From positions 3,423,147 through 3,487,146 of the forward strand of contig NZ_KI911563.1 of the NCBI RefSeq assembly GCF_000515335.1: a DNA stretch of 64,000 nucleotides. Direction: 5' to 3'. Source of the DNA: Cohnella panacarvi Gsoil 349. Lineage in GTDB: Bacteria; Bacillota; Bacilli; Paenibacillales; Paenibacillaceae. Shown in pieces: positions 1 through 64,000 of the stretch. Every line of letters starts with the position of its first letter. Position 1 is the stretch's first letter. The notes below the pieces were generated by a model. The model saw nothing but the letters and a program-made list of their open reading frames with translations. It did not search any database and was not told the origin of the DNA. The position numbers and the translations under genes are program-made.

Positions 1-1480
1 AAGAAATCGATGCGTTCGCGCGAAGAACAACGACAGCAGAATATCCCGCAAGGGAGCTCGCGGCAAAGGGTAGCGGTGAAACCGCAAGGGTATGCCGGAG
101 CGCCGAGTTCTTCGTCGGCACAAACCGACCTTTCTTCTCGCGAAGGAAAGCACGACTTGCTGGATCAAATGCTCGAGGAGGGAAATCTCCGAGAAGCCTA
201 CAAGCGAGTGAAACAAAACGGAGGAGCGCCCGGCATAGACAACGTGACGGTAGCCGAGCTACAAGCACACGTATGGGAATGCTGGGAAACCGTGAAAGCG
301 CAGCTCCAATTGGGTACGTACAGACCGATGCCAGTCAAACGGGTGGAAATCCCCAAACCCGGAGGCGGGGTGCGGCTGTTAGGTATCCCAACCGTAATGG
401 ACCGCTTGATCCAACAAGCCCTCATGCAAGTAATGACACCGATTTTCGACCCGTTATTCTCACCGAACAGCTTTGGATTCCGCCCAAGGAAACGTGCCCA
501 TGACGCAGTAAAACAAGCGCAGTCCTACATTCAAGAAGGAAATCGCTGGGTCGTAGACATAGATTTGGAGAAGTTCTTTGACAGAGTGAACCACGACATC
601 CTCATGGCAAGGGTAGCACGAAAAGTCGCGGACAAGCGTGTCTTGAAGCTGATTCGTTCCTACCTCAATGCCGGAGTCATGGTCGACGGGACAAAGCAGG
701 AGACGCTGGAAGGAACGCCGCAAGGCGGTCCGCTCAGCCCGCTTTTAGCTAACATCCTGTTGGACGATCTGGACAAAGAGTTAACGGAACGCGGCTTGAA
801 GTTTGTGCGTTATGCGGACGACTGCAACATCTTTGTCCGAAGCAAGCGTGCAGGTGAACGCGTAATGGCGTCGGTCATTCGCTTTGTAGAGGAGAGGCTC
901 AGACTAAGAGTGAATCGGGACAAGAGTGCGGTAGACCGCCCATGGAACCGCAAGTTCCTTGGATTCAGCTTTCTCAGCAACAAAGTCGCGACGATTCGAA
1001 TCGCGCCGAAGAAACTGGAACAACTAAAGGAACGCGTCAGGGAGATAACCTCGCGTACGCGAGGCGTCTCGATGGAGAAGAGGCTGCAAGAATTAAATCG
1101 CTACCTGATGGGTTGGATAGGCTACTTCCGGCTAGCATCCGTAAAGACGCACTGCGAACGACTCGACGAATGGATTCGCCGAAGACTACGCATGTGCCTA
1201 TGGAAGCAGTGGAAACTACCTAAATCCAGGCTCCGAAACTTACGTGCCCTAGGTGTACCGGAGTGGGCGGCAAGAATGATGGCAAACGCTCGCCGCGGAT
1301 GCTGGGAAATGTCCCGAAACATAAACAACGCCCTTAATCACTCCTACTGGAGTGACCAAGGGCTGTTAAGTCTGACAACTCGTTATCTTGAAACTCGTTA
1401 ACTTTTAGGAACCGCCGTATGCGGACCCGCATGTACGGTGGTGTGAGAGGTCGGGGGCTAGCCGCCCCCATCTACTCGAT
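1..1480 (+). mobile_element. Group II intron, 3' part (5' end outside window)
   Basis: A maturase ORF is followed by a typical group II domain V hairpin at about 1409-1445 (arms around CCGTATGCGG and CCGCATGTACGG) and a domain VI-like GC hairpin (GGGGGCTAGCCGCCCCC) ending in CTACTCGAT near 1480. The encoded protein has no HNH endonuclease domain, which fits the bacterial class C type; such introns often insert just after transcription terminators. The 3' boundary lies within a few bases of the stop codon of the convergent nucleotidyltransferase gene (1483). Domains I-III and the 5' splice site lie left of the window, so intactness cannot be judged. Confidence 0.85.
10..1401 (+). CDS. ltrA: Group II intron reverse transcriptase/maturase
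   Basis: The 463-residue intron-encoded protein assists splicing and copies the intron into DNA during retrohoming. The reverse transcriptase domain spans about residues 50-330, with the catalytic motif YADD at 268-271 and the block TPQGGPLSPLL just before it. The maturase (thumb/X) domain spans about 340-430. No C-terminal HNH endonuclease is present: the protein ends soon after the maturase domain, as in class C introns, which prime from replication forks instead of cutting the target. The frame is intact throughout, so the protein could be active. The true start may be a little downstream of or beyond the window edge, since only 9 bases precede this ATG. Confidence 0.93.
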   Translation: MRSREEQRQQNIPQGSSRQRVAVKPQGYAGAPSSSSAQTDLSSREGKHDLLDQMLEEGNLREAYKRVKQNGGAPGIDNVTVAELQAHVWECWETVKAQLQLGTYRPMPVKRVEIPKPGGGVRLLGIPTVMDRLIQQALMQVMTPIFDPLFSPNSFGFRPRKRAHDAVKQAQSYIQEGNRWVVDIDLEKFFDRVNHDILMARVARKVADKRVLKLIRSYLNAGVMVDGTKQETLEGTPQGGPLSPLLANILLDDLDKELTERGLKFVRYADDCNIFVRSKRAGERVMASVIRFVEERLRLRVNRDKSAVDRPWNRKFLGFSFLSNKVATIRIAPKKLEQLKERVREITSRTRGVSMEKRLQELNRYLMGWIGYFRLASVKTHCERLDEWIRRRLRMCLWKQWKLPKSRLRNLRALGVPEWAARMMANARRGCWEMSRNINNALNHSYWSDQGLLSLTTRYLETR

Positions 1481-1482
1481 TA

Positions 1483-2241
1483 TTAATTAAGGATTATAGA
1501 TCTGTTTACAACTTCATAGTCGGATAAGCTATCTATTTCATACCAACCTCTTCGAATCGGCACGGCATGAACCGGTATATCTCTGTTAATCAATTCTTGT
1601 ACCAGATCGGTCATATAAGCATTAGGGAAAGCCCTTCCCCAGCCAATCAAATCAGTTGAATCGCGGGCTTTCTCGTGCGTGGACAGTAAAAATTTGCACC
1701 CGTCTCCGGAAAATTTGAGTAGACCGATGTACTGTGCCATTACTTCGTCGGGATGGGGATTACTTTTTCCAATACTGATCAATCGATATTCCTTGTCATA
1801 GATGAGACTCTCCGCGTCTTCGAATGGATTTGCGAAACGTTCTGAGTAGTATCTTTTCCATTCCATATCGACTGCTATCGCGATATCGCGAGGACTAGAT
1901 AGTAGCGTTTCTAACACCTGATCATCATATAGGATGTCCCCATACGAAATAATAACATCGTCTCCGCCGAGCAATTGATCCCTGGCGCAAAAGAGAGAGT
2001 ATGCCATGTTCGTGGATGCATAACTTTCATTGCTTTTAACATTAAAGGAGTAGTTACTCTTGACCGATTCACCGCAATATCCGGTCACCACGGTGACGTC
2101 ATAAATTCCATACTTGTGAAACCGTGCTATTTGTCGATCGAGAAGCGTTTGACCATGCAGCTCAACCATGGCTTTAGGGCGATCTGCGGTCAGCGGTCGT
2201 AACCTCTTGCCTTGACCGGCTGCTAATATGATAGCCTTCAT
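1483..2241 (-). CDS. Nucleotidyltransferase, probable CTP:phosphoglutamine cytidylyltransferase (Cj1416-like)
   Basis: This 252-residue protein has the sugar-phosphate/choline nucleotidyltransferase fold: the N-terminal signature LAAGQGKRLRPLT with PKAM after it (residues 6-25) binds the nucleotide, and a metal-binding Asp lies in SYGDILYDD near residue 98. By sequence alone it could be a phosphocholine, aminoethylphosphonate or sugar nucleotidyltransferase. The neighbourhood decides: a PEP-synthase-like kinase, a glutamine-amidotransferase-fold hydrolase and a CysC-like kinase accompany it, the set that in Campylobacter jejuni (Cj1415-Cj1418) makes cytidine diphosphoramidate. There Cj1416, of similar length, joins CTP to phosphoglutamine. 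It is the last gene of the minus-strand operon, 12 bases after the hydrolase, with a good AGGAGG site. Fold is certain, substrate is inferred. Confidence 0.75.
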   Translation of the reverse strand: MKAIILAAGQGKRLRPLTADRPKAMVELHGQTLLDRQIARFHKYGIYDVTVVTGYCGESVKSNYSFNVKSNESYASTNMAYSLFCARDQLLGGDDVIISYGDILYDDQVLETLLSSPRDIAIAVDMEWKRYYSERFANPFEDAESLIYDKEYRLISIGKSNPHPDEVMAQYIGLLKFSGDGCKFLLSTHEKARDSTDLIGWGRAFPNAYMTDLVQELINRDIPVHAVPIRRGWYEIDSLSDYEVVNRSIILN

Positions 2242-2253
2242 GATAGGCCCTCC

Positions 2254-2913
2254 TTATTTAGGAAAACGAAGGATCGTATGAATCAATTCAATATCCAATT
2301 TCGAATACGGCTTATTGCGCTCAGGATGCCACATGACGCCCAGCATGGGGTAATCCCGATGAACGAAAGCTTCTATGGTATGATCCCCGACATGATAACC
2401 AATGGGTTGCAGACATTCGGGGAGATGACTGCCGATGCAGTAGTTGTGATAGGAATTCACGACATTGCTTTTCCACTCCATTGGATCTGCATCATTAGGG
2501 AGATTAAGTTTGATCTCATGCGAGGCTGCGACATGCCCGCTTTTTCGTAACAACTGACCGCCGAAATAGGCGTAAATAAATTGCATGCCTCGACAGACTC
2601 CCAAGACCGGTATCTGTCCAGAGCATGCAACTTCCAGCAGAGCAGCTTCTGACTCGTCTCTGATCTTACTTAATGGTGAAGAGGTTTCCGAATGAAGTTG
2701 GCCATATTCGACATTATTGCCCCCGGAGAGTACGATTAAATCCGGCTTAACGTGCTTGATCCAATCAGATACGGACTTACCCGTATTAGGAATCGGAATG
2801 ACAAGATCGAATCCGGCAGCTTTCAGGAAGCTATACCATTCATGGCTTAATGCGTCGCGAATCTCCCCATATAACGGATCCTGGATCACTCGTTGAGTTA
2901 TTACTGCGATCAT
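2254..2913 (-). CDS. Class I glutamine-amidotransferase-fold hydrolase, probable gamma-glutamyl-CDP-amidate hydrolase (Cj1417-like)
   Basis: The 219-residue protein belongs to the peptidase C26 / gamma-glutamyl hydrolase group. The nucleophile is Cys107 in GVCRGMQ, and the His-Glu pair is His196/Glu198 in MWHPER; the oxyanion region is LSGGNN near 62-67. These enzymes cleave gamma-glutamyl amide bonds. In the Campylobacter phosphoramidate pathway Cj1417, of about this size, removes glutamate from CDP-glutamine to give cytidine diphosphoramidate. Its ATG overlaps the stop of the kinase gene upstream by 4 bases (ATGA), so the two are probably translationally coupled. A PuuD-like polyamine role is the main alternative but nothing nearby supports it. 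Confidence 0.75.
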   Translation of the reverse strand: MIAVITQRVIQDPLYGEIRDALSHEWYSFLKAAGFDLVIPIPNTGKSVSDWIKHVKPDLIVLSGGNNVEYGQLHSETSSPLSKIRDESEAALLEVACSGQIPVLGVCRGMQFIYAYFGGQLLRKSGHVAASHEIKLNLPNDADPMEWKSNVVNSYHNYCIGSHLPECLQPIGYHVGDHTIEAFVHRDYPMLGVMWHPERNKPYSKLDIELIHTILRFPK

Positions 2914-5306
2914 AATGCGGCCTCACATGGACGTACTCGTTTTTCTTGACAATTCAAGTCGATATACACGCTTCTTTGAAGTTCCTTAAACAACCATTCC
3001 CCGCAACCGATCGCTGCAGGTATTCCGAACTCCGAGCAACGTACAGCCATATGCGAGGCAACCCCCCCATATTTCGTGATGAGACCGGCGATTTGACGAG
3101 AAAACAACCAATCGTATCCAGGATCAGCGTTTTCGATCATGACTATTTTTCCTTTCAGATCTAAATCGTTCGAAGCAACGGAGTGTTGGAGCAATACCGA
3201 TTCGGCTACGATTCGGCGGCTTGAGCTAAAGTTGGGATTCGACTGAATCATTCGAATGACTTCAAGGTCTTCGGTATTCATGATTAGATCGGGAACGACT
3301 AATTGAGCATGTCCCGTATAAATAAATTTTTGTTCGTCTATCAAGTATCTACACTGATCCACAAAGCTGTCCGACAACGGTTCCTGCTCCCACCGAAGCA
3401 AATGTTCAATCGGAAGGAAGGCCATCTCGTCAACGGTAAAGCCATGATACTTCCCAAATTCACCGATATATTTTAAAGCAAGGCTAATGTTTTTAGTAAA
3501 CTCGAACTTAATTTTCTCCCGCAGCATAATACTTCTAGATATGAAATCTAGCAATTTATGCACGGAAACATTAAAGCCTTCGGAAGAGAGAAGAGACTGT
3601 ATAGCACTCAACTGCTCGGCTCTGAATTGGAACGAGCGGGATTGTTGTTCCTTCCGGATCTCGGTTGCCGATGCGGAAAAGTAGATTTCTGGACGCTCGT
3701 CATATCTAGGTGCCGTAATATCATAAGTGCCCGGCCGGAGATGACCATATCTGCGGCACATCTCCTCTAAGGATAATTCCCCCTTGGAGTACGAGTGCAT
3801 ATCCATTGTATACTCACTTGCGACGGTTTCTATCGAAATTAGAAATTGATGCAGCTCATCTTCCGACAGTACGCCTGTACTGACCAGCGAGCGTAAAATT
3901 TGAGTGCCGATGAACGCGCACCGAGCTATCGAAGCAAAGGGAACCGTGCCATAAACCATACTATCCTTCAGTAATACATCGATGGCCGTGAGCAACGTCG
4001 TGGGAAGAGCATCCGCTGTTTCCCAGGCCCTACGTCTAGTTTGAAGGTAATCGACTTGTTCCAGTAAACCATTTATTAACTTATCGCTATCGTCAATCAG
4101 GTTCTGGGTCAATTGCAGAAGACAGGAACGCAGTGCATGAATTTCTTCGTTGAAGAAGCCGTGCTGCTTGAGAAGTGCTTCTACTTCAGAAAACTTGAAA
4201 TCCAAACAGGAATGGACGATAAAGAACTCTACTTTGTCATGGTAGTGAGGGTGCTCGAATAGCCTCTGTATATAATAGTTAACAAGTTTTTCCGATAATT
4301 CGGGAGATAAGCCCATAGGCAATAATGAATTGAAGCTCGACCGGACGTCTACATAAGGCCGGCCCGCAATTTGCACCATTAAACCATAGGATTCGGGAGT
4401 TTGATACCCTAGTACAGAGCGACCCTTCCGCCATGCCGAATCCATTATGACATGATTATAAAGCGAGTATGCCAACGGTTTGGGACGAGTGCCGATAATC
4501 TCCGCGGGATTCCAATCCGGCATCTGTCCTAAAATCGTGTGTTCTCCGAACATCCCTGGTTTGCGCTGCCTTCTATATTCAGCGAACGCCTGGATCTCTG
4601 AAATTTGTTTTTTTGTTTTTTGATCCATCAAGCCATGATGCCGTATTACATTCGATACAAGAGGGCGAACTTGAAAGATAAAGACTTCATCGTTCGAATT
4701 CAATGCGAATTCAATATCAAGCGAATCGCAGTTGCAAACAGACTCGAGCTCACGTACGGCTTCAATTAAGTTACTCCACCATTGGTTCTTGGGGGAGGCA
4801 TGCTTGTACACGAGAACATGCTTCTGAGTGTTGTAAGCCCCGCTCGTTACAGAATCCGTTAATGATGAAACATCGTCGTAATTAATGACATAATAGGGGG
4901 CGAACGTCTCCAATGTTCGAGTGAACAGAACGCCGCTGCACTTTACATCAGGCAACATGGGCTGTACGAGAATTTCAAAATCCTGATAATCCGTTGTAAA
5001 TTCTTTATAGGAAGCAACTACCGCATTAATGGCAAGTTTTATGTCTGATGGGCGAGGTTCGACGTTTAATATGCTTTCGAATTGCCCAGCCAGAGATGAT
5101 TCGAAAGAATCTTCGCATAAAGAACTGCTTCTTATCGCCAGCAACGAGACTTCAAATTTTGCGATGACATGTTCAATCCAGTAGGAGTGGTTCTGCTCCC
5201 ACTGGCTAACAGTAAAGTATACGGCTTGTAATATATTTGATTTATTGATTATCGGCCGAAGCTGAACTAAATTTTGCGCTTTTGTTTTGAACGTAAAAGA
5301 GGTCAT
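2910..5306 (-). CDS. PEP-synthase-like kinase, probable L-glutamine kinase (Cj1418-like)
   Basis: This 798-residue protein has the pyruvate phosphate dikinase plan: an N-terminal ATP-grasp domain (about 1-215, with AIRSSSLCEDS and FIFQVRPLV) and a C-terminal swivelling phosphohistidine domain whose catalytic His is about residue 752 in GGVASHMAV. The middle 500 residues are unlike PEP synthase and there is no PEP/pyruvate barrel, so it phosphorylates something else. In Campylobacter jejuni Cj1418, of similar size, phosphorylates the amide nitrogen of L-glutamine, the first step to phosphoramidate. The clustered genes for the following steps make that the best reading. The start is supported by GGGAGG nine bases upstream. 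Its AT-rich codon use differs from the housekeeping genes to the right. Confidence 0.75.
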   Translation of the reverse strand: MTSFTFKTKAQNLVQLRPIINKSNILQAVYFTVSQWEQNHSYWIEHVIAKFEVSLLAIRSSSLCEDSFESSLAGQFESILNVEPRPSDIKLAINAVVASYKEFTTDYQDFEILVQPMLPDVKCSGVLFTRTLETFAPYYVINYDDVSSLTDSVTSGAYNTQKHVLVYKHASPKNQWWSNLIEAVRELESVCNCDSLDIEFALNSNDEVFIFQVRPLVSNVIRHHGLMDQKTKKQISEIQAFAEYRRQRKPGMFGEHTILGQMPDWNPAEIIGTRPKPLAYSLYNHVIMDSAWRKGRSVLGYQTPESYGLMVQIAGRPYVDVRSSFNSLLPMGLSPELSEKLVNYYIQRLFEHPHYHDKVEFFIVHSCLDFKFSEVEALLKQHGFFNEEIHALRSCLLQLTQNLIDDSDKLINGLLEQVDYLQTRRRAWETADALPTTLLTAIDVLLKDSMVYGTVPFASIARCAFIGTQILRSLVSTGVLSEDELHQFLISIETVASEYTMDMHSYSKGELSLEEMCRRYGHLRPGTYDITAPRYDERPEIYFSASATEIRKEQQSRSFQFRAEQLSAIQSLLSSEGFNVSVHKLLDFISRSIMLREKIKFEFTKNISLALKYIGEFGKYHGFTVDEMAFLPIEHLLRWEQEPLSDSFVDQCRYLIDEQKFIYTGHAQLVVPDLIMNTEDLEVIRMIQSNPNFSSSRRIVAESVLLQHSVASNDLDLKGKIVMIENADPGYDWLFSRQIAGLITKYGGVASHMAVRCSEFGIPAAIGCGEWLFKELQRSVYIDLNCQEKRVRPCEAAL

Positions 5307-5325
5307 GGCAAGTTGCCTCCCTATC

Positions 5326-6054
5326 TCATTGCGTCGATAATATTGCGAAATGTTTCAGGAGGGGATGAATGATGTAGAAAGTTTCTCCTGCGGTGGCACT
5401 TTGCGTACTAAACTCAAAATGGCCAGTGTCTACAAATTCCTTCAAAACCTCTACAAGTAATGAAGCACGAATGAACGGATCAAGTATATAGTCTAAATTA
5501 GGCAAAGGGTGCTTTAGTTCAAACCATTTGGTTTTAAGCACAGGTCCGCAATCGATTTTTTCTTCCAAAAAAATGGCGGAGGCTCCGATACGACCCTCAT
5601 TAAGCAGACTATAATATACCGTTGTACTGCCTCGGTATTCAGGTACGACTCCTGGATGAATATGAAGGAAACGTTTGCCGAGTTCAAGAACAGGCTTCTT
5701 CAATATTTGTCCACCGAAACCGGAATAAACGATATATGGAGATGGAGCTTCAGCTAATGCCTTCTTCGATTCTTCCGAATTGACGGAATCGGTTTCAATG
5801 AGAGTATACGGTATCCCGTATTCATTCAAAGTAAATAAGACCGGCTCTTCAAGCTGAAAGTATTCGATCGACTTTTGGTTAAGTGATTCACAACGGGTTT
5901 CGTAGGAGATAAACTCTTGGCGCAAACTTTCGGGAGAAGGGCTCATGATTAACGCATATGAAGGAATGAGACCGTTTCGCGCCATTAGTTGCAAGTAAGC
6001 TTTCGTTCTAGCGGTATTCGCTCCAAGCAATATAAAATCGTTTAGTATCTTCAT
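5326..6054 (-). CDS. Formyltransferase-fold protein of unknown substrate
   Basis: The 242-residue protein resembles the N-terminal formyltransferase domain of methionyl-tRNA and GAR formyltransferases. The active-site segment LHIHPGVVPEYRGS is at about residues 130-143 and the Asp-containing EKIDCGPV at about 162-169. In the family the first is usually N-x-H; here the Asn is replaced by His (H-I-H), while the His and Asp remain. The usual C-terminal subdomain is absent. The enzyme might formylate or hydroxymethylate an amine or phosphoramide, or may have a new chemistry. Its ATG overlaps the stop of the 183-residue gene by 4 bases, and it lies 19 bases before the glutamine kinase gene, so it is part of the operon. 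No matching gene in the Campylobacter pathway is known to me. Confidence 0.7.
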   Translation of the reverse strand: MKILNDFILLGANTARTKAYLQLMARNGLIPSYALIMSPSPESLRQEFISYETRCESLNQKSIEYFQLEEPVLFTLNEYGIPYTLIETDSVNSEESKKALAEAPSPYIVYSGFGGQILKKPVLELGKRFLHIHPGVVPEYRGSTTVYYSLLNEGRIGASAIFLEEKIDCGPVLKTKWFELKHPLPNLDYILDPFIRASLLVEVLKEFVDTGHFEFSTQSATAGETFYIIHPLLKHFAILSTQ

Positions 6055-6602
6055 ACGCCTAATCCCTTTGCGGTTTGGAGTTGCATAACGGTTTGCTTCT
6101 CAATAGCGAGAACGATCAACATGATTTCGATTTCTCTATTCGAAAGCTCGGCCTCGAATGAGAGGATCGTGTCGACTAGTTTTAACAACGTGTTTAGGTA
6201 TTTTAATCCTCCACCATCATGTAACTTCAATGCTATGGCAGATGCTAACCTAACATATGGGCCGGAGTCTTTATAATCGCTTGTATCCAAGGGTCTATAG
6301 TCGATGTCGTACGCGCTGTACACTCGTTTGCGGATTTCAAAGCTGTGGATCCATTTGTCCAACACGTCTGAATTGTCGTTAGTAACATCATATCCGATTT
6401 CGAAGAGAAATGGATTGACGAGAGCGACATTGGGCTCATCTGTAGAGGAAGCCTCTACTTTGTCTTGGAAGCGTCTGAACGCTAGATCACGAGATTCCTT
6501 ATATGCCTGGATAAAAGGGAAACCATGGAACGTCGAGTACATATAAAATTGTTTGTTTTCCCGATTATCTTCCGTAACGTAAGGATAAAGGTGCTCATAC
6601 AT
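6051..6602 (-). CDS. Uncharacterised 183-residue protein of the phosphoramidate cluster
   Basis: I do not recognise this protein. It is acidic, soluble, without signal peptide or membrane segment, rich in aromatic residues in the first half (start MYEHLYPYV) and predicted largely helical in the second half. No Cys or metal-binding cluster is apparent. It overlaps the CysC-like kinase gene by 8 bases and the formyltransferase gene by 4, so it is surely expressed with them. Such tight coupling between a kinase and a formyltransferase-fold protein suggests a partner subunit or an enzyme of a tailoring step, but that is only inference. Confidence 0.7.
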   Translation of the reverse strand: MYEHLYPYVTEDNRENKQFYMYSTFHGFPFIQAYKESRDLAFRRFQDKVEASSTDEPNVALVNPFLFEIGYDVTNDNSDVLDKWIHSFEIRKRVYSAYDIDYRPLDTSDYKDSGPYVRLASAIALKLHDGGGLKYLNTLLKLVDTILSFEAELSNREIEIMLIVLAIEKQTVMQLQTAKGLGV

Positions 6603-7128
6603 ATTTTTTGTTCCTCAACCACTGCCATAATTGTTCCATGCATTCATCTGGGGTATTTTTCGAAGTATGTAATACCACATCCGGAGAAGAGGGGACTTCG
6701 AATATTTCATCCACGCCGATAACGTGCTTCATTTCTCCGCGTAAAGCTTTCTTATACAGTCCTTTGGTATCTCTATCAATACATACCTCAAGGGAGCATT
6801 CGACGTATACTTCTACGTAATCCTCTATTTCTTGACGATAATTGTTGCGCATTTCCTGATAAGGAGATATGGCGGCGATTACAACGGAAACGCCATTCCG
6901 ATTGAGCATTTTTGCAGTGAATCGAAGAATTTTGCTTACCTTCAGCCGTTCTTCCCTCGAATAACCGAAAAGATGACCGATTTCATCCCGGACGACATCT
7001 CCGTCCAGAACTTCGACCCGATGGCCATTCATGTTCAACTGCTCTGCAACGGCTTGAGCCGTAGTACTTTTCCCAGCACCGCTAAGTCCTGTCAACAACA
7101 TCGTAAATGCTCTACTCAATGGGGCCAC
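6595..7128 (-). CDS. CysC-like kinase, probable cytidine diphosphoramidate kinase (Cj1415-like)
   Basis: This 177-residue protein is of the adenylyl-sulfate kinase family: P-loop GLSGAGKST at 14-22, LDGDVVRDE at about 41-49 and the lid region with DTKGLYKKA. True APS kinases sit beside sulfate adenylyltransferase genes; none is here. Instead the other three enzymes of the Campylobacter phosphoramidate pathway are present, where the CysC homologue Cj1415 phosphorylates the 3' hydroxyl of cytidine diphosphoramidate. The listed start is GTG directly after an AAGAGG run, which is too close; a TTG three codons on (7119) has better spacing from GAGGTGG and may be the real start. The gene follows the 607-residue gene by 3 bases. 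Confidence 0.75.
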   Translation of the reverse strand: MAPLSRAFTMLLTGLSGAGKSTTAQAVAEQLNMNGHRVEVLDGDVVRDEIGHLFGYSREERLKVSKILRFTAKMLNRNGVSVVIAAISPYQEMRNNYRQEIEDYVEVYVECSLEVCIDRDTKGLYKKALRGEMKHVIGVDEIFEVPSSPDVVLHTSKNTPDECMEQLWQWLRNKKYV

Positions 7129-7131
7129 CTC

Positions 7132-8955
7132 TTATTTTTTTCTTGGTTTTAAATAGCTAAAATCGGCTGTTATTTTGCTGCGTAAATCCTGCAGAATATG
7201 CTGATGTTGAGGATCACAAACAAGATTAGTCGTTTCATCGGGCAATTGAAACAACAGTTCATCGCTGTTCTCGAACAGGACGTATTTGTGAGTATGGTTT
7301 CGGACCATTTTGAATGCGTTTATCCACACACCCAAGTTCTTTACGACAACCGGATAAAGGAGCCAACCCGTATTATAAATCGTATCTCTTTCGGTAATTA
7401 CTTCCGCTGTGAATAGGGAATCGTCTACTTTGCCGCTTTCCAATAAACTAGTCAACATTGAATCAAACTCAGTCATGCTTAATAGTTCATCATGGGTCTC
7501 TGGAATTAAATCTTTGTGGTTAACGATAAATGGAACATGAATATATTCATCCTTGCATTTCATCAGATGACCTGTGGGTTCGTCTCCGCCAATCGCGCTC
7601 CCGTGATCGCTACACACGATTACCATTGAATTGTCTGGAAGCTTGGAGCGAATATCTTTGATTTTTCCATCTATGAAAGATAAGACTTCTTTATACTGGG
7701 AGAGGCTTTCTCGATGCAGCTCGCCATTGCCCTTCAAGTAATCCACTGGAGTGTACCTGGTATTTATCGTCCCTTTGTGTTGTGCGCAAATAAAGGGGAA
7801 ATGCGTTTCCATTACATGGATAAGATGAAATTGAGGAGCGTCAGAGTCGTGTAGATGACACATCACATTCCACCAACTGATAGAAATAACGGATTGTTTC
7901 CCCAACTTCAAATGATTTAAGCGTCTAACGTTTTCAAAGACGGGAGCAGCATATTGAAAAAGCAGGTAATCCCTTTTTTCCAACCACTGAAATATGGAAG
8001 ATTTCGAACCGTCAACGTGTCCGGTGAAAAACTCATCTCTCGCCAGATCCTGTCCATTGAACATTCCCAGGTAACTTCTCTTGGTATAAGTTGAAGGACT
8101 ATATGCACTGCGAAAGGAAATAGATCGGGTTGCCAGTTCATACAGAGAAGGGCACATTGCTAAATCCCGCTGCCGCATCCCATCAAAAACCAATAAGACG
8201 ATGTCTTTAGTTGCGCGTTGACGGATCGCTTCATTCGCATTTATCAACAATTGCTCTATCTCATTGTTTAATTGAGCGACACGGTTTGCATCCGAGAATC
8301 CTTTTTCGATATAACGGTGGGAGAAAGTTGCAAACTGATCCAATTCTTTGATGTCTAGTAAATAGGATAAAAGCATTCTGTATAAAGTTTCCACAATTCC
8401 GTCATCTTCTTCGAGTTCAATCCGAGCACGAAGCAGATGAATGTCTAAACAGGGAATATAGATTTCTTCCGAATAGAATGGAATCACTTCGCCACTCGAT
8501 ATGATTCCAGTATAGATGTCATAAAAATCAACGATTTTTACCATTGGGTACTGTGACTTTAATGTCGCTTTTATTTCGTCTCGATGACGTATTGTTGATA
8601 CAATGACCGTGGTTATATTTTCGCTGTCTATGGCTTCCGGTTGTTTTACGGGAATGCTCATTAATTCCGTTCCATGCTTTGAAGAGTCTGAATCTACGAT
8701 GAAGGATATCGGAACTTTACCACCAAGAAACTCCACAAGATTAACGGTATGTACTCCGGCACCCCAAATCGCTACCTTATCGGTTGATTGGATACGGCTC
8801 CCCGTCGTTCTAATATGCCATCTCATGAAAGATGGTACATCGGTAAATAATTCATACTTAGTTCGGATTTGATCGAATTGTTCCTGTAAGGAGAAAGGTT
8901 GGGGATTCTGTAACATTTCATCTTGAACCAATATCAACTTTCCTCTCGTTAGCAT
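7132..8955 (-). CDS. Rossmann-like domain fused to alkaline-phosphatase-superfamily (sulfatase-type) domain; candidate phosphoramidate transferase
   Basis: The 607-residue first gene of the operon has two parts. Residues about 58-150 look like a nucleotide-binding Rossmann domain (VAIWGAGVHTV, then FIVDSD). Residues about 250-560 are a sulfatase/phosphoglycerol-transferase-type domain: Asp258 in LLVFDGM, a Ser/Thr nucleophile region PSTYTKRS at 287-294, His384 in METHF, Asp450-His451 in CSDHGS and His463 in GHLMK are the expected metal and catalytic positions. There is no signal peptide or membrane segment, unlike LTA synthase, so it should act in the cytosol. Transferring or removing a phosphoryl-type group is likely; with the pathway next to it, phosphoramidate transfer to a glycan precursor is my hypothesis. 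The candidate promoter puts the transcript start near this ATG, so a TTG at 8931 behind GAGAGGAAAG may be the true start. Confidence 0.7.
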   Translation of the reverse strand: MLTRGKLILVQDEMLQNPQPFSLQEQFDQIRTKYELFTDVPSFMRWHIRTTGSRIQSTDKVAIWGAGVHTVNLVEFLGGKVPISFIVDSDSSKHGTELMSIPVKQPEAIDSENITTVIVSTIRHRDEIKATLKSQYPMVKIVDFYDIYTGIISSGEVIPFYSEEIYIPCLDIHLLRARIELEEDDGIVETLYRMLLSYLLDIKELDQFATFSHRYIEKGFSDANRVAQLNNEIEQLLINANEAIRQRATKDIVLLVFDGMRQRDLAMCPSLYELATRSISFRSAYSPSTYTKRSYLGMFNGQDLARDEFFTGHVDGSKSSIFQWLEKRDYLLFQYAAPVFENVRRLNHLKLGKQSVISISWWNVMCHLHDSDAPQFHLIHVMETHFPFICAQHKGTINTRYTPVDYLKGNGELHRESLSQYKEVLSFIDGKIKDIRSKLPDNSMVIVCSDHGSAIGGDEPTGHLMKCKDEYIHVPFIVNHKDLIPETHDELLSMTEFDSMLTSLLESGKVDDSLFTAEVITERDTIYNTGWLLYPVVVKNLGVWINAFKMVRNHTHKYVLFENSDELLFQLPDETTNLVCDPQHQHILQDLRSKITADFSYLKPRKK

Positions 8956-8960
8956 CTTTG

Positions 8961-8990
8961 AATATATATATCGGTAAATTCTCTTGCCAA
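8961..8990 (-). promoter_or_regulatory. Candidate sigma-A promoter of the phosphoramidate operon
   Basis: On the minus strand TTGGCA (8990-8985) and TATATT (8966-8961) are 18 bases apart. Transcription would begin close to 8955, which would leave almost no leader and argues for a downstream start codon of the first gene. The rest of 8991-9191 contains no recognisable gene. Confidence 0.45.
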
Positions 8991-9191
8991 AACGAGAGCA
9001 AAATTTCTTCCATATCCTAAATTAACACTAATCGAGATCGAACACTTTCACACTCGTTGACAGTAATTCATAGCAACATCCTACTTTACGGGAGGGGGGC
9101 ATTGTCTAGGTGTACTTTCCCCCGTTCAAACGACTTCAGAAAAAACTAAATACACCAAAACGCCAACGATGACACCGCTTACAAAAAATCA

Positions 9192-9221
9192 TTGACACCA
9201 AACTTTCCCTGATGTTATATT
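9192..9221 (+). promoter_or_regulatory. Promoter of the cold shock gene
   Basis: TTGACA (9192-9197) and TATATT (9216-9221) are separated by 18 bases. The transcript would have a leader of about 60 bases before the cspA start; cold shock mRNAs often have a structured leader, but no specific element is evident here. Confidence 0.65.
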
Positions 9222-9288
9222 CGGATTGTGGAACAGGCCGCATAGCCTATGTCTAACGTCATTTGAAGATGAAGGGAATGTTTAGTAG

Positions 9289-9486
9289 ATGCAAGGAAAA
9301 GTTAAATGGTTTAACGCAGAGAAGGGTTATGGCTTCATCGAAACAGAGCAAGGCGGCGATGTATTCGTTCACTTCTCCGCTATTCAAATGGACGGTTACA
9401 AGGCTCTTGAAGAAGGCCAAAGCGTAGAGTTCGACATCGTTCAAGGCGCTCGCGGTCCTCAAGCTGCTAACGTTACCAAAGTATAA
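9289..9486 (+). CDS. cspA: Cold shock protein
   Basis: This 65-residue single CSD protein has both RNA-binding motifs: KGYGFI at 12-17 (RNP1) and VFVHF at 25-29 (RNP2). Such proteins bind single-stranded RNA and DNA and act as RNA chaperones at low temperature and in general growth. The length is typical of Bacillus CspB-type proteins. The gene is single, with its own promoter upstream and a terminator downstream, and GC content rises here compared with the island to the left, marking the return to core chromosome. Confidence 0.96.
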
Positions 9487-9559
9487 TTGACCGGCGCGAA
9501 GACGCCGCATATAAATAATGTAAGCGTCTAATAGGTAACTTCCATTGCCAGTCACTCAA

Positions 9560-9588
9560 CCTCGGAGACATTCTCCGGGGTTTTGTTG
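9560..9588 (+). terminator. Terminator after cspA
   Basis: A 9-bp stem with one G-T pair (CCTCGGAGA / TCTCCGGGG) and a 3-base loop is followed by TTTTGTTGT. Confidence 0.85.
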
Positions 9589-9633
9589 TATTCTAGAGGA
9601 TAGACTCACATGCGAGCAAAGGGGAACGCAATT

Positions 9634-10695
9634 ATGATCTCGTTAGCAATGATCGTCAAGAACGAAGAGAAATACTTGGACAGATGCCTCAAAAGCGCCG
9701 CGCATATGGTAGATGAGATCATCGTCGTGGATACGGGCTCGACGGATCGTACCGTAGAGATCGCAGAGCAATACGATGCGAAATTATATCGCTTCGAATG
9801 GATCGACGACTTCGCCGCTGCCCGCAACTATTCGTTAGAGCATGTAACCGGAGACTGGGTGCTCGTACTCGATGCCGATCAGTATTTCCAAGAGGATTTC
9901 TCCGAATCGATTAAGCAATTCACGAATTCGAATGCGAAACGCGCCGGCCTAATCGAAATCATTTCAAAATACGAGCAGAATGGCCAGACGCTCCACTCTA
10001 CCGATTATATGGCTCGGCTGTTTCCTCGCGGCGCGAGATTCGAAGGACGCATTCATGAACAATTGACGCCGCTGATGCCTACGGTCGTAACCGGATTGAA
10101 ATTGATGCACGACGGTTATTTTCAGACGGACAAGGGAACTCGCAACATCCCGTTACTGCTGAAAGCTTTAGAAGAAGAACCCGATGACGCTTATTTGAAT
10201 TTCCAACTCGGCAAACAATACCGCGGAGCGGACGAATATAACCTTGCGCAGCATTATACGGAGAAGGCCTATGGGTTATTGCAAGGCTCCAATCCTCCTT
10301 TCGCTTTAGAGACGATCATCGAATTACTCGAAGTGCTTACGGTTAACAAACAATACGAAGCGGCGCTCGAGCTCGCAAGCAACGAAGTCGAGTGGCTGGA
10401 TAAATCCCCCGACTTCGCCTTCTCCGTCGCGCAGTTCCTGCTGGAATACGCCATCGACGCGCAAGATTTCTCGGTCGTCGGCAATATCGAGAACAGCTAT
10501 CTGAAATGTTTGGAGCTTGGCCGAGCGGGAGCGAAAGAGATCGTTATCGGCGCTTCTACCTATCTAGCCGCCTATAATCTTGCCGTGTTCTACGAGTCGA
10601 TCGGGAACGATGCCAATGCTAAGGAGTACTATGCGTTGTCGGACTCCTACGGCTACGAGCCTGCGAAAGAAAGACTGCAAAAATACACGTCCTAA
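9634..10695 (+). CDS. Family 2 glycosyltransferase with TPR-like C-terminal part
   Basis: The protein (353 residues from this start) begins MISLAMIVKNEEK, the start of many SunS/family 2 glycosyltransferases. VDTGSTDRT near residue 35 and the metal-binding DAD in LVLDADQYF near residue 85 mark a GT-A domain over about 1-170. The remaining half is helical with tetratricopeptide-like pairs (for example DAYLNFQLGKQYR). It transfers a sugar from a nucleotide donor to an unknown acceptor in the cytosol. An upstream ATG at 9610 is in frame, but AAAGGGG at 9618-9624 is placed nine bases before 9634, which I prefer. It stands alone between the cspA terminator and hpf. Confidence 0.88.
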   Translation: MISLAMIVKNEEKYLDRCLKSAAHMVDEIIVVDTGSTDRTVEIAEQYDAKLYRFEWIDDFAAARNYSLEHVTGDWVLVLDADQYFQEDFSESIKQFTNSNAKRAGLIEIISKYEQNGQTLHSTDYMARLFPRGARFEGRIHEQLTPLMPTVVTGLKLMHDGYFQTDKGTRNIPLLLKALEEEPDDAYLNFQLGKQYRGADEYNLAQHYTEKAYGLLQGSNPPFALETIIELLEVLTVNKQYEAALELASNEVEWLDKSPDFAFSVAQFLLEYAIDAQDFSVVGNIENSYLKCLELGRAGAKEIVIGASTYLAAYNLAVFYESIGNDANAKEYYALSDSYGYEPAKERLQKYTS

Positions 10696-10744
10696 TGGCT
10701 CGTCTAAAAGTTTTCTAAAAATTCAAATTTATTTGCGGAATGTT

Positions 10745-10774
10745 TTGAATGGGCTCCTCCGAATATGTTATGAT
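10745..10774 (+). promoter_or_regulatory. Promoter of hpf
   Basis: TTGAAT (10745-10750) and TATGAT (10769-10774) are 18 bases apart, about 30 bases before the start codon, with a strong AAGGAGG ribosome site at 10791. Confidence 0.6.
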
Positions 10775-10805
10775 AGAGCTGTAATCAGCAAAGGAGGCCT
10801 GCCGC

Positions 10806-11369
10806 ATGAAATACAACATTCGTGGTCAGCGTATGGAAGTTACCGATGCTCTTCGTGATTATGTCGAGAAGAAGCTAAGTAGGCTGGAACGGTACTTTGA
10901 AGCCCCTCCCCAATCTGATGTTAACGTAACCCTAAGCGTAACGAAGGGCCAGCAGGCCGTCGAGGTTACGATTCCGCTGCCGGGATTCTACCTCCGCGCG
11001 GAAGAGAAACGCGAGGACATGTATGCTTCGATTGACTACGTAGTGGACAAACTCGAACGTCAGATCCGCAAGCATAAGACGAAGATCAATCGCAACTTCC
11101 GGCATCCGGACTCGGCCAGAGCGCTCTTCAAGGAAGATTTCGGCGGCGGACAGAGCACTGTGTCTACGCTTGATCGCGACGAAGAAGACGATCTGGAGCT
11201 CGTGCGGACGAAGAAGTTCAATATGAAGCCGATGAACGTCGAAGAAGCGATTCTTCAGATGGACCTGGTGGGCCATAACTTCTTCGTATTCACCAACGAT
11301 GTGACGAAGGAGATCAGCGTCGTGTACCGTCGCCATGACGGTAAGTACGGCTTGATCGAAGCCGAATAA
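10806..11369 (+). CDS. hpf: Ribosome hibernation promoting factor, long form
   Basis: The 187-residue protein has the N-terminal RNA-binding S30AE domain (about 1-105, start MKYNIRGQRMEVTDALRDY) and the C-terminal dimerisation domain (about 125-185, FNMKPMNVEEAI and FVFTNDVTKEISVVYRRHDG). Long HPF both inactivates 70S ribosomes and pairs them into 100S dimers through the C-terminal domain. The length is the normal one for Bacillota (YvyD). It lies directly upstream of secA, the order usual in Bacilli, but a terminator separates them. Confidence 0.96.
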   Translation: MKYNIRGQRMEVTDALRDYVEKKLSRLERYFEAPPQSDVNVTLSVTKGQQAVEVTIPLPGFYLRAEEKREDMYASIDYVVDKLERQIRKHKTKINRNFRHPDSARALFKEDFGGGQSTVSTLDRDEEDDLELVRTKKFNMKPMNVEEAILQMDLVGHNFFVFTNDVTKEISVVYRRHDGKYGLIEAE

Positions 11370-11387
11370 CATAACGCATCTATTCAA

Positions 11388-11416
11388 CCCGGTCGCCGAG
11401 AAGGCGATCGGGTTTT
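11388..11416 (+). terminator. Terminator after hpf
   Basis: A 10-bp stem with one wobble pair (CCCGGTCGCC / GGCGATCGGG) and a 5-base loop is followed by TTTT. Confidence 0.85.
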
Positions 11417-11456
11417 CGCTATAAGAAGGGAAATAGCCCCTTTAACCGCCCTTTCC

Positions 11457-11485
11457 TTGCTCCATTTTCGCCAAACTGTTAAAAT
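11457..11485 (+). promoter_or_regulatory. Candidate promoter of secA
   Basis: TTGCTC (11457-11462) and TAAAAT (11480-11485) are 17 bases apart. It is placed between the hpf terminator and the AGGAGAGAGG ribosome site of secA. Confidence 0.5.
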
Positions 11486-11529
11486 GAGAAGATGTTGTAT
11501 TACCCGCAGGAGAGAGGGGTATTTCCCAT

Positions 11530-14043
11530 ATGCTCGGATTAGTCAAAAAAATATTCGGCGACGCCAACGAACGCGAAGTGAAGCGGCTGCTTAAAATCGT
11601 GGACCAGGTCAACGCACTGGAATCGACGGTTTCCGCCCTTAGCGACGAGGGCTTGCGCGCCAAGACGGATGAGTTCCGCGCACGCTTAGAGAAAGGCGAG
11701 ACGCTCGACGACATCTTGCCGGAAGCTTTCGCGGTCGTACGCGAAGCGGGCCAACGCACGCTGAACAAACGCCATTACGACGTTCAACTGGTCGGCGGCA
11801 TGGTGTTGCACAGCGGCAAAATCGCCGAGATGAGAACCGGCGAAGGCAAGACGCTGGTCGGTACGCTGGCCGTCTACCTGAACGCGCTCGAAGGCAAAGG
11901 CGTTCACGTCGTAACGGTCAACGACTATCTCGCGCAGCGCGATAGTGCGGAAATGGGACAAGTCTATACATTCCTGGGCATGACCGTCGGTTGCAACCTT
12001 CATGGGCTGTCCCACGAAGAGAAGCAGCAGGCGTATGCTTGCGATATTACGTACGGCACGAACAACGAGTTCGGGTTCGATTACCTGCGCGATAATATGG
12101 TGCTCTACAAGGAGCAGATGGTACAACGTCCGCTCCATTACGCGATCATCGACGAAGTCGACTCCATTCTCGTCGACGAAGCGCGTACGCCGCTTATCAT
12201 CTCGGGTCAAGCGCAGAAGTCGACGGAGCTGTACTATGCCGCGGATCGTCTGGTCAGCAAATTGACACCGGACGAAGATTTCACCGTCGATATTAAGATG
12301 CGCAGCGTAGCCTTGACCGAACAAGGCGTAACGAAGGTCGAGCGCGCGTTTAACATCGACAACCTGTACGCTCACGAGCACGTAACTTTGAACCACCACG
12401 TTAACCAAGCGCTTCGCGCCCGCAATATCATGAAGCGCGACGTCGATTACGTCGTGCAAGAGGAAGAAGTCGTTATCGTCGACGAATTTACCGGCCGTCT
12501 TATGGCTGGCAGACGGTATAGCGACGGTCTTCACCAAGCGATCGAAGCGAAGGAGCAGCTCAAAGTCCAGAACGAGAGCATGACGCTCGCTACGATAACG
12601 TTCCAGAACTACTTCCGGATGTACCGCAAGCTGGCCGGCATGACCGGTACGGCGAAAACCGAGGAAGAAGAATTCAAGCGGATTTACGGGCTTGACGTTA
12701 TTCAAGTGCCGACGAACCGTCCGAATATCCGTCTGGACTTGCCGGACATCGTCTATAAATCCGAGAACGGCAAGTACAAATGGGTCGTCGAAGAGATCGT
12801 GAGACGCCATGCGACGGGACAACCGGTTCTCGTCGGTACGGTGTCGATCGAGAACTCCGAGCGCATCTCGGAAATGCTGAAGAAGAAAGGCGTCAAGCAC
12901 CAAGTGCTGAACGCCAAGTACCATGCGGAAGAAGCCGCGATCATCTCGCAAGCGGGACAACGCGGGACCGTAACGATCGCCACGAACATGGCGGGACGCG
13001 GTACCGACATCATCCTCGGAGAAGGCGTAGCGGATTTGGGCGGTTTGCACATCATGGGCACGGAGCGCCATGAATCGCGGCGGATCGATAACCAGCTTCG
13101 CGGTCGCGCGGGCCGTCAGGGCGACCCGGGTTCTTCGCAGTTCTATCTGTCGATGCAAGACGAATTGATGCGCCGGTTCGGCGCGGACAATATCATGGGA
13201 ATGATGGAGCGCCTTGGCTTCGACGAGGATTCTCCGATCGAGAGCCGTCTCATCACGCGCGCGGTCGAGTCCGCCCAGAAGCGGGTCGAAGGCAGCAACT
13301 TCGATGCCCGTCGGATCGTTCTGCAATACGATGACGTGATCAACCTGCAACGGGAGAAAATTTACGGAGATCGCCGCGAAATTCTCCATGCCGAGAACAT
13401 CCGCGATATCGTCGAACCGATGGTTCGTTCCGTAGTCAACCGTTCCGTGGATAACCATTGTTCGGACAACGACGTTCCTGAGGATTGGGATTTGGAAGGC
13501 TTGGTCTCTTATGCTCATACCCACTACCTGCCAGAGGGCCGTCTGACCAAAGACGATCTATGGGGCAAGGAGAAGGAAGAGCTCGTCGAGAATCTCATGG
13601 GACTCGTGGAGAATCTCTACAACGAACGCGAAGAGACGATCGGCGCCGAGACGATGCGCGAATTCGAGAAGGTCGTCGTGCTGCGCGCCGTGGACAGCAA
13701 GTGGATGGACCACATCGACGCGATGGATCACTTGCGTCAAGGCATCCATCTCCGTGCTTACGGCGGCAACGATCCGCTGCGCGAATATCAATTCGAAGGA
13801 CACAACATGTTCCTCGGCATGATCGAGCGGATCGAAGAAGAGGTTACGCTCTACATCATGAAGGCGCAAGTCGAGAAGAAACCGCAGCGCGAAGCGGTCG
13901 CGGAAGGCCAAGCGGTCGATCCGAAAGCCGAAGAAGGGCCGAAGAGACCGGTCAAGAGAGACGAAGCGCAGATCGGACGCAACGATCCGTGCCCATGCGG
14001 AAGCGGCAAGAAATACAAAATGTGCCACGGCCGCATAAACTAA
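11530..14043 (+). CDS. secA: Protein translocase motor subunit SecA
   Basis: This 837-residue ATPase drives preproteins through SecYEG at the membrane. The Walker A motif GEGKT is at 104-108, the DEVDS Walker B segment near 210 and the helicase motif [13 protein letters not shown] near 520. The C-terminal tail ends in the zinc-binding [14 protein letters not shown] that contacts ribosomes and chaperones. Length and domain order are normal for Bacillota SecA1. It is followed after 47 bases by prfB, as in Bacillus subtilis. Confidence 0.98.
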
Positions 14044-14090
14044 CGGAACAGCGCCGCAAGGCGTTCTAGACTTCATGAGGTGATATTGCG

Positions 14091-15210
14091 ATGTACGAAA
14101 TCGATGTGAAGGATAAGCAAGATCTTCGCGAGAACGCGAAGCGACTTCAGCAACTTAGGGGGTCTCTTTGACTTAGATCTGAAGCGGGAGCAGATCGAGA
14201 ACTACGAAGTCAAGATGGCCGAACCGAATTTCTGGGACGACAACGACAAGGCGCAGTCGATCATCGGCGAGCTTAACGCGATCAAGTCCGTCGTCGAGCA
14301 GTACGAGAGCTTGGAGCGGGAAGCGCGGGATTTGTCCGAGATGCTCGATATGCTGACGGAAGAGATGGACGAAGACATGGCGGTCGAGTGGGCGGGCAGC
14401 GTCGCCGCGCTCACGACCAAGATCGACTCGTTCGAGCTGACGCTCCTCCTCAACCAGCCGTACGACAAGCTGGACGCGATTCTCGAGCTTCACCCGGGCG
14501 CAGGCGGCACCGAGTCCCAGGACTGGGCGTCCATGCTGTACCGGATGTATACCCGTTGGGCGGAGAAGCGCGGTTTCAAAGTCGAACTGATCGACTACTT
14601 GCCCGGCGACGAAGCCGGGATCAAGAGCGTTACGATTCAGATTAGAGGCCATAACGCCTACGGATATTTGAAAGCGGAGAAAGGCGTGCATCGACTCGTG
14701 CGCATCTCTCCGTTCGACGCTTCGGGGCGCCGCCATACGTCGTTCGTATCTTGCGACGTCGTACCGGAGATCAACGAGGACATTCATATCGAGATCCGTC
14801 CAGAAGATTTGCGCGTCGACACGTACCGCTCCAGCGGCGCGGGCGGACAGCACATTAACAAGACGGACTCCGCCGTTCGGCTGACGCACCTCCCGACGGG
14901 AATCGTCGTCGCGTCCCAGACGCAGCGCTCGCAGATTCAGAACCGCGAGAAAGCGATGAAGATGCTCCAATCGAAGCTCTACGAGCTGAAGATCCAAGAG
15001 CAGCAGAAAGAGCTGGCCGCCGTGCGCGGCGAGCAGCTAGACATCGCGTGGGGCAGCCAAATCCGTTCCTACGTGTTCCACCCGTACAGCATGGTGAAGG
15101 ATCACCGCACGCAGGTCGAGACCGGCAATATCGGCGCGGTCATGGACGGAGATCTGGACGCATTCATCGATGGATATTTGCGCAGTCAGATCAGACAGTC
15201 GGATGCTTAA
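14091..15210 (+). CDS. prfB: Peptide chain release factor 2 (with +1 programmed frameshift)
   Basis: RF2 reads UAA and UGA and releases the finished peptide. Translation starts at ATG 14091 (after GAGGTGATATTGCG) and runs 26 codons to an in-frame TGA at 14169; skipping one base there joins it to the long frame that ends at 15210, giving about 372 residues. The second frame contains [10 protein letters not shown] (stop codon recognition loop) and the catalytic GGQ in [12 protein letters not shown]. Without the frameshift the only start would be an internal ATG at 14215, which would cut off the N-terminal helix. It follows secA, the standard order. Confidence 0.96.
14157..14172 (+). promoter_or_regulatory. 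prfB programmed +1 frameshift site
   Basis: The sequence AGGGGG, then TCT CTT TGA C, is the conserved autoregulatory signal: a Shine-Dalgarno-like AGGGGG three bases before the CTT slip codon, followed by the poorly recognised TGAC stop. Low RF2 lets the ribosome slip from CTT to TTT and make full-length RF2. Confidence 0.96.
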
Positions 15211-15225
15211 TCCATATAACGATAA

Positions 15226-15259
15226 GCAGGGAGCCCCGCGCGGGTCCCCTGCTTTTTTT
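15226..15259 (+). terminator. Terminator after prfB
   Basis: An 11-bp stem (GCAGGGAGCCC / GGGTCCCCTGC, one mismatch) with a 5-base loop is followed by seven T. Confidence 0.9.
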
Positions 15260-15305
15260 ATTCACTCGGGATGTGTCGCAGCCTGTCAAAAGCGTCGGCG
15301 TATTA

Positions 15306-15314
15306 TGTTATAAT
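15306..15314 (+). promoter_or_regulatory. Extended -10 promoter of the sia-like operon
   Basis: TGTTATAAT is a perfect extended -10 element (TGnTATAAT). The -35 is poor: TGTCAA at 15284 is 19 bases away. It lies about 60 bases upstream of the first gene. Confidence 0.6.
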
Positions 15315-15374
15315 GGGTCCTAATGGCGTTTCCATTCCATGGGATATCGTATACCCGGAGAGGAAGTACGGACG

Positions 15375-15929
15375 ATGAACGATAATCACTTGTTGGAAGT
15401 TCAATCTCTGCTTCGCAAGAACGGCATATTGATCACCTTTTCCGGACGGCTGTCGCAACAGCTGATCGAGGAATACGGCGAGGCCGTTAAGACGTATTTG
15501 GAGAACGAACATCAATCCACCAAAGAAATCATCCATACGTTCTCCATCTACATCGAGCAAACCCAGAATATTAAGAACTATTGCGCCAATCGGCGAGAAG
15601 GCGCCGCTAAAGATCGAATCGCTCAATCGAGCGTCGTCTCGATCGGCATGAACGATAAAGGCAACTTTATATGCTCGGGCAACCTGGTCGAGAACGCGGA
15701 CATCCCGGAGCTGACGTCTCGCATCGACGCAATCCTTCAATTAAACAAAGACGAACTGAAGAAGCTTTATAAAGAACGGCTTAGGCAAGGCTTGTCCGAG
15801 AACCCGGCGGAAGCCGGCGCGGGGGTCGGTCTCATCGACATGGCGCGCAAAGCGACGCTCCCGCTCGAATACACGGTGACTCCGCTGGACGAAAGCCTAT
15901 CATTTTTCACGTTAAAGGCGGTTGTATAG
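15375..15929 (+). CDS. siaB: SiaB family protein kinase
   Basis: This 184-residue protein matches SiaB/DUF6272-type kinases with a histidine-kinase-like ATPase fold; the segment NRREGAAKDRIAQSSVV and the end LPLEYTVTPLDESLSFFTLKAVV are characteristic. In Pseudomonas aeruginosa SiaB phosphorylates SiaC and SiaA reverses this, tuning the diguanylate cyclase SiaD. The start at 15375 is set by GGAGAGGAAG nine bases upstream; an earlier in-frame ATG at 15339 lacks a site. The next gene starts two bases after its stop. Confidence 0.85.
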   Translation: MNDNHLLEVQSLLRKNGILITFSGRLSQQLIEEYGEAVKTYLENEHQSTKEIIHTFSIYIEQTQNIKNYCANRREGAAKDRIAQSSVVSIGMNDKGNFICSGNLVENADIPELTSRIDAILQLNKDELKKLYKERLRQGLSENPAEAGAGVGLIDMARKATLPLEYTVTPLDESLSFFTLKAVV

Positions 15930-15930
15930 G

Positions 15931-16332
15931 ATGGGAACGATACAAGCGATCAACCTGGAGGCAACGAGGAGCACGCCCGAGATTCGATTCGATCCTGCGG
16001 CGAACCGACTGTCGATCGACGGCCAATCGTATCCGGAGAACGCCTTTGCCTTCTATCAGCCGCTCTTGCAATGGATCGACGATTATTTCGAGCAACTTGC
16101 CCCGGGAATTGAAGTTTCCGTGGAGCTGCAGCTGCCTTACATCAACACGACGAGCACGAAATGTCTGTTGATGTTGCTGGATAAGCTGCAGGCTGCCTAT
16201 GAAGACGGCTTGCGGGTTGCGGTTCGCTGGCTATACGACGAAGATAACGAGAGCGAGTTGGAGTGCGCGGAGGAGTTCAAGGAAGACTTAACGCTTCCGT
16301 TCCAGATTATCCCGAAGACGGCGGAACAATGA
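15931..16332 (+). CDS. siaC: SiaC family regulatory phosphoprotein (DUF1987)
   Basis: The 133-residue protein is of the SiaC/DUF1987 family, partner of SiaB. The segment LPYINTTSTKCLLMLLDKL near residues 70-88 holds the conserved Thr/Ser cluster; in Pseudomonas the phosphorylated residue is a threonine in this part. Unphosphorylated SiaC activates the SiaD cyclase. AAAGGCGG sits nine bases before the chosen ATG. Its stop overlaps the start of the phosphatase gene (ATGA). Confidence 0.85.
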   Translation: MGTIQAINLEATRSTPEIRFDPAANRLSIDGQSYPENAFAFYQPLLQWIDDYFEQLAPGIEVSVELQLPYINTTSTKCLLMLLDKLQAAYEDGLRVAVRWLYDEDNESELECAEEFKEDLTLPFQIIPKTAEQ

Positions 16333-18155
16333 ATCGTACCGGCGAACCGCAAGGGCGGCTGAAGTACGACAGAAGCGTATTCCGGGTAATCGTATTGGCG
16401 GGCGTGCTTCTCGTGTTCGCGACGAGCATTACCGGCATTCTCTCGTTCCGGATCACGCAGAATGAAGTGATGAACAAGCTGAAGACGAACGATCTCGTCC
16501 GCACCGCGAAATCGATCGGCAGCCAAGTCGAAGCCAGAATCGACCGCGCCGTCGAGACGTCTCTCGGGCTCGCGATGGATCCGTCCGTCACCGAGTGGCT
16601 TAGCGGCGGAGAGAAGGACGAGAAGCTCGGCGATATCGTCAGGATGCAACTCGTCAATTTGCAGCATTCGTTCGATTATACAAACTCGTTCGTCGTCAGT
16701 GCGGTGACCAACCAATACTGGGCGGAAAACGGCGAAGTGCTCGAACGCGTCAACCAAGACGATCCGGACGATCAGTGGTTTTTCGATACGCTTGCTTCGG
16801 GCAAACGTACGGCAGTCGTCGTAGATTCGAACAAAAGCCGTCAGGATACATTCGTGTTCGTCAACGTGCTGATCGGCGATCCGAACGATCCTCTTGGGGT
16901 AGCCGGCGTCGGCATGAGCCTCAAGGCGTTGTCCGAGGAGTTCGTGGCCTATAAATACGGCCAACAAAGCCACGTGTGGATGGTCGGCTCGGACGGCACG
17001 ATTCATCTGTCCGATACGTTCGCCCAGACGGGGGCGAAGATCGGGGACTATTTGCCGGAAAAGACGGTTTCTAGGCTGCAGGACGCGATGCCGGGCGAGC
17101 GGCTCATTCTGGAAACCGACAATAACGAAGGCCGGCGCGTCGATATGATCAGTTATCCGCTCCGTTCGGCGGAGATGCGGGTGATCGCCCAGATTCCCCG
17201 CAACGAGACGGTCGGATTCCTCGATTCGATTAAGCTGAATACCGCGATCGCCGTCATCGTCTCCATCGTTCTGATCGTCTTCTTCTTCATCTACATCTCT
17301 CGCAAGCTCGCCGATCCGTATAAGCGCGCCATCAGCTTGAACGAGGAGTTGGAGAGCAAAGTACGGGCGAGGACGAAGGAACTGGCGGAACGCAACAAAG
17401 AGATGACCGACAGCATCCTATACGCGAATCGGATTCAGCAGTCCGTGCTTCCTGCGGATGAGAGGCTGGAGAGCAGCTTCAGCGAATATTTCGCGGTATG
17501 GAAGCCTCGGGACGTCGTGGGCGGCGATTTCTATTGGCTGAGGAAAGTCGGCGACGTTCAGTGGGTGGCGGTAGGCGACTGTACCGGGCATGGCGTGCCC
17601 GGCGCGCTCATGACGATGCTGAGCGTCTCGCTGCTGGACAGGATCGCCGATTCGGGGGAGCACGATTCACCGGCCGCGGTGCTGGGCAAGCTGAACGTGC
17701 TGCTCAAGGAAACGCTGCATCAGATGGAACAAGACGGATTATCGGATGACGGCCTGGATCTTGGCTTGATGTTCATCATGGACGATCGCGCCGTATACGC
17801 CGGCACGGGAGTCACGCTGGCGGTCGGCGACGAGAGCGGCATGCATAGCATTAAAGGCGACAAGCGCAAAATCGGCTACCGTCGCACGCCGGTCGATATC
17901 GCGTATACCGATCATGTTTTCGAAGCGGATGCCGGACGGGTATTTTATCTCATAACGGACGGCATCGTGGATCAGAACGGCGCGGGCAGCACCGCATCGC
18001 TCGGCCGGACGCGATTGCTGGATTGGCTGGCACGGCAACGTACGGCCCCGCTCGCCGTGCAACGGGAGCAGTTCGAACTTACGCTGTCCGCCTATATGCA
18101 AGAAGAGTCCCAGAGGGACGACATGACGCTGCTCGCATTCAAACCTAACGTATAA
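16329..18155 (+). CDS. siaA: SiaA-like membrane PP2C phosphatase
   Basis: This 608-residue protein has a membrane segment at about 18-38, an extracytoplasmic Cache-like sensor (about 45-290, with DPDDQWFFDTLASGK), a second membrane segment near 300-320, a coiled linker, and a C-terminal SpoIIE/PP2C phosphatase domain (about 370-608) with the metal-binding motifs VVGGDFYW and GDCTGHGVPGALMT and the final DDMTLLAFK. It should sense an external signal and dephosphorylate SiaC. It differs from Pseudomonas SiaA in gene order (siaB-siaC-siaA here). The start is the ATG overlapping siaC. Confidence 0.88.
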   Translation: MNRTGEPQGRLKYDRSVFRVIVLAGVLLVFATSITGILSFRITQNEVMNKLKTNDLVRTAKSIGSQVEARIDRAVETSLGLAMDPSVTEWLSGGEKDEKLGDIVRMQLVNLQHSFDYTNSFVVSAVTNQYWAENGEVLERVNQDDPDDQWFFDTLASGKRTAVVVDSNKSRQDTFVFVNVLIGDPNDPLGVAGVGMSLKALSEEFVAYKYGQQSHVWMVGSDGTIHLSDTFAQTGAKIGDYLPEKTVSRLQDAMPGERLILETDNNEGRRVDMISYPLRSAEMRVIAQIPRNETVGFLDSIKLNTAIAVIVSIVLIVFFFIYISRKLADPYKRAISLNEELESKVRARTKELAERNKEMTDSILYANRIQQSVLPADERLESSFSEYFAVWKPRDVVGGDFYWLRKVGDVQWVAVGDCTGHGVPGALMTMLSVSLLDRIADSGEHDSPAAVLGKLNVLLKETLHQMEQDGLSDDGLDLGLMFIMDDRAVYAGTGVTLAVGDESGMHSIKGDKRKIGYRRTPVDIAYTDHVFEADAGRVFYLITDGIVDQNGAGSTASLGRTRLLDWLARQRTAPLAVQREQFELTLSAYMQEESQRDDMTLLAFKPNV

Positions 18156-18179
18156 CGACAAACTAAGAGGCGGTGACGC

Positions 18180-19790
18180 ATGGGAACGCGGAGAAGGGAG
18201 CTCGAGATGTTCGCCGAAGAGCGGCAATTGATAGGAGCCGTTCGCCAAGAGCTCGAAGCAGACGATCAAATGGGCGATGCTCGCAAAGCCACCTATGCGG
18301 CGCTATTGAGCCGTTACGAGAAGTTCCTGCTCGAGACGAATAAAATATGGAACATCAGCGACTCGCAAAGCCTTGCGCTCATGCGCATGGAAACCGAGCT
18401 GAAATCGATGCTCGACAACGCGAGCCAGGGGTTCTTGACGATCGATCGCTCCTTGAAGGTACAGAAGCAATCCAGCGCGGAATGCAAACGGATTCTAGGC
18501 CGCAAAATATCCGGACAGAAGATCGGAGAGCTGTTGTGGCCGGACGACCCGGTGCAGCGAATGGACGCGGAGAATGTGCTCACCCTGATGCTCGACGAGA
18601 CGGCCGATGCCGATGCGCTCGCGGCAAGGCTTCCGGGAACGTTCGAGAAGAACGGATTGCTCGTGCGCATCGAATATAAAAGATTCGTAAGACGCAGCGG
18701 CGACGACGCGCGGATCATGATCATACTGACGGACATGACGGAGCAGCGGCAATCCCGAGAACGGCTCGAGTATTACAGCACCCACGATATGCTGACGGGC
18801 TTGTACAACCGGAATTTCATCGAACGGTTAGTGAAAGACCGCCTCCAACCGATCGACGCGCCTCTCAGCTTGGTGATGACGGATATGAACGGGCTGAAGC
18901 TCGTGAACGACGTGTTCGGCCATTTTCGCGGGGACGAGCTGCTCATTCGCAGCGCGGCGCTGTTGCGCGAAGCGTTCGGCAACGGGGCGGTGTGCGCGAG
19001 ATGGGGCGGAGACGAGTTTCTCGTCCTGCTGCCGGGGACCGACGCCAAGAGCTGCGCCGAGAAAGTGAGAGCGCTCGGCGCAGCATGCGACGCCACGGAG
19101 CCCGATCCGATCAAGATTAGCATGGCGGTCGGCACCGCGACGGCCGCAACCGCTGCGCAGGATTACGAGCAATTGTTCCGGCAAGCGGAGAAAGAGATGT
19201 ATAAGAAGAAGCTGGTCGAGAGCCGCAGCGTTCGTCGCAAGCTGATCGAGGACATCTCGGAGACGATGTACTCGCAGGGCGTCGAGGACCCCGCGCACAT
19301 CGGGCGTTTAACGACGATGGCGGTGGAGCTGGCGGAACGGCTCGGCGTCGCCCGCAACTCGGCGCAGATGAACCTGCTGCTCCTGCTCATCAAGCTTCAT
19401 GACGTCGGCAAGATGGCCATTCCGCACGAAGTGTTCCAGCACGATAAGAACATGACGCCGCAGCAATGGGAGATCATGCGGACGCACAGCGAGATCGGTT
19501 ATCGGCTGGCCTTCTCGCTCGGCGAACCGGCGTTGGCGGAGGCGATCTTGTCCATGCACGAGCGATGGGACGGCAAAGGCTATCCTTACGGACTGCAGCA
19601 GGAGCAAATCCCGGAGATGTCCCGTCTGCTTGCGCTCGTGGACGCGTACGACGTCATGACGCACGGTCATTCTTACCGGAGGCCGCTCACGAAGGACGAG
19701 GCGATTAGCGAGATTATCGACAAGAGCGGCACGCAATTCGACCCGCTCGTCGTCGAAGTGTTCGTCAGTTGGATCGACAAGTCCGAGTAG
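18180..19790 (+). CDS. GGDEF and HD-GYP dual-domain c-di-GMP protein
   Basis: The 536-residue soluble protein has a helical N-terminus, a PAS-like region (about 75-190), a GGDEF domain with intact active site RWGGDEF near 275 and an HD-GYP domain with LHDVGK near 406 and the GYP-loop HERWDGKGYP near 460. GGDEF makes c-di-GMP; HD-GYP breaks it down. It occupies the place of siaD in the Pseudomonas operon but carries an added phosphodiesterase-type domain. Whether both activities work is not known. It starts 24 bases after siaA with GAGGCGGTGACGC as ribosome site and is probably the output of the Sia switch. Confidence 0.88.
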   Translation: MGTRRRELEMFAEERQLIGAVRQELEADDQMGDARKATYAALLSRYEKFLLETNKIWNISDSQSLALMRMETELKSMLDNASQGFLTIDRSLKVQKQSSAECKRILGRKISGQKIGELLWPDDPVQRMDAENVLTLMLDETADADALAARLPGTFEKNGLLVRIEYKRFVRRSGDDARIMIILTDMTEQRQSRERLEYYSTHDMLTGLYNRNFIERLVKDRLQPIDAPLSLVMTDMNGLKLVNDVFGHFRGDELLIRSAALLREAFGNGAVCARWGGDEFLVLLPGTDAKSCAEKVRALGAACDATEPDPIKISMAVGTATAATAAQDYEQLFRQAEKEMYKKKLVESRSVRRKLIEDISETMYSQGVEDPAHIGRLTTMAVELAERLGVARNSAQMNLLLLLIKLHDVGKMAIPHEVFQHDKNMTPQQWEIMRTHSEIGYRLAFSLGEPALAEAILSMHERWDGKGYPYGLQQEQIPEMSRLLALVDAYDVMTHGHSYRRPLTKDEAISEIIDKSGTQFDPLVVEVFVSWIDKSE

Positions 19791-19818
19791 CTACGCGGTA
19801 GAATAGGCTCTCTTATGC

Positions 19819-19859
19819 GAAAGATCTGCTGGCAATCGCGGCAGATCTTTCATATTTTG
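19819..19859 (+). terminator. Hairpin, probable terminator of the sia-like operon
   Basis: A perfect 11-bp inverted repeat (GAAAGATCTGC / GCAGATCTTTC) is followed by ATATTTTGT. The T-run is interrupted. Confidence 0.6.
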
Positions 19860-19914
19860 TACGACAAGGGTACAAGCTGTACATGACAACACGAGGAGGT
19901 GCGCAGAAGGAAGC

Positions 19915-20814
19915 ATGGCTCAACCTATATCCCGCGCAGACGGGGGCAACCGCCGCAGCCGCAAGACGACGCCGGCGATTCGGACGATCCTGAGCTATTC
20001 GGCTCTTCTTATCGGTTCCTTTTTAATCGCGCTTAGTTTTAACCTGTTTTTATTACCTAATAAAATCGCTTCGGGCGGCGTGTCCGGTATTTCGGTCATC
20101 ATCAACGATCTATTCGATATTCCTCCGGCATACGCGCAATGGACGCTCAACATCCCGTTATTCCTCGCGGGCATTCTCGTGCTTGGAAGGCAATTCGGCG
20201 CGAAGACGGCGGTCGGTTCCGTGCTGCTGCCGTTATTCGTCCTGCTCACTTCCCATTGGGAGCCTCCCACCCACGAGCCGCTGCTCGGCGCCGTGTATGG
20301 GGGGCTCGGAGTCGGACTTGGCCTAGGGCTCGTCTTTCGCGGCCGGGGCTCGACGGGAGGACTCGACGTGGCGGCGCAAATCCTGCATCGGTTAACGGGT
20401 ATTCGGCTCGGGCTTTCGGTCGCCGTGTTGGACGGACTGGTTATCGCGTCGGCGGGATTATTCATCTCTCTGGAAAACGCGCTGTATGCGCTGATCGGTC
20501 TATTCGTAACGAGCAAGACGATCGATTTCGTGCAGACCGGCGTCCAGACCTCCAAAGCCGCGTTCATCATCTCGAGGCAACCGCAGCTCGTGTCCGATGC
20601 GATCTTGAACGACCTGGACCGCGGTCTTACGAGGCTGCAGGGCGTCGGAGGTTATACGGGGGAGGATCGGCCGGTGCTTCTCGTCGTCGTCGGTCAGAAC
20701 GAAGTGACGCGGTTGAAGCTGCTCGTGCGCGATGCCGATCCCGATGCGTTCGTCATTATTAGCAACGCGGCAGAGGTGCTGGGCGAAGGGTTCTATGACG
20801 AGAAGCTGCTATAG
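19915..20814 (+). CDS. YitT family membrane protein
   Basis: The 299-residue protein has five to six hydrophobic segments between about residues 25 and 205 (DUF161) and a C-terminal soluble DUF2179 domain (about 215-295, with YTGEDRPVLLVVVGQNEV). The N-terminus is basic and cytosolic. Members of the YitT/YpjC/YqfU group are widespread in Bacillota; their substrate is uncertain. A strong GAGGAGGTG site precedes it. It stands between the sia-like operon and the arginine operon and appears to be transcribed separately. Confidence 0.88.
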   Translation: MAQPISRADGGNRRSRKTTPAIRTILSYSALLIGSFLIALSFNLFLLPNKIASGGVSGISVIINDLFDIPPAYAQWTLNIPLFLAGILVLGRQFGAKTAVGSVLLPLFVLLTSHWEPPTHEPLLGAVYGGLGVGLGLGLVFRGRGSTGGLDVAAQILHRLTGIRLGLSVAVLDGLVIASAGLFISLENALYALIGLFVTSKTIDFVQTGVQTSKAAFIISRQPQLVSDAILNDLDRGLTRLQGVGGYTGEDRPVLLVVVGQNEVTRLKLLVRDADPDAFVIISNAAEVLGEGFYDEKLL

Positions 20815-20857
20815 CGCGTGTCCGTGAAAATAAGTTGTGAAAAATGATGCATAAATG

Positions 20858-20892
20858 TTGTATAAATAATACTCCGAGTGTATAATAATTCA
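20858..20892 (+). promoter_or_regulatory. argC promoter with overlapping ARG-box-like operator
   Basis: TTGTAT (20858-20863) and TATAAT (20881-20886) are exactly 17 bases apart. The palindrome TGTATAATAATTCA at 20879-20892 covers the -10 and fits the ArgR/AhrC operator TGAATnnnnATTCA with one change. A second weaker half-site cluster, TGTATAAATAATAC, lies at 20860-20873 over the -35. Binding of arginine-loaded ArgR here would block transcription. Confidence 0.7.
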
Positions 20893-21038
20893 TCATCAGA
20901 CCTTGAAAAACTCGCTTTCATTCCTGTCCTATATTCGGTACAATGAGTGTGGTTTTCTGCGAGCGCGACAAGGTTATCGGCCGGATCGGCACACTCGGCG
21001 ACCTAACGAATATCTTTGATAGGCGGGGAGGCATCTCT

Positions 21039-22091
21039 ATGAATACGAATCATATCCGCGCGGCCATCGTCGGCTCTACCGGCTACGGCGGCGTTGAACT
21101 TATCCGACTGCTACAATCTCATCCTTACGTGACAATCACTTCGGTTGTTTCGTCTTCCAGCGCGGGAACGTCGTTCGCGGACGCTTTTCCGCATTTGACG
21201 GCGATCCATACCGATCTGCTGGACGGCGTAGACGTAGAACTGATCCGCGGGAAAGCGGACGTCGTGTTCCTCGCTACGCCGCATGGCGTCAGCATGAAGC
21301 TCGCGCCGGAATTCCTGGCTGCGGGACTGAAGGTCATCGATCTTTCCGGCGACTATCGACTGAAAGACGGAGAGACGTACCGCCAGTGGTATAAACACGA
21401 GCCTGCCGTCGCGGCGGACGTCGAGCGCGCCGTCTACGGGCTGGCCGAAGTGTACGGAGAGCAAGTGAAGACGACGGATTTCGTATCGAATCCGGGCTGC
21501 TATACGACGACGTCGCTGCTCGGCCTTTATCCGGCGGTCAAGGCAGGCTGGATCGATCCGAACAGCATCATTATCGACGCGAAGTCGGGGGTATCCGGCG
21601 CGGGTCGCGGACTTAGCCTCGGCAATCATTATTCCGAAGTCAACGAGAACTTCAAAGCCTATAAAGTCAACTCTCACCAGCATACGCCGGAAATCGAGCA
21701 AGTCTTGTCCGAGGCGGCGGGCCGTCCCGTCGTCGTGACGTTCACGCCTCATCTCGTTCCGATGACGAGAGGCATTATGGCTACGACGTACGCGACGATG
21801 ACGGAGAAGCGGAGCGCCGAGGCATTCGTCGAGCTTTATCGGCAATTCTACGAAGGGCGTAAATTCGTCCGCGTTCGTCCGGCGGGCCAACTTCCGGCGA
21901 CGAAGGAAGTGTACGGCTCGAACTATTGCGATATCGGGTTCTCCGCAGATGAGCGTACGGGCCGAATCACCATCATCTCGGTGACCGACAATCTGGTCAA
22001 AGGCGCCGCGGGTCAGGCGATACAGAACCTGAACCTGACGATGGGCTGGGACGAAACGTTGGGATTGGCGTTCGCGCCGGTATATCCTTAA
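21039..22091 (+). CDS. argC: N-acetyl-gamma-glutamyl-phosphate reductase
   Basis: This 350-residue NADPH-dependent enzyme makes N-acetylglutamate semialdehyde, the third step to ornithine. The Rossmann signature VGSTGYGGVELIR is at 9-21 and the catalytic Cys is in SNPGCYTT near 154. A longer in-frame start at 20943 exists, but GGGGAGG eight bases before 21039 and the usual length favour this one. First gene of argCJBDF, with an ARG-box promoter about 150 bases upstream. Confidence 0.96.
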   Translation: MNTNHIRAAIVGSTGYGGVELIRLLQSHPYVTITSVVSSSSAGTSFADAFPHLTAIHTDLLDGVDVELIRGKADVVFLATPHGVSMKLAPEFLAAGLKVIDLSGDYRLKDGETYRQWYKHEPAVAADVERAVYGLAEVYGEQVKTTDFVSNPGCYTTTSLLGLYPAVKAGWIDPNSIIIDAKSGVSGAGRGLSLGNHYSEVNENFKAYKVNSHQHTPEIEQVLSEAAGRPVVVTFTPHLVPMTRGIMATTYATMTEKRSAEAFVELYRQFYEGRKFVRVRPAGQLPATKEVYGSNYCDIGFSADERTGRITIISVTDNLVKGAAGQAIQNLNLTMGWDETLGLAFAPVYP

Positions 22092-22120
22092 TACACGGAC
22101 GAGAGGGAAGACGGAACATA

Positions 22121-23350
22121 ATGGGACAACAGCTGTTTACGATCGTGCAGGACGGCGGCGTTACGACGCCTAAAGGCTTTAAGGCGGCCGGCTTGCATTG
22201 CGGATTGAAGAAGACGGATCGCAACGATCTTGGCGTGATCGTGTGCGAAGTACCGGCGGCCGCAGCCGCCGTCTATACGACGAACTTGTTCCAGGCGGCT
22301 CCGCTGCAAGTGACGCGCGAGAGTCTGATCGCGGGCCGCACGCTGCGGGCGATGCTCGTCAACAGCGGCAACGCCAACGCATGCACCGGCGAGCAAGGAG
22401 AAGCCGACGCTAGAGAGATGCAATCGCGCATGGCGGAAGCGCTCGGCGTGAACAAGAACGAAGTGGCCGTCGCTTCGACCGGCGTCATCGGCGTTCTGCT
22501 GAACATGGAGAAGGTGAACGCGGGCATCGGGAAGCTGCCTTCGCAGCTTCGGGACGACGTTCAAGGCGCCGAAGAGTTCTGCAAAGCGATTCTGACGACC
22601 GACTTGGTCAAGAAGGTCAGTTGCGTATCGGTTACGATCGACGGACGGCAAGTTACGATCGCGGGCGCGGCCAAAGGCTCCGGCATGATCCACCCGAACA
22701 TGGCGACGATGCTGGGCTTCGTGACGACGGACGCCGCTATCGGCTCCGAGCTTCTGCAACAAGCGCTTAGCGAAGTGACGAACCTCAGCTTTAATATGAT
22801 TACGGTCGACGGCGACACGAGCACGAACGACATGCTCGTCGCGATGGCGAGCGGGCTGGCGGGCAACCGCGAGCTGACGGGCAACCATCCGGACTATGCG
22901 GCGTTTTTCGCGGGCTTGCGCCACGTGTGCCAAGAGCTGGCGAAGATGATCGCCCGGGACGGGGAAGGCGCGACGAAGCTGATCGAGACGAGCGTGATCG
23001 GGGCCGTAAGCGATGAAGCCGCACAGGCGATCGCGAAGACGATCATCGGCTCGAGCCTCGTGAAATCGGCCATTTACGGCGCGGACGCGAACTGGGGCCG
23101 CATCATTGCCGCGGTAGGCCGCGCGGGCCAGCCCGTGAACGTGAACACGGTGGATATCAGGCTGGGGGATATTCTCGTGCTGGAGCAATCGAGCCCGGTC
23201 GCGTTCGATGAAGATATCGCGTTGGAATACTTAAAGGGCGACACCATCAACATCCATGTGAACCTGAACATGGGCAGCGGGTCCGCCTTGGCATGGGGCT
23301 GCGATCTGACGTACGAATACGTGCGCATTAATGCCGCCTATCGTTCGTAA
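22121..23350 (+). CDS. argJ: Bifunctional glutamate N-acetyltransferase / ornithine acetyltransferase
   Basis: ArgJ (409 residues) recycles the acetyl group from acetylornithine to glutamate and usually also makes acetylglutamate from acetyl-CoA. The autoprocessing site is the Thr of MATMLGF near residue 196, cutting the protein into alpha and beta chains; KGSGMIHPNMA precedes it. No separate argA or argE is in the operon, consistent with the cyclic pathway. It follows argC by 29 bases. Confidence 0.97.
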   Translation: MGQQLFTIVQDGGVTTPKGFKAAGLHCGLKKTDRNDLGVIVCEVPAAAAAVYTTNLFQAAPLQVTRESLIAGRTLRAMLVNSGNANACTGEQGEADAREMQSRMAEALGVNKNEVAVASTGVIGVLLNMEKVNAGIGKLPSQLRDDVQGAEEFCKAILTTDLVKKVSCVSVTIDGRQVTIAGAAKGSGMIHPNMATMLGFVTTDAAIGSELLQQALSEVTNLSFNMITVDGDTSTNDMLVAMASGLAGNRELTGNHPDYAAFFAGLRHVCQELAKMIARDGEGATKLIETSVIGAVSDEAAQAIAKTIIGSSLVKSAIYGADANWGRIIAAVGRAGQPVNVNTVDIRLGDILVLEQSSPVAFDEDIALEYLKGDTINIHVNLNMGSGSALAWGCDLTYEYVRINAAYRS

Positions 23351-23369
23351 GAGGAGCGTGCAGTCAGAC

Positions 23370-24161
23370 ATGAGTACACAGAGATTCGTGATGAAATGCG
23401 GCGGCAGTACGCTCGCGGCGCTGCCGGACGCTTTTTTCCAAGATTTGCGCGAATTGCAGGAACGAGGCGTTCAGCCGGTCATCGTCCACGGCGGCGGCCC
23501 TGCGATTAACGAGACGCTCGGCAAGCTCGGCATCGAGAGCCGATTCGTGAACGGGCTTCGCGTGACCGACGAAGCGACGCTCGACGTCGTGGAGATGGTG
23601 CTGGCGGGAAGGATCAACAAGGAGATCGTGCGCAAGCTGGCGAAGAACGGCGCGCGAGCGATCGGACTATCCGGCACGGACGGCAATATGATCGATGCGA
23701 AACCGGTGGCGAACAGCGACGAGGTCGGATTGGTCGGCGACGTATCTGGCGTGAAGGCAGAGATTATCGAAGGCGTGATCTCTATGGGTTATATTCCTGT
23801 CGTGGCTCCGATCGGGATCGACGGCGCGAGCCAGCGCTACAACATTAACGCGGACACGGCGGCGGGAGCGGTCGCGTCGCATCTTGGCGTAGACACGATG
23901 ATCGTCGTCACCGACGTGCCTGGCATTATGAGGACGGTTAACGGAGAGAAGGCCGTATTGCCGACGGTCACGTTCGCGGACATCGAAGAGATGATCGCCA
24001 GCGGCGAGATATACGGCGGCATGATTCCGAAAGTCCGCGCCGCGATGAGCTGCCTGCACGGCAACGTGAAAGAAGTGCTGATCGTGGACGGAGCGGCGGA
24101 GCGGGTACTGAGCCGGGCGGTTACGGAAGGACAAATCGGAACGCGGATCACACGCGGATAA
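23370..24161 (+). CDS. argB: Acetylglutamate kinase
   Basis: This 263-residue amino acid kinase phosphorylates N-acetylglutamate. The glycine-rich VMKCGGST lies at the N-terminus, VHGGGPAINETL near 43-54 holds the substrate and GGMIPKVRAA near 215-224 the nucleotide site. The N-terminal arginine-sensing helix of the inhibitable hexameric enzymes is missing, so feedback may be weak or reside elsewhere. The chosen ATG is the one after GAGGAG; an in-frame ATG at 23331 overlaps argJ. Confidence 0.96.
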   Translation: MSTQRFVMKCGGSTLAALPDAFFQDLRELQERGVQPVIVHGGGPAINETLGKLGIESRFVNGLRVTDEATLDVVEMVLAGRINKEIVRKLAKNGARAIGLSGTDGNMIDAKPVANSDEVGLVGDVSGVKAEIIEGVISMGYIPVVAPIGIDGASQRYNINADTAAGAVASHLGVDTMIVVTDVPGIMRTVNGEKAVLPTVTFADIEEMIASGEIYGGMIPKVRAAMSCLHGNVKEVLIVDGAAERVLSRAVTEGQIGTRITRG

Positions 24162-24173
24162 GGAGAGATCGAC

Positions 24174-25367
24174 ATGAGCGAAAGCGCACTGTTCAATACG
24201 TACGCGAGCTATCCCATCACCTTGGTTAAGGGCAAAGGAAGCCGCGTATGGGACGACAAGGGCAAAGAGTACTTGGATTTCATGAGCGGTCTCGCGGTTG
24301 CGAACCTAGGCCATGCGCCGGATAGCGTTAAGGACGCTTTGGTCGCTCAGTTGGATCAGCTGTGGCACGTCTCCAATTTGTTCGGCAACCCGAACAAGGA
24401 GAAGGCGGCTAAGCTGCTCGTAGAGAACAGCTGCGCCGACGCCGTGTTCTTCTGCAACAGCGGCGCGGAAGCGAACGAAGCGGCGATCAAGCTCGCGCGC
24501 CGTTATCAACAGAAGGTCAAGGGCGTCGATCGCTACGAAGTGATTACGTTCAAGCAATCGTTCCACGGACGCACGCTCGCGACTTTGACCGCCACCGGCC
24601 AAGATAAAGTCAAAGAAGGATTCCAGCCGTTGCCGGAAGGATTCCGCTACGATATTCCGCTTCACGATATTCCTGCGCTCGAAGCGGCGATTAACGAGCA
24701 TACGGCGGCAATCATGCTGGAGCTCGTGCAAGCGGAAGGCGGCGTCATTCCGGTCGACCCGCAATTCCTGCTCGACGTTCGCGCGCTGTGCGATCGCCAC
24801 GGGCTGCTCCTGATCATCGACGAGATCCAGACCGGCATGGGCCGTACGGGCAAGCTCTTCGCTTATCAGCATTACGACGTCGAGCCGGATATTATCACGC
24901 TGGCCAAAGGCATCGCAAGCGGGTTGCCGGTCGGCGCGATGCTGGCGAAGGGCGACGTCGTTAACGGCTTCGTGCCGGGGGCGCACGCAACGACGTTCGG
25001 CGGCACGCCGCTTGCGATGGCCGCGGTTATCGCGACGATCGAGACGTTCCTGAAGGACAACGTCGTCGCTCGGGCCGAGGAAGCCGGCGAGTATTTGATC
25101 GCGCAGCTGCAAGAGAAGCTCGCGGGGGTGCCGATCGTCGATCAGATTCGCGGCAAAGGCCTGATCATCGGCATCCTCTGCAAGGAGCCGGTCGCGGAGC
25201 TCGTCTCCGAGCTTCATCGCCGCGGATTGCTGGTCGTCACGGCAGGCCCGAACGTCATTCGGTTGCTGCCTAGCTTGATCGTTACCCATGAAGAAATCGA
25301 TACCGCGGTGAATCAGATCGCCGCCTTACTTACGGAACAGGCAGCGGTTAATTCCGTCAGCCCCTGA
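24174..25367 (+). CDS. argD: Acetylornithine aminotransferase
   Basis: The 397-residue PLP enzyme converts acetylglutamate semialdehyde to acetylornithine. Class III transaminase features are clear: FCNSGAEANEAAIKLAR near 100, DEIQTGMGRTG near 218 and the PLP Lys in ITLAKGIASGLP near 246. A good AGGAGAG site precedes the ATG, 12 bases after argB. Confidence 0.96.
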   Translation: MSESALFNTYASYPITLVKGKGSRVWDDKGKEYLDFMSGLAVANLGHAPDSVKDALVAQLDQLWHVSNLFGNPNKEKAAKLLVENSCADAVFFCNSGAEANEAAIKLARRYQQKVKGVDRYEVITFKQSFHGRTLATLTATGQDKVKEGFQPLPEGFRYDIPLHDIPALEAAINEHTAAIMLELVQAEGGVIPVDPQFLLDVRALCDRHGLLLIIDEIQTGMGRTGKLFAYQHYDVEPDIITLAKGIASGLPVGAMLAKGDVVNGFVPGAHATTFGGTPLAMAAVIATIETFLKDNVVARAEEAGEYLIAQLQEKLAGVPIVDQIRGKGLIIGILCKEPVAELVSELHRRGLLVVTAGPNVIRLLPSLIVTHEEIDTAVNQIAALLTEQAAVNSVSP

Positions 25368-25385
25368 GGAAAAGAGGGACTTACG

Positions 25386-26345
25386 TTGAACACGACGTTG
25401 AATCACGAAGAGATCGCTCATCAGCTTAAAGGCAGAGACTTTCTCGGACTTACCGATTATTCGCCGGAAGAAATCCGGTATTTGCTCGACTTCGCGATCG
25501 AGCTGAAGCGCAAACGCAAAGCCGGAGAAGTGTATCAGCCGCTTCTCGGCAAGACGCTCGGCATGATTTTCGAGAAATCGTCCACGCGTACGCGCGTATC
25601 CTTCGAAGTCGGAATGTTCCAGCTCGGCGGCCATGCGCTGTTCTTGAGCAAGAACGATATCCAGATGGGCCGAGGCGAGACGATCCGCGATACCGCGCAG
25701 ACGATGTCGCGTTACCTCGACGGCATCATCATCCGTACGTTCGGCCACCGCAACGTGATCGAATTGGCGCGCGGCGCGACGATCCCGGTCATCAACGCGC
25801 TGTCCGATCGCTCGCACCCTTGCCAAGCGCTCGCCGATTACCAGACGGTGCTCGAGATGAAGGGCCGTTTGGAAGGCTTGAAGATCGCCTACATCGGCGA
25901 CGGCAACAACATGAGCCACTCGCTCATGATGGGTGCGGCTAAACTGGGCATGCACTTCTCCAGCGCTTCTCCGGAAGGCTACGATCCGGCCGCGGAAGTC
26001 GTCAAGAGCTCCCGCGACGTCGCTTCGCAGACCGGCGGCCGCGTTGACATCGTTCGCGATCCTCGCGAAGCGGTAGAAGGCGCCGACATCGTCTATACGG
26101 ACGTATGGGCGAGCATGGGCTTCGAGGAAGAGCAGAAGGAACGCGAGAGAGCGTTCGGCAGCTTCCAGGTCAACGAGGAGCTGGTAGCGTCGGCGAAGTC
26201 CGATTACCTGTTCATGCACTGCCTGCCCGCCCATCGCGGCGAAGAGGTCAGCGAGGGCGTGATCGACGGCAAACACTCCGTTATTTTCGACGAGGCGGAA
26301 AACCGGCTGCACGCGCAGAAGGCGATCATGGCCGCGATTATGTAA
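25386..26345 (+). CDS. argF: Ornithine carbamoyltransferase
   Basis: This 319-residue enzyme makes citrulline from ornithine and carbamoyl phosphate. The carbamoyl-phosphate motif STRTR is near residue 65, HPCQ near 144 and the ornithine-binding HCLPAHRGEEV near 280. Translation starts at TTG, behind AAAAGAGGGAC; no ATG is near. Last gene of argCJBDF; no carAB genes follow. Confidence 0.95.
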   Translation: MNTTLNHEEIAHQLKGRDFLGLTDYSPEEIRYLLDFAIELKRKRKAGEVYQPLLGKTLGMIFEKSSTRTRVSFEVGMFQLGGHALFLSKNDIQMGRGETIRDTAQTMSRYLDGIIIRTFGHRNVIELARGATIPVINALSDRSHPCQALADYQTVLEMKGRLEGLKIAYIGDGNNMSHSLMMGAAKLGMHFSSASPEGYDPAAEVVKSSRDVASQTGGRVDIVRDPREAVEGADIVYTDVWASMGFEEEQKERERAFGSFQVNEELVASAKSDYLFMHCLPAHRGEEVSEGVIDGKHSVIFDEAENRLHAQKAIMAAIM

Positions 26346-26389
26346 GGCGTGCCGCGAGCGCTCGTCGTTTACACGGGCGCCCCTTAGCG

Positions 26390-26577
26390 GAAATAACAAC
26401 GGATTGATAGTTATTTCTGTGATTAATGACTAATTGGGTGAAATAACAGCCTATCGACAGTTGTTTCTCGCAATGATGTTCGGCAAGCGCAGATTAAGGG
26501 AAAATAACGGCATATCGTCGTTATTTTCGACAGATGCAATTGGAAGACCAGAAATAACTGCGAATGGTTGTTATTTA
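26390..26577 (+). repeat. Four small palindromic repeats (GAAATAAC ... GTTATTTC family), cluster 1
   Basis: Four 27-29 base units lie at 26390-26417, 26440-26467, 26500-26528 and 26551-26577. Each has arms GAAATAAC and GTTATTTC (8 bp; one with an added A-T pair, others with single changes) around an 11-12 base centre that often contains a CATATCG or GAATGG-like core. The starts are 50, 60 and 51 bases apart. They fill the 312-base gap between argF and argG and could form hairpins in RNA; none has a T-run typical of a terminator. Relatives lie after argH. Confidence 0.85.
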
Positions 26578-26657
26578 GGCTGGCGACTCGTTCGTCGGCT
26601 GTGACGATAGGCTGAGCAGTAATTATTTTATCGATATGAAGGAGCTTTAACGATCCC

Positions 26658-27902
26658 ATGGCTAAAGAAAAAATCGTATTGGCCTACTCCGGCGGTCTCG
26701 ACACCTCGGTCATTCTCACGTGGCTGAAGGAAACGTACGACGCCGAAATCATCACCTTCACCGCGGATATCGGCCAGAAGGAAGAACTGGACGGTCTCGA
26801 GGAGAAAGCGATCAAGACCGGCGCGTCCAAAGTATACATCGACGACCTGCGCGCGGAATTCGCCAAGGACTTCATCTATCCGATGTTCCAAGCCGGCGCT
26901 CTCTACGAAGGACAATACTTGCTCGGCACGTCGATCGCCCGCCCGCTTATCGCTAAGCGGATGGTGGAGATCGCGATCGCCGAAGGCGCAACCGCGATCG
27001 CGCACGGCGCGACGGGCAAAGGCAACGACCAGGTTCGGTTCGAGCTTACGGCCGCCGCTCTTACGCCGAACATCAAAGTCATCGCGCCATGGCGCGACGA
27101 GGCGTTCCGCGAAGCGTTCCCGGGACGCGCGGAAATGATCGCCTATGCCGAGAAGCACGGCATCAACGTGCAAGCTTCCGCGGCGAAGCCTTACTCGATG
27201 GACCGCAACCTGCTGCACATCAGCTTCGAGAGCGGCATGCTCGAGGACCCATGGTTCGACTCCAGCGCGGACGACGTGCAAGACATGTACGTGCTGAGCG
27301 TCTCCCCGGAGAAAGCGCCGGACCAAGCGGAATACGTAGAGCTCGACTTCGAAGCCGGCAATTGCGTTGCCGTTAACGGCGTCAAGCTTAGCCCGCTGGA
27401 AATCATGGAGAAGCTGAACGAGCTGGGCGGCAAGCACGGCATCGGACGCGTCGACATGGTGGAGAACCGCTTCGTCGGCATGAAGAGCCGCGGCGTGTAC
27501 GAAACGCCGGGCGGCAGCATTCTTTTCACCGCTCACCGCAAGATCGAATCCCTCACGATGGACCGCGAAGTGATGCACCTTCGCGACTCCCTCATATCGA
27601 AATATAGCTCGCTCGTGTACAACGGCTTCTGGTTCGCGCCTGAGCGACTTGCCATCCAAGCGCTCGTGAACGAAAGCCAGAAGAACGTATCCGGCACCGT
27701 ACGCCTTAAGCTGTACAAAGGCAACATCATGGCCGCCGGCCTGAAAAGCCCTGTCAGCTTGTACAATCCGCACATCGCCACGATGGAAGCGGACCCTACG
27801 CAAGCGTACGATCAAGGCGATGCCACCGGCTTCATCCGCTTGAACGCGCTGCGCTTGAAGGTATCTTCCGGCGTGAACGGCGCTTCGGGCATTAATGGAT
27901 AA
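26658..27902 (+). CDS. argG: Argininosuccinate synthase
   Basis: The 414-residue enzyme condenses citrulline and aspartate with ATP. The PP-loop [10 protein letters not shown] is at 8-17 and [13 protein letters not shown] near 117 is conserved. AAGGAG lies twelve bases before the ATG. No ARG box as clear as that of argC is visible directly upstream; the palindromic repeats occupy that space. Confidence 0.97.
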
Positions 27903-28120
27903 GCACCACCAGAAAGGGAGAAGGGCCGCGAGGCCTGCCGAACCATCCTCCGCGGGCAGCGGGGCAATGCGGGAGGCACCTTCGCGGGACCGGCTCCCCT
28001 TTTGCCGTTTAACGGCTAAGGACGGCGACAGCCGTTTAAATACTCGTCCGAACCGGGTAATTCTCGCGAGGTAGCGGCAAGGGTTTTGCGTTGAAGGAAT
28101 AGAGAGGGGTAAACAAGGCA

Positions 28121-29536
28121 ATGAGCAAGCTGTGGGGCGGTAGATTTACGAAGCAAACCGACCAACTGGTCGAAGAATACACGGCGTCGATCACGTTCGA
28201 TAGAGAGCTGGCCGAGGAAGATATCCAAGGCAGCCTTGCGCACGTGACAATGCTCGGGAGATGCGGCATTCTTCCGGCGGAGGACGTCGAGAAGATCAAA
28301 GACGGACTACTGATCGTGCGTCAGCGGATTCTTCGCGGCGAGCATGCGTTCGTGGTCGCGGACGAAGACATTCATATGAGCATCGAGAGAGCGCTGATCG
28401 AAGAGATCGGACCGGTCGGCGGCAAGCTGCATACGGGACGCAGCCGTAACGACCAGGTCGCGACGGACATGCATCTGTACTTGCGCAAACGCGTCGTGGA
28501 GTTCGTCGAAATGCTGCGCAAGCTGCAGGAAGCGCTGATCGGACAGGCTAAGCAGAATCTCGATACGATCGTGCCGGGCTATACGCATTTGCAACGCGCC
28601 CAGCCGATACTGTTCGCGCATCATCTGATGGCGTACGTCTCCATGTTCGGACGCGATATCGAGCGACTGCAAGATAGCTACAAGCGTATCGACGCGTTGC
28701 CGCTCGGAGCGGGGGCGCTTGCGGGCACGACGTTCGCGATCGACCGCCAATTCACGGCGCAGCAGCTGAACTTCGGCCGAGTGTACGAGAACAGCCTGGA
28801 CGCCGTCAGCGACCGCGACTTCATCGTCGAATTTCTGGCGGGCGCCTCGCTGATTATGACGCACCTGTCCCGCTTGAGCGAAGAGTTGATCCTTTGGTCC
28901 TCGACCGAATTCCAGTTCGTCGAGCTGGACGATGCGTTCTGTACGGGATCGAGCATTATGCCGCAGAAGAAAAACCCTGACGTGCCCGAGCTCGTCCGCG
29001 GCAAAACAGGCCGCGTCTACGGCAACCTTGTCGGCCTGTTAACGGTGCTGAAGTCGTTGCCGCTCGCGTACAACAAGGATATGCAGGAAGACAAGGAAGG
29101 CATGTTCGACACGGTGAAGACGCTGCAAGGAGCGCTTCAGTTGTTCGCCTCGATGATCGAGACGATGAAGGTCCGCAAGGAGAACATGCGCCGCGCGGTC
29201 AACCAAGACTTCTCGAACGCGACCGACATCGCCGACTTCCTCGTGAACAAAGGGCTGCCGTTCCGCCAAGCTCATGAAGTCATCGGCAAGACGGTGCTTT
29301 ACTGCATCCAGCAAGGCAAATTCCTGCTCGATCTGACGCTGGACGAGTTCAAGCAGTTTTCGTCTTTGTTCGACGAGCGCATCTATGACGTGCTTCAGCC
29401 GGAAGCGGTCGTCAACGCGCGCAACGTCTACGGCGGCACCGCGACGCCGCAAGTCGAAGCCGCCATCGCACGCGCCGAAGCCGAGCTCGCCCGCACCGCC
29501 GCATGGACGGAAGAGTACGAAGCGAAGAGCAAATAA
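28121..29536 (+). CDS. argH: Argininosuccinate lyase
   Basis: This 471-residue enzyme splits argininosuccinate into arginine and fumarate. It begins with the typical KLWGGRF, and the fumarase/lyase signature [12 protein letters not shown] is near residues 276-287. A 218-base stretch separates it from argG; that stretch holds GC-rich inverted repeats but no gene or clear terminator, so argG and argH may be cotranscribed. GAGAGGGG is the ribosome site. Confidence 0.97.
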
Positions 29537-29555
29537 TATACCGACGTCCGCAAAA

Positions 29556-29745
29556 CGCAATAACAGCATATCGACAGATATTTTTGCGAAAAACCGTCAC
29601 AATGCAGAATTTACAACGAATCGTTAGTTATTGTCCGTTCTTCGTGTGGAATCAACCGAAATCCCGCCGAATAAATGCAAATGGTTGTTATTTCGCAGCG
29701 GTAGGCTAGTGGCGTTAGAAATAACTGCAAATCGTTGTTAATTTC
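29556..29745 (+). repeat. Palindromic repeats of the GAAATAAC/GTTATTTC family, cluster 2
   Basis: Degenerate copies of the units found before argG lie at 29556-29588, about 29613-29634, 29669-29694 and 29718-29745. The last two have the inner segments TGCAAATGGTT and TGCAAATCGTT, almost identical to the fourth unit of cluster 1. The clusters therefore belong to one dispersed family that sits in gaps of the arg region. Confidence 0.7.
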
Positions 29746-29753
29746 CGTCAAAT

Positions 29754-29795
29754 AAAAAGTCCCGCACGATGTGAGAGAATCGTGCGGGACTTTTT
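29754..29795. terminator. Bidirectional terminator between argH and the vanW-like gene
   Basis: A 17-base perfect inverted repeat (AAAAAGTCCCGCACGAT and its complement) with an 8-base loop gives T-runs on both strands, suiting the convergent genes. Confidence 0.95.
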
Positions 29796-29800
29796 GTATA

Positions 29801-31246
29801 TCACACCGGCTCGATCGGCCCCTCGTTCTTGCCCGGCAGCGGCGACGGTATGCCGTCATCGGCGGGAAGCAGGCGCGTGTCCTGCGGATTGACCGCGATC
29901 AGCGCGTCGGTCGCGCGGTACGTATCGCGCGACAGCTTGCGGCGTTCGACGACGGCGCCGTCCACGCGCTTAACGAGATAGGTTTCGACCACGAAGCCCG
30001 GCTCGCCTTTTTGTACCGTATCCTGTTTGCCCGGCTTCAGTTCATCGTTGGCGACGTATACCGTTTTGGGCGGATTGACTTTGAGTTGTTTGCGCTCGGT
30101 GCGATATTCGACATTGCTCGGAAGCGTACCGAAAAGCTTGATGGTCAGCTTCTTATCTTGCACGACGGTGCGGATAAGAAGCTGCTTGCCTGTCGAGTTG
30201 CGGAACTTGAAGTTGATGTAGCCTTCGGCGTACGTGGCGTCGAGTCCCGCTGGCAAGTAGTGCACGGCAAGGGAGTGATTCCGGCGTTCCACGATGTCGA
30301 GCCCGGCCAGGAGCGCCGCATTATACAGCGTGCTGGACACTTGGCAGATGCCGCCGCCGATGCCCGGCGTCAGCTTGCCCTTCAAGATGACCGGCGCTTC
30401 CTTCCAACCGTATTGTTCCTCCGCGAGCTTCACGATCTTATCGTAGTCGAACACTTCGTCAGGCATGAGCAACGTGTCGTTCAGCGCTTTCGCCGCAGCG
30501 GTTACGTTGTGCGATCTTCCCGCCCCGCTCGTCGTGAACGAGGTCGTGAACTCGGCGATCTTGCGTTCGATGCCTTCCTCCTTCAGCTTGTCGACCGTAA
30601 TCTCGGGAGCCGTCTCGATAGTCGGCAGCTGGAGTGGAAGAGGCTCCGCAGCAGCGTCGACGGCTAACGTGATAGGCTCGTATTGTCTCACTTGGTCGAA
30701 CATCCCCGTGACATCTATCGCGCGTCCGAGCGTCTCGGGCGTGTACACGACTTCGTCCTTGTCGTTAATCGCGCGTGATGCGTTTGCCGGCTGGCCGCTT
30801 ACGAGCGGACGCCAAGTTGTCCGGGCAACGGTCTCGAACCGGGCTTCGTCCCAAGTTACATTCATTGCGTAGTCGCCGCCGGCCGCGTTGCGCATCCGAA
30901 GTTGGGCACGTTCCAACCAGCCGATGTCGCGAAACCGTTCGATCGCGGCGATTCCCTCGGATACGTCGACGTTCATGCCGAGCTGCTTGAACGTCATCTT
31001 CGGAGCGCTTACCGCGCCTCCGTCTTTGCCGACTACGGAGACCGAGACGGCTTCCCATTCCGCCACGCGATTCCTGACCTGCTCCAACGCTTCCTCGGCA
31101 GGCAATCCCTCCAGCCGCAAACCGGCGACGGTAAAACCGTCCGGCAAGTTGTTTTTGCCGCCGTAGGCTATCGCTCCGCCGATCGTGATTCCGATCCCGA
31201 CCAGGAAGAACGACATCGCCGCGCTGACGATCCACCTCTTTTTCAT
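29801..31246 (-). CDS. VanW family protein with G5 domain
   Basis: From this ATG the protein has 481 residues: a basic start and one membrane anchor or signal segment (about 5-25), a peptidoglycan-binding-4-like region (about 30-200), the VanW domain (about 240-370, with TPGIGGGICQVSSTLYNAAL) and a C-terminal G5-like segment (about 385-450). Such proteins act at the cell surface and bind or modify the wall; their exact role is unknown and VanW itself is not required for glycopeptide resistance. AGAGAGGGA before 31246 chooses this start over an in-frame one at 31273. Confidence 0.9.
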   Translation of the reverse strand: MKKRWIVSAAMSFFLVGIGITIGGAIAYGGKNNLPDGFTVAGLRLEGLPAEEALEQVRNRVAEWEAVSVSVVGKDGGAVSAPKMTFKQLGMNVDVSEGIAAIERFRDIGWLERAQLRMRNAAGGDYAMNVTWDEARFETVARTTWRPLVSGQPANASRAINDKDEVVYTPETLGRAIDVTGMFDQVRQYEPITLAVDAAAEPLPLQLPTIETAPEITVDKLKEEGIERKIAEFTTSFTTSGAGRSHNVTAAAKALNDTLLMPDEVFDYDKIVKLAEEQYGWKEAPVILKGKLTPGIGGGICQVSSTLYNAALLAGLDIVERRNHSLAVHYLPAGLDATYAEGYINFKFRNSTGKQLLIRTVVQDKKLTIKLFGTLPSNVEYRTERKQLKVNPPKTVYVANDELKPGKQDTVQKGEPGFVVETYLVKRVDGAVVERRKLSRDTYRATDALIAVNPQDTRLLPADDGIPSPLPGKNEGPIEPV

Positions 31247-31507
31247 CCGCAATCCCTCTCTCGTTTCGACCAACCTGCTGACTGAGCGCTCGACGTAAAT
31301 CTCTACTCATATATACATAAACATCGGCGAATGGTTTTCCCATTTTATTAAAAAATTTTAAAAAAACAAAGAAAACGTTACGGCGCCTAGGGCTTAGCGT
31401 AATAACTCCGACAGGTTTCGCAAGAGGAAATATCGATTTAGAAAGGAATTTAGGCTATCATGTCGAAGTATCTTAAGTCTGAATCTTAACAGGAAGTGAT
31501 CCTAAAC

Positions 31508-32194
31508 GTGATTGATATGCAGGACATATGGAAGACCTATCCGGATGGAACGACCGCTCTGCAGGGAATTAACGTTGTGATCGACCGCAATGAATTCGTC
31601 TATATCGTCGGACCGTCCGGCGCAGGCAAATCCACGTTCATGAAATTGATCTACCGCGAGGAGGTACCGACCAAAGGTCAAATCTCCGTTAACGGATTCA
31701 ATATAGGCAAGCTCAAACACCGCAAAATCCCGTTCGTGCGTCGCAATATCGGCGTTATTTTCCAAGATTACAAGCTGCTTCCGAAGTTGTCCGCGTACGA
31801 GAACGTCGCGTTCGCCATGGAAGTCATCGAGACGCCGCGCCGCGTCATTCGCCGCCGCACGATGGAAGTGCTCGAGCTCGTCGGCCTGAAGCACAAAGCG
31901 AACAGCTTGCCGGCGCAATTGTCCGGGGGAGAACAGCAACGCGTCGCGATCGCCCGGGCGATCGTCAACAATCCGGCGGTAATCGTGGCGGACGAGCCTA
32001 CCGGGAACTTGGACCCCGAGACGTCCTGGGGCATTATGAAGCTGCTGGAGGAGATCAATTTCCGCGGAACGACGATCGTCATGGCCACCCACAACAAAGA
32101 GATCGTGAACACGCTCCGCAAGCGCGTTATCGCGATCGAGAGAGGCAGCATCGTGCGCGACGAGGTAAGGGGGGAATACGGTTATGAAATTTAG
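31508..32194 (+). CDS. ftsE: Cell division ATP-binding protein FtsE
   Basis: The 228-residue ABC ATPase pairs with FtsX and turns on cell wall hydrolases. Walker A is GPSGAGKST near 33-41, the signature LSGGEQQR near 137-144 and Walker B VIVADEPTGNLD follows. The start is GTG 31508, eight bases after AGGAAGTG; the GTG at 31496 overlaps that site. It overlaps ftsX by 11 bases. The 261-base gap to the divergent vanW-like gene is AT-rich and must hold promoters for both, but none is clear enough to call. Confidence 0.96.
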   Translation: MIDMQDIWKTYPDGTTALQGINVVIDRNEFVYIVGPSGAGKSTFMKLIYREEVPTKGQISVNGFNIGKLKHRKIPFVRRNIGVIFQDYKLLPKLSAYENVAFAMEVIETPRRVIRRRTMEVLELVGLKHKANSLPAQLSGGEQQRVAIARAIVNNPAVIVADEPTGNLDPETSWGIMKLLEEINFRGTTIVMATHNKEIVNTLRKRVIAIERGSIVRDEVRGEYGYEI

Positions 32195-33101
32195 CACCGT
32201 AGCCCGCCATTTTCGCGAAGGCTTCAAGAACGTCGGACGCAACGGCTGGATGTCCATCGCTTCGATCAGCTCGATCACCGTGTCCCTGTTCATTCTCGGC
32301 GTGTTCATGCTGCTGGCGCTGAACGTGAACAAAATCGCGGACCAGGTCGACAGCCAAGCCCAAATCAGCGTCTACCTGGAACTGGATACGAACAAGGCGA
32401 AAGCCGAAGAGATCGAGCGTTCGATCAAGCGTATTCCGGAAGTGAAGAACGTCGCCTTCGTAGATAAGTCGGAAGGCCTCAAACGTTTCAAAGAAAGCAT
32501 GGGAGAGAAGGGCAAGAAAGCGCTCGAAGGCTACGAGGAGGAAAACAATCCGCTGCCGGACATGTTCGAGGTCGACGCGTTCGATCCGCAGAAGATCGGT
32601 TTCGTCGCCAAGCAGATCGAGGCGTTTAACGAGACGGATCCCGAGAAATCGATCATGGAAGTGAAATACGGCAAAGAATCGATCGAGACGTTGTTCAAAA
32701 TCACGAACGCGATCCGCAACATCGGCTTGTTCATCGTCGTCGGTTTGGCGGTCATGGCGATGTTCCTGATCTCGACGACGATTAAGATGACGATTCTGGC
32801 GAGACGCCGGGAAATATCGATCATGAAGCTCGTCGGAGCGACGAACAGCTTCATCCGTTGGCCGTTCTTCATCGAAGGCGCGATTATCGGATTTGTCGGC
32901 TCTTTCCTAACGGCGTCAGTTCTGTTGTTCGGCTACGGCAAGATCATGAGCAAGACGAGCTCGACGATCGGACTGTATCAGATTAATTATTTGTCACTGC
33001 ACGAAGTAGGCTTCGTCGTCGGCGGCACGGTGATCGTGCTCGGTACGTTGCTTGGCGTGTGGGGAAGTACGATATCTGTTCGCAAGTATTTGAAAGTCTA
33101 A
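32184..33101 (+). CDS. ftsX: Cell division protein FtsX
   Basis: This 305-residue membrane partner of FtsE has a first segment at about 22-45, an extracellular domain (about 50-170), and three further segments (about 175-195, 225-250, 275-298), the usual FtsX topology. The extracellular domain binds a coiled-coil hydrolase, most likely the M23 protein encoded just downstream. AGGTAAGGGGG lies before the ATG inside ftsE. Confidence 0.96.
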   Translation: MKFSTVARHFREGFKNVGRNGWMSIASISSITVSLFILGVFMLLALNVNKIADQVDSQAQISVYLELDTNKAKAEEIERSIKRIPEVKNVAFVDKSEGLKRFKESMGEKGKKALEGYEEENNPLPDMFEVDAFDPQKIGFVAKQIEAFNETDPEKSIMEVKYGKESIETLFKITNAIRNIGLFIVVGLAVMAMFLISTTIKMTILARRREISIMKLVGATNSFIRWPFFIEGAIIGFVGSFLTASVLLFGYGKIMSKTSSTIGLYQINYLSLHEVGFVVGGTVIVLGTLLGVWGSTISVRKYLKV

Positions 33102-33152
33102 CTTAATCCGATAAGCCCGTTATCCGATAACCGGCGAATAAGGAGGATACTC

Positions 33153-34328
33153 GTGAGAAGGAAAATACTGCTGCTGCTGGCTTTTCTCGTGCTGGCGGCG
33201 ACGATCGAGAACCCAATGCGCAGCCAAGCGCTTACGCAAATGCAGAAGATCGACCAAGAGCTTAACGCGCTTAGGAAAGACATGGAAAAGGTGCAGAACA
33301 ATCAGAAGGCGGCGGAGAGCCAAGTCCACGTGCTGAACGGCAAGAAGGCCGCGACCAAAGAAGATATCGACAAGCTGAACGCCAGCATTCAGGAACTGCA
33401 GAAGAAGCTGAACGAGACGCAAGACAACCTCGATGCGGCGGAAGAGCAGGTTCGCGTTACCGCGCAACAGCTGGAAGACGCGATCAAACAGCGGGACCAT
33501 CGGGTCGAGTTGATGGATAACCGCGTCCGCATGGCTTATATGGCGGGACCGGCTTCGTTCCTCGACGTGCTTATGGACGTATCGGATCTTCCAGAGTTTC
33601 TGACGCGCATCGACCAAGTCGAAGCGATCGTGAATCAGGATAACGATATCGCCGAGCAAGCGCTGAAATATAAAGAAGCGGTCGAGCAGAAGAAGCAACA
33701 GGTCGAGGAAGAGCTGAAGAACGTAAAAGCTTTGTACGCGGAGCTGCAGACGAACAAGTCCAAGCTTGAAGCCAGCGAGCGGGATAAAGAAGCGATGCTC
33801 GCGAACATCGCCGAACAGATCGAAGAGATGGAAGAAATCAGCGAAGAAGCGGAAGCGCAGTTGAAGAAGTTCGCCAAGAAGTCGGCGGAGCTGCAAGCGA
33901 AGAAAAAGGCGCTTACGAATTACTATAAGGGCGGCAAGCTCGGCATGCCTCTTCGGGCCAGCTATACGCTGACGTCAAAGTTCGGCTATCGGATACACCC
34001 GATTTTCAAAACGAAGAAGCTTCATACCGGCATGGACATGGCGGCGCCGAAAGGAACGTCGATCTATGCGGCCGAATCCGGACGCGTCATCACCGCACGT
34101 TCGATGAGCGGATACGGCAACTGCGTCATCATCGATCACGGCGGCGGCTTATGGACCGTATACGGCCACATTATGCAAGGCGGCATCCTCGTCAAGGAAG
34201 GCGAAGAGGTGAAGCGCGGGCAATTGATCGCGAAGGTAGGCTCGACGGGAGATTCTACCGGCAATCATTTGCACTTCGAGGTCCGCAAAAACTCCGAGCC
34301 GACAGATCCAGCGCCATATTTGAAATAA
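33153..34328 (+). CDS. EnvC/PcsB-like murein hydrolase, M23 peptidase with coiled coil
   Basis: The 391-residue secreted protein has a signal peptide (about 1-27), a long coiled coil (about 28-255) and a C-terminal M23 (LytM) zinc peptidase domain (about 265-388). The zinc and catalytic residues are present: HTGMDMAAP, then HLHFEV near the end. It therefore looks like an active endopeptidase. The coiled coil and its place after ftsEX say it is controlled by FtsX. GTG start after AAGGAGG. Confidence 0.93.
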   Translation: MRRKILLLLAFLVLAATIENPMRSQALTQMQKIDQELNALRKDMEKVQNNQKAAESQVHVLNGKKAATKEDIDKLNASIQELQKKLNETQDNLDAAEEQVRVTAQQLEDAIKQRDHRVELMDNRVRMAYMAGPASFLDVLMDVSDLPEFLTRIDQVEAIVNQDNDIAEQALKYKEAVEQKKQQVEEELKNVKALYAELQTNKSKLEASERDKEAMLANIAEQIEEMEEISEEAEAQLKKFAKKSAELQAKKKALTNYYKGGKLGMPLRASYTLTSKFGYRIHPIFKTKKLHTGMDMAAPKGTSIYAAESGRVITARSMSGYGNCVIIDHGGGLWTVYGHIMQGGILVKEGEEVKRGQLIAKVGSTGDSTGNHLHFEVRKNSEPTDPAPYLK

Positions 34329-34343
34329 TGCAGCCGGTATAGA

Positions 34344-34384
34344 CAGCCGATCCCCCGACGCCACGGACGGGTCGGCTGTTTTTT
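34344..34384 (+). terminator. Terminator after the ftsEX-M23 operon
   Basis: Inverted repeat CAGCCGATCC / GGGTCGGCTG (one wobble) is followed by six T. Confidence 0.85.
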
Positions 34385-34454
34385 CACGCTACATGACGCA
34401 TGGAATTTGATATACTTGTAGGGATGAAGGCTGAACACTAGGGAGTGGGACAAC

Positions 34455-35927
34455 GTGTGGTTTCGAGGACGCACCGTGTTATCTTTAATGGTGCTTACGG
34501 CCGTTGCTGCGGGCATGATCACCTATGCGGCCTTGCGGTATCCCGGGTTTATGCGATTGGAACAGCCTTCGAACGAGCCGGCGGCGGCGTTGCCGGAGTA
34601 TGGGATTAACGAACAGGAATTATTCAAATTCAACAAAGCGTACGAACTCATCCGTAACCGGTTCCTATTGCCGGCCGATCGCGAGCGCCTGCTGGACGGA
34701 GCCATTCAGGGCATGGTGGAAGCTCTGAACGATCCGTATTCGGAATATTTGCCGAAGAACGAAGCGGAGTCGGATTCCGACGAGCTTCAAGGCGCTTTTA
34801 CGGGAATCGGCGCTTACTTAAGCGTAACGGAAGGCAAGATCGTCGTCGAGTCGATCTTCAAAGGCTCGCCCGCCGAACGCGCGGGCCTGCTGCCGAAGGA
34901 TGTTCTTCTGTCGGTGAACGGAGAGAGCCTGCAAGGGTTATCTCTTAGCGAAGCCGTAGCCAAGATACGAGGGCCGAAGGGCACGAAAGCGAAGCTGAGC
35001 GTCAAGCGGGACGCATTAGCCGATCCAATCGATCTCGAGCTCGTAAGAGACCGGATCGATATGATAACGGTATACTCCGAATTTCCCGACGAAGGAATCG
35101 GTTACTTGGCTATTCGGAAATTTGGCGCGGACACGGCCTCCAAGGTTGCCGAAGAGATAGCCGGCTTGGAGAAAGGCGGGCTGCAAGCGCTCATCATCGA
35201 CCTGAGGGATAATCCGGGCGGGATGGTGCAGAGCGCGGAAATGGTCGCTTCGCAGTTCATTCCCGTCGGCAAGCCGATCGTGCAATACGGGTATAAGGAC
35301 GGAACTTCGCAGACGATCGTTGCCGAGGAAGGAACGAGTCAGCCTAAACCGTATCCGATTATCGTGCTGGTGAATCAAGAAACCGCCAGCGCGGCCGAGA
35401 TGCTCGCAGGCGCGTTGAAGGTTTCCGCGGACGCTTCGTTGATCGGGGAGAGAACGTACGGCAAAGGCCTCGTGCAAATCCCCTTCGACAAAGAATTGGA
35501 AGACGGAAGCTTGATCAAGCTGACGGTTTCGAAGTGGATGCTGCCGGACGGCACTTGGATCAACGAAACCGGCATCGTTCCGGACGCCGAGGTAAGGCAG
35601 CCGGATTACTTCGGAGCTACGCAGCTGTCGCGCGATACCGCGCTCCGGTTCGATCAAGCAGGCCAACCGGTCGCCAATTTGCAGGTCATTCTGGAAGGCG
35701 TCGGGTTTCCGGCAGACCGCCGCGACGGTTACTTCAGCCAAGCGACGAAGGATGCGCTCGAAGCGTTCCAAAGGCAAGAAGATCTGCAAGTTACCGGCGT
35801 CGTCGACGCGGCGACGGCTCAACGGCTCGAAGAAGTGCTGTACGATCGATTGCAACAAAAGGAGTACGACGCGCAGCGGACGGCGGCGCTGGCGAAAGCC
35901 CGGGACCTGATCGACGCGGAAAGCTAA
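34455..35927 (+). CDS. Carboxyl-terminal processing protease, S41 family (CtpB-like)
   Basis: The 490-residue protein has an N-terminal membrane segment (about 7-27), a PDZ domain (about 105-185), the S41 protease domain with catalytic Ser in ETASAAEML near 311 and Lys in TYGKGLVQ near 336, and a C-terminal peptidoglycan-binding-1 domain (about 400-460). In Bacillus subtilis CtpB lies after ftsEX and cuts SpoIVFA during sporulation; the context matches. GTG start behind AGGGAGTGG. Confidence 0.94.
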   Translation: MWFRGRTVLSLMVLTAVAAGMITYAALRYPGFMRLEQPSNEPAAALPEYGINEQELFKFNKAYELIRNRFLLPADRERLLDGAIQGMVEALNDPYSEYLPKNEAESDSDELQGAFTGIGAYLSVTEGKIVVESIFKGSPAERAGLLPKDVLLSVNGESLQGLSLSEAVAKIRGPKGTKAKLSVKRDALADPIDLELVRDRIDMITVYSEFPDEGIGYLAIRKFGADTASKVAEEIAGLEKGGLQALIIDLRDNPGGMVQSAEMVASQFIPVGKPIVQYGYKDGTSQTIVAEEGTSQPKPYPIIVLVNQETASAAEMLAGALKVSADASLIGERTYGKGLVQIPFDKELEDGSLIKLTVSKWMLPDGTWINETGIVPDAEVRQPDYFGATQLSRDTALRFDQAGQPVANLQVILEGVGFPADRRDGYFSQATKDALEAFQRQEDLQVTGVVDAATAQRLEEVLYDRLQQKEYDAQRTAALAKARDLIDAES

Positions 35928-36018
35928 AAGGAAATGATTGTCCGTTGTCGAATAATTAGGAGTTGGCCTAGGCTTAGGCTACGGCTATTCACAAAGCAAT
36001 GACAGAGGAGACAGGCGA

Positions 36019-37440
36019 ATGGAGCCTTATCTTGATCTATTGGGCGAAGCGGGACAAGCCGTCATCGGATTGTTCGCGCAACCGTATATATATATCGCAA
36101 TCCTTCTCGTCTATTGGCAAGCTAGGCAAGGCTCATTGCTGCAGCGCAAGCTGTTTCACGTTCGGATACACGGCGCGCTGTATTTAACAATGCTGCGGGT
36201 CATGGCCGGGGCGGTCGCGGGCCTTGTGCTTTCCCTGGCGGGGGTGGCTGCCGGAGCCAAGCTGACGGCGAGCACCTTGGCGTGCGTCTGGATCGCGATG
36301 GCCGTCTTGGCGATTTTCCGCCTTCGATATATTTGCTTGGCTTACGCGGCAGGCGCGCTTGGCGTGCTTCAAGCGATCCTGCAAGCGATCGACGCGGATT
36401 CGCTGAAGGATGGCGCATGGCAAGATGCGATCCAGTCGGTGTCCGGGATCAGCGTACCCAGCTTGATTTTCTTAGCCGGCGTTCTGCATATCGGGGAAGG
36501 ACTGCTCGTACGGCTGCAAAGCGGAAAGCACGCGATGCCTTTGTTCTTGGAGGGTAAGCGCGGCAAGCCGATGGGCGCTTTCGCGTTATCGGGCGCGTGG
36601 CCGATTCCGCTGCTGTGGCTTGTCCCGGCAAGCGGGAGCGGACTTGCATTGCCTTGGACGCCGCTGTTCGGCATGACAGGCGATGTCGCGGGCTGGAGCA
36701 TGCTCGCTTTTCCGGTATTGATCGGCTTCAGCGATCGAACTTGGACGCAATGGCCGGAGACGAAGGCGCGTACGTCCGGCAATCTGCTCATGGTGTACGG
36801 CCTTGTCATTGCGGGCTTGGCGGCAGGCGCGGAGTTCTGGTCGCCGCTTACGCTCGTTGCGGCGGTCGCCGCTTTCGCGTTGCATGAAGGGCTGTTGCTG
36901 ATGAGCAGGCGACTTGAGGACAGGCGCTCGCCGATCTTCGTCCACGATCGCTCGGGGGTAACGGTGCTGGCGGTGTTGCCGGGGACGCCGGCGCAAGAGA
37001 TGGGCTTCGTCTCGGGGGAAGTGATCAAGAAGGCGAACGGAGTGTCCGTCCGGACGAAGGAAGAACTGCATGTCGCGTTAGGCAAGCAATCTGCGTTCAG
37101 CAAGATGGAAGTCATTAACCGTGACGGGCATGTGCGCTTCGTTCAGCGCGCGAGATACGAAGGGGAGCATTATCAACTGGGGCTCATCCTTGCTCCTGAC
37201 GACGACGTGGACTTCGTGGCGGCTCCGCGGTCTTTATCGCTGTGGCAAGAGCTTCGGCATGCAGGGGCCAGAGGACGCTTCGGTCGCATCCAAGCGGCCG
37301 AGCAAGCGCGCAAGGACGCGGAACGGGCGGAGCTCGAATTGGCGGCGGCGCTCGCCGCAGAGGAAGCGTTAGCGGCGGAGAGAGAAGCGGCCAAGGCCGG
37401 ATTGCCGCCGCGCGCCGCGTCTTCCAAGAAAAAACATTGA
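36019..37440 (+). CDS. minJ: MinJ-like PDZ membrane protein
   Basis: This 473-residue protein has about eight hydrophobic segments over residues 15-300, a PDZ domain (about 310-385, with VLAVLPGTPAQEMGF) and a charged Ala/Glu-rich coiled C-terminus. The gene order ftsE-ftsX-ctpB-minJ is that of Bacillus subtilis, where MinJ bridges DivIVA and MinD to place the division site. The membrane part is not well conserved in the family, so the name rests on topology and context. GAGGAGA ribosome site. Confidence 0.75.
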   Translation: MEPYLDLLGEAGQAVIGLFAQPYIYIAILLVYWQARQGSLLQRKLFHVRIHGALYLTMLRVMAGAVAGLVLSLAGVAAGAKLTASTLACVWIAMAVLAIFRLRYICLAYAAGALGVLQAILQAIDADSLKDGAWQDAIQSVSGISVPSLIFLAGVLHIGEGLLVRLQSGKHAMPLFLEGKRGKPMGAFALSGAWPIPLLWLVPASGSGLALPWTPLFGMTGDVAGWSMLAFPVLIGFSDRTWTQWPETKARTSGNLLMVYGLVIAGLAAGAEFWSPLTLVAAVAAFALHEGLLLMSRRLEDRRSPIFVHDRSGVTVLAVLPGTPAQEMGFVSGEVIKKANGVSVRTKEELHVALGKQSAFSKMEVINRDGHVRFVQRARYEGEHYQLGLILAPDDDVDFVAAPRSLSLWQELRHAGARGRFGRIQAAEQARKDAERAELELAAALAAEEALAAEREAAKAGLPPRAASSKKKH

Positions 37441-37465
37441 CTTCCACGGCGACGGGGGCTATGGT
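37437..37465 (+). promoter_or_regulatory. Candidate promoter of the guanidine riboswitch transcript
   Basis: TTGACT (37437-37442) and TATGGT (37460-37465) are 17 bases apart; the -35 overlaps the minJ stop codon. Confidence 0.5.
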
Positions 37466-37486
37466 ATATAGACTTATTCACAACAG

Positions 37487-37650
37487 GCTCTCTAGGGTTC
37501 CACGCCAAGCGACAATACGGCGGTTCGGTCCGAGAGAGAGCGCATTTTCCGGCAGGGAAATGTACACGGAGGGACAAAAACCCGGGAGTATCGTGAAGAC
37601 GACCGAAGCGGCTGCGCCGCTGATGGACGTACGATACGAACGGGTTTTTC
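37487..37650 (+). promoter_or_regulatory. Guanidine-I (ykkC) riboswitch with terminator
   Basis: Conserved ykkC leader blocks appear in order: CTCTAGGGTTCC (from 37489), GGTCCGAGAGA (from 37527) and ACACGGAGGGACAAAAACCCGGGAG (37564-37588 region). The 3' arm CCCGGGAGTATCGT of the aptamer (from 37581) can instead pair with ACGATACGAACGGG (37631-37644), followed by TTTTTC: that is the terminator. Guanidine binding should keep the aptamer folded and let transcription pass into the exporter genes. Confidence 0.93.
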
Positions 37651-37693
37651 TAATGTCATCGGAAATCCGAAAAGGTAAAGGGGTTGCTGCGTT

Positions 37694-38029
37694 ATGAATC
37701 GTTACTGGATGGTGCTCGTCATGGGAGGGTTAACGGAAATCGGCTGGGTGTCCGGTCTGAAACATGCTTCGACGTTCGCGGAGTGGGCATTAACGGCTGC
37801 GGCGATCGTCGTAAGCTTCGCGGCGATCGGATACGCCATGAGCGCTTTGCCGGTCGGTACCGTATACGCCGTATTTACGGGGATCGGCGCGGCAGGGACC
37901 GTGTTCGCGGAGTCGGTCTTTTACGATATCGAGTTGAATCCGGGCAAGCTGGCGCTAGTGGTTATTCTGATTATAGGAATCGTGGGGTTGAAAATAACGA
38001 GCCCGAAAACGGACAAGGAGGCGGAATAA
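37694..38029 (+). CDS. ykkC: SMR guanidinium exporter subunit YkkC
   Basis: The 111-residue small multidrug resistance protein has four membrane helices, the proton/substrate Glu15 in GGLTEIGW, and SALPVGTVYAVFTGIG like Bacillus YkkC. It pairs with the following protein as an antiparallel heterodimer that exports guanidinium in exchange for protons. The riboswitch directly upstream confirms the substrate. It touches ykkD with no gap. Confidence 0.93.
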   Translation: MNRYWMVLVMGGLTEIGWVSGLKHASTFAEWALTAAAIVVSFAAIGYAMSALPVGTVYAVFTGIGAAGTVFAESVFYDIELNPGKLALVVILIIGIVGLKITSPKTDKEAE

Positions 38030-38347
38030 ATGGCATGGGTAGCGTTAATCGCGGCGGGTTTGTTCGAAGTCGTCGGCGTGCTGGGGATGAATCGGGTGAA
38101 AACGCGGCGCAGCGCCTTGAACGTGCTGTTGCTGTTCGGCGGATTCGCGTGCAGCTTCTTGCTGCTTACGGTGGCGATGAAATCGATCTCCATGGGGACG
38201 GCTTACGCGATCTGGACCGCGATCGGAACGGCGGGAGGGACGCTCGCAGGAATGCTGTTCTACGGAGAGTCCCGCCAGCCGCTTAGAATATTATGTTTGG
38301 CCGTTGTCGTTAGCGCGGTCGTCGGACTTAAACTGCTCGGGGATTAA
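38030..38347 (+). CDS. ykkD: SMR guanidinium exporter subunit YkkD
   Basis: This 105-residue partner of YkkC has four helices, Glu13 in AGLFEVVGV and MGTAYAIWTAIGTAGG as in Bacillus YkkD. Its start follows the ykkC stop directly, with the AAGGAGG ribosome site inside ykkC. Its last codons overlap the 3' end of the convergent sdpI-like gene by 4 bases. Confidence 0.93.
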   Translation: MAWVALIAAGLFEVVGVLGMNRVKTRRSALNVLLLFGGFACSFLLLTVAMKSISMGTAYAIWTAIGTAGGTLAGMLFYGESRQPLRILCLAVVVSAVVGLKLLGD

Positions 38348-39033
38348 CTTAGATTCTGTTTTCGGCGATACAGCAGGAAAGAGTAAGCGATCGGGCAAAC
38401 GACGCTTATCGCTACCGCTACGATCAGGTCGATGACGAGGCCCGTCGAGTCGAGGACGAACGCTCCGATCAGCATGAGGAGCCCCGCGACGACCCACAGT
38501 CTTGCCCCGACACGGTGCGTCCTGCGCCAGTTATCGTCGTCGGTAAGCGTCCACGGCGTACGAATGCCTACGAAAAAGTTGCTGCGAAGCTGGCCCATGC
38601 CGTTGCCGATGATGATCCACAACAGTCCGATTCCGCCGATAATCCAATTCACAATCGATACGTCGTAATCAAGGTTGTCGAAAATGATGAGAAGGAACAA
38701 TCCGTGCAGGAATGCGCTGATCGCATAACGCAAAAGATAGAAATAGCCGTTGAACTTGGCGTAGTTTTTCTTGCGCGGATCTACTTGCCGGATCAGCGTC
38801 ATGATCGAAGGCAATACCGCTCCGATTCCGGCGTACAAGAGCCAGAAGGACCCCTTAGTCATCGTGTTGTCGGCTTGGCCGGATACGTTATAATGCGAAA
38901 TGACCCGTTCCGGCAACTTGTCGTTGAACGCGAGGAAGAACGCGGCGAATACGCACAGGTTGATCGCCAGCAGAATCCAGTCTCGGCGGGTCCACTTTTG
39001 TTCCGTCGCTTGTTTGTTGTCTTGTTCAGTCAT
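38344..39033 (-). CDS. sdpI: SdpI-like immunity/signal protein (DUF1648)
   Basis: The 229-residue membrane protein has about six helices. The N-terminal DUF1648 part has PERVISHYNVSGQAD near 42-56, and the C-terminal SdpI part GIRTPWTLTDDDNWRRTHR near 155-173. In Bacillus subtilis SdpI both protects against the SdpC toxin and traps the repressor SdpR at the membrane. It is cotranscribed with the ArsR-type gene, overlapping it by 8 bases. No sdpC-like toxin gene is in the window. Confidence 0.88.
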   Translation of the reverse strand: MTEQDNKQATEQKWTRRDWILLAINLCVFAAFFLAFNDKLPERVISHYNVSGQADNTMTKGSFWLLYAGIGAVLPSIMTLIRQVDPRKKNYAKFNGYFYLLRYAISAFLHGLFLLIIFDNLDYDVSIVNWIIGGIGLLWIIIGNGMGQLRSNFFVGIRTPWTLTDDDNWRRTHRVGARLWVVAGLLMLIGAFVLDSTGLVIDLIVAVAISVVCPIAYSFLLYRRKQNLS

Positions 39034-39340
39034 CGGGTTTATCTCCTTTGGCGCCGATCATGCCGAGAAACCAGCCAAGCGCTTCCTGCATGACGGTCAG
39101 ATTTAACGAGTAGACGATGTTCTGGCCTTGCCGCTCGTCTTGAACGAGCTTCGCCTGCTTCAGAATGCTTAAGTGGTGGGAGATGCTCGGTTTGGATATG
39201 TTGAATTGGTCGGCGATTTCGCCGGCGGACAGGTCGCGTTCCTTCAGCAATTGTAGGATTGTGCGCCTAGTAGGGTCGGACAACGCTTTAAAAGCATCAT
39301 TCAAATGACAGTCTCCTTTCTTGGAGTCTTGTCGGCTCAC
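39026..39340 (-). CDS. sdpR: SdpR-like ArsR family repressor
   Basis: The 104-residue winged-helix repressor has the DNA-reading helix in ISKPSISHHLSILKQAKLV near 49-67 and no Cys pairs of metal-sensing ArsR members. SdpR proteins repress their own operon and are held off by SdpI binding. A palindrome just downstream of its promoter -10 is the likely operator. The start follows AAAGGAGACTG. Confidence 0.9.
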   Translation of the reverse strand: MSRQDSKKGDCHLNDAFKALSDPTRRTILQLLKERDLSAGEIADQFNISKPSISHHLSILKQAKLVQDERQGQNIVYSLNLTVMQEALGWFLGMIGAKGDKPDD

Positions 39341-39353
39341 TGATTTCGATTGT

Positions 39354-39411
39354 TAGATAATTAACTAAATATCTACAATTGAATCATATAGCGTTGGGAA
39401 TGGATTGTCAA
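39354..39411 (-). promoter_or_regulatory. sdpR promoter and autoregulatory operator
   Basis: On the minus strand TTGACA (39411-39406) and TATGAT (39388-39383) are 17 bases apart. Just downstream lies the palindrome with arms TAGATA and TATCTA (39354-39375), extended by ATTGT and ACAAT. Position and symmetry fit an SdpR binding site. Confidence 0.75.
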
Positions 39412-39433
39412 TGTGAGTGAGGCGTAAGATTGC

Positions 39434-39610
39434 GAGATTGTCGCTCTCCGCGACAATGTTGCACCAAAAAGGCGCGATCGGCCCGAGATTGTCGCTCTCC
39501 GCGACAATGTTGCGCCAAAAAGGCGCGATCGGCCCGAGATTGTCGCTCTCCGCGACAATGTTGCGCCAAAAAGGCGCGATCGGCCCGAGATTGTCGCCCT
39601 CCGCGACAAT
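39434..39610. repeat. 51-base tandem repeat, three full units and a 24-base part
   Basis: Units start at 39434, 39485, 39536 and 39587 (partial). They differ only by one base in the first and one in the last unit. Each contains two hairpins: ATTGTCGC tctcc GCGACAAT and GCGCC aaaaa GGCGC. Because 51 is a multiple of three, several frames stay open across it on both strands, but none has a ribosome site. It lies upstream of the sdpR promoter and downstream of the YdjG-like gene. Confidence 0.95.
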
Positions 39611-39674
39611 AACCGCACACCTCATAACAGCAACGGCGCGGAAAGGGTCGATCCCCCTCCGCGCCGTACAAGGA

Positions 39675-40781
39675 TTACGTTGGCGATTGCTGGCTTAAGA
39701 AGAATAGAATAATTGCACCGGCGACTGCCGCGCATAGGAGCGTGAACAGCGTTATTTTCCACGGGCTTCTTGGCACGTAACCGGAAACGGTGCCCGTCTG
39801 GCCGTTGACCATGTAGTAATAAGGTTTGCCGCGATATCGGTAGCTCGCGTTCCATACGGGCAGCAGCATATGCTTATACGTGATGTCGCTGTAGGTCGTC
39901 CGGATGCTAAGACCGCGCAATTCGTCGCCGCCGATGCGCCGCTTGATTTCGTCCTTCAGCCGCTCTTCGGCTTTATCTTGGGCGCGTTCCCATCCTTGCT
40001 TGCGGTCGATCGAGTACTTCTCCGATATATATCCGCTTAAGTATTCCGGCTTATACGGAAGCAGCTCCTTGAGATCGAAGTCGCCGAGCTTCTCCAGCAG
40101 AGACTGGTTATAGTGGCCGGAAGCGGGGATGAGAATGTCGTCGAAAGCGCGCTCGTGATCGCCTCTAACAGGAGTCCATACCGTATAGCGCTCCCGAACC
40201 ATGTGCGTTTCCGTCTTGCCGTTAACGACTCTGGTGCGCGGTACCATCCGGTAATGATAGTCGCCGCGTTCGGCGGCGTAGACCGAGTAGGTGTCGGTAT
40301 CGTAAGTCCAGTAAGGAATATAAATGCTGGAGAGCTGAGAGCTGACGTTCATCCGCTTGAAGGCGTTCGGCAGAAACCAGCGCTTCTTCTTCCATGCCGC
40401 GAACGAAGACCGAGCTTCTTCGGCGGAGATGTGGAAAGGAACGAGCGTCTCCGGCCGGATCGTATCGGTGTCCTCCTGCGCCAGCACCTTGGGCGATCCG
40501 CAGAAGACGCACGTTCCGGTCGTCTGCCCTGACGGGATTAAAGTTTCCCCGCCGCAGCTCTCGCAATGGATCGCGGTCTGCTTCGTTCCCCAATCGCGAA
40601 GCCCGGATGTATCTTCCGCGTCCTCGAACGGGTGCTCCCGCGGCTGCTCGAGCGCGTTCTCGATCGTCTGCTCGGAGCCGCAGTATTGGCATTTCAAGCC
40701 TTGAGTCTCGGAGTCGAATATCATCGGTCCGCCGCATCCGGAGCAAGGAAAGCGGACGGCCGCGGCCGCTTGGTTCGTCAT
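39675..40781 (-). CDS. YdjG-like zinc-ribbon membrane protein
   Basis: The 368-residue protein has two N-terminal zinc ribbons (CSGCGG...CQYCG at 13-36 and CESCGG...CVFCG at about 73-98), a soluble middle part and one C-terminal membrane segment (about 345-362). It follows the SPFH gene by 12 bases. In Bacillus subtilis ydjG-ydjH-ydjI form a membrane-stress complex, YdjG and YdjH anchoring the SPFH protein YdjI. The ydjH gene is absent here. Function is inferred from this pairing. Confidence 0.75.
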   Translation of the reverse strand: MTNQAAAAVRFPCSGCGGPMIFDSETQGLKCQYCGSEQTIENALEQPREHPFEDAEDTSGLRDWGTKQTAIHCESCGGETLIPSGQTTGTCVFCGSPKVLAQEDTDTIRPETLVPFHISAEEARSSFAAWKKKRWFLPNAFKRMNVSSQLSSIYIPYWTYDTDTYSVYAAERGDYHYRMVPRTRVVNGKTETHMVRERYTVWTPVRGDHERAFDDILIPASGHYNQSLLEKLGDFDLKELLPYKPEYLSGYISEKYSIDRKQGWERAQDKAEERLKDEIKRRIGGDELRGLSIRTTYSDITYKHMLLPVWNASYRYRGKPYYYMVNGQTGTVSGYVPRSPWKITLFTLLCAAVAGAIILFFLSQQSPT

Positions 40782-40793
40782 GCCGCCACCGCC

Positions 40794-41894
40794 TTACGCT
40801 TTCGCGCCGCAATCGGAGCAGAACTTGGCCGATGACGACAATTCGTGCCCGCATTGGGCGCAGAATCGTTTCTGAGACCGCGGGGTCCCGCATTCCGCGC
40901 AAAATTTCTCCGCCGGACCGAGGACGTGGCTGCACCCTGCGTTCGAGCAAGCGACGCCTGCCGCCGCAGGTTGCGTCTGCTGTTGCTGTTGCGCTTGCTG
41001 CTGCGGCGCGCCGGCGCCGGCAGCCGGTTGCTGTTGCTGCGGCTGGAACATCTGGCCCATCATCTGACCGATCGCCATCCCGGCTCCCATGCCCGCGCCG
41101 AGTCCCGCGCCGCCGCTGCCCTCGTTGTTCGCCGCGTCGCGGATCGCTTCCGCCGTTTGGAACTTCATATAAGTATCCATATTGCCGAGCGCGTTCATCG
41201 ACGACCGGCGATCGATCATCTTCTCGACTTCCTCCGGAAGCGAGATGTTCTCGATCGTCAGGCTCGTGAGCTTCAGGCCCATCGCTTCGAACTTAGGCTG
41301 CAGGCGCGCCGCCGCTTGTTCGCTGAGCTCGTCATAGGAGCTGGCCAGATCGGCGACAGGTATCTTCGATTCGCCGAGCAGGTCGCTCAAGCCGGAGACG
41401 ATGATCGTTTTCAGGAAGCCGGTAATGCCGTCGGTCGTGAATTCTTTCTTCGTGCCGAAAATTTCGCGAAGGAATACGGCAGGGTCTCCGACTTTGATCG
41501 CGTAATTGCCGAAGCCGCGAATACGGACCATGCCGAAGTCGGCGTCCCGCATAATGACCGGGTTCGTCGTACCCCATTTCAGGTCGGTGAAATTCGCCGT
41601 GTTCACATAGAAAACGTCCGCCTTGAACGGGGAATTGAAGCTGTATTTCCAAGATCTTAGCGCGGTCAGCACCGGCATGTTCTGCGTGCTTAGCGTGTAC
41701 GTGCCCGGACCGAATACGTCGGCGAGCTGTCCTTCGTTGACGAAAATCGCGGCTTGCGACTCCCGTACGACCAGCTTGGCGCCCATCTTGATCGCGTTGT
41801 CGTACGCCTCGAAGCGGTGCACGAGCACGCCTTTGTCGTCCAGCCATTCGATGACCTCGATAAACTGGCCTTTAATGAAATCCATGAATCCCAT
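40794..41894 (-). CDS. YdjI-like SPFH domain protein with C-terminal zinc ribbons
   Basis: This 366-residue protein has an SPFH/virion-core-type domain (about 20-260), a Gly/Gln-rich linker (about 265-310, glutamine repeats) and two or three Cys-rich ribbons at the end (CSNAGC, CAECG, CAQCG, CSDCG). It should form oligomers at the membrane with the YdjG-like protein. The start at 41894 has AAAGGAG nine bases upstream; an in-frame ATG at 41927 does not. Confidence 0.85.
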   Translation of the reverse strand: MGFMDFIKGQFIEVIEWLDDKGVLVHRFEAYDNAIKMGAKLVVRESQAAIFVNEGQLADVFGPGTYTLSTQNMPVLTALRSWKYSFNSPFKADVFYVNTANFTDLKWGTTNPVIMRDADFGMVRIRGFGNYAIKVGDPAVFLREIFGTKKEFTTDGITGFLKTIIVSGLSDLLGESKIPVADLASSYDELSEQAAARLQPKFEAMGLKLTSLTIENISLPEEVEKMIDRRSSMNALGNMDTYMKFQTAEAIRDAANNEGSGGAGLGAGMGAGMAIGQMMGQMFQPQQQQPAAGAGAPQQQAQQQQQTQPAAAGVACSNAGCSHVLGPAEKFCAECGTPRSQKRFCAQCGHELSSSAKFCSDCGAKA

Positions 41895-41983
41895 TGCGCG
41901 ACTCTCCTTTACGGTGGTCTGCTTCATCTATTTAACAGTCTAAGCGATTCTGCGCATAATACAAGGATTTTCGATCCGGCTTT

Positions 41984-42032
41984 TTGACGCGGAAACTGGA
42001 AAAAGCTATAATGAAACGGGAACACACATTCG
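41984..42032 (+). promoter_or_regulatory. uvrB promoter with LexA-like box
   Basis: TTGACG (41984-41989) and TATAAT (42007-42012) are 17 bases apart. GGAACACACATTCG at 42019-42032, at the transcript start, fits the Bacillus LexA/DinR operator core GAACrnryGTTC with one change. Confidence 0.7.
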
Positions 42033-42091
42033 CAAAGAAAACGAATTTTTACGATACGATAGATGGAAAGATCCGAAGGAGGAATAAGCGG

Positions 42092-44092
42092 GTGGCGAAT
42101 ACGGATATCGAAAATAAGCCGTTCAAGCTGGTATCGGAGTACTCTCCGCAAGGGGACCAGCCGGAAGCGATCAGGGAGCTGGCCGAAGGTATCGCGGCGG
42201 GGAAGAAGCACCAGACGCTGCTCGGCGCGACGGGGACGGGGAAGACGTTCACGATCGCGCAGACGATCGCCAAGGTGAACAAGCCGACGCTCGTCATCGC
42301 GCATAATAAGACGCTGGCGGCGCAGTTGTGCAGCGAGTTCAAGGAGTTCTTCCCGGAGAACGCGGTCGAATACTTCGTCAGCTACTACGACTACTACCAA
42401 CCGGAAGCGTATATTCCTTCTACCGACACGTATATCGAGAAAGACTCCAGCATCAACGACGAGATCGATAAACTCCGCCACTCGTCGACTTCATCGCTGT
42501 TCGAACGGAGAGACGTCATTATCGTCGCCAGCGTCTCGTGCATTTACGGCCTCGGTTCGCCGGAGGAGTACCGCGATTTGCGGCTTAGCCTGCGCGTAGG
42601 CATGGAGCGTTCGCGCAACGCCATTCTTCACAAGTTGGTCGATATTCAGTATCAGCGCAACGATATCAACTTCACGCGCGGCACGTTCCGGGTGCGGGGA
42701 GACGTCATCGAGATTTTCCCGGTATCGCGGAGCGATCAGGCGATCCGCGTCGAGATGTTCGGGGACGAAATCGAGCGGATCACGGAAATCGACGTGCTGA
42801 CCGGGGAGATCCTCGGATCGCGCGACCATGTCGTTATTTTCCCGGGGTCCCACTTCGTAACCGGCGAGGAGAAAATGAAACGCGCCCTTGTCAACATCGA
42901 GGCGGAGCTGGAGGAACGGCTGGCCGAGCTTCGCGAGCAAGGCAAGCTGCTGGAGGCCCAGCGACTGGAACAACGTACCCGCTATGATCTCGAGATGATG
43001 GCGGAGATGGGCTTCTGCTCCGGCATCGAAAACTATTCGGGGCCGATGACGTTCCGGGAGCGCGGGGCGACGCCGTATACGCTTATGGACTTTTTTCCCG
43101 ACGATTACCTGATCGTCATCGACGAGTCTCACGTGACGCTGCCGCAAGTGCGCGCGATGTACAACGGGGACCAAGCCCGCAAGTCGGTTCTGGTCGACCA
43201 CGGTTTCCGCCTGCCTTCCGCGAAGGATAATCGGCCGCTTAGATTCGAGGAATTCGAGGAAAAGGCGAAGCAGCTCATCTTCGTATCCGCGACGCCGGGG
43301 CCTTACGAGCTGGAGCACTGTCCGACGATGGTGCAGCAGATCATCCGTCCGACGGGCCTCGTAGACCCGATTATCGAGGTGCGTCCGACGAAAGGGCAGA
43401 TCGACGATCTGCTCGGCGAGATCCGCGCCCGCATCGCGCAAGACGAACGCGTGCTCGTCACGACGTTGACGAAGAAGATGGCGGAGGATTTGACGGATTA
43501 TTTGAAGGAAGTCGGCATCAAGGTCAGATATTTGCACTCGGATATTAAGACGCTCGAGCGGATGGCGATCCTGCGCGATTTGCGGCTAGGCACGTTCGAC
43601 GTGCTTATCGGCATCAACCTTCTTAGGGAAGGCTTGGACTTGCCGGAAGTTACGTTGGTCGCGATACTCGATGCGGACAAAGAGGGCTTCCTCCGCTCCG
43701 AACGTTCGCTCATTCAGACAATCGGTCGGGCGGCGCGCAACTCCGAAGGGCGCGTTATTATGTACGGGGACAAGATTACGGAATCAATGGAAAAGGCGAT
43801 CGGGGAGACGGAACGCCGCCGCGCGATTCAAACGGCCTACAACGAGAAGCACGGCATTACGCCGCAGACGATTCGCAAGAAGGTGCGCGACGTCATCGAG
43901 GCGACGAAGGTCGCCGAGCAGAAAAGCTCGTATTTGGCGGGTAAGGACGATCTGGGCAAACTATCGAAGAAGGACCGCCAGTCCATGATCGAGCGGCTTG
44001 AAGCCGAGATGAAAGAAGCGGCGAAGAGCTTGCAGTTCGAACGCGCGGCCGAATTAAGGGATGCGCTGCTTGAATTGAAGGCCGAATTGTAG
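42092..44092 (+). CDS. uvrB: UvrABC system protein B
   Basis: The 666-residue excision repair helicase receives damaged DNA from UvrA and loads UvrC. Walker A GATGTGKT is near 43-50, the beta-hairpin region [10 protein letters not shown] near 95-104, and the C-terminal UVR domain that binds UvrC is near 628-663. The open frame extends further upstream, but GTG 42092 behind AAGGAGGAA gives the normal length. It is monocistronic, with a LexA-like promoter and its own terminator; uvrA lies 3 kb downstream. Confidence 0.97.
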
Positions 44093-44124
44093 AAAACCAC
44101 CAAAACCATACATCGCTTTGTAAT

Positions 44125-44159
44125 AAAAGCTGTCAAGACAATCGTCTTGACAGCTTTTT
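44125..44159. terminator. Terminator after uvrB
   Basis: A perfect stem AAAAGCTGTCAAGAC / GTCTTGACAGCTTTT with a 4-base loop ends in five T. Confidence 0.95.
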
Positions 44160-44443
44160 CTGTCAGCTTTGTTATACATCGAAATGTATTATGATGCAAT
44201 TGTAGAAATTTATTACAACACAATGGACTTTTGCGCATAATATTTATACTTTTGTGCAAAAAGTTTGGATTTTTTTGCATATTGTTTGTATTTTCCTCAC
44301 AAAAGACGCTTTTTCTTCGATCGTTCATGATGTATGATATTGAATGTGTTAATTTTCATGACAGGCATTAACGACCGTTAATCTTTGGAAACGAGATAAC
44401 GTCGATTTTATAGAAAAATAACAAAACGGAAGGTAAGTGGGAA
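44160..44443 (+). promoter_or_regulatory. AT-rich upstream region of ddh with repeated TTTTGnGCA motif
   Basis: This 284-base gap has no gene and is far more AT-rich than its surroundings. ACTTTTGCGCATAAT (44227), ACTTTTGTGCAAAAA (44248) and TTTTTTGCATATTG (44271) are near-direct repeats about 21-23 bases, two helical turns, apart. The last two also form an inverted repeat (TGCAAAAA / TTTTTGCA). It may bind a regulator of ddh; no convincing -35/-10 pair stands out. Confidence 0.45.
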
Positions 44444-45418
44444 ATGGGAACGCAACAAATTAGAGTCGGCATCGTCGGCTACGGCAACCTCGGACGGGGA
44501 GTAGAAGCAGCGATCCGTCAAAACCCGGATATGACTCTAGTCGGAATCTTTACGCGAAGAAGTCCCGAAGCAGCCGGCAACGGATTGATTTCGATATCCG
44601 AGATCGAATCGTACAAGGGGAAGATCGACGTCTTGATCCTTTGCGGCGGTTCTGCGACGGACTTGCCGGATCAAGGTCCTGCCCTGTCCAAGCTGTTCAA
44701 CACCGTCGACAGCTTCGACACGCATGCGCGCATTCCGGAGTATTTCGCGAAAGTCGACGAATCGGCGCGTTCGGGCGGCAATGTAACCGTCATCTCCACC
44801 GGATGGGACCCGGGCTTGTTCTCGCTTAGCCGCTTGCTCGCGGAGGCCGTGCTTCCGGAAGGCAACGAGTATACGTTCTGGGGTAAAGGCGTCAGTCAGG
44901 GACACTCCGACGCGATTCGTCGGGTCAAAGGCGTGAAGAACGGCATCCAGTATACGATTCCTCGCGAAGAAGCGGTCGCACGCGTCCGCAACGGCGAGAA
45001 TCCGAAGCTGACGACGCGGGAGAAACACCTGCGCGAGTGCTACGTCGTACTGGAAGACGGCGCGAATGCCGACGCGATCGCGGAAGAGATTCGTACGATG
45101 CCGAACTATTTCGCGGACTACGATACGGTCGTGCATTTCGTCAGCGAAGAGACGCTGCGCGCCGAGCACGGCGCGATGCCTCACGGAGGCAACGTCATCC
45201 GCAGCGGCCGCACGGGTAAGAACAGCACTCAGATCGTTGAATTCAGCTTGAAGCTGGACAGCAATCCGGAGTTCACGGCAAGCGTGCTCGTCGCTTATGC
45301 CCGCGCGGTATACCGCATGGCTAAATACGGACAGCAAGGCGCGAAGACGGTATTCGACGTACCTTTCGGTCTGCTGTCCCCGAAATCGGCCGAAGAGCTG
45401 CGCAAAGAGCTTCTTTAA
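44444..45418 (+). CDS. ddh: Meso-diaminopimelate D-dehydrogenase
   Basis: The 324-residue NADPH enzyme makes meso-diaminopimelate from tetrahydrodipicolinate and ammonia in one step, feeding lysine and wall synthesis. The dinucleotide motif GIVGYGNLGRG is at 9-19, and STGWDPGLFSL near 120 and KGVSQGHSDAIRRV near 148 are typical. GGAAGGTAAGTGGGAA precedes the ATG. It lies before gdhA, another NADPH- and ammonia-using dehydrogenase, 80 bases apart; the two may be cotranscribed. Confidence 0.95.
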   Translation: MGTQQIRVGIVGYGNLGRGVEAAIRQNPDMTLVGIFTRRSPEAAGNGLISISEIESYKGKIDVLILCGGSATDLPDQGPALSKLFNTVDSFDTHARIPEYFAKVDESARSGGNVTVISTGWDPGLFSLSRLLAEAVLPEGNEYTFWGKGVSQGHSDAIRRVKGVKNGIQYTIPREEAVARVRNGENPKLTTREKHLRECYVVLEDGANADAIAEEIRTMPNYFADYDTVVHFVSEETLRAEHGAMPHGGNVIRSGRTGKNSTQIVEFSLKLDSNPEFTASVLVAYARAVYRMAKYGQQGAKTVFDVPFGLLSPKSAEELRKELL

Positions 45419-45435
45419 TCAGGATTAGATCGTGA

Positions 45436-46881
<1,446 letters not shown>

Positions 46882-46916
46882 GCATCTAATCGTAATCATA
46901 CCTATCTAGATAACGG

Positions 46917-46949
46917 ACAAGGACAGCCCGATAACGGAGCTGTCCTTGT
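46917..46949 (+). terminator. Terminator after gdhA
   Basis: Perfect stem ACAAGGACAGC / GCTGTCCTTGT with an 11-base loop, followed by TCTTT. Confidence 0.85.
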
Positions 46950-46981
46950 TCTTTGCCCCGACGCGAAGCTTGTAATTCGAT

Positions 46982-47029
46982 TTGCATGACCGGCGGCAGT
47001 TCGCTATAATGGATGGGAACGTACATTCT
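46982..47029 (+). promoter_or_regulatory. uvrA promoter with LexA-like box
   Basis: TTGCAT (46982-46987) and TATAAT (47005-47010) are 17 bases apart. GGAACGTACATTCT at 47016-47029 is the same type of box as at uvrB and in the same position relative to the -10. Confidence 0.75.
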
Positions 47030-47062
47030 TATTTCGGTGGACGACTGCGGTTGGCGCGCTAT

Positions 47063-47090
47063 AAGCCCCTCGCCGTCGCGAAAGGGGCTT
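47063..47090 (+). promoter_or_regulatory. Hairpin enclosing the uvrA ribosome binding site
   Basis: AAGCCCCT (47063-47070) can pair with AGGGGCTT (47083-47090). AAAGGGG at 47081-47087, the only candidate ribosome site of uvrA, lies in the 3' arm, followed by TTTTATTCG and the TTG start. It could limit uvrA translation or act as a weak attenuator. Confidence 0.5.
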
Positions 47091-47097
47091 TTATTCG

Positions 47098-49956
47098 TTG
47101 GCCAACGAGAACATCGTAATCAAGGGCGCCCGCGCCCATAATTTGAAAAATATCGACGTGACGATTCCGCGCGACAAGTTCGTCGTGTTGACGGGTCTTT
47201 CCGGTTCGGGAAAGTCGTCGCTCGCTTTCGATACGATCTACGCGGAAGGCCAGCGCAGATACGTGGAGTCGCTGTCCGCTTACGCCCGGCAATTCCTCGG
47301 ACAGATGGATAAGCCGGACGTCGACTCGATCGAAGGCTTGTCGCCGGCGATTTCCATCGACCAGAAGACGACGAGCCGCAACCCGCGTTCCACCGTCGGA
47401 ACGGTGACGGAAATTTACGATTATTTGCGTCTCTTGTTCGCTCGCGTAGGCAAGCCCCATTGTCCGGAGCACGGCATCGAGATTACGTCGCAGACGGTCG
47501 AGCAGATGGTCGACCGGATCATGGAATATCCGGAGCGGACGCGGCTGCAGATTCTGGCTCCGATCGTCTCCGGACGCAAGGGCGAGCATAGCAAGCTGCT
47601 GCAGGACGTGCAGAAGCAAGGGTTCGTGCGGGTTCGCGTCAACGGCGAAATCCGCGACTTGTCCGAGAAGATCGAGCTGGAGAAGAACAAGAAGCATTCG
47701 ATCGAGGTCGTCGTCGACCGGATCGTCGTCAAGGAAGACGTCGCGACGCGGCTCGCGGATTCGCTGGAGACGGGACTCAAGCTGTCCGGCGGTCAGATTA
47801 TCGTAGACATCATCGACAAGGAAGAGCTGCTGTTCAACTCGAATTTGGCATGCCCGGTTTGCGGCTTCTCGATCGACGAGCTTGCGCCCCGCATGTTCTC
47901 TTTCAACTCGCCGTTCGGCGCCTGTCCGACGTGCGACGGTCTCGGCGCGAAGATGGTCGTCGACCCGGATTTGCTCGTGCCGGACCGCTCCAAGAGCATC
48001 GACGATGGGGCTTTCGAAGCTTGGGCGGGAAGCACGTCCAACTATTACCCGCAGTTTCTGGCGGCGGTATGCGCGCATTACGGCATCGCTACCGACAAGC
48101 CAATCGAAGAGCTGAGCGACAAGCAGCTCAACATCATTTTGTACGGAACCGGCGGCGAGAAGATCCGTTTCCGTTACGAGAACGAATTCGGGCATACGCG
48201 CGACGCGCTGGTCCCGTTCGAAGGCGTTATCCATAACCTGGAGCGCCGCTACAAGGAGACCGGCTCCGATGGCATTCGCGAATTCATCGAAGCCTATATG
48301 AGCGCTCAACCTTGCACGTCCTGCAAAGGGCAGCGCCTCAAGAAGGAGTCGCTGGCGGTTACGATCGGCGGGGAGAACATGGGTTACGTAACGGCGTTGT
48401 CGATCGGTGACGCGCAACGGTTCTTCTCCGGCTTGTCGCTTAACGAGAAGGAGAGGGCGATCGCCAACCTCATCCTGAAGGAAATCAACAACCGGCTGGG
48501 CTTCCTCGTGAACGTCGGTCTCGACTACTTGACGCTATCCCGGGCGGCGGGCACGTTGTCGGGCGGCGAGGCGCAGCGCATACGACTGGCGACGCAGATC
48601 GGGTCGAGCCTAATGGGCGTTCTGTACATTCTGGACGAGCCGAGCATCGGCTTGCATCAGCGGGATAACGACCGCCTGATCCAGACGCTCGAGCATATGC
48701 GCGATCTCGGCAATACGCTTATCGTCGTCGAGCATGACGAGGATACGATGTTGGCCGCCGATTACATTATCGATATCGGTCCGGGCGCGGGCATTCACGG
48801 AGGCAAAGTCATCTCGCAAGGGACGCCGCAGGAAGTGATGGCGGACGAAAAGTCGCTCACCGGCGCGTACTTGAGCGGCCGCAAATTCATCTCCGTGCCG
48901 CTGAAGCGCCGCAAACCAAGCGGCAATTGGCTCGAGATCAAAGGCGCCAAAGAGAACAACCTGAAGAATCTCAATGTGAAGATTCCGCTAGGCGTATTCA
49001 GCGCCATTACCGGAGTGTCGGGCTCCGGCAAGTCGACGCTCGTCAACGAGGTTTTATACAAGACGCTCGCTCGCGATTTGAATAAAGCGAAGACGCGGCC
49101 GGGCTACTATAAGGAATTTTTAGGCATCGAGCACTTGGAGAAGGTCATCGATATCGACCAGTCGCCGATCGGCCGCACCCCGCGTTCGAATCCGGCAACC
49201 TACACCGGCGTATTCGATGATATCCGCGACGTATTCGCGATGACGAACGAGTCCAAGGTGCGCGGTTATAAGAAAGGCCGGTTCAGCTTTAACGTCAAAG
49301 GCGGCCGCTGCGAAGCGTGCAAAGGCGACGGAATCATCAAGATCGAGATGCACTTCCTGCCTGACGTCTACGTACCGTGCGAGGTTTGCAAAGGCAAACG
49401 GTATAATCGCGAGACGCTGGAAGTGAAGTACAAAGGCAAGAACATCGCCGAAGTGCTCCAGATGACGATCGAGGACGCGACGGAGTTTTTCGTGAACATC
49501 CCGCGCATCCATCGGAAGATGCAGACGTTGATGGACGTCGGTCTCGGCTATATGGATCTGGGGCAGCCGGCGACGACGCTGTCGGGCGGCGAAGCCCAGC
49601 GCGTGAAGCTGGCGGCAGAGCTGTACAGACGCAGCACGGGCAAGACGCTCTATATCCTCGACGAGCCGACGACCGGCTTGCACGTCGATGACATCGACCG
49701 GCTGCTGCAAGTGTTGCACCGTCTCGTCGATTCGGGAGAGAGCGTGCTTGTCATCGAGCACAATTTGGACGTAATCAAGACCGCCGATTATTTGGTCGAC
49801 CTCGGACCGGAAGGCGGCAGCGGCGGCGGAACGATCGTTGCGACCGGCACGCCGGAGGAAGTCGTGAAGGTCGAGAAGTCGTACACCGGCCGCTATCTCG
49901 GACCGGTACTCGAGCGCGATCGCGCCCGCACCGAAGAGGCGCTCGCGCAAGTATAG
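47098..49956 (+). CDS. uvrA: UvrABC system protein A
   Basis: The 952-residue damage-sensing ABC ATPase has two nucleotide-binding halves: Walker [10 protein letters not shown] near 32-40 and GVSGSGKST near 640-648, with signature LSGGEAQR in each. Zinc modules are CPVCGF...CPTCDG (about 253-282) and CEACKGDG...CEVCKG (about 738-767). It starts with TTG; no ATG is near, and family proteins begin with this same sequence. Length is normal. Confidence 0.97.
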
Positions 49957-49967
49957 CGATAAGCATG

Positions 49968-50011
49968 ATCCTCTTCAGGGCGTAACTTAGTAAATCCTGA
50001 AGAGGATTTTT
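49968..50011 (+). terminator. Terminator after uvrA
   Basis: Perfect 12-bp stem ATCCTCTTCAGG / CCTGAAGAGGAT with a 16-base loop, followed by TTTTTCG. Confidence 0.85.
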
Positions 50012-50031
50012 CGCATGGAGGCGAATAGAGC

Positions 50032-50940
50032 GTGCATTTACCTGAAACCTTCAGGCAGACGATTAAGAGCGTTCACGGAGCGCGCGGCGAGAATTGGTTG
50101 GACGGCTTCGGCGAGCTGGTTCGCTATTGCGAGGCGAAGTGGGGGCTGCGCATCGTACATTCCTACGACTTGACCTTTAATTATGTAGCCTCCGTTCAAC
50201 TGGAAGACGGAACCGAAGCCGCGTTAAAGCTATGCGTTCCTCACAAGGAGAGCCGGTCGGAAGAGCAAGCTTTGCGATGGTACGACGGAAGGGGAGCGGT
50301 ACGCGTCATCGATTCCGAGCCGGACCGGGGCATCTTGTTAATGGAGAGCGTCAAGCCGGGCTATACGCTTCACATGATCCAAGACGACAAGGAAGCGATG
50401 CTCGCGGCGGCTCAAGTGATGAGGAGGCTATGGAGGCCGGCGCCGGCTGAAGTCCATGCGTTCGCTTCGGTGGCCGGCTGGACGGATGGGTTGAAACGAC
50501 TCAGGCGCGTCTTCGATGGAGGGACAGGACCGTTGCCGGAGCGCATGGTCGAGCTGGCGGAGAACACGTTCGAGCAGTTGCTCCATACGTCGGGACAGCC
50601 GCTATTGCTTCACGGCGACCTTCACCATGGCAACATCTTGGCAGGGGAGCGCGATCCGTGGATCGCGATCGACCCTAAAGGGGTAATCGGCGAGGCGGAG
50701 TACGAGGTTTGCGCATTGCTGACGAACAATCTTCCCGCGGACGATCAGATCGGAATTCTAAGGAATCGCGTAAACGTGCTGGCATCGGCGCTGGAGCTGG
50801 ACCGCATTCGTATTCTGAAGTGGGCGGTGAGCTTCGGGGTGCTGTCCGCCTTCTGGTGCGTCGAGGACGGCGTCGGCGACCCGATGGCGGCGATCGGCAG
50901 AGCCGAGCTATTCGAGCGGTTGTTATCGGAGCTTCAATAG
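50032..50940 (+). CDS. Aminoglycoside/hydroxyurea kinase family phosphotransferase
   Basis: This 302-residue protein resembles the APH(6)/hydroxyurea kinase family: catalytic loop LLHGDLHHGNIL near 197-208 (Asp and Asn), and DPKGVIGEAEYE near 219-230, diagnostic for this group. Members phosphorylate streptomycin or hydroxyurea, but most chromosomal ones have no known substrate. GTG start behind GGAGGCG. A resistance role should not be assumed. Confidence 0.85.
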   Translation: MHLPETFRQTIKSVHGARGENWLDGFGELVRYCEAKWGLRIVHSYDLTFNYVASVQLEDGTEAALKLCVPHKESRSEEQALRWYDGRGAVRVIDSEPDRGILLMESVKPGYTLHMIQDDKEAMLAAAQVMRRLWRPAPAEVHAFASVAGWTDGLKRLRRVFDGGTGPLPERMVELAENTFEQLLHTSGQPLLLHGDLHHGNILAGERDPWIAIDPKGVIGEAEYEVCALLTNNLPADDQIGILRNRVNVLASALELDRIRILKWAVSFGVLSAFWCVEDGVGDPMAAIGRAELFERLLSELQ

Positions 50941-50941
50941 A

Positions 50942-50975
50942 AAACCGCCAAGGATATCGAATCCTTGGCGGTTTG
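50942..50975. terminator. Bidirectional terminator between convergent genes
   Basis: AAACCGCCAAGGAT / ATCCTTGGCGGTTT, a perfect stem with a 5-base loop, lies between the kinase gene and the minus-strand secreted protein. Confidence 0.8.
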
Positions 50976-50979
50976 ATCT

Positions 50980-51528
50980 CTATCCCTGCTTCGCGTGGTC
51001 ATGCATGCCGGCAGTCGGCTTCAACAGCGAGATGAGCTGTTGCTGCAGCTTCAGAATGTTTCTTTGATTGTCGAGAATCTGTTGTTTCTGGTTAACGATC
51101 GCTTGAAGATCGTTCTTCGCTTCGTTCCATTGCTTATCGCGAGAGTGCGTGTGGAACTTGTCCCAGTTCGCTCTCTTCTGATCGCGCAACGCATGAATCG
51201 AATCTCGGACCGTTTTCATTTGCTCGACGATGCCCCGCGCGTCCTTCTTTAGCGACTTGCGCTGCGTTTCGGACAGCGATTTGCGGGCTTCGCGGATTTG
51301 GTCGTGCTGGTCCTTCATCTGCGCGAACAACCCTTTTTGCTGATCCCGAATGCTATCCAATTGAACCTTCAACGCTTGGATATCGGCAGGGTATGCCTTC
51401 CAATCCAGCGACGGTCTAGGTTTGTTCGCATCGTGCTTCTCGCCGTCCGGCGCGAAGGCGGCAGCCGTCAAAGGCGCCGATACGGTCAACAAGGCGACGA
51501 TAAGAAACATGAGCAGTCTTTGGTTCAC
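50980..51528 (-). CDS. Secreted coiled-coil protein of unknown function
   Basis: The 182-residue protein has a signal peptide (about 1-24, ending TAAAFA) and a helical, charge-rich rest with heptad-like pattern (LDSIRDQQKGLFAQMKDQ and similar). It resembles Spy/CpxP-like helical chaperones in size and composition, but I see no LTxxQ motif, so no function is assigned. It is a single gene on the minus strand. Confidence 0.75.
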   Translation of the reverse strand: MNQRLLMFLIVALLTVSAPLTAAAFAPDGEKHDANKPRPSLDWKAYPADIQALKVQLDSIRDQQKGLFAQMKDQHDQIREARKSLSETQRKSLKKDARGIVEQMKTVRDSIHALRDQKRANWDKFHTHSRDKQWNEAKNDLQAIVNQKQQILDNQRNILKLQQQLISLLKPTAGMHDHAKQG

Positions 51529-51587
51529 GTGAGGTTCCTCCCAATTGTTGGATTCCCCAATAGTATGGTCAACAAATCCGAATCCAA

Positions 51588-51737
51588 TCAGTCGGCGTCC
51601 TTGTTGTCCCGGTCGTAAGCGATTAGCGCGATGGCATGTCCGGATTTCTCCGAAAGCCGCCGCTCGAATCGTTTAATCTCGTTAAGCTCGTCTTGGGTTA
51701 AATCCGCGATCGTATAGTCATAGCCGTTGTCGTTCAA
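51588..51737 (-). CDS. Small acidic hypothetical protein
   Basis: This 49-residue protein (TTG start) is supported by AAGGAGGGAT seven bases upstream. Its sequence, with DLTQDELNEIKRFERRLSE, reads as a real helical peptide and ends in NKDAD. The open frame extends upstream to 51857, but that part lacks a ribosome site and overlaps the divergent promoter region. Not recognised. Confidence 0.6.
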   Translation of the reverse strand: MNDNGYDYTIADLTQDELNEIKRFERRLSEKSGHAIALIAYDRDNKDAD

Positions 51738-51851
51738 CGCCGATCCCTCCTTGCGGTGAATGGGTACATAGAGTAAAATTCGCGAAAGCCGCGAATAATA
51801 TCCCAAGCGTTCCCGATGTGTGACAAAGTTGTTACGGGCGCAATTTCGGAC

Positions 51852-51880
51852 TTGCAACCCGATCGCCCAAAAGATAACAT
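51852..51880 (+). promoter_or_regulatory. Candidate promoter of the small membrane protein gene
   Basis: TTGCAA (51852-51857) and TAACAT (51875-51880) are 17 bases apart, about 45 bases before the start codon. Confidence 0.45.
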
Positions 51881-51923
51881 AGATAAAGATGGGTTCAGTA
51901 GGCTAGATAAAGGAGGTCCCCAC

Positions 51924-52124
51924 ATGTTCCTTGCGGAAACGGAATCAACGAGCACATTTACGCCATTCGATGTGTTCATGATCATTTTCACGGTCCTTAT
52001 TGCGGCAGGATTGATTCGATTGATGATGCAGCGGCCTCGCAAAAACTTGCTTGCGATCGGATTCGCGACAGTTTCGCTGCTGGTTTTCTTGGCTGCGGAC
52101 TACAAAATGATCAGCGGTTGGTAA
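51924..52124 (+). CDS. Small membrane protein (possibly DUF2759-like)
   Basis: This 66-residue protein has two hydrophobic segments (about 14-33 and 43-60) separated by the basic loop MMQRPRKN. AAAGGAGGT is well placed before the ATG and a terminator follows, so it is a genuine gene. It resembles the small two-helix DUF2759 (YqgW) proteins of Bacilli in size and layout, a weak assignment. Confidence 0.75.
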   Translation: MFLAETESTSTFTPFDVFMIIFTVLIAAGLIRLMMQRPRKNLLAIGFATVSLLVFLAADYKMISGW

Positions 52125-52149
52125 CATCATAAACATAAGCGACAACAGA

Positions 52150-52185
52150 CAAGCCGAGCGCATACGCGCTGCGGTTTGTTTTTTT
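52150..52185 (+). terminator. Terminator after the small membrane protein gene
   Basis: CAAGCCGAGCGC / GCGCTGCGGTTTG with one bulge and a 4-base loop, followed by seven T after TTTG. Confidence 0.8.
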
Positions 52186-52215
52186 ATGTCTGCTAATCTT
52201 TTACTTCTGACTTAA

Positions 52216-52244
52216 TTGAGTTCCGAACATTCTTCAAATATGGT
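52216..52244 (+). promoter_or_regulatory. Candidate promoter of the HtrA-like gene
   Basis: TTGAGT (52216-52221) and TATGGT (52239-52244) are 17 bases apart, about 40 bases before the start codon. Confidence 0.5.
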
Positions 52245-52283
52245 AAAGTATACCTGTTTGATTGATAGAATAGGGAGAGTGGC

Positions 52284-53405
52284 ATGTTGAGCGGCATTCG
52301 TACAAGATTCTTACTCGCAAGCTTGGCAATAGCCGTCATGTTGACTACGGCAGGCGTCGCCGTTGCGGCCGGTACGGACGGAAGCAAAGTTTCATTGGAT
52401 GCGAAATTGATTAACGGAGAAGTGTACGTTAAAGCCTCCTCTTTAGTCTCCGGGGTGGGCGGTACCGGAACTTACGACTCGAAGACCAAGAAGTACACCT
52501 ATTCGCCTAGCTCGGCCGTTCCCGATGTGATTAAGAAGGTATCGCCTTCCGTCGTCGCCATCATCGGCAAGCCGGACGACGAGTACGCCGACAATCGTTT
52601 CTCCCTAGCGCACGGTACGGGCGTCATCGTCAAGAAAGACGGGTGGATCGTGACGAACGCTCATGTCGTTAAGGACATGAAACAAATCGTCGTCGTGACC
52701 GCCGACGGCCAAGAGTACGAAGGTACGCGCAAGCAAATCGACGAGAAGAGCGATTTGGCGCTCGTCAAGATTAACAAGACGGGATTGAAGCCAGCCGTAT
52801 TCGCCCCGTCGCCGCTGAAGCTGAACGTGGGCGAGACCGCGATCGCGATCGGCACTCCGGTATCGTTCACTTTGCGGAACACCGCGACGGTCGGAGTCAT
52901 TAGCGGCATGAATCGTTCCGTCTCCTCCGACTACAACTTGATTCAGACGGATGCGGCCATCAACCCGGGGAACAGCGGCGGACCACTCATTAATCTGAAG
53001 GGCGAAGTCATCGGAATTAACTCCATGAAGTTCGTCGACGTCGATATCGACAGCATCGGATTCGCGATTCCGGCGGATACCGTCCAATATGTACTGAACC
53101 ATTTTTATAAATACGGCAAAGTAAAGCGCGCGTCGCTCGGTCTGGAACTCGAAGAGAGCTGGTCTGCGGTCGTGGGGTTGCCTACCGAGGAGCCGATGAC
53201 GGTCGTGTCGGTCCCTTCGGGCAATGCGGGCAAATCGGGAATTAAAGCCGGAGATCAAATGCTGGCGGTCAACGATCGGGAATTGTACTCGCAAGTCGAG
53301 TTGACGGAGTTGCTCAAAGCGTATTTGCCTGGGGATACCGTTCAAGTAACGGTGTTGTCGGACGGGGATTTGGTGACGCGCAAGCTAGTGTTATCCGAAG
53401 GATAA
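52284..53405 (+). CDS. HtrA/DegP-like trypsin-family serine protease with PDZ domain
   Basis: The 373-residue secreted protein has a signal peptide (about 1-28), a short stalk-like segment (about 35-75), a trypsin-like domain with the triad His near 125 (TNAHVV), Asp near 157 (KSDLALVK) and Ser near 230 (NPGNSGGPL), and a C-terminal PDZ domain (about 285-370). It should degrade or refold damaged proteins outside the membrane. Unlike Bacillus HtrA it begins with a cleavable signal instead of a long cytosolic segment. It precedes another stalk-domain protein. Confidence 0.92.
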   Translation: MLSGIRTRFLLASLAIAVMLTTAGVAVAAGTDGSKVSLDAKLINGEVYVKASSLVSGVGGTGTYDSKTKKYTYSPSSAVPDVIKKVSPSVVAIIGKPDDEYADNRFSLAHGTGVIVKKDGWIVTNAHVVKDMKQIVVVTADGQEYEGTRKQIDEKSDLALVKINKTGLKPAVFAPSPLKLNVGETAIAIGTPVSFTLRNTATVGVISGMNRSVSSDYNLIQTDAAINPGNSGGPLINLKGEVIGINSMKFVDVDIDSIGFAIPADTVQYVLNHFYKYGKVKRASLGLELEESWSAVVGLPTEEPMTVVSVPSGNAGKSGIKAGDQMLAVNDRELYSQVELTELLKAYLPGDTVQVTVLSDGDLVTRKLVLSEG

Positions 53406-53457
53406 AAGGGTAGGCGCAATATCGCGCGTACCGGTACTCGAGAGGAGCATTCATGGT

Positions 53458-55347
53458 ATGAATCGTGCATTGCGAATGAAGAACGCATTGGCGGCGTTGC
53501 TCGCCATCGTTCTACTGATCGTCGCCGCTATTCCCGCTAATGCGGCGAATACGGCGAAGCAAGCGGAAGTCCGCGTGAAAGTCGGCAGCAAATCCATGAG
53601 CATTAACGGAGAGAAGATCGCGATTCAATCGCCATTCAACTCCGGCAAAGTCGCCATGGTTCCGCTAAGCGTATTTACGAATACGAAAGGCTTCGGAGCT
53701 TCAGTGAAATTGGTCAACAAAACGATCCGACTTTCCTATTTGAAGCATACGGTTACGATGACGAAGAACAGCAAGGCCGCGACGGTCGACGGCAAGAAGA
53801 CGACGCTTCCCGCGGCGCCGGTCGACAAGTCTGGCGTGACGATGGCGCCTGCCGAAGCGATCGCCAAGGCGCTCGGCTTGAAGGTCGCGACGGACGCGAA
53901 GACGAAGGAAATCGTGCTTACGGGTGCAAGCGCCAAACCTGCCGCGGGCAACAGCATCGATTCGGATGCGGGGAAGAACAAGGTCGGCGACAGCTACTAC
54001 AAGTGGTCCATGAACATGCCGACGAGCCTCGCCCAGGACGATCAGTGGGATAAAGGTTCCAAAATCACTTTCGTCGACGTTAAGGGTGAATTTTATATGG
54101 CCGTATTCGTAGACGAGGCGGTGGAAGAGCTGGACGAAAGCGAGCAGAGAGCGAGACTGATGCAGGACGCGCGAGGAACGGTCGTCGACGTCGGCAAGGT
54201 GACGGTCGGCAAAGCGGAGTTCCAGCGCATCGTGACGAAAGGCGACGGATTTTTCTACGAGTATCGCGGCATTCAAAGCAACGGAAACTTCTACGCCGTT
54301 ACATTCGGCAAGCGGGCGAAGGCGAAAACCGAGCTTGACGCTTACAAGTCGTTGCTGGATAGCTTTCAGACTTCCTTCGACAATACGAATAAGTCGCTGA
54401 AGGACTTATCCATCGTCAAAGACGGCAAAATCGCGTTTACGAACGCGGATTACGGGTTGAAGCTTAACCTGCCGGTCGCATGGGGAGAGGATTATTCCGA
54501 AGAGTATCCGTCGTATAGCGGACCGGACGAGTCGAATTTGTCTATCGAAGTAAACTCGATCCTCGCGGGGGATACGGTAGACGCATGGATCGAACGCGAG
54601 ATGGAACAACTCGAGCTTACGGCCGTGCAGGATTATTGGAAGGAAATCGAGACGTCTTCGGTTACCTGGAACGGGATCCCGGCAGTATTCGTTAAGCTGG
54701 CGGTTACGCAAGATAAGAAGACATGGTATGAAAGCGCAAGATTGTTCGCCATTAAAGGAAATTATAAATACGACATCGCACTGACGTACAAGCAAGCGAA
54801 AAAAGACCAAATAAGCGAAGTGTTATCCGAAATGCTCACGGGGATGACAGTCGACTTCTCCGCAATCGAGAGAAATTTCGGACAAGTGCCGGACGAAGAC
54901 GATACGGTCGATCTATACGCCAGAGTGACGAAAACGAGCAAACAATACGGCTATAGCGTAACGGTTCCGAAGCATTGGATCAATGGCGTCGTCGATATGG
55001 AGAGCGACAGCGTCGAGTTCGAGAACGAAGTCGGCGTGCTACTCATGGTCGAGACGTTCGAAGGCGACAGCCTTGCCGGTTTGCCTGAAGTGTTCGCGGA
55101 AAATCTTAGCGAAAGCGGCATGTTTGAATTAGAGTCGCAGACGAACGTAACTTTTGCCGGAACGGATGCCGTGAAGATGGAGTTTTCGACGACTCCGACG
55201 GCTCCTGGCCCAATGAGCGTAACCACCTACTTATTCGTCAAAAACGGTTATGTTTACATGGTCGAAGGTATTCTAGCCGATGTAGCCGCAACGGCGCTGA
55301 ATAAAAAGCAATATGACGATGCGTTCAATTCGTTTAAGCTTAACTGA
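53458..55347 (+). CDS. Secreted protein with copper-amine-oxidase-type stalk domain and repeated C-terminal domains
   Basis: This 629-residue protein has a signal peptide (about 1-29), a stalk domain of the copper amine oxidase N-terminal type (about 35-155, SMSINGEKIAIQSPF and KEIVLTG) and then three related stretches beginning YKWSMNMPTSLAQ (about 178), YGLKLNLPVAWGE (about 328) and YGYSVTVPKHWING (about 498). These look like repeated PsbP-like domains. Stalk domains are plentiful in Paenibacillaceae and are thought to position proteins on the wall. It may be cotranscribed with the protease before it (52 bases). Function unknown. Confidence 0.8.
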   Translation: MNRALRMKNALAALLAIVLLIVAAIPANAANTAKQAEVRVKVGSKSMSINGEKIAIQSPFNSGKVAMVPLSVFTNTKGFGASVKLVNKTIRLSYLKHTVTMTKNSKAATVDGKKTTLPAAPVDKSGVTMAPAEAIAKALGLKVATDAKTKEIVLTGASAKPAAGNSIDSDAGKNKVGDSYYKWSMNMPTSLAQDDQWDKGSKITFVDVKGEFYMAVFVDEAVEELDESEQRARLMQDARGTVVDVGKVTVGKAEFQRIVTKGDGFFYEYRGIQSNGNFYAVTFGKRAKAKTELDAYKSLLDSFQTSFDNTNKSLKDLSIVKDGKIAFTNADYGLKLNLPVAWGEDYSEEYPSYSGPDESNLSIEVNSILAGDTVDAWIEREMEQLELTAVQDYWKEIETSSVTWNGIPAVFVKLAVTQDKKTWYESARLFAIKGNYKYDIALTYKQAKKDQISEVLSEMLTGMTVDFSAIERNFGQVPDEDDTVDLYARVTKTSKQYGYSVTVPKHWINGVVDMESDSVEFENEVGVLLMVETFEGDSLAGLPEVFAENLSESGMFELESQTNVTFAGTDAVKMEFSTTPTAPGPMSVTTYLFVKNGYVYMVEGILADVAATALNKKQYDDAFNSFKLN

Positions 55348-55503
55348 AGGTATCATTCGATGACTGTCCGTAGCGGGAAGCTTTCCCCGCTTGCGCGGCA
55401 GTCTTCGTGCCTTCAAGAGCTTCCATAGCTCGCGCGGGCGGACTTTGTTATACTATGGGGTAACACACCGTCGCAGCGGAGCGACTTGGAGGGTAAAGAA
55501 ATT

Positions 55504-58020
55504 ATGATAGACAAAGCCGCTTTGCGGCGTGAAGATATTGAATTGTTGGCCCCGGCAGGAGATTGGGAGTGCATGCGTGCCGCGGTAGCGAACGGAGCGA
55601 ACGCGATTTTCTTCGGCGTCGAGAAGTTCAACGCTCGGGCGCGGGCGCACAATTTCCAGACGAACGAGCTGCCGGAAATTATGAGGTTTCTGCACAAGTA
55701 CGGCGTACAGGGATTCCTTACGTTCAACATCCTCGTATTCGAGGACGAGCTGCCGGAAGCGCGCAAGCTGATCGAAGCTTGCATCGACGCCGGCGTTGAC
55801 GCCGTTATCGTGCAGGATCTCGGGCTCGTGAAGATGATCCGCGAAATATCGCCGGACTTCCCGATCCACGGTTCGACGCAGATGACGATCACCTCGCCCG
55901 AAGCGGTCGAGTTCATTAAACCATGGAATCTCGAGCGCGTCGTCTTGGGGCGCGAGAATAACCTAAAGCAAATCCAGCAGATCGGCGAACAAGCGAAACT
56001 GCCGATGGAAGTGTTCGTTCACGGCGCGCTGTGCGTATCTTACTCCGGACAATGCTTAACGTCCGAGATGTGGGGCGGCCGCTCCGCGAACCGGGGCGAA
56101 TGCGCGCAAGCTTGCCGCCTGCCGTACGACTTGATGGTCGACGGCGTTCATCAGCCGATGGGCGATATCGCGTATTTGCTGTCGCCTAAGGACCTGGCCG
56201 CTATCGATATCGTACCGGAGCTGATCGAAGCGGGCGTCACCTCGTTCAAGATCGAAGGACGTCTGAAGAGCCCCGAGTACGTCGCCAACGTCGTTAGCAA
56301 ATATAATCGGGAAATCGACAAGTACTTCGAGGGCGACGAATCCGGACCTTCGAAGGAAGAGGTGCGGGAGTTGCAGCAGAGCTTCTCGCGCGGTTTCACG
56401 CACGGGTTCTTGGAAGGAACGAACAACAAGCAACTGGTCGAAGGGACGTTCCCGAAGAGCAGGGGCGTCTATCTCGGCAAAGTCGAACGTATTCTGCGAG
56501 ACGGCGTCGTATGCCGGGTGGAAGCGCCGCTGAAGCGCGGTGACGGAATCGTGTTCGACGCCGGAGATCCGACGAAGAAGGAAGAGGGCGGCCGTGTCTA
56601 TGACGTGCGCCGCAACGGCTTGAAGTTGGAAAGCGAAGCGCCGGAAGGAGAGTTGATCGAGATCGTGCCCGGACGCAACGATATCGACTTGACTCGGGTG
56701 CACGTAGGCGATCGGATCTGGAAAACAAGCGATCCGGCGCTTGATCGCAGGCTCCGCAGCACGTTCGAAACGGAGAAGCCGCTTCGTACGTTACCGGTCG
56801 CGGTGTCGGTATTCGGACAGGAAGGCGTGCCGCTTCGCACGATTTGGACTGACGTTCGCTTGGGTACGACCGTGGCGATCGAATCGGCCATGCCGCTCGA
56901 ACGGGCGGAGAAACGTCCGCTCGGCTATGAAGTGCTGAGCGAGCAGCTTGGCCGTCTCGGCGGGACGATCTATCACTTGGATCAACTCGAAGTCGGCTTG
57001 AAGGGCGACGTGATCGTTCCGAAGAGCGAGCTGAACCGCATTCGACGCGAGGCTGTCGAGCAACTGGAGTTGCTAAGGGAACAACCGCCGAAGTACGTCA
57101 AGAACCAAGCCGACGAGTACGGGGACGCGCACGAAGAGGCGGAGCCCGTAGCCGTCGGTACGGCCGCGCTTACGGCGCTGTGCCGGACGCTCGAGCAGGT
57201 GGAGGCGGTCGCGGACACGGACGTCTCGCTCATTTACGCGGACTTTGAGTTCATTAAACAATTCCCGGACGCGATCAAGCTGTGCCGCGAGAAGGGCAAG
57301 CGCATCGCGCTCGTCACGCCGCGCATTCATATGCCGGGCGAGAACGGCTACCACCGCAACATCCTGAAGTTGCAGCCGGATGCCGTGCTCGTCCGCAACA
57401 CCGGCGCGCTGTATTTCTATTTGAAAGAACGCATGGAGAAGCCGGATGCCCGTCATCCGATGCTGATCGGGGACTTCTCGCTCAACGTAGCGAACCATAA
57501 GACGGTCGATCTTTTCCGCGAAGCGGGTTGCGAATGGGTAACTCCGTCTTACGACTTGAACATCCAGCAGATGGTCGATATGCTGCGGAAAGCCGATACG
57601 TCCCATCTGGAGATCGTCATCCACCAGCATATGCCGATGTTCCACACGGAGCATTGCGTCTACTGCACGTTCATGAGCGAAGGGACGAACTATACGAACT
57701 GCGGTCGGCCTTGCGAGGAGAAGCGGGCTTCGCTGCAGGACCGCATCGGCATGTCCCATCCCGTCCGCGTCGACGAGGGCTGCCGGAACACGGTCTATAA
57801 TGCGGTCGAGCAATCCGGGGCGGAATACCTGAGCGCGTTCATGGAACTGGGCGTTCGTTCGTATCGCGTGGAGTTTCTAGAGGAGAACGCCGATAAGGTG
57901 CGCGAAGTGCTTTCCCTATATAGGGCGGCGCTCGACGGCCGAATCGGCGGGAGCGAAGTGTGGCGCAAGCTGAAGGCGACGAATCAGCTTGGCGTAACGC
58001 GGGGTCAGCTGGTAAAGTAA
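55504..58020 (+). CDS. U32 family peptidase, RlhA-like (DUF3656)
   Basis: The 838-residue protein has an N-terminal U32 domain (about 5-330; ELLAPAGDWECMRAAV, then FVHGALCVSYSGQC with conserved Cys, and CAQACRLPY), a DUF3656 domain (about 375-500) and a C-terminal U32-like part with Cys-rich HCVYCTFMSEG...CGRPC. In Escherichia coli the related RlhA hydroxylates a cytidine of 23S rRNA; others act in prephenate or ubiquinone chemistry. Peptidase activity is doubtful. The ATG at 55504 follows TTGGAGGGT. Confidence 0.88.
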   Translation: MIDKAALRREDIELLAPAGDWECMRAAVANGANAIFFGVEKFNARARAHNFQTNELPEIMRFLHKYGVQGFLTFNILVFEDELPEARKLIEACIDAGVDAVIVQDLGLVKMIREISPDFPIHGSTQMTITSPEAVEFIKPWNLERVVLGRENNLKQIQQIGEQAKLPMEVFVHGALCVSYSGQCLTSEMWGGRSANRGECAQACRLPYDLMVDGVHQPMGDIAYLLSPKDLAAIDIVPELIEAGVTSFKIEGRLKSPEYVANVVSKYNREIDKYFEGDESGPSKEEVRELQQSFSRGFTHGFLEGTNNKQLVEGTFPKSRGVYLGKVERILRDGVVCRVEAPLKRGDGIVFDAGDPTKKEEGGRVYDVRRNGLKLESEAPEGELIEIVPGRNDIDLTRVHVGDRIWKTSDPALDRRLRSTFETEKPLRTLPVAVSVFGQEGVPLRTIWTDVRLGTTVAIESAMPLERAEKRPLGYEVLSEQLGRLGGTIYHLDQLEVGLKGDVIVPKSELNRIRREAVEQLELLREQPPKYVKNQADEYGDAHEEAEPVAVGTAALTALCRTLEQVEAVADTDVSLIYADFEFIKQFPDAIKLCREKGKRIALVTPRIHMPGENGYHRNILKLQPDAVLVRNTGALYFYLKERMEKPDARHPMLIGDFSLNVANHKTVDLFREAGCEWVTPSYDLNIQQMVDMLRKADTSHLEIVIHQHMPMFHTEHCVYCTFMSEGTNYTNCGRPCEEKRASLQDRIGMSHPVRVDEGCRNTVYNAVEQSGAEYLSAFMELGVRSYRVEFLEENADKVREVLSLYRAALDGRIGGSEVWRKLKATNQLGVTRGQLVK

Positions 58021-58086
58021 TAGAAGGAATGCCTCAAGATGCCGCGATGCATCATGGAGCCTTAGTAGGGGAGATGAGCCGTCGTC

Positions 58087-58968
58087 ATGAAGATTCGCAA
58101 AGCGATTATACCGGCAGCCGGATTAGGTACCCGATTCCTGCCGGCAACGAAAGCGATGCCTAAAGAGATGCTGCCCGTTATCGATAAGCCGGGCATCCAG
58201 TACATCGTCGAGGAAGCCGTCGCTTCCGGAATCGAAGACATCCTCATCGTCACGGGCAAAGGGAAACGCGCGATCGAAGACCACTTCGACAGCTACTACG
58301 AGCTGGAGCAGAACCTGCGTCTCAAAGGCAAGCTGGATTTGCTTTCCGAAGTGCAGAAGGCGTCGGAACTGACGGACATTCACTACATTCGGCAGAAGGA
58401 GGCACGCGGACTCGGTCACGCGATCTGGTGCGCGCGCAAGTTTATCGGCAACGAGCCTTTCGCGGTACTGCTGGGGGACGACATCGTCCAGAACGAAGGC
58501 ATGCCTTGCTTGAAACAGATGATGGACGTGTACGATAAAGTGAAAAGCACGGTCCTAGCCGTTCAGACCGTGCCGGACGATGAAATTTCCCGATACGGGA
58601 TCGTCGATCCGGATCCGAAGGGCGGGGACGGAGACCGGATTATTAAAGTGCGGGGCGTCGTCGAGAAGCCTTCTAAGGAACGGGCGCCGTCTAACACCGC
58701 GATCATAGGCCGATATATCTTAACGCCGGCCATCTTCGATATTCTGGAGAACCAGGACGTAGGCACCGGCGGAGAAATCCAACTGACGGACGCGATATTC
58801 CGCCTCATGCAAGACGAGTGGGTATATGCCTATAACTTCCAAGGCACGCGCTACGACACCGGCGAGAAGCTCGGCTACTTGAAGACGATCATCGACTTCG
58901 CTTTGGAACGACCGGATCTGAAGGACGAAATACGAAGCTATTTGCTTAGCAAGCTCAAGGACTCATAG
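58087..58968 (+). CDS. galU: UTP-glucose-1-phosphate uridylyltransferase
   Basis: This 293-residue enzyme makes UDP-glucose for glycolipids, teichoic acids and capsule. The signature [19 protein letters not shown] is at 10-28 and EKP in [13 protein letters not shown] near 197. Length and sequence fit GalU/GtaB. It has its own terminator; it could supply sugar nucleotides for the glycan that the phosphoramidate cluster modifies, but nothing links them directly. Confidence 0.95.
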
Positions 58969-58979
58969 GAACGGACTCG

Positions 58980-59007
58980 GCCCGCATGCCAAATGCGGGC
59001 ATTTTTG
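58980..59007 (+). terminator. Terminator after galU
   Basis: Perfect 8-bp stem GCCCGCAT / ATGCGGGC with a 5-base loop, then ATTTTTG. Confidence 0.85.
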
Positions 59008-59069
59008 CCTATATCCTTTCATTACGCTTTCCTCCCGCACCGCTTATGATAGCGGTAGAATACGATCTT

Positions 59070-59501
59070 CAGGGAGATGCGTCGATTATTTCGAGACGAA
59101 TCGGGTTTCCGGATTGCCGGATCAGACTCATTACGACGTCGTTCTCATAGGATCGGAGACCGAAGGCGTTTATCAAAGACGCTTCGAGCTCCGCCCGGTT
59201 CGCGCCGTTCTGTCGGCTCGATAACGTACTTGACGCAAGGGGGCGAGATGAAGCGGATTTCGGCGTCGACCTACGGGGGAAATACCGATCATGCCGCGTT
59301 GACCAGCCTTCCGATATTGCCGAACCCCCAGAAGGCGAGCGTAAGCTCATTGACTTGAACGAGGAGCAAATCGCGAGCTTGCGGCAAGATGTCGAGCTGA
59401 GGCGCGGCATTGCGCTAACCGAGGTTCAAGGTACGAACAAGGTGGACGGGTTTACGGTCTGGCAAGCGCGCCAGTTCAATCAAAGTCTGCTTGCGGGATA
59501 G
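59070..59501 (+). pseudogene. Possible gene remnant between galU and pcrB
   Basis: No intact gene with a ribosome site is present here, yet parts read like protein. One plus frame gives THYDVVLIGSETEGVYQRRF before a stop near 59225; another runs open from about 59130 to a stop at 59501 and ends KVDGFTVWQARQFNQSLLAG with GC-rich third positions. A TTG at 59355 could start a 48-residue product. This looks like a frameshifted small gene, or chance open frames in GC-rich DNA. No family recognised. Confidence 0.3.
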
Positions 59502-59508
59502 TCGCGAA

Positions 59509-59545
59509 AAAACGGATGGCGTTCGCTTGGAACGCCATCCGTTTT
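59509..59545. terminator. Bidirectional hairpin terminator before pcrB
   Basis: A perfect 16-bp stem (AAAACGGATGGCGTTC and its complement) with a 5-base loop ends in TTTT. Confidence 0.85.
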
Positions 59546-59574
59546 CCTGTAAACTAGAGGGTAACATATGTTCT
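59527..59574 (+). promoter_or_regulatory. pcrBA-ligA promoter with LexA-like box
   Basis: TTGGAA (59527-59532) and TAAACT (59550-59555) are 17 bases apart; the -35 lies in the terminator hairpin. GTAACATATGTTCT at 59561-59574, with the symmetric core AACATATGTT, resembles a LexA operator and is placed as at uvrA and uvrB. Confidence 0.5.
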
Positions 59575-59590
59575 TATTTTTGGAGGCATC

Positions 59591-60310
59591 ATGGCGCATT
59601 CTTTTTATACGCATTGGAGACACGTGTTTAAGCTGGATCCGGAGCGGGAGATCGGCGACGACGCGCTGGATCGCGTTTGCCTGTCGGGCACGGACGCGAT
59701 CCTCGTAGGCGGGTCGAGCGGCGTGACGTACGACAATACGGTCGACCTGCTGGCCCGCATCCGCAGATACGAGGTGGCTTGCGCGATGGAGCTGTCCGAC
59801 GCCGCTTGCGGAGTGCCCGGGTTCGACGGGTATTTCATTCCGGGCGTTCTGAACGCCGGAAGCACCGAGTGGCTCATCGGGCGCCATGCCGCGGCGTTGG
59901 CGGACTTCGGCCATCTGCTTCCGTGGGACCATGTCGTCGGGGAAGCGTATTTGGTGCTGAATCCCGACTCGACGGTAGCCCGGGTGACGGGCGCGCATGC
60001 CGCGTTAACGTCTTCGGAGGCGGTCGCTTACGCGCAAGTCGCGGACAGATTGTGGAACGTTCCGGTGCTTTACGTGGAGTACAGCGGCAAGTTCGGCGAC
60101 ATGGAGCTTGTCGGGCGCGTGAAGGGCAGCTTGCGGCAAGCGCATCTGATCTACGGCGGAGGCATCGATTCGCCCGAACGCGCGCGCCTGGCCGCGGGAA
60201 TCGCCCATACCGTCGTCGTCGGCAATGTCATCTACTCGAATCTCGAAGCCGCGCTGGCGACCGTGTCCGCGGTGAACGAAACGATAAAGGAGCGGCATCA
60301 TGTTTTTTGA
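59591..60310 (+). CDS. pcrB: Heptaprenylglyceryl phosphate synthase
   Basis: The 239-residue TIM-barrel enzyme transfers heptaprenyl from its diphosphate to glycerol-1-phosphate, making archaeal-type ether lipids found in Bacilli. Typical segments are [13 protein letters not shown] near 31-43, [10 protein letters not shown] near 82, [10 protein letters not shown] near 160 and [11 protein letters not shown] near 186. It overlaps pcrA by 11 bases, the conserved order pcrB-pcrA-ligA. TGGAGGC ribosome site. Confidence 0.95.
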
Positions 60311-62705
60311 ACGAGAACCATCTAACGAACTGGATATCGAAGCGGCGATCGCCAAGCTTAATCCGAAGCAGCGCGAAGCGGCGGTTACGACGCAAGGGCC
60401 GCTGCTGATCATGGCCGGAGCGGGAAGCGGCAAGACGCGCGTGCTTACGCACCGCATCGCCTACTTGATCTCGAAGCGCATCGCCGCCCCATGGAGCATA
60501 CTAGCCATTACGTTTACGAACAAAGCGGCCCGCGAGATGCAAGAACGGGTGTCCAAGCTCGTCGGCCCGTCCGGCAAAGACATCTGGGTAAGCACATTCC
60601 ACTCGATGTGCGTTCGCATTCTTCGCAAGGACATCGAACGAATCGGATTCAGCTCTAATTTCAGCATTTTAGATTCCACCGATCAATTATCCGTCGTACG
60701 CAACATCATGAAAGACAGCAATATCGACGTGAAGAAAATCGAACCGAAGTCGGTGCAGGCGGCGATCAGCGGCGCGAAGAACGAGCTGATCGCTCCCGAC
60801 AAGTACGAGCAGACGGCGGGCGACTACTTCCAGAAAATCGTCGCTAACGTCTATGCCCAGTACCAGAAGCGGTTGAAGGCGAACAACTCCGTCGATTTCG
60901 ACGACTTGATCATGCTTACGATCCAGCTGTTCAAAGACGTACCGGAAGTGCTCGATTTCTACCAGAATAAATTCCGTTACATCCACGTGGACGAGTATCA
61001 GGACACGAACCGCGCGCAATACATGCTGTGCAAGATGCTCGCGTCCAAGCATCATAACCTGTGCGTCGTCGGGGACAGCGACCAATCGATCTACCGGTGG
61101 CGCGGCGCGGACATTACGAACATCTTGAATTTCGAGAAAGACTATCCGGAATCGACGACGATCCTGCTCGAGCAGAATTACCGTTCGACCTCCAACATTC
61201 TCGATGCGGCGAATTCCGTCATTAATAATAACGTAGGCCGCAGGGCTAAGAATTTGTGGACCGACCAGCAAGGCGGCGACCTCATCACGGTATATCAAGG
61301 CGATTCGGAGCACGAGGAAGGCTACTTCGTTGCCGGCGAAATTCGCAAAAACCGCCAGAGCGGAAGGCGCCACGACGACCATGCGATCCTGTACCGGACG
61401 AACGCGCAGTCGCGGGTGATCGAGGAAATTCTCATCAAGTCGGAAATTCCGTATCAGATCGTAGGCGGCATCAAGTTCTACGACCGCAAAGAGATCAAGG
61501 ACATTCTTGCGTACCTGCGCCTGATCTCCAACCCGGACGACGACATCAGCTTGCTCCGGATCATTAACGAGCCTAAACGCGGACTCGGGGATACGACGAT
61601 GGCCAAAGTCCAGGCGGAGGCGCAGCAGCGCGGAGTCTCGATTTTCCGGTTATTGAACGAAGGGGACGGATTGCTAGGAGACGGATTGTACCATCTCGAT
61701 ATCCAGACCCGCGCCAAGGTCGCGCTCGGCGAGTTCCGCGACATGATGCGCAATTTGACTTCGATGGTCGAGTATTTATCGGTGACGGAGCTAACGGAGA
61801 AAATGCTCGAGCTAACCGATTACCGCGCCGAATTCATTCGGGAAAACTCCCTGGAGTCGAAGTCGCGCCTCGAGAATATCGAGGAGTTTCTGTCCGTAAC
61901 CCAAGAGTTCGAGAAGCGGGGCGAGGATAAGTCGCTCGTGGCGTTCCTGACGGACCTCGCGCTCATCGCCGATATCGATTCGATGAACAACGACGACGAA
62001 GAGGGCGGCGACGCCGTCATCTTGATGACGATGCATAGCGCGAAAGGGCTCGAGTTCCCGGTCGTGTTCATCATCGGGATGGAAGAGGGCGTATTCCCGG
62101 GCAATCGGGCGTTCCTCGACAACGAGGAGATGGAGGAAGAGCGTCGGCTTGCCTACGTCGGCATCACGCGGGCGGAGAAGAAGTTGTATCTGACGTGCGC
62201 GCGCAGCCGGTTGCTTTACGGACGCACGAACAGCAACGCGCCGTCCCGTTTCCTCGAGGAAATCCCGAATCCATTGAAGGAAGTGTCGGGTCCTGCGGGA
62301 GGACGCGCGGGCGGAACCTATGGCGGCTACGCTTCGCGTCTTGGGGGCAGTAGTACCGGCGGAGGCGGATTCGGTTCGCGCGGCAGTTCGTTCGGCGGGA
62401 GCGGAAGCGCGGCATCGTCTAATGCTGCGGGATTCGGCGCCCGTCCTAGCTTCGGAGCTTCTCCTGGCGCCGGGGCCGCGCGGCCGGCCGCGGTGACTTC
62501 GTCAACGCCGGCGGCTGCCAAGCCGTCTGGCGAAGGGCTCGGCGGCGTCGTCGCGGGCGATAAGGTGCAGCACGCGAAGTGGGGCATCGGAACGGTCGTT
62601 GCGGTCAAAGGAACGGGTAACGACTTGGAATTCCAGATCGCGTTCCCGGCGCCTGTCGGCGTTAAGCGGTTGCTGGCCGCGTTCGCGCCGGTTACGAAAG
62701 TATAG
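60300..62705 (+). CDS. pcrA: ATP-dependent DNA helicase PcrA
   Basis: The 801-residue UvrD/Rep family 3'-5' helicase acts in repair and replication restart. Walker [10 protein letters not shown] is near 40-48, VDEYQDTN near 225 and VALGI-type motif [13 protein letters not shown] near 620. Between about 660 and 745 lies a Gly/Ser/Ala-rich linker, then the C-terminal Tudor-like domain ([15 protein letters not shown]) that contacts RNA polymerase. AAAGGAG precedes the start inside pcrB. Confidence 0.96.
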
Positions 62706-62739
62706 CGATTATTCAATGTGGAAAAGAGGTTGACGGCGA

Positions 62740-64000
62740 ATGTCTTTAACGGAATCGACCGCAAGGATGCGCGAGCTCGTCGATGAGCTGAACGCGCATG
62801 GTCATCGCTACTACACCGAGGATCAACCGACGATCAGCGATAAAGAGTACGATGCGTTGTATGACGAGCTCGTCGCGTTAGAGCAATCGTCGGGTACGGT
62901 GTTGGCGGATTCTCCGACGCGGCGCGTCGGAGGCGAACTGCTCAAGGGCTTCGAGCCTCATCGCCACCTGGCCCGGCTTTGGAGCCTGGACAAGGCGCAG
63001 AACACCGACGACTTGCTCGCTTGGGCCGCTCGCGCAAGCCGTCTGATTCAAGAATACAATGCGAGGAATCCGGACCAACCTCTACCGCCTCCGGAGTACG
63101 TCGTGGAGCTTAAGTTCGACGGGCTGTCGCTTAACTTGACTTACTCTGGCGGCGAGCTCGCGCAAGCGGCGACGCGCGGCAACGGGGAAGTGGGCGAAGG
63201 CATACTCCCACAGACGAAGACGATCCGCACGGTGCCTCTGACGATCGGATTCGAAGGCGGACCGATCGAGGTGCAGGGAGAAGGCTTCATGCGGCTTTCC
63301 GTGCTCGAGGAATACAACAAGACGACGGCCGAGCCTTTGAAGAACGCTCGCAACGGAGCGGCCGGAGCTCTGCGCAACCAAGATCCGAAGCTGACGGCGG
63401 CTCGCCGGCTCGATGCGTTCTTCTATAACGTAGGCTACGCCGAAGGGGCCTCCTTCGAGAACCACCGCGAGATGATCGCTTTCCTGCGCGATAACAAATT
63501 TCCGGTGAATCCATACAACGCTTATTTCTCGACGATCGAAGAGGTAATCGGGGAGCTTGAACGCGTCGTCGCCCGCCGGGACCAGCTGGACTACCTGATC
63601 GACGGAGCGGTCATCAAGCTGACGGACATGCGTACGCGCCAAGCGCTCGGCTATACGGACAAGTTCCCTCGCTGGGCCGTCGCTTTTAAATTCGAAGCCG
63701 AAGAGACGACGACGGTGCTCGAGTCCGTCTCGTGGGAAGTCGGCCGTACGGGCAAGATTACGCCGCTCGCCCGCGTGGAAGCCGTAGAGCTTGCGGGCGT
63801 GACGGTGCAGAATTGCACGCTGAACAACATCGGCGATATCGAACGCAAGAACCTGATGCATGCGCTCGGCACGCGCGTATTCATTCGTCGTTCTAACGAC
63901 GTTATACCGGAAATTCTCGGCAAGGCAGACGACGAGGCGGGGCAGACGATCGAGGTGCCGACGACCTGTCCGGGCTGCGGATCGCCGCTAGAGATGCGCG
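62740..64000 (+). CDS. ligA: NAD-dependent DNA ligase LigA (3' part outside window)
   Basis: The first 420 residues are present. The adenylation domain carries the active Lys in VELKFDGLSL near 126; the OB-fold begins near 320 (EVGRTGKITPLARVE) and the first zinc-finger Cys pair (CPGCG) appears at the window end. The adenylation domain is a divergent form: RGNGEVGEG replaces the common RGDGxxGED, and NARNGAAGALRN replaces NPRNAAAGSLRQ. A start with GAAAAGAGG lies 34 bases after pcrA. It seals nicks in replication and repair. Confidence 0.95.
   Translation, partial: MSLTESTARMRELVDELNAHGHRYYTEDQPTISDKEYDALYDELVALEQSSGTVLADSPTRRVGGELLKGFEPHRHLARLWSLDKAQNTDDLLAWAARASRLIQEYNARNPDQPLPPPEYVVELKFDGLSLNLTYSGGELAQAATRGNGEVGEGILPQTKTIRTVPLTIGFEGGPIEVQGEGFMRLSVLEEYNKTTAEPLKNARNGAAGALRNQDPKLTAARRLDAFFYNVGYAEGASFENHREMIAFLRDNKFPVNPYNAYFSTIEEVIGELERVVARRDQLDYLIDGAVIKLTDMRTRQALGYTDKFPRWAVAFKFEAEETTTVLESVSWEVGRTGKITPLARVEAVELAGVTVQNCTLNNIGDIERKNLMHALGTRVFIRRSNDVIPEILGKADDEAGQTIEVPTTCPGCGSPLEMR

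Follow-up and report, generated by a model that had tools for sequence, protein, structure and literature searches.

Phosphoramidate, a nitrogen-phosphorus tag of rare occurrence, is found on the capsules of Campylobacter. One known route to it is that of Campylobacter jejuni, where Cj1415-Cj1418 provide a pathway to 3'-phosphorylated CDP-phosphoramidate (PMC11800397; cited here, as are the papers below, from the available portion of the text). A review describes the glutamine kinase of this pathway as specific to C. jejuni (PMC9561416). For the transfer of phosphoramidate from the donor onto sugars, no explanation was found in the available portions of the literature surveyed.

The window analysed here, a 64,000-nucleotide stretch of the Cohnella panacarvi Gsoil 349 genome, contains a compact operon, with neighbouring open reading frames (ORFs) overlapping by 4-8 bases or spaced by 3-19 bases, as read from their coordinates. 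All seven ORFs of a preliminary description were found on the minus strand with the positions and lengths it gave (Table 1). We propose, with a probability of about 0.7, that this operon serves as a phosphoramidate cassette for decorating a flagellin glycan. Judged from sequence, this Gram-positive genome appears to carry phosphoramidate-donor enzymes within a flagellum-decorating gene region. Three genes that the preliminary description left unused (183, 242 and 607 aa) look like part of the system. Relatives in other loci are denoted below by the letters of the proteins (K for K798, and so on).

Table 1. Features of the operon and its surroundings, in positions of the window
Feature	Positions	Strand	Details
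Group II intron, 3' part, with reverse transcriptase (10-1401), abutting operon end	1..1485	+	TIGR04416 436.8 bits; RF00029 at 1410-1480
Seven-gene operon	1483..8955	-	ORFs read from sequence
N252: nucleotidyltransferase, proposed CTP:phosphoglutamine cytidylyltransferase	1483..2241	-	252 aa; PF12804 58 bits
H219: gamma-glutamyl-CDP-amidate hydrolase-like	2254..2913	-	219 aa; NF045546, C107/H196/E198
K798: glutamine-kinase family protein, PPDK_N and PEP-utilising mobile domain	2910..5306	-	798 aa; NF004508, H752
F242: formyltransferase-fold protein	5326..6054	-	242 aa; PF00551 35.1 bits, cut-off 26.1
X183: all-helical, no known family, F242 partner	6051..6602	-	183 aa
C177: CysC/APS-kinase-like, proposed cytidine diphosphoramidate 3'-kinase	6595..7128	-	177 aa
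AP607: N-terminal Rossmann-like part and alkaline-phosphatase/sulfatase superfamily domain; candidate phosphoramidate transferase	7132..8955	-	607 aa
Presumed cold-shock-protein-like gene, upstream of operon, opposite strand	9289..9486	+	read from sequence; name by recognition
Family 2 glycosyltransferase, TPR-like tail	9610..10695	+	PF00535 91.1 bits
Presumed hpf (10806-11369) and secA (11530-14043), island right border	10806..14043	+	ORFs, names by recognition; homologues in L059

The fold classes previously claimed for the four donor-pathway proteins were right, as determined by Pfam and NCBIfam scans. K798 scored 897.8 bits against NF004508 (cut-off 501), an entry itself titled 'hypothetical protein', and 55.5 bits at most against PEP synthase models. 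The histidine placed near residue 752 is His752, within GGVASHM, and was invariant (13/13). One source gives the name glutamine kinase to 8 of the 120 homologues listed; 12 of the 120 have an NTP-transferase domain (PF12804) fused to the kinase, and in P0043 the kinase is fused to a hydrolase domain. A glutamine-kinase role for K798 is supported because of this family score, the conserved H752, gene linkage and the fusions. For H219, the best family was NF045546 (gamma-glutamyl-CDP-amidate hydrolase) at 130.7 bits, which falls short of the family cut-off (250), with the runner-up family at 43.3 bits; the same family was best for 10/10 hydrolases of other loci. The proposed residues Cys107, His196 and Glu198 are present and were invariant in 10/10 aligned proteins, the window's included. 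The predicted hydrolase role is supported in part by these data, and by linkage and fusions. A cytidylyltransferase role is likewise supported in part for N252, whose fold and linkage with K fit that activity, though the candidate substrate is not readable from sequence. The nearest solved structure to N252 is 1jyk, a CTP:phosphocholine cytidylyltransferase.

Linkage was examined across genomes. The 80 top-ranked loci from a single scan of named genomes, all with K relatives of at least 36% identity, range over archaea, Pseudomonas, Planctomycetota and Clostridia, most of them with a conserved gene setting, and include no C. jejuni locus. Among 85 loci with a K relative, H was present in 80 (in 79 of them on the same strand, with a median gap of -1), N in 77 and C in 50, so that the gene grouping indeed exceeds chance. 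All six genes C, X, F, K, H and N occur in 24 of the 85; Cohnella, Pseudomonas, Aeromonas and Alteromonas share the arrangement C-X-F-K-H-N. The K, H and N relatives of L059 are each split into several ORFs. As a small control, the operon proteins were compared with the 40 kb before the window, which gave a single weak match (607 aa query, E 3.3e-5). Sulfotransferase-like genes lay near K in 16 of 57 loci, and C was present in all 16. This suggests that the 3'-phosphate may make a PAPS-like donor.

X183 gave no Pfam or NCBIfam match, and its predicted structure has a pLDDT of 85.5. F242 shares the fold of the formyltransferases (PF00551), but differs in having H-x-H...D for N-x-H...D, an additional HPLLKH-type end motif and X183 as neighbour. 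The residues H131-x-H133...D168 were kept in 28/28 sequences and replace the canonical formyltransferase triad N-x-H...D, which is retained by two ORFs weakly similar to F242. X and F lie within 100 bases of each other in all 26 loci holding both, and are fused as one ORF in two; C and X lie as close in 23 of 25, and C-X-F travel as one unit. A search for X and F independent of K, covering 199 Pseudomonas species, placed both in the same 6 genomes, each of which belongs to the 19 that have K.

AP607 has the alkaline phosphatase superfamily fold and residues of the metal-site type, and could be a hydrolase as well as a transferase. Its relatives adjoin C in L093 and lie about 7 kb before C in L059. 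Against the methyltransferase family PF08484, AP607 scored 23.2 bits, under the cut-off of 23.5. No methyltransferase family exceeded its cut-off in the seven operon proteins in the Pfam scan, and the earlier 'MeOPN-type' label is therefore too narrow; methyltransferase genes do occur near several other cassettes.

The operon lies inside a flagellar gene locus with glycan genes, that is, a flagellin glycosylation island. The genes before the window include what we take to be flagellin, flaG, fliD and fliS, with a LicD gene (130 bits) and a TagF-like gene between the flagellar genes and the window. A second copy of the group II intron is 99.7% identical over 1891 bp. Flagellar genes are near K also in L044, L067, L068, L070 and L080, and hpf-secA in L059; in the DNA examined per locus, a flagellar gene was seen at only 5 of the 85. 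The preliminary description had linked the donor to capsule sugars. From its place in this island, the operon likely acts on a flagellin glycan rather than on a capsule.

C177 is the weakest link of the donor reading: the tree places it with APS kinases, and the altered motif points away from them. Like CysC, C177 exceeds the TIGR00455 cut-off (180 bits against 138.7; PF01583, 157.7 bits), and it groups with APS kinases, with 43 of the 47 cassette C proteins in the alignment placed elsewhere. The motif [FL]TG, found in 20/20 distinct canonical kinases fetched, is replaced, however, by VIG in C177 and by V[IV]G in 4/4 of its clade, a replacement shared by many cassette C proteins. Elsewhere the window's genome encodes CysD and a second, canonical copy of APS kinase, and APS is therefore a possible substrate of C177. 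Neither ATP sulfurylase nor CysD was found in 8 of 26 genomes with cassette C, and C therefore need not make PAPS there. It may be that two units are merely adjacent, K-H-N making cytidine diphosphoramidate and C177, as an ordinary APS kinase, providing PAPS for a sulfation involving AP607. The tree and CysD favour this, as does L115, a comparable island in which a close relative of C177, of the same clade, is directly behind another AP-superfamily protein, with no other operon protein found within its 20 kb. The L115 genome has ATP sulfurylase, gave no NF045546 match at E 1e-8 and is not among the six K genomes listed by a search in which it was presumably included. Against two units stand the altered motif and the occurrence of C-X-F-K-H-N together in many phyla. 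In addition, no ATP sulfurylase or sulfotransferase family was found among the seven operon proteins by Pfam scan, a purpose-built sulfotransferase model had no match in the window or in the preceding 40 kb (L002, L003) at E up to 1e-3, and BLASTP of AP607 against the L115 AP-superfamily protein gave nothing significant (best E 0.066). On balance, we consider two units unlikely.

A CDP-linked phosphodiester pathway, of phosphocholine type or otherwise, with N252 as a LicC-like enzyme serving the island's LicD and K and H acting on a different amide, would account for the nearest structure of N252. For the flagellin glycan of C. difficile, moreover, the available part of PMC10714395 gives CDP-threonine as the proposed donor. 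The absence of choline genes had been used against such a pathway; this is true of choline-kinase families in the seven operon proteins. Outside the window, however, there are a LicD-family gene and a cytidylyltransferase-like/oxidoreductase fusion (L002 10044-12263), whose ends are 9.1 and 7.7 kb ahead of the first window position. N accompanies K too regularly, and is too often represented by domains fused to K, for this pathway to be given much weight, and H219 matches a family named for CDP-amidate cleavage. Very little credence is given to the donor being used for a small molecule rather than a surface glycan. K, H, N and C relatives in L089-L091 do lie beside what we take, by recognition, to be carrier-protein and ketosynthase genes, with an AMP-ligase plus sulfotransferase protein in L089. 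The window's island, however, has flagellar and glycosyltransferase genes, and no carrier or ligase gene was recognised in those ORFs near the operon that were read, some of them also by family scan.

The donor-pathway claim of the preliminary description is thus partly supported, in its glutamine-kinase, hydrolase and cytidylyltransferase roles, through family score, conserved residues, multi-phylum linkage and fusions, and is weakened by the 177 aa kinase. The contrary outcome it had named (closest relatives being APS kinase, PEP synthase and phosphocholine cytidylyltransferase) did not arise for the 798 and 219 aa proteins; the 177 aa protein groups with the first, and the nearest solved structure to the 252 aa protein is the last.

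Under the phosphoramidate reading, gene families, conserved residues, linkage and genome place are observed, and every reaction is inferred. N252 would join the kinase product to CTP, H219 would remove glutamate to give cytidine diphosphoramidate, and C177 would phosphorylate its 3' hydroxyl. X183 and F242 may work together as a pair whose substrate is the 3'-phosphorylated donor or the product made from it, and AP607 would be the acceptor-specific enzyme moving phosphoramidate to a flagellar glycan sugar. The steps of K, N, H and C follow the pathway of Campylobacter, whereas the roles given to X183, F242 and AP607 are proposed here. A tentative extension, to which we give less than even odds, is that PAPS has a widespread look-alike in 3'-phosphorylated cytidine diphosphoramidate. 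The 3'-phosphate would be added as a handle by an APS-kinase-like enzyme, and sulfotransferase-fold enzymes (or, here, AP607 with the X-F pair) would read it and move phosphoramidate to flagellar or other surface sugars in Gram-positives, Proteobacteria and archaea, with C-X-F as a new enzyme block.

The extra genes travelling with the cassette suggest unstudied steps. The X-F pair, the C-linked sulfotransferase-like genes and AP607 are specific candidates for in vitro assays, and flagellin itself is a protein open to purification and mass measurement. K relatives from archaea to Clostridia contrast with a glutamine kinase specific to C. jejuni, as stated in the available part of the review (PMC9561416).

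Among known systems, the type A flagellin glycan of C. difficile (CD0240-CD0244) is likewise a Gram-positive flagellin sugar with a phosphate-linked group and a proposed CDP-activated donor; it differs in carrying phospho-threonine, not phosphoramidate, and the available text names no glutamine kinase or hydrolase (PMC10714395). A Borg cluster likewise has predicted O-methyl phosphoramidate genes outside Campylobacter, but belongs to archaeal extrachromosomal elements and relies on structure prediction, and no X-F pair or flagellin setting is described in the part available (PMC12660748). The Cohnella operon resembles Cj1415-Cj1418, as far as the available account goes, in having the four enzyme classes in one operon and NF045546 as the best family of its hydrolase, a likeness by class and family. 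It differs from that set in the additional X183, F242 and AP607, in having no methyltransferase in the operon, in a C177 from an APS-kinase-like clade and in its location, which is a flagellin island, not a capsule locus.

The linkage of the operon genes was examined at 85 loci holding a relative of the glutamine-kinase-family protein K798 (K), namely the best 80 of 571 K relatives from one scan of named genomes and five neighbourhoods from the host's order, where K occurred in 6 of 392 genomes at E 1e-60 (own genome counted). Relatives of the hydrolase-like H219, nucleotidyltransferase N252, APS-kinase-like C177, X183 and F242 (H, N, C, X and F) were found at E < 1e-5 in 80, 77, 50, 27 and 31 of the 85 loci, respectively, and those of AP607 in two; since the set includes loci cut by contig ends, true absences are fewer than counted. 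X and F were no more than 100 bases apart in 26/26 loci holding both, and formed a single ORF in two (L067, L077). C and X were equally close in 23 of 25 loci and formed a single ORF in L036. The position of these genes relative to K, H and N varies: they lie ahead of K, behind N, in the interval from K to H, or on the opposite strand. This variation shows C-X-F to be a block.

Because the 85 loci had been picked by K, we searched for K, F and X separately in 199 Pseudomonas species. K was found in 19, F in six and X in the same six, and in all six K lay no more than about 3.5 kb away on that contig; the chance of five out of five, with the centre genome left out and kinship ignored, was 3.6e-6 (hypergeometric). 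K relatives also occurred on 14 plasmid records, including Azospirillum, Vibrio, Cupriavidus and Agrobacterium, four of the 14 being typed conjugative. In Clostridium guangxiense (L049, 9995-12322), K lay downstream of genes resembling thiamine synthesis, and H and N were not found in the locus.

The core enzymes were compared with family models. K798 scored 897.8 bits against NF004508 (cut-off 501) versus 55.5 bits at most against PEP synthase models, and its His752 was invariant in 13/13 diverse homologues. Its homologue search scored 6457 proteins at E <= 0.001, which may include more distant PEP-utilising proteins; one source names eight of the 120 listed as glutamine kinase. For H219, the gamma-glutamyl-CDP-amidate hydrolase model NF045546 gave 130.7 bits, below its cut-off of 250, with the next family at 43.3 bits; it was likewise the best family, each time below cut-off, for the hydrolases of ten other loci. 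N252 has an NTP-transferase fold, with 1jyk the nearest solved structure. In L059 (Cohnella rhizosphaerae), the relatives of K, H and N are split into several ORFs, which may reflect decay of the cassette or a misread sequence.

X183 matched no family. Its alignment search returned 181 proteins at E 0.001, with no Pfam domain among the 120 listed, and its model was all helical (pLDDT 85.5), with no convincing fold match found. F242 has a formyltransferase fold with H-x-H...D in 28/28, versus N-x-H...D kept in two weakly similar ORFs (L030, L037); F242 was therefore not classed as an ordinary formyltransferase. AP607 has the predicted structure of the AP superfamily, with metal-type residues conserved, a modelled fold that would suit a transferase or a hydrolase alike.

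C177 passes the APS kinase model TIGR00455 (180, cut-off 138.7). In a midpoint-rooted tree that included 47 of the 50 cassette C proteins (three longer ORFs left out), the C177 clade (the window, L059, L093 and L115) grouped with APS kinases (0.998), as did the C proteins of L022 and L045; 43 of the 47 fell on the opposite side. Among 20 distinct canonical kinases, 19 carried FTG and one LTG, at a site that reads V[IV]G in 4/4 of the window's clade and NVVG in many cassette C proteins. The phenylalanine of FTG stacks against the APS adenine. In another member of the host's genus, a tandem pair of divergent APS-kinase-like ORFs (L117, 8082-9235) lacks this stretch.

It is unlikely that C177 is an ordinary APS kinase making PAPS, with K-H-N a separate unit. 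The best evidence for that explanation is L115, where a close C177 relative (253 bits) immediately follows an AP-superfamily protein, no other operon proteins were found in those 20 kb, and no NF045546 match was found in the genome at E 1e-8. The own genome has CysD and a canonical APS kinase copy (C1:2292539). Against it, 8 of the 26 cassette-C genomes tested (the host's own plus the genomes behind 25 of the 50 loci with C) gave neither PF01747 (ATP sulfurylase) nor CysD at E 1e-20. Absence is weak evidence for six of these, which are metagenome or uncultured assemblies; the other two, Fusibacter bizertensis and Haloferax elongans, are named isolates.

A sulfotransferase-like family accompanied C at some loci. 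Of 57 loci with 5 kb either side of K, 16 held the family within 6 kb of K: 16/37 with C and 0/20 without (2.2e-4, kinship ignored), using a model seeded from those same loci and widened once. PF13469 scored above its cut-off in six loci (L016, L032, L041, L044, L062, L089), and its scan gave no match in L071, L079, L012 or L092. Of the eight genomes in which neither ATP sulfurylase nor CysD was found, seven also carried the family. Together, these associations suggest an explanation for the APS-kinase-like step in the phosphoramidate cassette: the 3'-phosphate makes cytidine diphosphoramidate a donor readable by PAPS-type enzymes. In the window, the candidate transferase reading the 3'-phosphorylated donor would be AP607. 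Since the sulfotransferase-like model had no match in the window or the preceding 40 kb, the idea applies here only as an analogy. In the host's family, K, H, N and C relatives adjoin genes that we recognised as encoding carrier proteins and ketosynthases (L089 2799-11651, L090 6768-15633, L091 4400-13273), beside an AMP-ligase plus sulfotransferase protein; these would be natural-product-like clusters with phosphoramidate genes.

The window covers bases 3423147-3487146 of the host genome, a single contig of 4.77 Mb. The seven operon genes occupy 8955 to 1483 on the minus strand; three of their junctions are gaps (3, 19 and 12 bases) and three are overlaps (8, 4 and 4 bases). We take the neighbouring genes to be flagellin, flaG, fliD, fliS, hpf and secA from recognition of their sequences.

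Features surrounding the operon (L002, the 20 kb preceding the window)
Feature	Location	Remark
Flagellin gene	L002 327-1130	name recognised from sequence
Transposase-like ORFs	L002 1239-2824	between flagellin gene and flaG
flaG, fliD, fliS	L002 2970-5925	names recognised from sequence
Group II intron	L002 5980-7869	
Glycosyltransferase-like protein	L002	
LicD	L002	PF04991, 130 bits
Cytidylyltransferase-like/oxidoreductase fusion	L002	
More glycan-type genes	L002	
TagF-like protein	L002 18054-19544	
Group II intron	window 1-1485	
Cold-shock-like gene, glycosyltransferase, hpf, secA	past the operon	

The TagF-like protein, searched alone, had no Pfam match; together with one homologue (L070, PF04464 30.7 bits) it aligned to a PF04464-type protein cluster with an hhalign probability of 96.9. 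In that Defluviitaleaceae locus (L070, 4013-13630), flagellin-, TPR glycosyltransferase- and TagF-like ORFs immediately precede K-H-N. The block from LicD to the TagF-like gene is bracketed by the two copies of the group II intron, which are in direct orientation and share 99.7% identity over 1891 bp. The copy in the window runs up to the N252 stop codon, yet N252 is intact to its C terminus.

The text reached by our literature searches mentioned neither the C-X-F block nor the flagellin setting, nor an association of C with sulfotransferase-like genes. Flagellin glycosylation islands located between flaA2 and flaG are described for Geobacillus (PMC5109656). Phosphoramidate genes outside Campylobacter are not new, since they have been predicted in archaeal elements in a paper on Borgs (PMC12660748). 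In C. jejuni, synthesis of the 3'-phosphorylated CDP-phosphoramidate requires Cj1415-Cj1418, and the modification is lost from its two sugars when Cj1421 and Cj1422 are deleted (PMC11800397).
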